The notes beneath the pieces were generated by a model. It was not told the origin of the DNA and ran no database searches. It saw only the letters and a list, made by a program, of their open reading frames with translations. The position numbers and the translations under genes were made by a program. Shown here piece after piece: positions 1 to 31,459 of a DNA stretch of 31,459 bases. Source of the stretch: a virus; IMG/VR virus record IMGVR_UViG_3300031963_000623, positions 1 through 31,459 of that record. One strand, written 5' to 3'. Numbering within the stretch: position 1 is the stretch's first letter; each line of letters begins with the position of its first letter.

Positions 1-643
1 CTATGCGAAACGCACGCCAAAACATGCGAACGCATGCGACGCATCTGCGAACGCATCAAAAAACGGTGCTCCGTCTCCGTCTCCGTCTCCGTCTCCGTCT
101 CCGTCTCCGTCTCCGTCTCCGTCTCCTACGTTATCTTTGTCGGCTGACGCCGACGAGCCCGAGTTGACCCTCGAATCTCCTGCCGATCCGCCACATCTGC
201 CCCCCGCCGGTTCGGACACGAAAAAAAACAAAGGGGCGCGGCAGCGCAATGACGTGCTGGATGCACTGGCCGTAGTCGGAGGCGGTTCCGTGGAGTCGGT
301 TACGGCTCCGATGTGGGGCGAGGCGGCCAAGGCGCTGAAGGATATTCGCGAGGTTTGCCCGGACGTGACAGCCGCAATGATCCGGCAGGCGGCCAGGGTT
401 TACCGCGAGAAGTGGAAGAATGCCACGCTCAGCCCGTCTGCCCTTGCCAAGCACTGGCAGACGTTTGGGCCGCAAAAAAAAGAAGGGGTGGCGCGGTCGC
501 AGGTCATTCAGGAGCCACTAGGATGGCGGATCAAGGCTCAAGAAATAGGCCTTCACTGGGTCGATGACCACACGATGTGGGCGATGCTTGAGCGTCCTGA
601 CAAGGCCCGAATCTACAACGCCATGAAAGGAGCTGCGGCATGA
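1..643 (+). CDS. Replisome-organiser-like replication protein (5' end cut by window)
   Basis: The reading frame beginning at base 2 is open from the window edge, so the true start lies upstream; a TTG at 137 is only an internal option. The visible N-terminal part is low complexity, with nine Pro-Ser pairs encoded by a hexanucleotide repeat. The C-terminal part contains a helical stretch reading MIRQAARVYREKW followed by LSPSALAKHWQTFG, which resembles the C-terminus of phage replication-initiation proteins encoded just before DnaB helicases. By that analogy it would bind the phage origin or load the helicase. The stop overlaps the helicase start (ATGA at 640-643), giving translational coupling. 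No ATPase motif is visible, so a DnaC-type loader is unlikely. The DNA-binding domain, if present, lies outside the window. Function rests on the C-terminal motif and position. Confidence 0.6.
   Translation, partial: YAKRTPKHANACDASANASKNGAPSPSPSPSPSPSPSPSPSPTLSLSADADEPELTLESPADPPHLPPAGSDTKKNKGARQRNDVLDALAVVGGGSVESVTAPMWGEAAKALKDIREVCPDVTAAMIRQAARVYREKWKNATLSPSALAKHWQTFGPQKKEGVARSQVIQEPLGWRIKAQEIGLHWVDDHTMWAMLERPDKARIYNAMKGAAA
71..126 (+). repeat. CCGTCT hexanucleotide tandem repeat
   Basis: Nine perfect copies of CCGTCT plus two further bases. It lies in frame in the replication gene and encodes (Pro-Ser)9, so gain or loss of units changes linker length without a frameshift. Confidence 0.95.
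626..632 (+). promoter_or_regulatory. Shine-Dalgarno site for the helicase gene
   Basis: AAAGGAG followed by a 7-base spacer to the ATG at 640. It is one of the few strong ribosome-binding sites in the window and fixes the helicase start. Confidence 0.7.
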
Positions 644-2232
644 CTCAGGAGGAACTTATCGAGCAGGAGCGCCGCGAGCAGGAGGCGATTGCCAATGATC
701 CGCGGCTCAATATCCGCATGCCAGAGGCTCCCGAGAGCGAGCGATGGCTGTTGTGTATGCTGTTGAACTCACTGGAGGCCGGTGCTCTTGGAGAAATCTG
801 GCACCAGCACGGCCGCCGCATGCGCAATGATTTGTTCCTGCACGAGGGGCGGCGCACGATCTATTTTCTCATCGAAGAGCTGGCGGTTTCCGGTGCCACG
901 GCGGATGTCATCACGTTCACCGGCATGCTGCGGAATCGCAATGAACTCGACATGGTTGGCGGAGCGTCGGAAATCAGTGATTTATTTGCTCTGACGCTGG
1001 TCACGCAGGGCTTGCTGGAGCAGCATCTTGCGACGCTGGAGCAGTTCCGCATGCGGCGCGGCATGTTGAAAGCCTCATGGGCCATGGCCGCGGCAGCCAA
1101 AGACAGCACCGTGGATTGCAAACAAGCGCTGGAGCGTGCGGAGGGCGATTTGTTCAACCTGCACGAGCAGACTTCCAAGCGTGGCACGCGACATATCCGT
1201 GAAGTTTTGCCCGTGGTGGTCGAAGAGATCGACATGGCGTATCAGAACAAAGGCCATATCGCAGGCGGTTTGCAGCTTGGCTTCACCGATCTGGACCGCA
1301 TCACGATGGGATTGAAGACCGGACTGTTTGTCATTGCTGCTAGACCTTCACGAGGAAAGACCGTGCTGGCCTGTCAGATCGCGCTCAATGTCGGCACGGG
1401 GCGCGGGCACTACAAGGAATTTGCTCAGACGCCGGTGCCTGTGCTGTTCTTCTCACTGGAGACAACAGACCGATCCCTTACGCGGCGCATGCTGCTCAAC
1501 GAATGGCAGGTGCCCATTTCCAAGGCTCGCGATGGGATGATGAAGCGTGAGGAACAGCAGAAGATGGGCGAGGCAGTCAAGACATTGGCCCGCAGCCAGA
1601 TCTACCTGCACGAATCCTTTGGCATGAGCATCCAAGAGCTTCGTGCCACGGCCCGCATGCTGATTCAGCGCTTGCCTGAACGGACGGACAAGCTGCCCAA
1701 GTGCATCGTGCTGATCGACTACCTGCAACTTCTGAGTAGCAACACCAAGCGGGCACAGTTGAGCAGGCAGACCGAGATCGCCGAAATCAGCACGGGCCTG
1801 AAGCACCTCGCGCATGAGTTCGACATCCCGGTGATTTCACTAGCCCAGCTCAATCGTGAGGGTGACAAGTCGCGCCCCGGTATGGCAGACCTTCGCGAAA
1901 GCGGCCAGATTGAGCAGGACGCCGATTACATCGGCTTGATCTGCGATGCGCCGGAAGGCTTTGGCGGTGGCGACAATGGCGAAGTGAGCGCCGATGAGTT
2001 CATGGGCTTCGATCTGGCCAAGAACAAAGACGGACCCGTAACCACCGATGGCAACCCGCTCGTGTTCTACTTCGACAAGAGCATCTTCCGCCTCCGCAGT
2101 TGGACGGACAGCCTGTATTCCAACAACCCCAGCAACTACCAAGCGGGCTACCAGCGCGAAACCAAGGCCGTGCAGCGGAAACAAGGCGGCAAGCGCAAAG
2201 ACGATAATTGGGCCGAAGGCCTAACCGAATAA
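640..2232 (+). CDS. dnaB: DnaB-type replicative DNA helicase
   Basis: 530 residues, slightly longer than typical bacterial DnaB. The N-terminal helical domain (about 25-150) has the DnaB pattern ESERWLLCMLLN. The RecA-like domain carries Walker A ARPSRGKT near 234-241 (most DnaB proteins have GRPSMGKT), the strand VLFFSLETT near 270, Walker B IVLIDYLQLL near 355-364, LAQLNR near 401-406 and DLRESGQIEQDAD near 417-429. The family forms a hexameric ring that unwinds DNA 5' to 3' at the fork. Overlap with the preceding replication gene and a strong Shine-Dalgarno site suggest coupled expression. No primase or polymerase follows, so the phage probably recruits host replication enzymes. The basic C-terminal tail (about 505-525) may contact DNA or a partner. 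Confidence 0.95.
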   Translation: MTQEELIEQERREQEAIANDPRLNIRMPEAPESERWLLCMLLNSLEAGALGEIWHQHGRRMRNDLFLHEGRRTIYFLIEELAVSGATADVITFTGMLRNRNELDMVGGASEISDLFALTLVTQGLLEQHLATLEQFRMRRGMLKASWAMAAAAKDSTVDCKQALERAEGDLFNLHEQTSKRGTRHIREVLPVVVEEIDMAYQNKGHIAGGLQLGFTDLDRITMGLKTGLFVIAARPSRGKTVLACQIALNVGTGRGHYKEFAQTPVPVLFFSLETTDRSLTRRMLLNEWQVPISKARDGMMKREEQQKMGEAVKTLARSQIYLHESFGMSIQELRATARMLIQRLPERTDKLPKCIVLIDYLQLLSSNTKRAQLSRQTEIAEISTGLKHLAHEFDIPVISLAQLNREGDKSRPGMADLRESGQIEQDADYIGLICDAPEGFGGGDNGEVSADEFMGFDLAKNKDGPVTTDGNPLVFYFDKSIFRLRSWTDSLYSNNPSNYQAGYQRETKAVQRKQGGKRKDDNWAEGLTE

Positions 2233-2266
2233 GTTTCAACTCCCAAACACCACACCCACACACATC

Positions 2267-2665
2267 ATGGCCAATAAACTCAACGCCTATCTCGACCTTG
2301 CCAAGCTGCAAGGTGCCTATCGTCTGCGCCTCAAAGGCAAAGACTGCATTGTGATTAACCTCGACGAAGCCCGCGCGAAGCCATCGCCCAAAAATGCGGA
2401 GCGCGTTTACCTCTCGCTTTCACTCGTGCCAAATCGCGACGGCAAAGACGACTTTGGAAACACCCACTGGATCTGCGAGCCCACGACCAAAGCCGAGCGC
2501 GAAAGCGCCAATCCGCCCAAGTTCCCGATTCTCGGCAATGCCCGCGAGTATGACGACCACGGCGGCAGCCAGCGCACCGCGCGCCCCGCCGCAGGCTCGC
2601 CCGTGACCAGCGGCAGCGAGGCACCCATGGCCGACGGCATGGAAGACGATGACATTCCGTTTTGA
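2267..2665 (+). CDS. Putative single-stranded-DNA-associated protein with SSB-type acidic tip
   Basis: 132 residues. The first 90 or so are mixed beta-rich sequence that I do not recognise as a canonical OB fold. Residues about 95-120 form a Gly/Ala/Pro/Ser linker, and the protein ends in MEDDDIPF. That acidic DDxIPF ending is the hallmark of bacterial SSB proteins, where it docks replication and repair partners. A location right after the helicase supports a role as the phage SSB or as a protein that imitates the SSB tip to recruit host partners. The leader before the ATG is A/C-rich with no Shine-Dalgarno match. Tip and position are seen; single-strand binding is inferred. Confidence 0.6.
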   Translation: MANKLNAYLDLAKLQGAYRLRLKGKDCIVINLDEARAKPSPKNAERVYLSLSLVPNRDGKDDFGNTHWICEPTTKAERESANPPKFPILGNAREYDDHGGSQRTARPAAGSPVTSGSEAPMADGMEDDDIPF

Positions 2666-2725
2666 ACTGTGAGGGAAATGCACACAACGATGAGATGACG
2701 AGCCCCCACAACAAAGCAAAAAGCC

Positions 2726-2995
2726 ATGAGTGACCAGACACCTACCCCAGAGCCAAAAGACCCTGATGCTCCAAGCCGCTGTGGGGGTCGTCGTCCATCG
2801 CCTGGTTCTCCGATTCCGGCGCTTGAATCGTCTGTTTTGAATATCGGAACCGCTGTCAATGATTGCGAATGGGCAAAATCAAAGTGGATCGACGGCGAAT
2901 GGGATGACTGCGTGATGTGGATCAATAACGCCATCAGCCAGCTTGAATCCGCGCGTTCAAAAATCCAAGCGCACCAAAAAGAGGAGAACAGTTGA
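2726..2995 (+). CDS. Small hypothetical protein
   Basis: 89 residues, not recognised. The N-terminal 35 residues are Pro/Ser-rich and probably disordered. The C-terminal half (WAKSKWIDGEWDDCVMWINN then an amphipathic helix ending in KIQAHQKEENS) looks like a short helical hairpin. It lies between the replication block and the terminase on the same strand. No signal peptide, membrane segment or metal site is seen. Codon pattern and intact same-strand packing support it as real. Confidence 0.5.
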   Translation: MSDQTPTPEPKDPDAPSRCGGRRPSPGSPIPALESSVLNIGTAVNDCEWAKSKWIDGEWDDCVMWINNAISQLESARSKIQAHQKEENS

Positions 2996-3023
2996 ATTAA
3001 CCCCACCGCTATTCTGAGTTAAC

Positions 3024-4970
3024 ATGACAAACCCAGACACCCAGCTCGTCATTGAAGCCCTGCATGCAGGGCAGGAGGCGCATCCGGTCATTGAGCCGTT
3101 GGCGTTGGATGAGTTGCTGGTGCTGGGCGAGGAAGGCGCGGCGGAGGCGGTGGCGGCGCGGGCGGATGCGATCCGCGAGATGGCGGAGCAGCCGTTGGAT
3201 CATGGCTGGGTGCCGCAGGATTGGTGGTTGTTCCTGCTGGAGCTGTGCCGGAAACGGCTGGAGCATCCAGGGCGTGTGCTGGAGGTGCTCGTCAGCGGCG
3301 GGATTCGTGCGGGCAAAACGCATGTGGCGGCCTCGCTGGCGGTGCAGCATTGGAAGCATGCGCAAAAGGCCACGGTGTTTTGCATGTCGAGGCGCGAGGA
3401 GGACTCACAAAATCTTCAGCAAAAGCCCATCGAGTCCTTTTTGCCGCCCGAGGCGCTCGGCGGTGCAGCGGGCAAGATCAAGCAGGACAAGCACCAGAAG
3501 GCGAAGTTCAGTGGCGGCAAGTTCACGGACAACCAGTTCAGCCGCTACCTCATCGTCACCGGGGCCAATGGCGAGCGCTACACCGGCGGCGGCATGGTGC
3601 AGTTTCGCTTCTTCACGCAGGAACTGGAGAGCTTCCGAGGCTACGCGCTCACGTTTGTGTGGTCGGACGAAGGCATTCCCGTCGATCACGTCAAGGCGCT
3701 CAAAGATCGTCTTGCGTCGCGAGCCATCGAAACGCAGCGCGATGAGCACCGGAAGCAAATGCTTGCCCTCGAAAGCTACCTCGTGCCGCTGGCCGACGGT
3801 GTGCCCGGTGCCAAACGGCCGCATGGCGAGCTGCTGGGGGCGCTCATGCACGGCGTGCATCTCATCACCTACACGCCGGAGGAAGGCTTCACGCCCACCG
3901 TGCGCTACTTCATGCAGGGCGCGGTGAAGCCCGACAAGTTCAAGGTCATCGCCCCCGAGCTGGCGGCAAAGGGCGGCTGCAAAGATCCGCGTGTGCCGAA
4001 GATCGCGTATCCGCTGGAGCCAACGCGGTTGGTTTGCTACCTGCACACCGCCGCGAACAAATACGTCAACGTCTATCCCCAACTTTCCAAGGACTACGCC
4101 GGAGCCGATGAGAAGACCATCCGCATCAAGCTCTACGGCGACGCCGAGGCGGCGAGCCGCAGTGAATTCGAGGCCGTGTGGAAACCGGAGCAGCATCTGT
4201 GCGATTGGAAGGATCTGCCGCGTGATGGCACGCTCTACGAGATCATCGACGGCGCAGAGGCGAAGCCGTTCTTCATCGGCTGGTTCATTGTCGATCCGAT
4301 GGGCCGGTTCTGGCAAGCGCAGGAATGGCCGTGCGAAAGCATCGCCATCGACGACATGATGCCCGGCCCGTGGGCTGTGATGTCCGAAAAGGACCGCATG
4401 AACGGCGACGAAGGCCCGGCGCAGAAGCTGCGGCTCGGTTGGAACTTCGAGCAGTATGCCGAGCTGGTGTGGCAGATGCGGCATCGCCTGCTGGAGAAAA
4501 TGAAAGAAACCGGCGGCGAGTGGCAGGGGCGCGTCGTTCAGCATCCCGTCAAAAGCGGCGATGCCCTTCTGTGCGCCGAGCCCTTCGAGACGTATGGCGA
4601 TCCTCGCTGGAGCCAGTGGAAGAGCGGAGCCACCGGAGCAACGATTCAGCAGGAGTTCTACGATCTGCCCAATGGCTTCACCATCCTCGTGCCCGATGGC
4701 GTGCGCGTGCAGGAAGGCCTGGCGCTGGTGCGCGATGCCTTTGCCACCACGATCCTGATGCAGCCCAAAGCTCGCGTGAACCGCGAATGCACCAACACCA
4801 TCTTCGGCCTGCAAAACTTCACCATTCCCGACTACGCCGAGCAGACCAAACGCAAGGACGAAGCCTGCAAAGACCCCGTGGATGTGTGGCGCTATTTCTG
4901 CCTCGCTGGGCCACGGCATTTGAATCGCGACCGCTTGAAGCGCAGGCCGGAGCAGGAATTTGGCTATTGA
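3024..4970 (+). CDS. terL: Terminase large subunit (DNA-packaging ATPase/nuclease)
   Basis: 648 residues, long for a large terminase. An N-terminal extension of about 85 residues precedes Walker A GGIRAGKT at about 92-99. The strand LTFVWSDEGIP at about 209-219 supplies Walker B with the catalytic Asp-Glu pair. The segment FFIGWFIVDPMGRFWQAQEWP near 415-435 fits the start of the RNase H-like nuclease domain, with FIVD as a candidate metal ligand. Large terminases couple ATP hydrolysis to pumping DNA into the procapsid and cut the concatemer. No classical small terminase lies immediately upstream; the possible DNA-binding protein at 5422-5856 is one candidate partner and the partial minus-strand gene at the right end is another. 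Confidence 0.9.
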   Translation: MTNPDTQLVIEALHAGQEAHPVIEPLALDELLVLGEEGAAEAVAARADAIREMAEQPLDHGWVPQDWWLFLLELCRKRLEHPGRVLEVLVSGGIRAGKTHVAASLAVQHWKHAQKATVFCMSRREEDSQNLQQKPIESFLPPEALGGAAGKIKQDKHQKAKFSGGKFTDNQFSRYLIVTGANGERYTGGGMVQFRFFTQELESFRGYALTFVWSDEGIPVDHVKALKDRLASRAIETQRDEHRKQMLALESYLVPLADGVPGAKRPHGELLGALMHGVHLITYTPEEGFTPTVRYFMQGAVKPDKFKVIAPELAAKGGCKDPRVPKIAYPLEPTRLVCYLHTAANKYVNVYPQLSKDYAGADEKTIRIKLYGDAEAASRSEFEAVWKPEQHLCDWKDLPRDGTLYEIIDGAEAKPFFIGWFIVDPMGRFWQAQEWPCESIAIDDMMPGPWAVMSEKDRMNGDEGPAQKLRLGWNFEQYAELVWQMRHRLLEKMKETGGEWQGRVVQHPVKSGDALLCAEPFETYGDPRWSQWKSGATGATIQQEFYDLPNGFTILVPDGVRVQEGLALVRDAFATTILMQPKARVNRECTNTIFGLQNFTIPDYAEQTKRKDEACKDPVDVWRYFCLAGPRHLNRDRLKRRPEQEFGY

Positions 4971-4994
4971 GCCGCAACGCAAGACAATCAGACC

Positions 4995-5282
4995 ATGAGC
5001 ATCACCATTGATCAAATCACCCTAGACACACCTGTCGATGACGGGCTTGTCGCCCTTTCAGCGTATGGCAAGCCTCGTTTGTCCCGAATGGATAAAGGCT
5101 GGCTGTGCAGTGTCGAAGTGCATTCTTCGGCCAAGGGCGCATCCATCGACGTGCGATCTGAATTTAACTGTCAGACGCCCAAACAGGCCATGCTGCAATG
5201 CTGCGTGCGCTTGCATGATCTCGTCACCAGCATCACCGCTGCTGCGCAGTCGGCTGGTGGATTGGCTTTTCCTCAATCTTAA
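4995..5282 (+). CDS. Small hypothetical protein
   Basis: 95 residues, not recognised. It starts MSITIDQITLD and looks like a small alpha/beta protein, with strands around KGWLCSVEVHSS and a C-terminal helix containing MLQCCVRLHDLV. Three cysteines are present but do not form a clear metal site. The next gene starts with the same MSITID peptide and near-identical DNA around its ATG, suggesting a duplicated 5' end. It lies 24 bases after the terminase stop. Confidence 0.5.
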   Translation: MSITIDQITLDTPVDDGLVALSAYGKPRLSRMDKGWLCSVEVHSSAKGASIDVRSEFNCQTPKQAMLQCCVRLHDLVTSITAAAQSAGGLAFPQS

Positions 5283-5294
5283 CCCCATCATCGC

Positions 5295-5417
5295 ATGAGC
5301 ATCACCATCGATTTATCAGAAATCAACTTTGGCCTTGGCTGCATGTGGCTTGCGGCGGGCTTCATCATTGGCTGCGCGTTCCTCGCCAGCGGCCTGTCGC
5401 AAATCGGAAAACAATAA
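5295..5417 (+). CDS. Short single-pass membrane peptide (40 residues)
   Basis: An uninterrupted 40-codon frame from ATG 5295 to TAA 5415-5417. After MSITIDLSEI it has one hydrophobic stretch (about 11-33, containing MWLAAGFIIGCAFLA) and a short polar end SQIGKQ, so it should be a single transmembrane peptide. It sits in the 139-base space between two same-strand genes and leaves only 4 bases before the next ATG, as expected for a real packed phage gene. The N-terminal six residues match the gene upstream. Function unknown; such peptides can be holin-like or superinfection-related, but nothing here decides that. Confidence 0.5.
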   Translation: MSITIDLSEINFGLGCMWLAAGFIIGCAFLASGLSQIGKQ

Positions 5418-5421
5418 TCCT

Positions 5422-5856
5422 ATGACCACCACCACCACCGACACTCCCACCACCACGCCCGAGGCCGTTTTGGCTGCGCGGCTGAATGTGCCTCGTGAAT
5501 CCTTCAAGCAATGGCGCGAGAGCGGTGCGTTGCAGGAGGCGATTCATTACCTCAAAGATGGCCGCGCTTACCACGTCACCGCCGAGGGCGAGGCGGAGGT
5601 GCTGCGGCTCATCGGCCTGCAAACCGCGCCCCCGGCTCCGGTGAAGATCGCCGTGCTGGCGCAGGCGGCGGGTGCCATGCCGCGCATCCTGCGTTGCAAG
5701 CCCGCCGATGGTGGTGCCATGGTCAGCGTGCGCCTCACCGGCCCTCGCGTGTTTGCCTCGCAATTCCGTCGCAACATGCGCCTCGAAGTCACGCCCACCG
5801 ATGTGGCAGGCATCTTCGAGTATGACGGCCCTGTTCCCCGCAAAACCCGCATTTAA
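5422..5856 (+). CDS. Putative helix-turn-helix DNA-binding protein (possible small terminase)
   Basis: 144 residues from ATG 5422, chosen because it follows the upstream stop by 4 bases; an upstream in-frame start at 5329 would overlap the membrane peptide in another frame. A Thr-rich start (MTTTTTDTPTTT) precedes AVLAARLNVPRESFKQWRESGAL, which reads as a helix-turn-helix, then GRAYHVTAEGEAEVLRLI, reminiscent of the wing of MerR/Nu1-type domains. The second half (about 85-144) is beta-rich and basic. A position two genes after the large terminase makes a packaging recognition role conceivable. Both the helix-turn-helix call and the role are inferred. Confidence 0.5.
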   Translation: MTTTTTDTPTTTPEAVLAARLNVPRESFKQWRESGALQEAIHYLKDGRAYHVTAEGEAEVLRLIGLQTAPPAPVKIAVLAQAAGAMPRILRCKPADGGAMVSVRLTGPRVFASQFRRNMRLEVTPTDVAGIFEYDGPVPRKTRI

Positions 5857-5874
5857 CCACCACATCACCACTCC

Positions 5875-6486
5875 ATGACCACCAAACCCATCTTTTACCC
5901 CATCATTGACAACGGCATGGGCCTTTCCGTCACTGGCTGGGCCGTCAGCATGATGGCGGCGCTGCAAGGCCAAAGCGTTTTCTGCCATCTCAGCACACCG
6001 TATCCAGGCTATGCCATGGACATTGCCACCAAACAGTTCCTCGAAAGCGATTGCGAGGAAATGATCGTCATCGACACCGATCTCGTGTTCAAGCCGCAGG
6101 ACCTCGCGCACCTGCGGGAACATGATGAGCCGCTGGTGTTCGGGCTTTACTCCAAGCGCACCGTCAAGTTTGACCCGCCCGTGGTGCCCATCGTTGGGCA
6201 GGAAAACCCGGCGCTTCAGCCCGGCGTCTTGTGGGAGGTGCAGAAGACCGCCCGCGGCTTCATGCGTGTGCATCGCAGCGTCTTCGAGACGATGCGCCCG
6301 CATGTGAAGCTCATGGAAAACACTGAGTTTGGCAGCATGCACTGCTACTGGCCCACTTCCTACGACGGCACCAGCGAGGACTTCGCCTTCTGCGCCAAGT
6401 GGCGCGAGCTCGGCGGTCGCGTGCTCATCGACAAACGCGTGTTCGTCGGCCACGTCGGTCAGGCGAAGTTTCCGATCATGAAGTGA
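5875..6486 (+). CDS. GT-A fold glycosyltransferase
   Basis: 203 residues. It has the shape of small phage glycosyltransferases: an N-terminal nucleotide-binding region, the strand EEMIVIDTDLVF with a DxD metal/sugar-nucleotide motif (Asp67, Asp69), a central acceptor region, and TSEDFAFC near 166-173 giving the acidic catalytic motif, followed by VFVGHVG with a candidate metal-binding His near 193. The family transfers a sugar from a nucleotide sugar to protein, DNA or glycan. A place between packaging and portal genes suggests modification of a virion protein or of phage DNA. It is distinct from the second glycosyltransferase at 19470. The leader is A/C-rich with no Shine-Dalgarno. Confidence 0.75.
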   Translation: MTTKPIFYPIIDNGMGLSVTGWAVSMMAALQGQSVFCHLSTPYPGYAMDIATKQFLESDCEEMIVIDTDLVFKPQDLAHLREHDEPLVFGLYSKRTVKFDPPVVPIVGQENPALQPGVLWEVQKTARGFMRVHRSVFETMRPHVKLMENTEFGSMHCYWPTSYDGTSEDFAFCAKWRELGGRVLIDKRVFVGHVGQAKFPIMK

Positions 6487-6493
6487 TCCTTGT

Positions 6494-6847
6494 ATGAACT
6501 CAGACCTTGGAACCTATCACATCCGCGTGCAATTCACCAACGGCACGGGTTATCTGTGCGTCGTGCAAACCGGCAGGCGCTACACGGAGGGCGCTCAAGG
6601 CTGCCATCCCTTGGATGCGGAGGCGATTTTGCCGCCGTTCACCAACGAGGAGGAATTGTTTTCTGCGCTCAAGTATCAGCATCTTGAGGGCAATCACTCG
6701 TGCGATTGCAATCGCTTGTCGTTTTTGGCGTCTGTGGCTGGACAACCGCTAACAGAATCGCCGCCTTGTGGGCACACGCTTGAACTTCAAACGCTCACGG
6801 CTATTCGCCCCGATGGCACAGAGCATCTCTTGTGGAAACAGCCATGA
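6494..6847 (+). CDS. Cys/His-containing hypothetical protein
   Basis: 117 residues, not recognised. The N-terminal half looks beta-rich (YHIRVQFTNGTGYLCVVQTG). The middle has HSCDCNR and later CGH, so Cys and His residues cluster enough for a possible metal site, though the spacing is not a standard zinc ribbon. It follows the glycosyltransferase by 7 bases and overlaps the next gene by ATGA at 6844-6847. No membrane segment. Confidence 0.5.
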   Translation: MNSDLGTYHIRVQFTNGTGYLCVVQTGRRYTEGAQGCHPLDAEAILPPFTNEEELFSALKYQHLEGNHSCDCNRLSFLASVAGQPLTESPPCGHTLELQTLTAIRPDGTEHLLWKQP

Positions 6848-7095
6848 AACTCCTCCTTTCCTACTCCCAAGTCTTTGAAGAACTCACGGCGTGCGGCCTG
6901 CGGTATCGTGAGGCGGAAAGCGTGCTGGCGCGGCGGGACTTGCTGCCGCCGCATCCGCATGGGCTGCATTCGCACCGCCGCTGGCTGCGGCAAACAGTGA
7001 TTGACTTTTGCGCGGAAGTGCAAAAGGGTGGCATTGCCCTTGGGGAAGGGTGCGTTCGAGGCGGTTCACAGAGCACTGTGAACTCCTGCCCGTAA
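6844..7095 (+). CDS. Small hypothetical protein, possible helix-turn-helix
   Basis: 83 residues from ATG 6844, which overlaps the upstream stop; an in-frame ATG at 6832 is less likely. SYSQVFEELTACGL followed by YREAESVLARRDLLPP suggests two or three helices, possibly a small DNA-binding fold, but this is weak. The last 20 or so codons cover a perfect inverted repeat (7064-7083), so the C-terminus (GGSQSTVNSCP) looks like read-through into a hairpin element. The stop overlaps the portal start as TAATG. Confidence 0.45.
   Translation: MKLLLSYSQVFEELTACGLRYREAESVLARRDLLPPHPHGLHSHRRWLRQTVIDFCAEVQKGGIALGEGCVRGGSQSTVNSCP
7064..7083. repeat. Perfect 8-bp hairpin, REP-like
   Basis: GTTCACAG, loop AGCA, then CTGTGAAC, followed by TCC. 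It overlaps the end of the small gene and lies 11 bases before the portal ATG. It resembles the other short hairpins in this window that end in CTCC and could limit translation or mark a repeat family. Confidence 0.7.
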
Positions 7096-9395
7096 TGTCT
7101 GAACCCGCTGAAATCTCTTCCGTCATCGACCCGGAAAAGCCGCTTGCCGATTGGAAGGTGAGCGATGCCCTGGACGAAATGGACGCCGCCTGCCGCGATG
7201 CCAGCACGTTCCTCAAGCAGATGGCGATCAACGAGCAGACGCGCAAATGTTGGTGGGACAACAAAACGGGCACCGGCAAAAAGGCCAACACCAAGAAAGC
7301 GGATGCCAAGCCCTTCAACGGCGCGGCCGATCACGAGGTGCATCTCACGCAGACGGTGATGAATCGTCGCAACGCCGCCCGCATCGCCGCACTCATGGCC
7401 GGCAGTTTGAACGTCACCCCCATGGAGAGCACCGATGCGAAGCGGGCCGGGCTCATGCGCCAGGTGCTGCGCTACTACCTGAACGGCCCCATGCGCACCG
7501 AGTTTGTCACGCAGGGCCTGCGGGCAGGCAGCTACGCCGACCGCTTTCGTGCCTCGGTGATGTATGTCGGATGGAAGGAAGAGCGCGGCGTGGAGGCCAT
7601 CCAACTCACCGTGCCCATGGTGGCCGAATGGCTGCAAATGCAGACCGCCGCCGAGGCGCAGGACATGACGCTGATCGAAGGCATCGACTTCGAGGCGCTC
7701 GTGCTCGATCCCGCTCGCGAGCAGGAGCTGATCGCTTTGACCCTGCGCAATCTACCCGGAGCCGCGCAGCGTCGCAAAATCGGCGAGGCCTCCGTGAAGA
7801 AAGCGCTGGCCCAGCTCCGCGCCGGAGAGTCGCAGGCCACCGTTCATGCGGCGTATGTCAAGCGCTCCAGCCCGTGCTGGGAGGCGCTTCAGCCGTTCGT
7901 CGATGTGTTCTTCCCCTACGAAACGGTGCTGGAGGATAACCTCGAAAGCTGCCGCTGGATTGCCCGCGTGCGCTGGCGTTCGGCGCAGTGGATTCGCGAG
8001 CAGGCCGCGCTGCATGATTGGGACAAGGCCTGGGTGAAGGAAGTGCTCGAGAAGCACAAGGGCCGCAGTGCCTTGTTCAGCAACAGCATGGCCTCCTATC
8101 CGTGGGCTCTGTCCGGCGCTGGCGTGAACTGGAGCGCCCGGACCAATGGCGAGGCGCAAAATCACCTTTACCAGATCATCGAGCTATGGGACCGCGCTGT
8201 GACCAGCGATGGCCTCACCGGCACCTATCACACGATTCTGCATGCCGATGTGAAGGACAAGGTGGCAAAGCGCAAGCTGCGCATGGACTGGGACGGCTGT
8301 TATCCCTTTGTGCCGTTCACCTTCAGCCAGGATGAGCGCCTCATCCTCGACGGCTTCAGCGTGCCGGAAATCACCATGACCAAGGAGCAGGCGGTCAAAG
8401 CCCAATGGGATAGCCGCACCGATGCCGCCAGCTTGACCACCTTCCCGACGTGGACCGGCGACCCCGAGCTAGAGGGCCTGCGCCCCGCTCCGGGTGTCTT
8501 CCTGCCGTCCATCCGTGGCAAAGTGCCGCAAGCCTTGCAGATCCCGCCGCCCGATGGCCGCAGCATCGAGATCGAACGCACGCTGCGCGATTGCGTGAAT
8601 GAATTCTTCGGCTTCCAAAGCAAGAACCTGCCGGACAGCGTTTCCATGATGATGGGGCAGGCCGATCTGGATTGGTTCATGCTGGCCGTCAGCCAGTGCA
8701 TCGCCCGCACGGCCAATCTCATTCAGCAATACATGCCGCCGCTGCAAGGGGCTCGCATCACCGGCACCAATGAACTCGTCACCGCCAGCGCCGCCGATGT
8801 GCGCGGCGGCTTTGACTTCCAGGTGAAGTTCAACGTCAAGAGCCTCGATGTCGAATGGACCTCGAAGCATCTCGGCTTCATCAAAGACATGATCGTCCCG
8901 CTCGACAATCGCGGCCAGATCAACACCCTGCCCATCCTTGAGGCAGGCTTCAACATGCTCGATCCTACCTTGGCCGCGCAGTGCCTGCCCAAAGATGTGG
9001 ACACCGCGCAGCGGCAGACGCTCGACATGGCCCGCATGCACCTCGCGGAGATATTCAGCGGCGGCGCGCCAGATGTCACCGAGGGCATGGACTTTGGCGG
9101 CCTCGCGCAAGCCGTGACCGATGAAGTCACCCGCAGCCCGCTGCGGCAGCAAACCGTCATCGGCGGCCAGCAGATCCACGTCGTGCTCACCAGCTACCTC
9201 GCAGGCCTTGTGAACAACCAGAAGCAGCACGGCGGCGAAAACGCCCGCATTGGTCGCACACTCACCGAAGATCCGCTCGCCCAGCCCAGCGCGGCGGAAA
9301 ACCTGCTGGAGCAACTGCAAGCCCTGCCGGATGGCGTGAGCTTGTATCAGATGCTTCAGCAGCCGCCCATGATGCAGCCACCCGCCACCGTTTGA
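7095..9395 (+). CDS. Portal protein (head-tail connector)
   Basis: 766 residues from ATG 7095; a longer in-frame start at 7008 would overlap most of the preceding gene's end and is not needed. The sequence has the build of large podovirus-type portals: an acidic N-terminal helix, the segment AADHEVHLTQTVMNRRNAARIAALMAG near 75-100, a central alpha/beta region containing FVDVFFPYETVLEDN, and a long helical C-terminal part with QIIELWDRAVTSDGLTGTYH. Portals form the dodecameric ring at one capsid vertex through which DNA is packaged and ejected. Its place between terminase and scaffold/capsid supports the call. I see no single diagnostic motif, so identity rests on length, composition and gene order. 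Confidence 0.75.
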   Translation: MSEPAEISSVIDPEKPLADWKVSDALDEMDAACRDASTFLKQMAINEQTRKCWWDNKTGTGKKANTKKADAKPFNGAADHEVHLTQTVMNRRNAARIAALMAGSLNVTPMESTDAKRAGLMRQVLRYYLNGPMRTEFVTQGLRAGSYADRFRASVMYVGWKEERGVEAIQLTVPMVAEWLQMQTAAEAQDMTLIEGIDFEALVLDPAREQELIALTLRNLPGAAQRRKIGEASVKKALAQLRAGESQATVHAAYVKRSSPCWEALQPFVDVFFPYETVLEDNLESCRWIARVRWRSAQWIREQAALHDWDKAWVKEVLEKHKGRSALFSNSMASYPWALSGAGVNWSARTNGEAQNHLYQIIELWDRAVTSDGLTGTYHTILHADVKDKVAKRKLRMDWDGCYPFVPFTFSQDERLILDGFSVPEITMTKEQAVKAQWDSRTDAASLTTFPTWTGDPELEGLRPAPGVFLPSIRGKVPQALQIPPPDGRSIEIERTLRDCVNEFFGFQSKNLPDSVSMMMGQADLDWFMLAVSQCIARTANLIQQYMPPLQGARITGTNELVTASAADVRGGFDFQVKFNVKSLDVEWTSKHLGFIKDMIVPLDNRGQINTLPILEAGFNMLDPTLAAQCLPKDVDTAQRQTLDMARMHLAEIFSGGAPDVTEGMDFGGLAQAVTDEVTRSPLRQQTVIGGQQIHVVLTSYLAGLVNNQKQHGGENARIGRTLTEDPLAQPSAAENLLEQLQALPDGVSLYQMLQQPPMMQPPATV

Positions 9396-9396
9396 C

Positions 9397-9705
9397 ATGC
9401 CTGCCAAGAAATCCGAACCCGCCCCCGCTGTCATCCTTTGCACGCCCCTCTATGGGCAGCGCATGCACCTCACACCCGAGGAACGAGCAGCGGCCCGCAA
9501 ACTGGTCTATGACAACCGCAATGACCCCGCGGTGAAAGCCCTGTTTAACCTCATCGAGCGCAAGGCTTTTGACATGCAGCGTGCCGGCATCGAGGCCGAG
9601 GCCACCGCGCACGATCAAGGGCAGGCCTGCGGAGCGCTTTACACCTATCAGGTGGCGCGGGCATGGCTGGAATCACCCCCGCAAGCGGCTGAGCAAGAGG
9701 GCTGA
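9397..9705 (+). CDS. Small hypothetical protein in head module
   Basis: 102 residues, not recognised. A short disordered start is followed by mostly helical sequence (LTPEERAAARKLVYDNRNDPAVKALFNLIERKAFDMQ). It begins 1 base after the portal stop and precedes the scaffold-like gene, so a role in head assembly is plausible. No membrane segment or metal site. Confidence 0.55.
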   Translation: MPAKKSEPAPAVILCTPLYGQRMHLTPEERAAARKLVYDNRNDPAVKALFNLIERKAFDMQRAGIEAEATAHDQGQACGALYTYQVARAWLESPPQAAEQEG

Positions 9706-9778
9706 ACGTCAAAAAGCGCCCGCAAACCGCCCGCACATCGGGGGCGAATCATGGGCAAGGCTTGAGGCGCAAGGGGGC

Positions 9779-9798
9779 GGAGCACTAAAGTGCGCTCC
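9779..9798. repeat. Hairpin before the scaffold gene
   Basis: GGAGCAC, loop TAAA, then GTGCGCTCC with one bulged G. It directly abuts the ATG at 9799. Its GGAG can also serve as a Shine-Dalgarno for GTG 9790, so the hairpin could gate the scaffold start. It shares the GCGCTCC ending with other hairpins here. Confidence 0.6.
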
Positions 9799-11004
9799 AT
9801 GCCTGAATCCGCAACGCCTGCTGATGCCTCGAATGCCGCCGAAACACCGGCAGCCATCATCACGCCGCAAGACGCCACCGCCGAGCACATCGCCCGCGGT
9901 TTGAGTCCTGAGCAGGCCAAGGCCTTCCGCGCCATGCGCAAAGAGAAGAAGGCCAAGGCTGCCGCTGCTGCCGCGCCTGCTGCTGAAACGCCGACGCCTG
10001 CTGCCGCTGCTGAAGCCCCGGCTGACAAGCCTGCCGACAAAGCGCCCGAAGGCGAAGTCATCCAGTTTGATGCCCCCGAGGAAACGCCTGCCGCCGCGGC
10101 GGAGGAAGTGGCCCCAGAAATCACCGAGGAAGAACTCGCTAAGCTCGACGAGAAAGCCCGCAAACGCATCACCGAGGCCAGCAAGGAAGCGGCCAAGGTG
10201 CGCAAGCGTGCGCAGGAGGCTGAGGCCAAGCTCAAAGAGCACGAGGCCAAAGTCACCGAGCTGGAAACCAAACTGGCCGACATCGAGAAGCAAGGCAACG
10301 AAGCCGCCGTGCGATCCGCCGGGCTCGCTGGCAATGCCTTTGTCCATTTCAAAGACGGCCACGCCGTCGCTACTTGGGCGGAGAACGCCAAGGATGCTCT
10401 CGCTCTGCTCTCGTATCACGAGCGCGAGGTGAAAGCCGGTCGCCGCAGTGAAGACGATCCCGTCACGCACACCTTGCCCACCGGGCAGGAGATCGAGCTG
10501 CGTGCCTCCGATCTGCCGGTGTATCAGCAGCGCGTCACCGATGCGCAGCAATGGTTCACCCATGATGCCAAGGTCAGCCAGGTGCGCGAGTCCGCCACCA
10601 AGCTGGCCGAAAAGCATGCCACCACCAAAGGTTACAAGGAGGCGCGTGAAGCCTACCTCAAAGACGCCAACCTTCCCGCCCGGCTCGAAGAGCTGGCCGC
10701 CAAGGCCGCGCTCTACGACGTGCTGCAAAGCCGCCGTGCCGTCATCACTTTCCCGGATGCAGCAGGCGCTGCGACCAAAGCGCCCTCCGCCAAGGAGTCC
10801 ATCCCCCGCCAAGACCCGCCGAGCGAAACCCGAGCCAGCACTCCACGCCTGGCATCGGTGAATGAGCACGGCTCTGACCTCGCGGCTCGCAAGAGCCTTC
10901 TCATGCAGAAGGCGAAGACGGCGAAGACCGAAGACGAGCGCCAGAAGTATCTCAAAGAAGCCATCAAGCTCGGGCCTGTGCAGCGCACGGCGCGTGCCGC
11001 CTGA
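9790..11004 (+). CDS. Scaffolding-like protein
   Basis: 404 residues if GTG 9790 is used (GGAG 7 bases upstream) or 401 from ATG 9799. Residues about 1-115 are Ala/Pro/Glu-rich and probably disordered. Residues about 115-180 form a highly charged heptad-like coiled coil (TEEELAKLDEKARKRITEASK onward through LETKLADIEKQG). A globular-looking middle follows, then a basic C-terminal tail rich in Lys/Arg. Disordered plus coiled-coil organisation with a basic end, directly before the capsid gene, is typical of phage scaffolds that template procapsid assembly and then leave. No protease domain is visible. A minor capsid role is the main alternative. Confidence 0.65.
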   Translation: MRSMPESATPADASNAAETPAAIITPQDATAEHIARGLSPEQAKAFRAMRKEKKAKAAAAAAPAAETPTPAAAAEAPADKPADKAPEGEVIQFDAPEETPAAAAEEVAPEITEEELAKLDEKARKRITEASKEAAKVRKRAQEAEAKLKEHEAKVTELETKLADIEKQGNEAAVRSAGLAGNAFVHFKDGHAVATWAENAKDALALLSYHEREVKAGRRSEDDPVTHTLPTGQEIELRASDLPVYQQRVTDAQQWFTHDAKVSQVRESATKLAEKHATTKGYKEAREAYLKDANLPARLEELAAKAALYDVLQSRRAVITFPDAAGAATKAPSAKESIPRQDPPSETRASTPRLASVNEHGSDLAARKSLLMQKAKTAKTEDERQKYLKEAIKLGPVQRTARAA

Positions 11005-11052
11005 GCTTCACCCCTCCGCGTGGAACCCAAACCATCAACTTTCTAGCATACC

Positions 11053-12282
11053 ATGGCTCAAGCCCTTTCCTCCACCGTCCCTGCGATCCACGAAGATCTC
11101 GCCGACGAAATCGCTCTTCTCGACAACGAGAACACCATCTTCAGCTCCACCGTCCAATCCGGCGGCTCGGCTGAAAACTCCGTCTATTCCCGCGTCGCGG
11201 ACAAGCACCTGACCGGCCGCCTTGGCGGTGTCGAAGAAGGTGATTCCGTGACCCGCGCCAGCGTGTCCAATCACTTCACCAACCGCGCCAAGATCTACGG
11301 TGCCGTGCAGCAAAAGCGCGAAACCTACGGCGTGTCCAAGCGCGTCGAAAAAGTCGAAAACACCGCCGGTGTTGCCAACGAAGTCGGCGAGTCCCGCTTC
11401 CGCGCTCTTGAGCGCTACAAGCAGGGCACCGAAATCACCCACCTGTCTGCGCAGCTTGCCAACGACAATGCGTATGCGCACGACGACGAGGGCCGCCTCG
11501 GCCAGATGCACCTCACCATGGGTGCCAGCGGCTACGTCGAAAGCTCCGCGCAGGGCACCGATTCCACTTTCCAAGTGGACAGCAACTATCGCCCCGGTGC
11601 GTCGCAGCTCATCAACGTCGCCAGCGCCTCGGCTTTCACCGAGACGAACATGCGAACGCTCCTGCTGGAGTGCCGCCAGGCCAAGCGCAAGAACGTCAAG
11701 CTGACGATGTTCGCAACGACGGACTTTGCAAACCACCTCGCCACGTTCTTCGACAGCGGCACGCTGACGAACACCGCCACGCCGATCCGCCGCTTCAACC
11801 AGGACAGCACGGATCACGAGATCACCAGCATGCTCACCGGCTACCGCACTGCGTTCGGCAGCCTCATGGTCGTGCCCACCGAGCACCTCAACGGCGTCCG
11901 CAATGCGGGCAGCCTCGCCGGTGCATCCACCACGAACACCTCCACCAATGTGGACGTGACCAGCACGGCCGGCCTGCAATCCGGCATGAAAATCGGCGGC
12001 ACCGGCATCCCGGCGGGTGCTTACATCGCCAGCATCACCAACAGCACGCGCTTCGTGCTGTCCTCCGCGGCCACCGCCACCGGATCACCCACGCTCACGC
12101 TGGGTGATTTCGATCACGCGCTGGCGCTGGAGATGGAATACTTCTACGAGCTGCTCAACGGCCTCGAAGAAGTGGACCTCTCACCGGATGGCAGCGGCAC
12201 GCAGGGCTATGTGGAAGGCTTCTTCAGCCTTTTCTGCTCGATGCCCGCCGTTCACGGCAAGGTTTACACCGCCGTCGCTTAA
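11053..12282 (+). CDS. Major capsid protein, SU10-like (DUF5309 type) with inserted module
   Basis: 409 residues. The opening (LADEIALLDNENTIFSSTV), the region of VEEGDSVTRASVSNHFTNRAKIYGAVQQ, and FTETNMRTLLLECRQAKRKNVKLTMFATTDF followed by YRTAFGSLMVVPTEHL match the pattern of SU10-type HK97-fold major capsid proteins. Near residues 290-353 a Thr/Ser/Gly-rich module (STTNTSTNVDVTSTAGLQSG, then IGGTGIPAG) interrupts the fold before the closing strands (LEMEYFYELLNGLEE). That module resembles small beta-rich decoration domains common in phage proteins and may be surface exposed. Gene order after scaffold agrees. The leader lacks a Shine-Dalgarno. Confidence 0.85.
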   Translation: MAQALSSTVPAIHEDLADEIALLDNENTIFSSTVQSGGSAENSVYSRVADKHLTGRLGGVEEGDSVTRASVSNHFTNRAKIYGAVQQKRETYGVSKRVEKVENTAGVANEVGESRFRALERYKQGTEITHLSAQLANDNAYAHDDEGRLGQMHLTMGASGYVESSAQGTDSTFQVDSNYRPGASQLINVASASAFTETNMRTLLLECRQAKRKNVKLTMFATTDFANHLATFFDSGTLTNTATPIRRFNQDSTDHEITSMLTGYRTAFGSLMVVPTEHLNGVRNAGSLAGASTTNTSTNVDVTSTAGLQSGMKIGGTGIPAGAYIASITNSTRFVLSSAATATGSPTLTLGDFDHALALEMEYFYELLNGLEEVDLSPDGSGTQGYVEGFFSLFCSMPAVHGKVYTAVA

Positions 12283-12288
12283 CGCATC

Positions 12289-12305
12289 CCCGCCGGGCAG
12301 GCGGG
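12289..12305 (+). terminator. GC hairpin after the capsid gene, possible terminator or REP-like element
   Basis: CCCGCC, loop GGGCA, GGCGGG, beginning 7 bases after the capsid stop and followed by GAAGGCGCTCC and a stretch of TTG repeats rather than a clean T run. It could attenuate transcription after the highly expressed capsid gene. The same 150-base gap (12283-12432) holds a second hairpin and no gene. Confidence 0.45.
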
Positions 12306-12398
12306 TGAAGGCGCTCCTTGTTGTTGTTGTGACCGCATCGACGCACCCTTCCCCGGTTCTCACCTGCCTGCCCTGGCGGCCCCTTTTCCCATCTGACA

Positions 12399-12416
12399 GC
12401 GGGCAAGAGTGCCCGC
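12399..12416. repeat. Perfect 7-bp hairpin ending in GCGCTCC
   Basis: GCGGGCA, loop AGAG, TGCCCGC, continuing into GCTCCTTT. It lies 16 bases before the next start codon in the gap after the capsid gene. Form and 3' tail match a REP-like family seen at several gene junctions here. Confidence 0.6.
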
Positions 12417-12432
12417 GCTCCTTTCGTGATTT

Positions 12433-12933
12433 ATGTGGAATCCTGACAAAGCACCGGTGCTTGGCTTTGAGAAGCTGGCCAAACGTGTGGGCCTGCACAA
12501 AGCCCGTGCGATCTTCGCCGCCTATCAGCGGAAGCTGGAGATCGACAATCATCACGCCGCCGAGCAGGAAAAGCGTGCCGCTGAACTGCGGCGCAAGCGT
12601 GGTCCCGTCGTCGTGCGCAATGACTTCGACATGGCGCCCGCGTATCACATCGCCCCGCTGACCTACAAGCAGCTTTACCGCAGCACCCTGGGTGAGCGCG
12701 GCTGCAAGGGCGGCGAGGTCTTCGATGATGAGACGATGCTCAAGGACTTCCTCAAACGGAATCCTGACTGCGCTCCGCAAAAGGTCATCACTGGCGACAT
12801 CCGCAGCGGATGGACCGCCGCGCTGGAGCAGGCGGCCAAAGAGGGCCGCATGCACCGCGCCATGCAGTTTGCTAAGGTCAGCGTGCAACTTCAAAAAGCG
12901 GCACAGGAGGGCCGCACCGCCCTCGTGGCCTGA
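12433..12933 (+). CDS. Hypothetical head or neck protein
   Basis: 166 residues, not recognised. It is helical and basic in the first 60 residues (KLAKRVGLHKARAIFAAYQRKLEI), has a middle segment with APAYHIAPLTYKQLYRSTLG, and a C-terminal helix (AALEQAAKEGRMHRAMQFAKVSVQLQKA). Position after the capsid gene suggests a head-completion or adaptor role. No membrane segment. It ends 7 bases before the next ATG. Confidence 0.5.
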   Translation: MWNPDKAPVLGFEKLAKRVGLHKARAIFAAYQRKLEIDNHHAAEQEKRAAELRRKRGPVVVRNDFDMAPAYHIAPLTYKQLYRSTLGERGCKGGEVFDDETMLKDFLKRNPDCAPQKVITGDIRSGWTAALEQAAKEGRMHRAMQFAKVSVQLQKAAQEGRTALVA

Positions 12934-12940
12934 CACCGCC

Positions 12941-13648
12941 ATGGCCGTGCGTGAACACATCGCCTTCAACACGGCCTTTGAAGATGCCGTCCGCCCCACG
13001 GGCCTGCTCACGGCCATGAGCAGCAATGCCACAGTCAAAAGCGATCTGCTGGCGCTCTTCAATCGCAGTTACAAGATCGGCTACGAGCTGCCTTTCCAAA
13101 GCAATGTGTTTTGGGAAGATGCCCGCACCTGGGCGGAGATCACGCCGAGCAGCGGCCTCATCGCCTGGGATGTGCTGGGGGATGCCCGGAACATCGAAGT
13201 CTGGACCAAAGACCCGCGGGAGACGCGGCTCGCCAGCAGCGTCACCTTCTTCACCGACAAAACCGGCCTCGCCGTGAGCGAGGAACTGGAAACCGTGTGG
13301 GTGAGCTGGGTGCCGCGCATCTACAAATTCAACACGACCGCCTGGGCCACGGCCACCGCCTATGTCGTCGGCGATGTGCGCACCGTGAGCACCAGCGGCG
13401 AGTGCTATCGCTGCCTTGTCGGACACACCAGCGGCACCTTTACCACTGATCTGGCGGCCAGCAGATGGGTGCTCATGCCCGTGCTGGAGGTGCTGCACGA
13501 GTTTCTCATCCGCCACCTGCATGCCACGCACCTCCGCGAAACCGGCCAGGTGCAGACCGGTGTCTCCCTGCAAACCGCCGCCTTGCAAGACCTCCTCGAA
13601 ACCCACCGCGCCGAGCTGCGGCGCAACCGCGAAACCCCCAAACCCTGA
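12941..13648 (+). CDS. Neck or tail protein with inserted CBM5/12-like module
   Basis: 235 residues from ATG 12941; the frame extends upstream but overlaps the previous gene. The N-terminal part (FEDAVRPTGLLTAMSSNATV) and the C-terminal helical part (about 185-235) look like one structural protein. Between them, about 127-180, lies a compact aromatic module with W-x-TATAYVVGDVRT, then GECYRCLVGHTSG and a closing RWVLM, the spacing of carbohydrate-binding modules of the CBM5/12 type seen in chitinases and some phage tail proteins. It could bind host surface glycans or just reinforce the virion. Module identity is pattern-based. Confidence 0.55.
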   Translation: MAVREHIAFNTAFEDAVRPTGLLTAMSSNATVKSDLLALFNRSYKIGYELPFQSNVFWEDARTWAEITPSSGLIAWDVLGDARNIEVWTKDPRETRLASSVTFFTDKTGLAVSEELETVWVSWVPRIYKFNTTAWATATAYVVGDVRTVSTSGECYRCLVGHTSGTFTTDLAASRWVLMPVLEVLHEFLIRHLHATHLRETGQVQTGVSLQTAALQDLLETHRAELRRNRETPKP

Positions 13649-13654
13649 TTTATT

Positions 13655-13972
13655 ATGGACGCCGTTCGATCCTGTGACCTTCAATCTTCCACCACGCCAA
13701 GCACTGACGCCATCGCCACGGCCAATGCCACCGTCTTCACGCTGGCGCCCGGTGAAATCGGCTTCATCCAAAACCTTGATGATGCCGCGCTTGCCGTGAA
13801 ATACGGAACCGGTGCCAGCACCACCAGCCTGCACCTGATCCTGCAAGCGGGCTCCGCCGCGGATGATGGCAAAGGTGGATTCGTTTACATCACCGATTAC
13901 GCCGGTCCCGTCAGCGTGGCTGCCATGAGCGGCAGCCCGCGGTTCATCGCCTGGAAACGCGCTCATTGCTAA
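13655..13972 (+). CDS. Small beta-rich virion-like protein
   Basis: 105 residues. Short strands alternate with Gly/Ser/Thr turns (TVFTLAPGEIGFIQNLDDAALAVKYGTGAS, then LHLILQAGSAADDG and GPVSVAAM), consistent with a small beta-sandwich decoration or head-tail protein. It begins 6 bases after the preceding stop and ends 4 bases before the adhesin gene. I know no specific family. No signal peptide. Confidence 0.5.
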   Translation: MDAVRSCDLQSSTTPSTDAIATANATVFTLAPGEIGFIQNLDDAALAVKYGTGASTTSLHLILQAGSAADDGKGGFVYITDYAGPVSVAAMSGSPRFIAWKRAHC

Positions 13973-13976
13973 GCCC

Positions 13977-14903
13977 ATGACGCCCCTGCTGCACAATCCT
14001 TCTCGCTTGATCAACCCGCTGGCCCGCCAGCGGTTCATCGGGTATGGGACGGGGATGGGGGGAGGTGGCTCGTTTACCGGGGCTCTCGATGCTTACACAA
14101 CCAATCTGGATGCGGCGTGGAGCGTCAGCCGCAGGCTGCTCACGAGCTACTCGGGAGCACTGATCCGCGTGCGTCGCAGCTCGGATAACACGGAGCAGGA
14201 CATTGGTTATGTCGACGCCACGGGGCTGCTGGACACGGCGGCCTTGCTGTCCTTTGTGGGCGCGGGGAATGGCTTTGTCTGCAAGGTGTATGCGCAGAGC
14301 GGTGGGAGCGGTAAAGATTTCTTGCAAACAACCGCGGCCTCGCAGCTCCGCATTGTCAATGCCGGCAGTCTGATCACCACAGGCACAAACAACCGCGTCA
14401 TGGCGGAGGTGATCAGCGCCAGCACGCAGTTCATGGCCACGGCGGCCTTTACCGCGCTCACCGGCAGTAGCCTGACCATGAGCGCCTTTTTCCGAGCTAC
14501 TGCCAACAGCCCGGCAGGCCGCTTGTTTGGAGGGGCGCAAACAAGCCAGAATGATTCCGGCATTGGTGGCTGGATTCCTGCCTATCTTGCCAGCCCTGGC
14601 ATCAAATCATTTGATTCACCTGACAGGGCAACTTTAACGGTCAGCATGCCGGTGAACCTCAGCTATTCCTCGCTGAGCATCAGCACGGGTCACACGCTGC
14701 GCATTGCCGGCAGCAGCAATACCAGCAGCTTCACCCCGGCGGCCAAGAACATTCAGCACTGGCTGCTGTTCTGCTATTCGACCAGCATCGGGCAGTCCCA
14801 CACCGGGGACATGTTTGGTGAGGCATCGACTTGGACAGCAAACCGCGACAGCGATCAGGCCGCCATTATCGCCGAGCGCAATACTTTCTACGGAGCCCCC
14901 TGA
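13977..14903 (+). CDS. Lectin-like virion adhesin, arabinofuranosidase-catalytic-domain type
   Basis: 308 residues. After a 35-residue start comes AYTTNLDAAWSVSRRLLTSYSG-type sequence, then LIRVRRSSDNTEQDIGYVD, DTAALLSFVG and VYAQSGGSGKDFLQTT. This run is what databases commonly label as the arabinofuranosidase B catalytic-like domain in phage tail proteins; the fold is a concanavalin-like beta sandwich and many members are probably binding proteins rather than enzymes. The rest (about 140-308) is another beta-rich Ser/Thr/Gly segment. It probably binds cell-surface glycan during adsorption. Activity cannot be judged because I cannot place catalytic residues. It overlaps the next gene by TGATG. 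Confidence 0.6.
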   Translation: MTPLLHNPSRLINPLARQRFIGYGTGMGGGGSFTGALDAYTTNLDAAWSVSRRLLTSYSGALIRVRRSSDNTEQDIGYVDATGLLDTAALLSFVGAGNGFVCKVYAQSGGSGKDFLQTTAASQLRIVNAGSLITTGTNNRVMAEVISASTQFMATAAFTALTGSSLTMSAFFRATANSPAGRLFGGAQTSQNDSGIGGWIPAYLASPGIKSFDSPDRATLTVSMPVNLSYSSLSISTGHTLRIAGSSNTSSFTPAAKNIQHWLLFCYSTSIGQSHTGDMFGEASTWTANRDSDQAAIIAERNTFYGAP

Positions 14904-15310
14904 TGATACGCTACGTTCCATCTTCCGCCGCTGAAACCCTGAGTGATGCGCTCTGGGCTCTGACCCGTCCGCCGCAGGTGAGGCAGCCGGAGGACACCTC
15001 CAAGATGTTCCCGTGGGTGGATGATTTGCAAGTGCCCTCCAAACGCTGGCTAATCGTGGACACCACGTTTACCATTCCCGTGCATGCCGAGGCGGAGCTG
15101 GATGGCATCGCGGACATCCTTCAGCCTTGGATTGATGCCGGGCAGCTTCCGGCCGATACGAACGCCACGCTTGCTGCCTTCATCGAATCGAAGCGCGGGC
15201 AGATGCTGACAGTGTATGACGCCTTTCCCCAGCTCTTCAAAGACCTGAGCAAGAGCTACGAAGAAATGATCTCCGCTGGATGGCTGGCGGTTCCCGGAGG
15301 TGCGCCATGA
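14903..15310 (+). CDS. Hypothetical protein after the adhesin
   Basis: 135 residues from ATG 14903. It has an N-terminal segment with RYVPSSAAETLSDALWAL, a strand-rich middle (RWLIVDTTFTIPVHAEAELDG) and a helical end (LPADTNATLAAFIESKRGQM). I do not recognise it. Coupled on both sides (TGATG with the adhesin, ATGA with the next gene), it may be an adhesin accessory protein or chaperone, but only position argues for that. Confidence 0.5.
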   Translation: MIRYVPSSAAETLSDALWALTRPPQVRQPEDTSKMFPWVDDLQVPSKRWLIVDTTFTIPVHAEAELDGIADILQPWIDAGQLPADTNATLAAFIESKRGQMLTVYDAFPQLFKDLSKSYEEMISAGWLAVPGGAP

Positions 15311-15750
15311 GCATCATGGAAGACAACGGCACTGAAATCATCCGCGTGGGCACCATCAATGCGTGGGCGTTCAAGATTGCGATTTGGATCGCGCCACTCT
15401 TCAGCCTGTGGCTGGTGACGAAGGTGCTGGCGCATGACACCGACATCGCCGTCCTGAAAATGCAGATGAGCATGAGCGGCGGCAAGGGCATCTCCCAAAG
15501 CGTGAACGTGGGCCAGCATGACAAGGCCGCTGCCGCTGCCGCTGCCGAAGCCAGCGCCAAGACATGGCTGACGACCAAGGACGTGGCCGCCCGTGAGGGC
15601 ATCACGGAGCGCACGGTGATCAACTACATCGAGAACGGCATGATCGAGCCCACGCCGAGGAAGAACGGCAAGAGCTGGGAGATTGCCGCGAATTTCCGCA
15701 TCGTGCCGAATGATTCCGAAAACTGCGGAGAGATTCCGCAAGGCCCATGA
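15307..15750 (+). CDS. Membrane-anchored helix-turn-helix protein
   Basis: 147 residues from ATG 15307. Residues about 17-42 (AWAFKIAIWIAPLFSLWLVTKV) form one transmembrane helix. An Ala-rich linker (about 75-85) leads to TTKDVAAREGITERTVINYIENGMIEP near 89-116, a clear excisionase/MerR-like (HTH_17 type) helix-turn-helix, followed by a Trp-containing wing (RKNGKSWEIAANF). A short tail follows. A membrane segment joined to a DNA-binding module is unusual in this position between adhesin and lysis genes. It overlaps both neighbours by ATGA. It could be a membrane-tethered regulator, or a holin-like protein carrying a reused helix-turn-helix. Both parts are visible; the role is unknown. Confidence 0.6.
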   Translation: MSIMEDNGTEIIRVGTINAWAFKIAIWIAPLFSLWLVTKVLAHDTDIAVLKMQMSMSGGKGISQSVNVGQHDKAAAAAAAEASAKTWLTTKDVAAREGITERTVINYIENGMIEPTPRKNGKSWEIAANFRIVPNDSENCGEIPQGP

Positions 15751-16229
15751 CCCAGACCACTTTCGCACGCCGACGCCGCAAGGTGAGCGTGCTTCAGCAG
15801 AACATCGACAACCTCAATCTCATCCTCCATCCCATGAACAACATCCTCAAGAACTGGAAAACCTCGCTGATCGGCATCATCGGCATCATCGGCATCATCG
15901 TCTCCACCTGGCTGCCGGAGTATCAGACGCAGCTCGACAAAGCCGTCGTCATCCTCATGGGCCTGGGCCTGCTGCGTGCGGAGGATGCCAAGCCTGCTCT
16001 GCGCGGTCCGCCGACTTATCTGCACAAAATGCTCATCGGCATCTTGATGCTGAGCTGCCTTTCGCTGGTCTCCTGCTCGACGAGTGCCAGCGGGGAAAAG
16101 ACTTTTCTCGGCATCACGCGGGATGGCTGGATCAGCGGCGGCAAGGCCGCTGTGATGTCCGCCGCGCCAGTGCTGCTGCAAGAGCGAGCCAAAACGGCCG
16201 CCAAGCAGCCTGTGAATGTGCAGCCCTGA
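15747..16229 (+). CDS. Holin-like/lipoprotein-like fusion protein
   Basis: 160 residues. A basic N-terminal stretch (ARRRRKVS) precedes an internal Met (ATG 15835) and KNWKTSLIGIIGIIGIIVSTWLP, a transmembrane helix, then KAVVILMGLGLLRAEDA, a second hydrophobic helix typical of small phage holins. The second half has KMLIGILMLSCLSLVSCSTSASG: a basic residue, hydrophobic core and lipobox LVSC, as in lipoproteins, with an in-frame ATG near 16030. So one frame seems to join a holin-like part and a lipoprotein-like part; internal initiation could give separate products, for example a spanin-type lipoprotein. It precedes the endolysin block. Confidence 0.55.
   Translation: MTQTTFARRRRKVSVLQQNIDNLNLILHPMNNILKNWKTSLIGIIGIIGIIVSTWLPEYQTQLDKAVVILMGLGLLRAEDAKPALRGPPTYLHKMLIGILMLSCLSLVSCSTSASGEKTFLGITRDGWISGGKAAVMSAAPVLLQERAKTAAKQPVNVQP
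15870..15896 (+). repeat. Three perfect ATCGGCATC repeats in a membrane helix
   Basis: Three head-to-tail 9-base copies encode the Ile-Gly-Ile pattern of the putative holin transmembrane helix. Unit change would lengthen or shorten the helix by three residues. Confidence 0.9.
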
Positions 16230-16273
16230 CCGACTGCGCCGCCGCCCTGTCTCCTGACCACGAGTGACGGAAG

Positions 16274-16291
16274 GGAGCGGGGCGGCGCTCC
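16274..16291. repeat. Hairpin GGAGCG...CGCTCC before lysis peptide
   Basis: GGAGCG, loop GGGCGG, CGCTCC, in the 77-base gap before the 36-residue membrane peptide. It shares the GCGCTCC tail with hairpins at 9779, 12289 and 12399. Confidence 0.55.
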
Positions 16292-16306
16292 ACCTTCTCA
16301 CTCATC

Positions 16307-16417
16307 ATGCTTCTCACCGCCTCAACGATCTACGGCATCTCCAAGGCCCTGCTGGCCTTGGGGCTCATGCTCCTGACGGTGTTCGGAGTGTTTTACTACG
16401 TCGCCAAAAAGCCATGA
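16307..16417 (+). CDS. 36-residue membrane peptide, candidate holin
   Basis: ATG 16307 to TGA 16415-16417. The peptide MLLTASTIYG, then about 22 hydrophobic residues (ISKALLALGLMLLTVFGVFY), then a Lys-Lys-Pro end, forms a single transmembrane segment with a basic C-terminus. Its stop overlaps the endolysin start (ATGA), so it is translationally coupled to the lysis enzyme. Small single-pass peptides next to endolysins are often holins, antiholins or lysis accessory peptides. The leader (CACTCATC) lacks a Shine-Dalgarno. Confidence 0.55.
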   Translation: MLLTASTIYGISKALLALGLMLLTVFGVFYYVAKKP

Positions 16418-17001
16418 GCAAACTCACCATCATCCTCGATCCCGGCCACGGCATGGGAAACCGCAAGTCTGGCGTCTATGATCCCGGTGCCACGGTGCGC
16501 GTGGGCAAGGCCGATGTCACCGAGGCCGGCATTGTGATGGACTGGGCCAATGAGCTGAAGGTGCAGCTCGAAACGCTGAGCCACAAGGTCATCCGCACGC
16601 GCATCAATGCCAGCGATGTCTGCCCCATCGGCGAGCGGGTGAGCATCGCGCACAAGTATGGCGGCAACGTGCTCATCTCCCTGCACTGCAACGCCGCCAA
16701 CGGGCAGGCGCATGGCACCGAAACCTTTTACCGAGGCGAGAAGAATGCCGCGCTGGCCCGTGCCTGTAATGCCGCCATCGTCGAGGCACTCGGCACCAAA
16801 GACCGTGGTATCAAGACCGAAGCCGCCAGCCAGCACGCCCGCCTGGCGGTGCTCAATTTCCCCGCCGCCTGCCTCATCGAGCTGGGCTTCATCGACCACG
16901 CGCAGGATCGCGCCAAGCTCGCCGACCAGCAGCTCATGCTGCTGGCCTGTCAAGGCCTGGCTGATGCCATCGTAGCCAACTGCACGCAAGCCACACGCTG
17001 A
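16414..17001 (+). CDS. N-acetylmuramoyl-L-alanine amidase (Amidase_3), endolysin
   Basis: 195 residues from ATG 16414; the frame extends upstream to 16264 but the coupled ATG is preferred. The whole protein is one Amidase_3 zinc hydrolase domain: ILDPGHG with zinc ligand His12, TEAG with Glu37, LISLHCNAANG with His91, and LIELGFIDH with catalytic Glu156. These enzymes cut the amide between N-acetylmuramic acid and the stem-peptide L-alanine in peptidoglycan. There is no signal peptide and no cell-wall-binding domain, so it would need a holin for access to the wall. Location after two membrane proteins completes a lysis cassette. Confidence 0.9.
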   Translation: MSKLTIILDPGHGMGNRKSGVYDPGATVRVGKADVTEAGIVMDWANELKVQLETLSHKVIRTRINASDVCPIGERVSIAHKYGGNVLISLHCNAANGQAHGTETFYRGEKNAALARACNAAIVEALGTKDRGIKTEAASQHARLAVLNFPAACLIELGFIDHAQDRAKLADQQLMLLACQGLADAIVANCTQATR

Positions 17002-17026
17002 AGCGTGAACAACATACTTTTCTGCC

Positions 17027-17566
17027 ATGCCCTCCGAAACCTACTACCTCCACCGCGATGGCCGGACGTTTCCCGTTCGCTACTGCACCTCTGCGCCCGC
17101 ACTCATCACCGAGACGATCAAAAGCGCGGAGTATCAAAAGCTGTTTACCGATGACGGCATCGGCATTTCCAAGAAGGGCGATTTCGAGTTTACCAATCCG
17201 GCCGCGACAACCTATGACAACATCCAGCTTTCCAAGGTGGATCTGGCCGCGCAAAAAGGTGTCACGTTGATTCCATCGGGAGCCGTGACCATTGAAAAGC
17301 TGGGCACCACCACGGTGGATGGCAGCGGATCGAGCACCAGCCACACCAACGTCTTTGCCAGTGTGGCCGATTACAAGGTGGCCGTGAGCGACAACAAGAA
17401 CCCGGACCAGCCGCTGCGTGTCGATGACATCGACGTCACCATGTGGTCGGTGGACACGGAGAAGAACACCGGGGCGACCCGCACGCTGAAGTTTCAATAC
17501 CTGCCGGGCGACATCTTCACCAATGCGCCGATGCTGGGCTTTGATGACGACGCGCCGGACGCTTAA
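17027..17566 (+). CDS. Virion-like hypothetical protein
   Basis: 179 residues, not recognised. It is rich in strands and Thr/Ser/Gly/Asp (VTLIPSGAVTIEKLGTTTVD, then DDIDVTMWSVDTEKNTGATR) and acidic at the C-terminus (GFDDDAPDA), compatible with a tail or fibre component. It starts 25 bases after the endolysin and precedes another unknown virion-like gene by 13 bases. No enzyme motif or membrane segment. Confidence 0.5.
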   Translation: MPSETYYLHRDGRTFPVRYCTSAPALITETIKSAEYQKLFTDDGIGISKKGDFEFTNPAATTYDNIQLSKVDLAAQKGVTLIPSGAVTIEKLGTTTVDGSGSSTSHTNVFASVADYKVAVSDNKNPDQPLRVDDIDVTMWSVDTEKNTGATRTLKFQYLPGDIFTNAPMLGFDDDAPDA

Positions 17567-17579
17567 CCCGCCCTGATTC

Positions 17580-18434
17580 ATGGACGCCCTAGAAATCATC
17601 CAGTTCAAACCAGTGCCAAGCGTGGTGCCGGGAGAGCAAGGCCTGCACTTTGCCGTGCCGCTGAGCACGCTGCGGGACAAGGCCAAACTGGTGGTCGATA
17701 GCTCGACGTTTCTCAGCGCCGTGCAGAACCAGGTGATCCCGCATGGGCAGCATTTGGAGGCCAAGCTGGCCGGGCATGCGGTGAAAGATTTTGTCTTCAA
17801 AGGATGGCAGGACGGGCCGGCCGGTTACATGACGGCGATGTTTCATCGCCTGCTGACGGCTCGCGAGAGCAGCACCGAGCAGCGCACCTTGAGCGGCCCG
17901 GCCTTCAGCATGGAGCGCCCCTGGCCGAATGTGCTGGTGTATCTCGCGGCGCTGGAAGATCCGGATTCCACCTATGTGATGACCATCGGCGGGGAGGAGG
18001 TGGAGGTGCAAAAGCTCTTTGACCGCGTGTATCTCGTGCCGCAGGGCACCTACTCCAGCCCGGTGCGCCGCGAGGTGTATGTGAGCACGACGGGAAATTT
18101 TGCCCCGGCGCTGCTCGAAACGGATGTGCCAGTGCCGGGCCGCCTGCAATGGGCGCATCGCAATCTGCGTGGCGGGGTGAACTGCCTGCATCCGCGCTGC
18201 GTGTTTGAGGAGACGCAGCGGAACGCCCGCAAGCTCATGAACTGGGGCACCGTGCAGCGTCGCGAGCCCGGATCTGCCGGACGCCTCATCACCATTCCCG
18301 CTACCAATCACGTCACCTGGCAGGAGCACTGCTTTGATGTGAATGTGCAGCGCAGCGATGACGGCCAGTGGGTGCTCACGCGCCTCGTCGCCAGCCCGCC
18401 CAAAGGATTCAAAGCCGTCCGTGAAATCACATGA
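17580..18434 (+). CDS. Hypothetical protein, probable virion component
   Basis: 284 residues, not recognised. It is mixed alpha/beta with several aromatic-rich strands (AVKDFVFKGWQDGPAGYMTAMF, then TYVMTIGGEEVEVQKLFDRVYLVPQG). The C-terminal part has ITIPATNHVTWQEHCFDVNVQR. No signal, membrane helix or catalytic motif is evident. Its stop overlaps the start of the Thr-rich protein gene (ATGA at 18431-18434), placing it first in a coupled series of four genes reaching the glycosyltransferase. It could be the anchor to which the Thr-rich protein attaches, but only coupling argues for this. Confidence 0.5.
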   Translation: MDALEIIQFKPVPSVVPGEQGLHFAVPLSTLRDKAKLVVDSSTFLSAVQNQVIPHGQHLEAKLAGHAVKDFVFKGWQDGPAGYMTAMFHRLLTARESSTEQRTLSGPAFSMERPWPNVLVYLAALEDPDSTYVMTIGGEEVEVQKLFDRVYLVPQGTYSSPVRREVYVSTTGNFAPALLETDVPVPGRLQWAHRNLRGGVNCLHPRCVFEETQRNARKLMNWGTVQRREPGSAGRLITIPATNHVTWQEHCFDVNVQRSDDGQWVLTRLVASPPKGFKAVREIT

Positions 18435-18895
18435 CCCGGATCAACCAGCTTCTCACCCGGAGGCCGGTGGCGATCCACCAGCCCGGCGTGTCGTGGAGCA
18501 CAGTGGCCGGCAAAGACCTCATCACACGCGTGCAGGAGGAGCCTGAGTTCAACGAGGATCTGCCGGAGCAGGTGCGATACATTGAAACGGGCACGACGAC
18601 GACCACCACCACAACCACGACGACGGCCGAGCCCACGACCACCACGACCACGGAGGAAACGACTACCACCGAGGAAACCACGACAACGACCACCACGGAA
18701 GAGCCGACGACGACCACCACGACGACGACGACGACCACCACCACCACAACAACCACGACCACGGAAGAGACAACCACAACCACCGAGGAGCCCACAACGA
18801 CGACCACCACCACGACCACCACCACCGAAGAGCCCACCACCACCACCACGACCACCGAAGAGCCCCCAACCACGACCACCACGGAAGAGCCATGA
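18431..18895 (+). CDS. Thr-rich mucin-like protein
   Basis: 154 residues. The first 53 are ordinary sequence (LTRRPVAIHQPGVSWSTVAGKDLITRV, then EFNEDLPEQVRYIETG). Residues about 54-154 are almost entirely Thr, interrupted by EEP, AEP and EE. Thr codons are mixed (ACG, ACC, ACA), so the tract is not a simple copied microsatellite and may be kept at protein level. Such Thr-Pro-Glu tracts are extended and are classic O-glycosylation substrates. It overlaps both the gene before and the methyltransferase after (ATGA each), and a glycosyltransferase follows, so a glycosylated fibre or surface stalk is a reasonable inference. The long opposite-strand Val-rich frame is a shadow. Confidence 0.7.
   Translation: MTRINQLLTRRPVAIHQPGVSWSTVAGKDLITRVQEEPEFNEDLPEQVRYIETGTTTTTTTTTTTAEPTTTTTTEETTTTEETTTTTTTEEPTTTTTTTTTTTTTTTTTTTEETTTTTEEPTTTTTTTTTTTEEPTTTTTTTEEPPTTTTTEEP
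18590..18895 (+). repeat. ACN triplet-rich low-complexity tract
   Basis: About 300 bases of ACG/ACC/ACA triplets broken by GAG/GAA/CCC blocks, in frame in the Thr-rich gene. Unit order is irregular, with blocks like GAAGAGCCC recurring. Confidence 0.9.
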
Positions 18896-19473
18896 TGCCA
18901 CCCATTCCACCGCCTCGCGATTATCAGGAAATGAGCTGCTCCGCAGTGCCGTGGCACACGAGTTTCATTGGTCAATCGCAGCAGCACACCTACTGGCTGT
19001 ATGCCATCGTGGATCGTGTGATGCGGGCGGTGCCCGAGCTGCGCGGCATCATTGAGCTAGGCACCGGGGCGGGCGCTTTGAGCACGGTGTTTGGCCTGTG
19101 GGGTGTCGAGCGTGGCATTCCGGTGCATACGGTGGACCAGGTGATGAGGCACAAGCCGCTGCTTTTGAAGCATTTGGGCGTGTGCTTCCACCAGCAGGAC
19201 ATCTTTGCGCCTGCCACACAAGGCTTGATTCAAGACGCCGCTGCCATGGGACCGTTGTGGTTGTTCTGTGATGGTGGTCGCAAGGCGCAGGAGCTGAAGA
19301 CCTATGCGCCCATGCTGCCGCCGGGCAGTGTGATTTCTGCCCATGATCTGGGCGTGGAGTTTTCCCATGAACGCGATGCCGCGCCGCTGTGTGAGGCCGG
19401 GATCATCGAGCCATTTCATCCTGAATGGTGGATGGAAGGCAATGTGCAACTCGCCATCTATCGCCGCCGATGA
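18892..19473 (+). CDS. Class I SAM-dependent methyltransferase (CmcI-like)
   Basis: 193 residues. Motif I is IIELGTGAG near 53-61, followed by a strand IPVHTVD with an acidic residue near 82 for the SAM ribose, then LWLFCDGGRK and GSVISAHDLG, an arrangement typical of the CmcI/rhamnosyl-O-methyltransferase-like group that often modifies sugars. The gene begins inside the last codons of the Thr-rich gene (ATGATG at 18892) and its stop overlaps the glycosyltransferase start. The simplest reading is O-methylation of a sugar added by the neighbouring glycosyltransferase, perhaps on the Thr-rich protein. Substrate is inferred only. Confidence 0.75.
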   Translation: MMPPIPPPRDYQEMSCSAVPWHTSFIGQSQQHTYWLYAIVDRVMRAVPELRGIIELGTGAGALSTVFGLWGVERGIPVHTVDQVMRHKPLLLKHLGVCFHQQDIFAPATQGLIQDAAAMGPLWLFCDGGRKAQELKTYAPMLPPGSVISAHDLGVEFSHERDAAPLCEAGIIEPFHPEWWMEGNVQLAIYRRR

Positions 19474-20291
19474 AATTCACTGTCTCCATGGCCTGTTATG
19501 ATGACTTTGACGGGGTGTATTTCACCGTCCAGGCGCTGCGGGCCTACCATGACATGACGGATGTGGATTTGCTGGTGCTCGACAACCATCCCGATTCGCC
19601 ACACGGGGAGCGCCTGCGGTCCTTTGCCCCGCGTGCAGGCATGCGTTATGTGCCGGTGACGGATCGCGTGTCGAGCTGGGTGAAATATGATGCCATCCTG
19701 CATGCCGCGGGTGATGTGGTGATCGGCATGGACAGCCATGTGCTGCTCATGCCGGGGGCGCTGGATGCACTCAAAGCCTGGTGGCAGGCGCAAGCGCCTG
19801 GCTGCCGGGATCTGCTGACCGGACCAGTGATCTATGATGAACTGCAAGCGGGCAGTTCGCACCTGCTGCCGGAGTGGGGCAAGCATGACTTTGGCGTGTG
19901 GAGTCCGGTCCAAAAGCGCGATGCCACGCGGGAACCCATGGAGGTGCCGATGCAGGGCATGGGATTCTGGAGCGTGTGGCGCACGGCCTGGCCGGGTGTG
20001 CCGACGGGCATGGCAGGCTTTGGCGCGGAAGAGTGGTGCCTGGCAGAACGCATCCGCCAGCATGGCGGCCGGGTGATCAGCCATCCGGCGGTGCAATGGG
20101 GCCACCGCTTTGCCTGGCCGAAACGCACGTTTACCGTGTCGCTGGAGGACAAGGTGCGGAACTACTATCGCGGCTGGCTGAGTGTTTATCGACGTCTCGA
20201 CCATCCGCAGATGCAGGCCATGACCGCGCACTGGCAAACGCAGATGCCGCCGGAAAAGCTGCAAGGCCTCATCAAAGAGGTTTGTCCATGA
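19470..20291 (+). CDS. GT2-like glycosyltransferase
   Basis: 273 residues from ATG 19470, overlapping the methyltransferase stop; the frame extends to 19425 but that start is less likely. The N-terminus (KFTVSMACYDDFDGVYFTVQAL) is the usual GT-A opening, VDLLVLDN supports nucleotide binding, and GDVVIGMDSHVLL provides a D-x-H motif (Asp88, His90) in place of DxD. GFGAEEWCLAERIRQHGG near 190-207 is the ExW-type acceptor/catalytic motif, and WGHRF follows with a candidate metal His, as in polypeptide-sugar transferase-like enzymes. A role glycosylating the Thr-rich protein two genes upstream is attractive because all are translationally coupled. Confidence 0.75.
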   Translation: MKFTVSMACYDDFDGVYFTVQALRAYHDMTDVDLLVLDNHPDSPHGERLRSFAPRAGMRYVPVTDRVSSWVKYDAILHAAGDVVIGMDSHVLLMPGALDALKAWWQAQAPGCRDLLTGPVIYDELQAGSSHLLPEWGKHDFGVWSPVQKRDATREPMEVPMQGMGFWSVWRTAWPGVPTGMAGFGAEEWCLAERIRQHGGRVISHPAVQWGHRFAWPKRTFTVSLEDKVRNYYRGWLSVYRRLDHPQMQAMTAHWQTQMPPEKLQGLIKEVCP

Positions 20292-20334
20292 TACGTTTTC
20301 ATGATACATCTAGACTAAACCATTGCCTTTACTT

Positions 20335-21681
20335 ATGAACACCGCCCTCAACGATTTCAACCGCCGCGCCGCTGAGTCCCTGCCGCTTTACTGGGACACG
20401 GTGAATGCCGCTCGTGGCAATGCGCAGAATGGGAGCAATCCCCTGGCTCCCCGGATGACAGCGACGCCGGGCGGGCTGATGCCGCTGAACTCGGTCATGG
20501 GACCGGGCGGGGCAATGCTGCCGGTGAGTGACGATAGCTCGCAGATGATGGGCGGGCTGGTGCCGTTCGGGGGCTTTCGGGCGCTGGGTGGACCGGTGAT
20601 GCCGGGCCGGGCGTATGTGGTCGGCGAGCGTGGCCCGGAATTGATCATGCCGGCCGGGCCTGGCATGGTGGTGCCGAATGCGGCCACGACGGGCAGCCGC
20701 ATCGGTCGCAGCCCGATGAATCGCCCCTATGCCGAGATGCCGGGCAGCGGCGGCAGTCTGGCGAATCGTCCGACGCGAGCGATTGGCCGCAGTGTTAATG
20801 ATCCGCAGCGGGCGTCCGAGATGGCGGCGCGGCAGATGCGGAGTCGCGGAGATTTCGCGGGCGCGGCCAATGTGCTGCAACGCAATGCCCTTTTTGATGC
20901 CCGTCTCAATGGCATGCCGCCGTCCGCTCCCGCTGCGTCGATGCCTGCGCCCATGGCCCCGCCGGTGCCGGGGGGCAGGCTGGTGCCGGGTCGCAGTGCG
21001 GGCAGCATGGTCTGGCAGGCGGATGCGCCGCCGTCTTTACCCGCTCCCGGTGATCTCATGCCGGGCCTGGCTCCCGCGCCGCAGCGCTTGCCGATGCCTG
21101 CCGATACCGCTCCCGCGCCGCTGCCCATGCCGGAGCCGCTGAATCCGTTGCAGCTTGATCCGCTGGGCAACTACGTCAACCCGCAGCCCATGACCCCGCC
21201 GGGTTTTGGCGCGATGAATGACGCCCTGGGCCGCGCTCCCGGCATGTTCCCCGGCCTGCCGCAACCGCCGCCGGGGCTGTATGGGCCGGAGGCTCCGCCG
21301 CCGGTGGATTCGATTCCAATTCCGAACACGGACATGATGGCCCCCGTGTTTAATGGCGATGTCAGCCCGCAACCCCTGCCGATGAAGCAGCCTGACGCGC
21401 CGCTGCCTCCCGGCATGGTGCCAACGGAGGCGAATCGCGGGGGCATCACCTATCGCCCCAAGCAGACGGACACGGCCAAGATTCCCGAAGGCATCCAATA
21501 CGAGAAAGATGACATGGGCCGCATCATTGGCGGCGTGTATCCGGCTTACAATGATCAGGGCAAACTGGTCATGCGCCGCATCGACATGGATGGCGATGGC
21601 AAAGTGAGCCCGGCGGAGCTTTCCGCCGCGCAGGCTGCCGGGCAAACGCCGGGCGGTGTGAAGTTTTCCCGCGTGAAGTAA
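20335..21681 (+). CDS. Pro/Met-rich tail protein with VGERGPEL motif and EF-hand
   Basis: 448 residues from ATG 20335 (TTG 20323 is possible). Residues about 88-115 contain GGPVMPGRAYVVGERGPE and a VVPN ending, a motif common near the end of tail-length tape-measure and related phage tail proteins. A long Pro/Met/Gly-rich part (about 190-350) looks extended. Near the C-terminus (bases 21583-21621) DMDGDGKVSPAEL is a complete EF-hand loop with acidic positions 1, 3, 5 and Glu12, so calcium binding is likely. It lies before the giant internal protein and may help form the tail or the DNA-ejection assembly. It is too short and Pro-rich for a classical tape measure. Confidence 0.6.
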   Translation: MNTALNDFNRRAAESLPLYWDTVNAARGNAQNGSNPLAPRMTATPGGLMPLNSVMGPGGAMLPVSDDSSQMMGGLVPFGGFRALGGPVMPGRAYVVGERGPELIMPAGPGMVVPNAATTGSRIGRSPMNRPYAEMPGSGGSLANRPTRAIGRSVNDPQRASEMAARQMRSRGDFAGAANVLQRNALFDARLNGMPPSAPAASMPAPMAPPVPGGRLVPGRSAGSMVWQADAPPSLPAPGDLMPGLAPAPQRLPMPADTAPAPLPMPEPLNPLQLDPLGNYVNPQPMTPPGFGAMNDALGRAPGMFPGLPQPPPGLYGPEAPPPVDSIPIPNTDMMAPVFNGDVSPQPLPMKQPDAPLPPGMVPTEANRGGITYRPKQTDTAKIPEGIQYEKDDMGRIIGGVYPAYNDQGKLVMRRIDMDGDGKVSPAELSAAQAAGQTPGGVKFSRVK

Positions 21682-21700
21682 TCTTGAGCGCCTTTCCCTC

Positions 21701-24700
21701 ATGCCGACCTACGCCCTCGAAAGCCCGCAGACCGGGCAGACCTATCAGGTGGAGTTTGACCGCGAGCCATCGCCTGCGGATCTGGACTTTGTGGCCAAGC
21801 AATTTGATGCGGAATGGTGGCAGCAGCAGGGCATCGAGCCCGGCAGCGCCATCACGCAGCAGACGCCGCTCGGCACCGTGGGCAATGCGCTCGCCAATGT
21901 GGGGCCTGCTTTGGCCGGCATGGTGGGCGGTGGCATGCGCTATCTGGACACGGCGGCGCAAGTCGTGGCCGATGTGACGGGCACGCAGCGCGGTGGATTG
22001 TTTGGCGATGTGGCGCGGCAGGCCGAAGGCATCGCCGCTGAAGGCGAGCTGCTGCGTCCGCTGAGCCCTGCGAATCCCATCGCCAGCACCATCGGCCAGG
22101 GCGCGGCGCAAGGCATCGGCCTCATCGGCACGGCGGCGGCCAGCGTGCCTGCTCTCGGTGCTCGTGGGCTGATGACGGTGCCTGCGGTGCTGGGCTTTGG
22201 TGCTGGCGCTGGCGAAGGTGTGCGCACGGGCGAGCAGATGGGCCTGAGCCCGGCGGCTCAAGTGGGCATGGGCACGGCCTTTGGCGCGGCGGAAGCGGCC
22301 ACCGAGGCGCTCGGCGGCATCGGCGGGCGTTTCCTGCCATCGGGCGGCGGCGTGGCACGGCGTGCTTTGACGGGTCTCGGCAGTGAGATCATCGAGGAAC
22401 CGGCGGCCGGAGCGCTGCAAGAAGGCATCACGAATGTGGCGGCGCTGCCCGTGATGGATGCGCAACGGCCCGGCTTTACCCAGAGCGGCTTTCAAGTGCC
22501 CGGACCACAGGGCTATCTGGAGCGTCGCGGCATGGAGGCACTCGGCGGTGCGGCCGGTGGCCTCGTGTTTGCGGGTGCTCAAGCGGCTGCTTCTTTACCT
22601 GCCAGTGTAAATGACAGGACTGCTACGCCCCCGGCCGATCAAACGGTGCCGGATGCCGGGAACGGTGCGGGTTCGACTCCCGCCGCTGGCTCCTCTGTTT
22701 CACCGTTGCCGGGCATCGCCCAGCGGGCGGGCACCGTGGATGTGCCGCCGTTGGTGCCGGGGCTGGAGGCAGAGGATCTGGGGCCGCTGACGGCGGTAGA
22801 TGTGCAGGACTTGGAGGCCGCGGCCAATCCTCCTCTTCCTCCTACTCTTACTCCTCCTCCCGGTCTGCCGGACAATCAGACCATCGGACAGGGAGACAAT
22901 CAGATGACGCCGCGGCAGCCGATTCTCGCGGGTGTGCCGGATCGCGTGGCGCCGTTCCGTGATCGGCCTTTGAATGCGGAGCCGCAGATGAGTGGCGATG
23001 TGATCACCGACCTGCGCATTCCGCGCAGCCCGGAGGCTATTGCCGAAAGCCAGCGCATCGAGCAGGAGCGGCAGCAGCAGATCGCGGAGATGCGGATGCT
23101 GGATGCGAAGGCCCGCGGCATGCCGATGATCCCGGACAGCCCGATGGGCAGCATGGACATTCTCGACTGGGCCAATGAAAACCCCATCTACCTGCCGCCC
23201 GGTTTCTCCGAAGATCGCAAGCTGCCGGAGTATGAGAGCCTGAAGCGCAACCCGCTGCCGAATTACTGGCGGCGGTTCGTCGCCAGTGGCAAGCAGGGCG
23301 GCAACCCGGACAGCGTGGCACAGCGTGCCTTTGATGCCGGCTTGATCGCGGAGCCGACGGCAGATGCCTACTTTGCCGCCGTGCAGGATGGCATCGCGGC
23401 GCGGAAGCAATACCGCGTGCAGTTCCAGCAGCGTGACAAGGCGCTGGCGCAGGAAGAAAAGCGCGTCGTCGATTTCGAGAAGTCGCAGACGAAGCTCGCC
23501 AAGAAACCGGATACGCAAGAGGTGCCGTTCGAGGACATCGTGCCGGGAGATCGCATGACGATCGACGGTGAAAACGCGGTGGTCAAAAACGTGGAATACA
23601 ACGAGGACGGCTATCTCACAAACGTCGTCATCGAGGACGGCAAGCGCTTTGGCTTGATGCAGTTCGATCCGCAGAATCGCGGCGGCATCCTCGTGGATGA
23701 GTTCAAGCCGCAGCCCCGGCAGGCCGTCGAGGACTTCGCCCCTGCCGAGGGGGTAAGACAGCCAATGTCCAAGGCTCCAGCTTCAAACATTGCGGGGCAG
23801 GCTTCGAACATTCCAGCACAAGCTCAGAACATTCCAGCACAAGCTCAGAACATTCCAGCACAAGCTCAGAACATTCCGGCGGGTTCAAGTCCCGCGGCTG
23901 CTAGTGGATTTCAACAGCCCGACCACATGCGGCCTCGGTTTTGGAGGGACGAACAAGGCAACGTGCGCAAAGCCAAAAAGTATTTTTATGGTTACGCTGG
24001 CGGCGGTCCTGACAACACCATTCTTAATTGGATCAAAAAGCCCAAAAGCGACGTTTTGTTTCGAGGCACCGATTTGGAAACAGAGCAATGGATTGCCAGC
24101 CAAAATGGCGTGTGGCTGGATGCCCCTACACGCACCACCACCACAGCAGCAGCCACGCGACCAGCAGCAGCCACGCGACCAGCAGCAGCACCAGCGGCCA
24201 CGCCGGGCCGGGGCGAGGGCGGAAGTGGCGGAGCAGGCGGGGCGGCATTGCTGGACGTAGCACCGAGCACCCGCCCCCGCAATCGCGGCGAGACAGCGAA
24301 GCCCCAACGCGACGACGTGCTGGCCGAGCTCGGCCAGGCCACGCGTGAAGGCGCGGCAAATCAGGCGCAGGGGACGCTGGGATTTCAGAACCTCGACACG
24401 TCTGGCCGCACGGCGGGATTTTTGAATGCAGACATTCTGGCGGAGGCCACGGACCTTTTGCGGCAGGGCATCACGGACTTCACGAACTGGAGCCGGGCGA
24501 TGCTGACGCGGTTCGGTCGCGGCATCCGCGACTACCTGCAAGGCATCTGGCAGCAGATCACGAGCCCGCAGACGAATGCCGCGCAGAACGTGCGCCTAGG
24601 CCTGCCACAAGGCACGGCCCCGGTGAGCGTGGGGCAAGGTGGGTTTGTGGGCACGGGCGGTGCATCGAGCATTCCCGATGGCCAGGCAGAGACGCAGAGC

Positions 24701-27700
24701 CGTTTTGCCAGTCCGAATCAAACAGACAATTTGTATGATGTGGAGCCCGTGGAAGTGGCGCAGGCTGAGGGGCGGGCATGGCTGGCGCAAACCGATGTGG
24801 AAACGGCGCTGCAACTTTTTGAACGGGCTGTCGTGCCGTCAGGCATGACACAGGCACGGATGTTTTATGCTCACGCCGCGTTGATCAAGCAACTGGTGAG
24901 CGCTGCTAACACCGGCACGGAACTACAACGACTGCAAGCTGAGGCGCAACTGGATCGCGCAGGGCGTGCTTGGTATGGCAGGGAAAGCCAAGAGTGGGGT
25001 CGAGCAGGTAAAGCGCGTGCTGTGTCGTCGGCGGAACTCAGCAGCGTGGCCCCGATTCTGGCAACCAAGCAAATTTTGGTGGACCGTGCCGATGCGGTGA
25101 TGAACAAGCGTTTTGAAGGCGGGGCGGGTGGTGTGGTGGAGAAGGTGAAGGCCATCCTTGAAAAGGCGGACATCGACATCACAGAACGCGTCGAGGCCAT
25201 CCTCTCGGCGGTGATGGGGTCGCGTTTGCAGCCGCGGGTGACGCTGGCGCAGGCGGTGGCCGGGCTGGTGAATGGCAAGACGCAGCGGCAGCAGATGATC
25301 GACGATGTGGCGCGGGCGCTCATGCAGCGGGCGAAGAGTCGCGAGGTGAAGCCGGGCACGCAGACGGCGCTGGCCGCCCTCGTGGCGAGCCTGAAGCGCA
25401 CGCTTGGCGCGGCGGTGAAGGGCGAGGCACTGAAGCCGGAGACACTGAAGATGGGCGAGCTGCTGGCCCGCACGTTTGTGGATCAGGTGGCGGAGGCTCC
25501 GCTGTTTGAGGAGGCGTGGAAGGCAGGCCGTGAGCAGGTGCGTGCGATGCTGATCGAGACGGGCCTGAGCGAAACGCAGGCGGAGAAGCGGCTGAATGAG
25601 CTGATGCCCGCCACGCCGACGGTGGCCTATGCGCCTGGCATGGTGAAACAGGCGGTGCAGCGTGGTTTTGAGCAGGCGGGCTATGGCCAGACGCTGACGA
25701 CACGCATGGACCGCAGCGGCCAGCGGCAGGTGGATGTGCGGGCGGAAGCGCTGCGCAATCCGCAGAAGGCCATGGAGGCGGTGATGAAGGTCTGGGATGA
25801 GGAGGCCGATGCGGCCGGCATTTCACCGGAGGCCTGGGCGCAAGGTCGAGCACTGGCATGGAAAGCACTGGGCGAGACCATGCAGCAATGGCAGGCGCAG
25901 CAGCAGGCGACGCAGGCCAAGGCGGATGCGGCGGCGAAGGCGAAGCTGCTGGAGAAGGACAGCCCGGCACTGGCGAAGCTGCTGAAGTCGCTGAAGGATA
26001 AGATCGCTCCCGGCATGAGCTGGGCGGACATCTTCATGGACATGCCCAGCTCGCAACGGGAGCGGCAGCGGGAGATTTATCGTCGCCTCATGCTTGATGA
26101 GCGGCTGAAGGATCTGACGATGGAGCAGCGGTTGGATTTGACGAACGAACTGGACCGCGCCTGGCAACGGGAACGCAAGGCGGTGTTTAATCGCGAGCTG
26201 GAGAAGGCGGGCATCCTCGGCGAGAAGGACAAAGGAGATCGTGACAAGGTGAAGAAGGCGCTGCCGAAACTGCTGCGCATGATCAACCTTGGCATGTTTA
26301 ACTCGGAGATGTGGCGCGAGATCGTGGCGCCGGAGTATGGTCTGAAGATGCTGACAGCGGCAGACACCGCGCAGCTTCGCGCCATGGCGGAGGCGGCGTG
26401 GAAATTGCCAGAAGGTGTGATCCGCAATCAAAAGCTCCGCGATTTGCTGAACGCGATCCAGAAGAAGACGGGCGCAAGCTGGGTGGAGGTGCTGAACTCC
26501 TACTGGACGGCGGCGGTGCTCTCCGGACTGCGCACGCAGTTTGATACCTGGCTGGCAGCGGTGAATGGCATGGGCACCAACCTGATGCAGATCGGTGGAT
26601 TGATCGCTCGCGGCCAAGGCCGGGCGGCCATCGACGCGCATGCGCAGTGGTGGCGCGGGCTGTTTGAAGGGGTGCGCGAGAGCGGACAGATCCTTTTCAA
26701 GGGTGACACGAGCTATCTGAAGCGCTTTGGCGCGGATCTCAAGAAAGCGCTCGAAGGTGAAACATCGGTGACACCGGTGCCGCTGGGAGAGAACCTGTGG
26801 CAGAATGGCAACACCTTTCAGAAATACGGGCTGGCTCCGGTGATGATGTTCACCGGCCGGCTGATGGCGGCCGCGGACCACATCAACAACACGGCGACCA
26901 CGCAAAGTGCCATCGCGGTGGCGCGGGCGCTGCATCCCGAGCTTTACCAAGGCAAGGTGGGCTTCACGGCTGCCGAGCGGGCCAATGCCCGAGCCCAGGC
27001 GCTGCGGGAAGTGACCGGCGGACGCGAGCCGCAGACGAGCGAGGAACGTGCCACGGTGAGCGCTCGTGCTCGCGAGATCCTGAACGGCAGCCTGCAAGCG
27101 GAGGACTACGCCGCCGCCAGTGAGATCGGCGACATGGCGGCCTATCAGAATGATCCGACGGGGATGTTCGGTTACATTTACAATGCCATGAAGCAGGGGC
27201 TCGGCACGATCCAGCGCGGGCTGAATGATTATGCGCAGGACGTGACGGCCAATCGCTTTGCCCGTGTCGCCGCAGGTGTGATGGCGGGCTCACTGCATGG
27301 CGTGACGGGCACGCGGTTCATGCGCTTCGGGGCTAACTTTGGCGCGGATATGACGCGCTACATTCCCGGCAGCTATGTGCTGGGCAAGGCAGGGTTTTAC
27401 GGTCGCGAGGTGAGCCGGGCGCAGCAGGAACTGCTGCTGGGCAAGAACCTCGTGGGCCTGATGCTGATGAGCACGCTGGCGGCGGTGTTTCTGAACTCCG
27501 ATGACGAGGATGAAGGCTGGCAGATCGAAGGTGATTGGAGCACGCTGAATCCGCAGCAGGTAAAGGAACGCATGGCGGCCGGCCTCGAACGCATGACGCT
27601 GTGGAAACGCGAGAACGGGCAGGTGCGCCGCGTGAGCTACAAGCAATGGCCGACGATGGGGCTTTTCTCCGTGGTCGGTGGCATGCTCGACGAGAAGCGG

Positions 27701-28387
27701 CACAAGCCTGCGCAGTTTGCCCAGCACGGCACGGCGGGCCATCTGCTGCGTGGCATTGCCACGGGCTACACGCAGATCAAGAACGTGTCAGCGGTGCGGA
27801 ATCTGGTGGAGTTGTTCGGCGAGCCGACTTTCTCTGCGGATGCCGTCAATGGCACGATCGACAAGATGATCAAGACGGGCACCAACTTTGCGGGTGGCTT
27901 TGTCCCGACGCTGATCAAGGACGCGGACATCTGGACCGATCCGCGCAGCTTCAAGCCCGAAGGCGTGGCGGAGATGATGCTGCGCAACACGCCGATCCTG
28001 CGCAAGTATGTGAACGACGGCCGCCCGCAGCTCAATCTGCTGGGCGAAGAGGTGAAGCTGCAACGAGTGCCGTGGTCGCGTGCCTACACGAACGTGCAGA
28101 GTGCGGAGGCGCATCGCGTGCTCGGTGCCCTGCTGGCCCGTGGCCTCGCCCTGCCGATGCCGAGTGATGAAGTGAAGCTCTACCAGAACGGCGTCAAGGT
28201 GCCGCTGGAAACGCTGGGCCGCGAGGCGGTGTGGCAATACGAACGTGCCGTTGGCCAAGGCTATAAGGACTGGCTGAGCACCGACGGCGCGGCCCTGCTG
28301 ACGCTGCCGGTGGATCAGGCGGAGAAGGCAATTCAACGCCGGGCCGAGACGATCAAACGCCAGGCGCTGGGGAGGGTGCAGCGGTGA
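21701..28387 (+). CDS. Giant internal virion/ejection protein, polyvalent-protein-like
   Basis: 2228 residues, the largest gene. It opens with YALESPQTGQTYQVEFDREP, a short motif seen at the start of many large phage internal proteins. Residues about 55-260 are Gly/Ala-rich and hydrophobic (for example NPIASTIGQGAAQGIGLIGT) and could be membrane active. A Pro-rich linker, an SH3-like strand set (EDIVPGDRMTIDGENAVVKNVEY), a heptapeptide repeat (about 696-730) and an Ala/Pro linker follow, then FTNWSRAMLTRFGRGIRDYL near 930. The second half is largely helical, with a hydrophobic helix near 1917. This resembles podovirus internal proteins that form the DNA-ejection channel. No lysozyme, protease or toxin motif is evident. 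Linkers contain tRNA-like DNA. Confidence 0.65.
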   Translation: MPTYALESPQTGQTYQVEFDREPSPADLDFVAKQFDAEWWQQQGIEPGSAITQQTPLGTVGNALANVGPALAGMVGGGMRYLDTAAQVVADVTGTQRGGLFGDVARQAEGIAAEGELLRPLSPANPIASTIGQGAAQGIGLIGTAAASVPALGARGLMTVPAVLGFGAGAGEGVRTGEQMGLSPAAQVGMGTAFGAAEAATEALGGIGGRFLPSGGGVARRALTGLGSEIIEEPAAGALQEGITNVAALPVMDAQRPGFTQSGFQVPGPQGYLERRGMEALGGAAGGLVFAGAQAAASLPASVNDRTATPPADQTVPDAGNGAGSTPAAGSSVSPLPGIAQRAGTVDVPPLVPGLEAEDLGPLTAVDVQDLEAAANPPLPPTLTPPPGLPDNQTIGQGDNQMTPRQPILAGVPDRVAPFRDRPLNAEPQMSGDVITDLRIPRSPEAIAESQRIEQERQQQIAEMRMLDAKARGMPMIPDSPMGSMDILDWANENPIYLPPGFSEDRKLPEYESLKRNPLPNYWRRFVASGKQGGNPDSVAQRAFDAGLIAEPTADAYFAAVQDGIAARKQYRVQFQQRDKALAQEEKRVVDFEKSQTKLAKKPDTQEVPFEDIVPGDRMTIDGENAVVKNVEYNEDGYLTNVVIEDGKRFGLMQFDPQNRGGILVDEFKPQPRQAVEDFAPAEGVRQPMSKAPASNIAGQASNIPAQAQNIPAQAQNIPAQAQNIPAGSSPAAASGFQQPDHMRPRFWRDEQGNVRKAKKYFYGYAGGGPDNTILNWIKKPKSDVLFRGTDLETEQWIASQNGVWLDAPTRTTTTAAATRPAAATRPAAAPAATPGRGEGGSGGAGGAALLDVAPSTRPRNRGETAKPQRDDVLAELGQATREGAANQAQGTLGFQNLDTSGRTAGFLNADILAEATDLLRQGITDFTNWSRAMLTRFGRGIRDYLQGIWQQITSPQTNAAQNVRLGLPQGTAPVSVGQGGFVGTGGASSIPDGQAETQSRFASPNQTDNLYDVEPVEVAQAEGRAWLAQTDVETALQLFERAVVPSGMTQARMFYAHAALIKQLVSAANTGTELQRLQAEAQLDRAGRAWYGRESQEWGRAGKARAVSSAELSSVAPILATKQILVDRADAVMNKRFEGGAGGVVEKVKAILEKADIDITERVEAILSAVMGSRLQPRVTLAQAVAGLVNGKTQRQQMIDDVARALMQRAKSREVKPGTQTALAALVASLKRTLGAAVKGEALKPETLKMGELLARTFVDQVAEAPLFEEAWKAGREQVRAMLIETGLSETQAEKRLNELMPATPTVAYAPGMVKQAVQRGFEQAGYGQTLTTRMDRSGQRQVDVRAEALRNPQKAMEAVMKVWDEEADAAGISPEAWAQGRALAWKALGETMQQWQAQQQATQAKADAAAKAKLLEKDSPALAKLLKSLKDKIAPGMSWADIFMDMPSSQRERQREIYRRLMLDERLKDLTMEQRLDLTNELDRAWQRERKAVFNRELEKAGILGEKDKGDRDKVKKALPKLLRMINLGMFNSEMWREIVAPEYGLKMLTAADTAQLRAMAEAAWKLPEGVIRNQKLRDLLNAIQKKTGASWVEVLNSYWTAAVLSGLRTQFDTWLAAVNGMGTNLMQIGGLIARGQGRAAIDAHAQWWRGLFEGVRESGQILFKGDTSYLKRFGADLKKALEGETSVTPVPLGENLWQNGNTFQKYGLAPVMMFTGRLMAAADHINNTATTQSAIAVARALHPELYQGKVGFTAAERANARAQALREVTGGREPQTSEERATVSARAREILNGSLQAEDYAAASEIGDMAAYQNDPTGMFGYIYNAMKQGLGTIQRGLNDYAQDVTANRFARVAAGVMAGSLHGVTGTRFMRFGANFGADMTRYIPGSYVLGKAGFYGREVSRAQQELLLGKNLVGLMLMSTLAAVFLNSDDEDEGWQIEGDWSTLNPQQVKERMAAGLERMTLWKRENGQVRRVSYKQWPTMGLFSVVGGMLDEKRHKPAQFAQHGTAGHLLRGIATGYTQIKNVSAVRNLVELFGEPTFSADAVNGTIDKMIKTGTNFAGGFVPTLIKDADIWTDPRSFKPEGVAEMMLRNTPILRKYVNDGRPQLNLLGEEVKLQRVPWSRAYTNVQSAEAHRVLGALLARGLALPMPSDEVKLYQNGVKVPLETLGREAVWQYERAVGQGYKDWLSTDGAALLTLPVDQAEKAIQRRAETIKRQALGRVQR
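22601..22691 (+). other. tRNA-shaped sequence inside the giant coding gene
   Basis: GCCAGTG at 22601-22607 can pair over 7 bases (one G-T) with CGCTGGC at 22684-22690. Just before the latter is a perfect T-arm: GCGGG, loop TTCGACT, CCCGC (22667-22683). TA follows the 5' stem as at tRNA positions 8-9, and TCC follows the 3' stem, like the 3' end of some tRNA-Thr genes. The middle has no convincing D-arm or anticodon arm and the total is 91 bases, so it is not a working tRNA. The reading frame stays open through it. Confidence 0.4.
23786..23890 (+). repeat. 21-bp tandem repeat encoding NIPAQAQ
   Basis: Three perfect copies of a 21-base unit beginning AACATTCCAGC (23807-23869), with a diverged copy on each side. 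It encodes a heptapeptide repeat in a linker of the giant protein. Confidence 0.9.
23879..23895 (+). other. Second tRNA T-arm mimic in the giant gene
   Basis: GCGGG, loop TTCAAGT, CCCGC. It matches the T-arm and following bases at 22667-22688 at 19 of 22 positions and lies in the same codon phase (AGS-T/S-PAA). No matching 5' acceptor stem was found upstream. Confidence 0.4.
24145..24193 (+). repeat. 18-bp tandem repeat (Ala-Thr-Arg-Pro linker)
   Basis: Two perfect copies of AGCAGCAGCCACGCGACC plus a partial third, encoding an Ala/Thr/Arg/Pro linker at the end of a locally less GC-rich insert. Confidence 0.85.
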
Positions 28388-28710
28388 GCGTTTCCTCGCA
28401 CGATCCCAAAGGTGCCGCCGGTGCGCTGAAGCCGCAGCTTCAACTGCTGCCGCCGGTTTTTAACGAGCAGGTGGCCGGGGCGCTGAGTCTAGGCGCGGCC
28501 AAGTATGGGCCGTGGAACTGGCGTGAGCATCAGGTGGAACTAATGACCTACCTCGGCGCCATGCGTCGGCACATCGACCGCGTGCTTGATGGCGAGGATC
28601 TTGACCCGGAAAGCGGTGCTCATCACCTCGGCCATGTGGCCGCAGGCTGTGCCATCGTGCTCGATGCGGCGCGGCATGGCACGCTAGTGGATAATCGGCC
28701 AAAACGGTGA
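28384..28710 (+). CDS. DUF5664/MazZ-like nucleotide (dATP/dGTP) hydrolase
   Basis: 108 residues, starting at GTG 28384 and overlapping the giant gene stop (GTGA). The pattern GAAKYGPWNWREHQ, then MTYLGAMRRHIDRVLDGEDLDPESGAHHLGHVAAG is the signature of the DUF5664 group, alpha-helical all-alpha NTP pyrophosphohydrolase relatives that include MazZ, which acts on dATP/dGTP in phages with 2-aminoadenine DNA. Metal-binding acidic residues are probably in the GEDLDPESG segment. No PurZ or special polymerase is visible in the window, so DNA-base replacement is not implied; it may tune nucleotide pools or counter alarm signals. Confidence 0.7.
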   Translation: MSVSSHDPKGAAGALKPQLQLLPPVFNEQVAGALSLGAAKYGPWNWREHQVELMTYLGAMRRHIDRVLDGEDLDPESGAHHLGHVAAGCAIVLDAARHGTLVDNRPKR

Positions 28711-28737
28711 TTTGACACGCGTGATACACTGGCGGCC

Positions 28738-29061
28738 ATGAAAACCCTCTCCATCCTCGCCGCCCTCGTCGTCACCGCCATTGCCCTCTATGCCGCCGAT
28801 GGCCAGCCGCCTCTGCCTACGGGCGGGCAAGTGGGCCGTTTCCAGCTTTGCCAAGGAACCAGCCCTCGGGCCAGTGCGGCCGGCCCGCCCACGCTTTACC
28901 GGATCGACACGGCCACCGGTCAAACATGGTCGCTGGATGCTGCCCCCATGATCCAAGCCGATGGCAAGCCGCCTCCCAGTGTCGTGGTCTGGCTGCCTGT
29001 TTGCGAGGAGGGAGACACTCTCCACAAAGCCGCCCAGCAAACGTGGGGCATCAATCGCTGA
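28738..29061 (+). CDS. Small exported protein
   Basis: 107 residues. The N-terminus (MKTLSILAALVVTAIALYAADGQ) is a clear signal peptide with cleavage likely after about residue 20. The mature part has GRFQLCQG, YRIDTATGQTWSL and VVVWLPV, a pattern found in small bacterial proteins that read RxDTxTGxTW followed by a W-P-I/V ending; their function is unknown to me. A secreted protein next to the att site may be a lysogenic-conversion or envelope protein. Whether it is transcribed separately cannot be judged; a TTGACA before it lacks a properly spaced -10. Confidence 0.6.
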   Translation: MKTLSILAALVVTAIALYAADGQPPLPTGGQVGRFQLCQGTSPRASAAGPPTLYRIDTATGQTWSLDAAPMIQADGKPPPSVVVWLPVCEEGDTLHKAAQQTWGINR

Positions 29062-29079
29062 GCATGCTTTGTGGCATGC
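29062..29079. repeat. GCATGC palindromic hairpin after the exported protein
   Basis: GCATGC, loop TTTGTG, GCATGC directly after the stop codon. It may stall transcription or serve as a protein site at the edge of the att region. Confidence 0.45.
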
Positions 29080-29147
29080 AGTGTGACATGGCTAATTGCT
29101 TATGTGCTCGAAGCCTTGATAACCAATGGAAAGCGCCGTTGTTTGCA

Positions 29148-29206
29148 GCGGGCTTAAAATCCGCTGACCTGCAAAGGTCTTCCGGGTTCGAGTCCCGGCA
29201 TCGGCA
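29148..29206 (+). tRNA. 3' half of tRNA-Leu(UAA), likely att core
   Basis: Anticodon arm GCGGG, loop CTTAAAA with anticodon TAA, TCCGC; variable arm GACC, TGCAAA, GGTC; T-arm CCGGG, TTCGAGT, CCCGG; 3' acceptor CATCGGC and discriminator A, with no encoded CCA. The expected 5' acceptor GCCGATG and a D-arm are absent upstream, so this is a fragment that would rebuild the host gene on integration, not a working tRNA. Confidence 0.8.
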
Positions 29207-29285
29207 CTGGGGAAATGGAAGTGTGCGCAGGGGAATTGGGTGCTGAGTAGGTGGGTGAGCGGCTGCAAGCGTGGGTGTTTAAATG

Positions 29286-29305
29286 GTGAATATGGGTGAA
29301 TATGG
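29286..29305 (+). repeat. Tandem 10-bp repeat GTGAATATGG
   Basis: Two exact head-to-tail copies, one DNA turn each, in the right arm of the att region. Spacing suits a directionality factor or host bending protein site. Confidence 0.7.
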
Positions 29306-29344
29306 GGTTGACGGAGTGTGACGTGTGATGTTACAAAGTGTGAC

Positions 29345-29539
29345 ATGGACACTCAACAACGAATCGACTGCGGGTATTGCCCGGCGTGTAAAGCGGATCT
29401 TAAACTGGAGGCGGATGCGCGGATGCGGACGGGCTATGCGGTGGTGTGTGATGACCCGGATTGCCCGGATGGGGGTGGTGCATGGCTGGCGCAGGAGTGG
29501 CTGGTGCGGAAAGCTCAAACCTTGAACTTGCTGCCATGA
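29345..29539 (+). CDS. Cys-rich small protein coupled to integrase
   Basis: 64 residues from ATG 29345; GTG 29318 in frame would add nine residues. CGYCPAC near 9-15 and CDDPDC near 35-40 suggest a small zinc-binding fold. Its stop overlaps the integrase ATG (ATGA at 29536-29539), so the two are co-translated. An arm-type repeat covers its start codon. A role as recombination directionality factor or regulator of integrase would fit the location, but I do not recognise the family. Confidence 0.55.
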   Translation: MDTQQRIDCGYCPACKADLKLEADARMRTGYAVVCDDPDCPDGGGAWLAQEWLVRKAQTLNLLP

Positions 29540-30693
29540 GTTCACTGAAACGCAAGATTGCCGGGGTGAAGGTGCGCTTTTACAAGCGGACGGCGGGCTC
29601 GAATCTGAGCATGGATTTTGAGGTGGAGGGGGAGAGGTTTCAGGAGTCCACCGGGTGGCCGCATATTGCGGACGCGGAGCGGGTGGCGTTGCGGCGGATT
29701 GAGGAGATCAAGGCGGCGCGGCTTTCGCTGGGGGCGCAGGCGCTGGTGCGTGGCTCGATGGCGACGGTGGGGGATGTTTGTGAGGCGCTGATGCAGGGGG
29801 ACAAGGTGATGGAGGATCGGACGCGGACGACTTACTTGGCGGCGCTGAAGCGGCTGGCGCGGGTGGTGGATGAGGACCGGCCGGAGGGGGTGCCGCTGGA
29901 TGCGGTGCTGAATCGGGCGGTGTTGGAGCGTTTTGTGAGCGAGGGGCAGGGTCGCGAGGGGCGTGGAGTGAACTGGCACGATGCGCTGCCGGAAAATGTG
30001 GGGCTCAACTCGACGGTGCGGAATGCGTCGAGCGTGTTTCAGGAGCGGATCGTGGAGAGGCACTTGAAGGGGCTGCGGCTGCCGCCGCTGGAGCCGCTGC
30101 GGAAGTTTCCATCATTGCCGACGCCGCCGACGCATTTTGTGCCGTGGCCGGCGGAGAACCTGGCGGCGATGGATGCGGCGGCGCAGGTGCTGAAGGTGGA
30201 GAACCCGGAGCTTTACCTGTGTCATATCATGTTGCGTCGCTTGGGGTTGCGGGATGGTGAGCTTTTGCAGGCTCGCATGGCGTGGGTGCAGTGGAATGAG
30301 ACGGAGGGCAAAGCCTGGCTGGATGTGCGGCCACGGGCTCCTTTGGGTGGGGAGCCGGGTTTTCGTTTGTTCAAGCATGGCAAGCCGCGGCGGCTTGCGC
30401 TGGATGCGGAGATCCAAGGGCTCCTGAAGGGGCGCACGGGCTTTGTGATTGCAAATGGTGCCAAAGACTCGCGGCGCTACGATTTCATTTATCGGGATCA
30501 CTGCGATTGGTTGCGCCCGTTTGTGCCGGGGGATCGCAGCCAAGTGAACCATGAACTGCGGAAGCTAGGGGCAAGCGTGGTTTATACGCAACACGGGATT
30601 GCGGCGGCGGCGTATTTCTTGGGAGATTCCGTGGCGACGACGGAGCGGTATTATGCCGCGTGGATGGGCGAGGCTCCGGTGGTGGCGTGGTGA
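29536..30693 (+). CDS. int: Tyrosine-type site-specific integrase
   Basis: 385 residues from ATG 29536; the frame extends to 29461 but overlaps the small gene. A core-binding domain (about 75-180, MATVGDVCEAL onward) precedes the catalytic domain: RRLGLRDGELLQAR with Arg239, HGKPRR around 281-286 as the Lys/beta-hairpin region, HELRKLGAS with His339 and Arg342, and TTERYY with Tyr372 as the likely nucleophile. The usual LGH before the Tyr is LGD here (Asp364), which is unusual. The enzyme would recombine the tRNA-Leu att core just upstream with the host gene. Codons are markedly G-rich (GCG, GGG, CGG) compared with the structural genes, hinting at separate acquisition. Confidence 0.9.
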   Translation: MSSLKRKIAGVKVRFYKRTAGSNLSMDFEVEGERFQESTGWPHIADAERVALRRIEEIKAARLSLGAQALVRGSMATVGDVCEALMQGDKVMEDRTRTTYLAALKRLARVVDEDRPEGVPLDAVLNRAVLERFVSEGQGREGRGVNWHDALPENVGLNSTVRNASSVFQERIVERHLKGLRLPPLEPLRKFPSLPTPPTHFVPWPAENLAAMDAAAQVLKVENPELYLCHIMLRRLGLRDGELLQARMAWVQWNETEGKAWLDVRPRAPLGGEPGFRLFKHGKPRRLALDAEIQGLLKGRTGFVIANGAKDSRRYDFIYRDHCDWLRPFVPGDRSQVNHELRKLGASVVYTQHGIAAAAYFLGDSVATTERYYAAWMGEAPVVAW

Positions 30694-30730
30694 GTTTCCG
30701 GTTTTGCCGGTGCTATCCACTTCGTTCGAA

Positions 30731-30904
30731 TTATTCATCATTCCAGCACTGACAGCGCGGATCATCGTTCCCGCAGTGTCGGCAAAAGTTGCGCATGATT
30801 TCCATGCGTTCCTCGTCTGACAGCATCTGCATGGCGGCAACAATCTGCTCAATTGTTGTTGGCAAATCCGAATCAATCAATTGCGGTTTTGGTGATTTTG
30901 CCAT
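30731..30904 (-). CDS. 57-residue Cys-rich phage protein
   Basis: Minus-strand frame from ATG at 30904 to TAA at 30731. The N-terminal half is helical (LPTTIEQIVAAMQMLSDEER). The C-terminal half reads MRNFCRHCGNDDPRCQCWND, with Cys at 41, 44, 51 and 53, a compact metal-binding knuckle resembling endings of many small phage proteins. It points towards the integrase, convergent with it, and lies 22 bases after the gene upstream on the same strand, suggesting a small operon. Probably an early or lysogeny-region protein; function unknown. Confidence 0.65.
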   Translation of the reverse strand: MAKSPKPQLIDSDLPTTIEQIVAAMQMLSDEERMEIMRNFCRHCGNDDPRCQCWNDE

Positions 30905-30926
30905 GATGTTTAATGGTTGATTATGG

Positions 30927-31459
30927 TCATTTGGGAGCGCCCTGAATTACGGCATTGGATGGGATGGCGGAAAGTATTTCCGCCTCGATGACGGTGCTGC
31001 TTTGCTGTTCGAGGGCGGCTTTGGCGGCGGCGGCTTTGGCGCGGGCTTCGGCGAGGCGATCCTGGGCGCTGAGGGTGACGACGGCTTTGATTTCGGTGGG
31101 CATGCCGTTGAGGCTGCGCTCGATGTCGTGGGACATTTTGGTGGCCATGCCGACGGACATGAGATCGGACTTTTTGGCGTCGGGGATGAGCTCGGCCATT
31201 TTGCTGGTGCCCTGAAGTCGGGCAATGGCGGCGTTTTTGGCGGCGAGGTCGGCGAGCTGCTCGATGCTGAATTCGGTGCGGATGAGGGCGGCGATGGTCT
31301 GGCGGGACTTGTCGATTTCGAGGGCTTTGAGCTCGCGCTGGAGGTCGGAGATGGAGGTGATGCCGTGCTGGGTGATCATTTCGATGCAAACGGCGTAGGA
31401 TTCGGGATCGTTGGACTTCCAGTTTTTGGCGGTGTGCTCGCGCCAGGCGTCGATGGGAC
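30927..31459 (-). CDS. Helical Ala-rich protein with possible helix-turn-helix (5' end cut by window)
   Basis: The minus-strand frame is open to the window edge, so the start lies beyond 31459; an internal ATG at 31379 would give 150 residues but PIDAWREHTAKNWKSNDPES precedes it in frame. The region SYAVCIEMITQHGITSISDLQRELKAL, then SRQTIAALI, looks like two helix-turn-helix-type helices. A long Ala-rich charged helix (DRLAEARAKAAAAKAALEQQ) follows. This build is seen in some phage DNA-binding proteins, including small terminase-like ones, but I cannot assign it. It leads a minus-strand pair with the Cys-rich gene. Confidence 0.55.
   Translation of the reverse strand, partial: PIDAWREHTAKNWKSNDPESYAVCIEMITQHGITSISDLQRELKALEIDKSRQTIAALIRTEFSIEQLADLAAKNAAIARLQGTSKMAELIPDAKKSDLMSVGMATKMSHDIERSLNGMPTEIKAVVTLSAQDRLAEARAKAAAAKAALEQQSSTVIEAEILSAIPSNAVIQGAPK

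What the first reader, a model, noticed from the sequence alone, without database searches (positions are those of the whole stretch)
17580..20291. Thr-rich mucin-like protein coupled to a methyltransferase and a glycosyltransferase
Seen: four genes joined by ATGA overlaps, in which a protein with about 100 residues of Thr broken by EEP blocks is followed directly by a CmcI-like methyltransferase and a GT2-like enzyme. Known: Thr/Pro tracts are typical O-glycan acceptors, and CmcI-like enzymes often methylate sugars. Inferred: a dedicated phage module that makes an O-glycosylated, O-methylated surface stalk or fibre, a viral counterpart of a mucin. Mixed Thr codons argue that the protein tract is selected.
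Basis: partly seen in the sequence, partly recalled or inferred. Interest (0 to 1): 0.68.

Follow-up and report, generated by a model that had tools for sequence, protein, structure and literature searches.

The report
Phage mucin-like tail with glycosylation enzymes
This bacterial virus carries a threonine-rich protein tail right beside an enzyme whose predicted shape matches the animal enzymes that start sugar chains on mucins, and in related viruses the tail and its sugar enzymes are exchanged as one block, which suggests that such viruses coat themselves with made-to-order sugars.

Summary
Four genes overlap by ATGA (17580-20291). The second encodes 154 residues, the last 103 of them 76 Thr broken by EE/EEP/AEP, with mixed Thr codons. 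The fourth encodes a glycosyltransferase (GT) whose confident model (pLDDT 92.7) is closest to animal polypeptide GalNAc-transferases (mucin-type initiators): all 29 entries lead, Z 20-24.7, next family 19.3. It keeps their D-x-H and C-terminal His motifs. The third is a CmcI-like O-methyltransferase.

Comparison supports a tail-enzyme pairing. In five other phages the GT follows a ~1000-residue structural protein ending in a Thr tract. Anchored on that protein, 7 of 7 Thr-tailed phages with complete downstream have the GT; two with a (PTPDVS)n tail have GT8 and a methyltransferase-GT29 fusion instead. Between two phages 90% identical in DNA, the exchanged block runs from tail start to next-gene start. 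Homologues in the genome collection, from many phyla, also lie just downstream of unrelated Thr-rich proteins (19 of 76 within 3 kb upstream, 0 at 3-8 kb).

Limits: Thr tracts are common in phages, mostly without this GT; most GT loci show no nearby tract; glycosylation, sugar and virion location are unproven. Phage virion O-glycosylation is known: new variant.

The parts
17580..18434 (+). 284-aa protein of unknown fold, first gene of the ATGA-linked set; probable virion protein
   Evidence: 23% identity over 274 aa (E 3e-7, small database) to the gene directly before the Thr protein in L018; the same 281-aa protein precedes the Thr protein in L017. No Pfam or PHROG hit.
18431..18895 (+). Thr-tract protein, 154 aa: 51-residue head and 103-residue Thr/Glu/Pro tail that runs to the stop codon; proposed O-glycan acceptor
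18584..18892 (+). the Thr tract itself, residues 52-154: 76 Thr, spacers EE/EEP/AEP/EEPP
18892..19473 (+). SAM-dependent O-methyltransferase, CmcI/COMT-like fold; proposed to methylate the sugar
   Evidence: Motif ELGTGAG; low-confidence model (pLDDT 66); CmcI entries rank first (Z 10.4); homologues directly before the GT in L014 and L015 (58-60% identity)
19470..20291 (+). 273-aa GT-A glycosyltransferase, polypeptide-GalNAc-transferase-like; proposed to put the first sugar on Thr
19731..19739 (+). D88-S89-H90, D-x-H metal/nucleotide motif; D and H invariant in the 33-row alignment
   Evidence: aligned with the D-S-H of GalNAc-T10
20028..20033 (+). E187-E188 of the G-F-G-x-E-E motif, invariant
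   Evidence: aligned with the W-G-G-E motif of GalNAc-T10 and T7
20103..20111 (+). H212-R213-F214 of the W-x-H-R-F motif, invariant; counterpart of V-G-H-x-F in GalNAc-transferases

Best explanation
The locus is a phage cassette for O-glycosylating the disordered Thr-rich C-terminal tail of a virion (probably tail) protein. The GT transfers a first sugar directly from a nucleotide sugar to Thr side chains of the tract, as animal polypeptide GalNAc-transferases do. The CmcI-like methyltransferase then O-methylates the sugar. In relatives other decorating enzymes take its place, and tail, initiating GT and decorators are inherited or exchanged together, so the phage can change the sugar coat of its particle. 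Shown here: gene order, tract, fold similarity, conserved motifs, co-occurrence, exchange boundaries. Inferred: that the tract is the acceptor, that the linkage is to Thr, the sugar, the methylation, presence in the virion, and the benefit (receptor binding, shielding or antigenic change).
For: (1) GT model pLDDT 92.7, pTM 0.90. The 49 best Foldseek chains are all polypeptide GalNAc-transferases (E 9e-14 down). In the second alignment 29 GalNAc-T entries lead (Z 20.2-24.7, best 2.7 A over 255 of 273 residues); next is chondroitin polymerase at 19.3. The family profile finds GalNAc-T10 at E 1.4e-4, with D-x-H and C-terminal motifs aligned. (2) D38, D88, H90, E187, E188, H212, R213, F214 are invariant in the 33-row alignment. 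(3) In L012-L016 the GT (48-50% identity) lies directly downstream of a ~1000-aa structural protein that ends in a Thr tract, with variable decorating genes between. (4) Anchored on that protein: 7 of 7 Thr-tailed phages with complete downstream have the GT; two phages with a (PTPDVS)n tail have GT8 plus methyltransferase-GT29 instead. (5) L099 and L110 are 90% identical in DNA up to the tail start and alike again from the start of the next gene; tail plus enzymes between share nothing detectable. L094 and L108 (95%) diverge from tail start to GT start: tail spacer and decorator change, Thr tail and GT stay. (6) Position: in 39 dereplicated phage loci tracts lie upstream on the same strand within 3 kb in 10 and downstream in 0. 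In 76 dereplicated genome-collection loci: 19 within 3 kb upstream, 0 at 3-8 kb upstream, 3 within 3 kb downstream. (7) The trait recurs over the GT tree (19 changes), and the acceptors differ: phage structural proteins in one set, small proteins with twin-arginine-like heads in the other (TIGR01409 hit for one). (8) Unrelated GT-like genes sit next to Thr tails in cultured phages. (9) Mycobacteriophages carry glycans on the C-termini of capsid and tail tube subunits (PMC12619734).
Against: No direct evidence of any glycan. Most GT loci (29 of 39 phage, 57 of 76 genome loci) show no strong Thr tract within 3 kb upstream, and 0 of 80 unbiased Thr-tract loci carry this GT in the DNA held. L008 and L009 place a 38%-identical GT beside dUTPase and DNA methyltransferase genes with no tract. 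Genome homologues can be fused to HprK-like or DUF6065 domains, so the family may have other acceptors. The GT lacks the lectin domain of GalNAc-transferases and is only 14-18% identical to them. Co-occurrence counts come from related phages and are not independent. The methyltransferase model is weak.
Confidence: 0.74

Rival explanations
1. The GT and methyltransferase modify host surface glycans (receptor alteration, superinfection exclusion) or phage DNA; the Thr tract is an unmodified spacer that happens to be upstream.
For: GT-A relatives with other acceptors are next in structure (chondroitin polymerase Z 19.3, B4GALNT1 18.6, RmlT 18.5). Many GT loci have no nearby tract. Phage GTs are often thought to act on DNA or host cell wall (PMC10202952).
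Against: Tail and enzymes are exchanged as one block with the body of the protein untouched; tracts lie almost only directly upstream of the GT in phages and in the genome collection; the closest fold is that of protein O-glycosyltransferases.
Confidence: 0.14
2. The enzymes do glycosylate a virion protein, but at another site (for example the folded body or another structural protein); the Thr tract is only a flexible linker or charged brush.
For: Mycobacteriophage Che8, reported as glycosylated, has no Thr tract: its capsid and major tail proteins end in ...GS. Thr tracts are common without this GT.
Against: The exchange keeps the body and replaces only tail and enzymes; non-phage GT neighbours look unlike the phage proteins except for the Thr-rich tract.
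Confidence: 0.08
3. The tract is a repeat-expansion or assembly artefact with no selected function.
For: One contig of the same phage is chimeric inside the tract; low-complexity DNA is prone to misassembly.
Against: Identical tract in two other contigs, mixed Thr codons at genome-like frequencies, Thr tails at the corresponding place in relatives.
Confidence: 0.03

Closest known systems
Virion O-glycosylation of mycobacteriophages (Che8 and relatives; Freeman et al. 2023, known here through PMC11256854, PMC12619734, PMC12894461)
   Same: Phage-encoded GTs, one of them apparently fused to a methyltransferase-like domain; glycans on C-termini of virion proteins (Che8 gp108-gp110 sequences).
   Different: Che8 capsid and major tail proteins end in ...GS without a Thr tract; the GT genes lie far from the structural genes; the window GT profile finds none of the three Che8 GTs. 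Here GT and acceptor are adjacent, the acceptor is a long Thr tract and the GT is GalNAc-transferase-like.
Animal and protist mucin-type O-glycosylation by polypeptide GalNAc-transferases (CAZy GT27)
   Same: Fold of the catalytic domain over all 273 residues, D-x-H, G-G-E and terminal His motifs; Thr-rich acceptor region.
   Different: 14-18% identity, no lectin domain, best sequence family is the broad GT2 model; sugar donor and activity unknown; no secretory pathway.
Cultured Gram-positive phages with a Thr tail next to an unannotated ~290-aa protein with a D-S-D motif (phiFL1A, PLE3, 4995_1, 9183, vB-SscS-F1, TPWB06)
   Same: Thr-rich tail on or beside a capsid or tail protein, directly before a GT-like gene.
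   Different: No detectable sequence relation to the window GT; the enzyme has no Pfam hit, so GT identity rests on the motif only.
CmcI / COMT-like O-methyltransferases
   Same: Fold and SAM motif.
   Different: No Pfam hit; about 14% identity to CmcI; substrate unknown.

Membership tests
GT27 polypeptide GalNAc-transferases | GT-A catalytic fold closest to GalNAc-transferases | tested here: met
   Foldseek top 49 chains and the 29 leading entries of the second alignment
GT27 polypeptide GalNAc-transferases | D-x-H motif and conserved Glu and His near the end of the catalytic domain | tested here: met
   Invariant D88, H90, E187, E188, H212; D-x-H and G-G-E aligned with GalNAc-T10 and T7
GT27 polypeptide GalNAc-transferases | sequence-level membership | tested here: not met
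   Pfam gives Glycos_transf_2 for 32 of 33 and Glyco_transf_7C weakly for 2; 14-18% identity
GT27 polypeptide GalNAc-transferases | C-terminal ricin-type lectin domain (usual, not universal) | tested here: not met
   273-aa protein ends with the catalytic domain
GT27 polypeptide GalNAc-transferases | transfer of GalNAc from UDP-GalNAc to Ser/Thr of a polypeptide | not testable with these tools
   needs an enzyme assay
Mucin-like domain | long Ser/Thr/Pro-rich, repetitive acceptor region | tested here: met
   76 Thr in 103 residues, spacers repeated irregularly
Mucin-like domain | dense O-glycans on the tract | not testable with these tools
   needs mass spectrometry
Phage virion O-glycosylation systems (mycobacteriophage type) | homologous glycosyltransferases | tested here: not met
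   A2 profile has no hit in Che8 gp108-gp110; best BLAST E 0.036
Phage virion O-glycosylation systems (mycobacteriophage type) | glycan on C-termini of virion proteins by phage enzymes | not testable with these tools
   tail position fits, glycan not shown
CmcI-like methyltransferases | class I SAM fold closest to CmcI | tested here: inconclusive
   CmcI first but within 1 Z unit of COMT, model pLDDT 66; no Pfam hit

The most novel reading that the evidence does not exclude
A viral (and bacterial) mucin-type O-glycosylation system: a GalNAc-transferase-like enzyme dedicated to Thr tracts, with tail and matching sugar enzymes exchanged between phages as a unit to change the particle's glycan coat. 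The presence of the enzyme family in genomes of many bacterial phyla would also bear on where mucin-type initiation came from.
Probability: 0.5. Interest if true: 0.9.

Novelty: new variant of a known kind. Interest (0 to 1): 0.78.

Why it matters
Glycosylated phage particles are known from few phages. If right, matched tail-enzyme cassettes occur in environmental phages and reappear with unrelated enzymes in cultured Enterococcus, Lactobacillus and Staphylococcus phages, so virion glycosylation would be far commoner than reported, predictable from sequence and testable now. It would supply compact enzymes for making mucin-like proteins in bacteria and suggest a purpose for Thr tracts that are very common in phage genomes. 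It also raises the question whether mucin-type O-glycosylation has prokaryotic relatives.

Tried and rejected
Named phage relatives: no record of 50,697 encodes a detectable relative of the window GT or methyltransferase, nor of the GT of L045; the nearest terminase is 23% identical. Methyltransferase as anchor: only the same three phages. GT8 of the exchanged cassette as anchor: other relatives are not beside repeats, so the GT8-tail pairing rests on two phages. Unbiased Thr tracts: 77 of 80 loci encode a Thr-rich ORF, none with this GT in the held DNA; genes just downstream include two GlcNAc-type GTs (PF11397), one GT1-type GT and one methyltransferase against no GT upstream, a small difference. 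L005 set aside as chimeric. DNA microsatellite rejected. Frames opposite the tract (Val-rich, Arg-rich) are by-products of the repeat. A careful tree did not finish; FastTree used. Papers: searches for Thr-rich phage proteins as glycan acceptors and for the HprK-related kinase found nothing relevant; Freeman et al. 2023 itself is not held.
Full report
THE OBJECT. The window is a 31,459-base virus record, with no end repeats or host named, with a DnaB-like helicase and a terminase, an amidase and other structural genes. Four genes at 17580-20291 overlap by ATGA. The Thr protein (18431-18895) has a 51-residue head and a 103-residue tail with 76 Thr; it ends in ...TTTTTEEP with nothing behind it. 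Its Thr codons are mixed and drawn much as in the rest of the genome. The GT start is 19470.

RELATIVES OF THE SAME PHAGE. Two other contigs carry the locus at about 99.96% identity with the same tract; a third is chimeric inside the tract.

WHAT THE GT IS. The protein alone gave only a weak GT2 hit, and two polypeptide GalNAc-transferases among five weak PDB hits. A scan with a three-row alignment found 191 relatives in viral contigs. The 33-row alignment A2 shows invariant D38, D88-x-H90, E187-E188 and H212-R213-F214. The AlphaFold2 model is confident (pLDDT 92.7, pTM 0.90). Foldseek's first 49 chains are all polypeptide GalNAc-transferases. Realigned, 29 GalNAc-T entries have Z 20.2-24.7 (2.7 A over 255 residues for the best, whole model against residues 136-412 of GalNAc-T2); chondroitin polymerase follows at 19.3, B4GALNT1 at 18.6, RmlT at 18.5. 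The profile reaches GalNAc-T10 at E 1.4e-4 with the D-x-H in register. It is not a GT27 member by sequence and has no lectin domain; the claim is that it works like one.

THE METHYLTRANSFERASE. No Pfam or PHROG family. A three-row model (pLDDT 66) is a class I SAM methyltransferase; CmcI entries rank first (Z 10.4) but COMT follows within one unit. Homologues were found only in L014 and L015, in both cases directly before the GT and after a Thr-tailed protein (in L015 with a GT2 gene between).

NEIGHBOURHOODS. In L012-L016 a ~1000-aa structural protein ends in TTTT...EEP or TTTT...APP/VPP; then come variable genes and the GT. The variable genes, named by Pfam or by similarity: methyltransferase (L012/L094), CmcI-like methyltransferase (L014), GT2 plus CmcI-like methyltransferase (L015/L101), FkbM-type methyltransferase (L016/L100), GT9 and polysaccharide pyruvyl transferase (L017). 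In L017 and L018 a 281-aa protein precedes the Thr protein; the L018 copy is a distant relative of the window's 17580 protein.

CO-OCCURRENCE AND BLOCK EXCHANGE. Anchoring on the structural protein instead of the GT (A4), all seven phages with a Thr tail and complete downstream sequence have the GT (L094, L100, L101, L103, L108, L110, L111). Five of these seven were also in the first GT-anchored set; L103 and L108 are additional. L097 (same tail and genes as L098) and L099 have a tail of (PTPDVS)n and, instead, GT8 and a methyltransferase-GT29 fusion. L099 and L110 have bodies 92.8% identical in protein. Their DNA is 90.4% identical up to L099:3679/L110:11952, the end of the body, then without detectable similarity through tail and enzymes, and alike again from L099:6529/L110:13825, the start of the next gene. 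L094 and L108 (95% identical) part at the tail start and rejoin at the GT start: the spacer type and the decorator differ, Thr tail and GT stay. This is the strongest evidence that tail and enzymes are one functional unit.

POSITION STATISTICS. In 39 phage loci dereplicated at 85% GT identity, a Thr tract (14 or more Thr in 30 residues) lies upstream on the same strand within 3 kb in 10, at 3-8 kb in 2, downstream in 0, with similar DNA length searched on both sides. In 76 loci of the genome collection: 19 within 3 kb upstream, 0 at 3-8 kb, 3 within 3 kb downstream, 2 further. These homologues (mostly 33-43% identical) come from many phyla; several follow small proteins with a twin-arginine-like head and a Thr/Pro tail, and the two fused examples scanned carry HprK-like and, in one, DUF6065 domains. 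I did not test which of these loci are prophages. On the GT tree the tract trait needs 19 changes; among the genome loci it is nearly unclustered (16 changes against a shuffled mean of 18.7). Repeated association with proteins that share little but the tract speaks for the tract as acceptor.

HOW FAR THIS GOES. So the tract alone does not predict this enzyme. Some of these loci have other GTs: PF11397 in L154 and L211. In L161 and in cultured phages the Thr tail sits on the capsid or major tail protein or on a small neighbouring protein, directly before an unannotated ~290-aa protein with a D-S-D motif; 74 phage records encode this protein, and all six that I opened show a Thr tail next to it. 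For these the GT label is my inference from the motif; no Pfam family matches.

MECHANISM. Best reading: the GT puts a first sugar on Thr of the disordered tail while the protein is in the cytoplasm, the methyltransferase caps it, and the tail is displayed on the particle. Which sugar, which linkage and which benefit are open. A role in hiding, receptor choice or stability would all select for exchange of tail and enzymes as one block.

KNOWN PRECEDENT. Mycobacteriophage virions carry glycans on the C-termini of capsid and tail tube subunits (PMC12619734; PMC11256854). Che8 gp108 looks like a GT2-methyltransferase fusion by eye, followed by two more GTs; none matches the window GT, and Che8 capsid and major tail proteins end in ...GS without a Thr tract. 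Hence: new variant of a known kind, not a member of that system.

WEAK POINTS. No biochemical evidence; related phages are not independent samples; most GT loci have no strong tract within 3 kb; contigs are metagenomic and often cut; the acceptor could lie elsewhere in some phages.

Noticed in passing
window 5875-6486: A 203-aa protein with an I-D-T-D motif and a GT-A-like C-terminal stretch (PHROG 1574, unknown function; 34% identity over 35 aa to the window GT); possibly a second glycosyltransferase far from the module.
   Followed up: partly
window 12935-13648 and 13977-14903: Structural-region genes with a carbohydrate-binding module (CBM5/12) and an arabinofuranosidase-B-like domain, suggesting a sugar-binding or sugar-cutting tail.
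   Followed up: no
window 69-126: Perfect 6-base repeats (9.7 copies) within the ORF at the left edge, encoding a Ser-Pro run; another low-complexity Ser/Pro tract in the same phage.
   Followed up: no
window 23806-23877: Perfect 21-base tandem repeat encoding NIPAQAQ units in the 2228-aa protein at 21701-28387.
   Followed up: no
L161, L324-L329: Cultured Enterococcus, Lactobacillus, Staphylococcus and Arcanobacterium phages have Thr-rich C-terminal tails on capsid or tail proteins, or on small neighbours, directly before an unannotated D-S-D protein (74 records): a ready test bed.
   Followed up: partly
L326:2310-2400: In Enterococcus phage 9183 a Thr tract lies in an unannotated stretch between the capsid gene and the GT-like gene; probably a missed small gene.
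   Followed up: no
L235, L250, L275 and similar genome loci: Small proteins with a twin-arginine-like head and a Thr/Pro tail beside GT proteins fused to HprK-like kinase or DUF6065 domains: an apparently undescribed bacterial gene cluster.
   Followed up: partly
L005:11070: Contig of the same phage that becomes chimeric inside the Thr tract, joining a reversed Gly-rich gene of another phage.
   Followed up: yes
L097:12962-14071: Fusion of a methyltransferase with a GT29 sialyltransferase-like domain in a phage (PF00777, E 5e-18).
   Followed up: no
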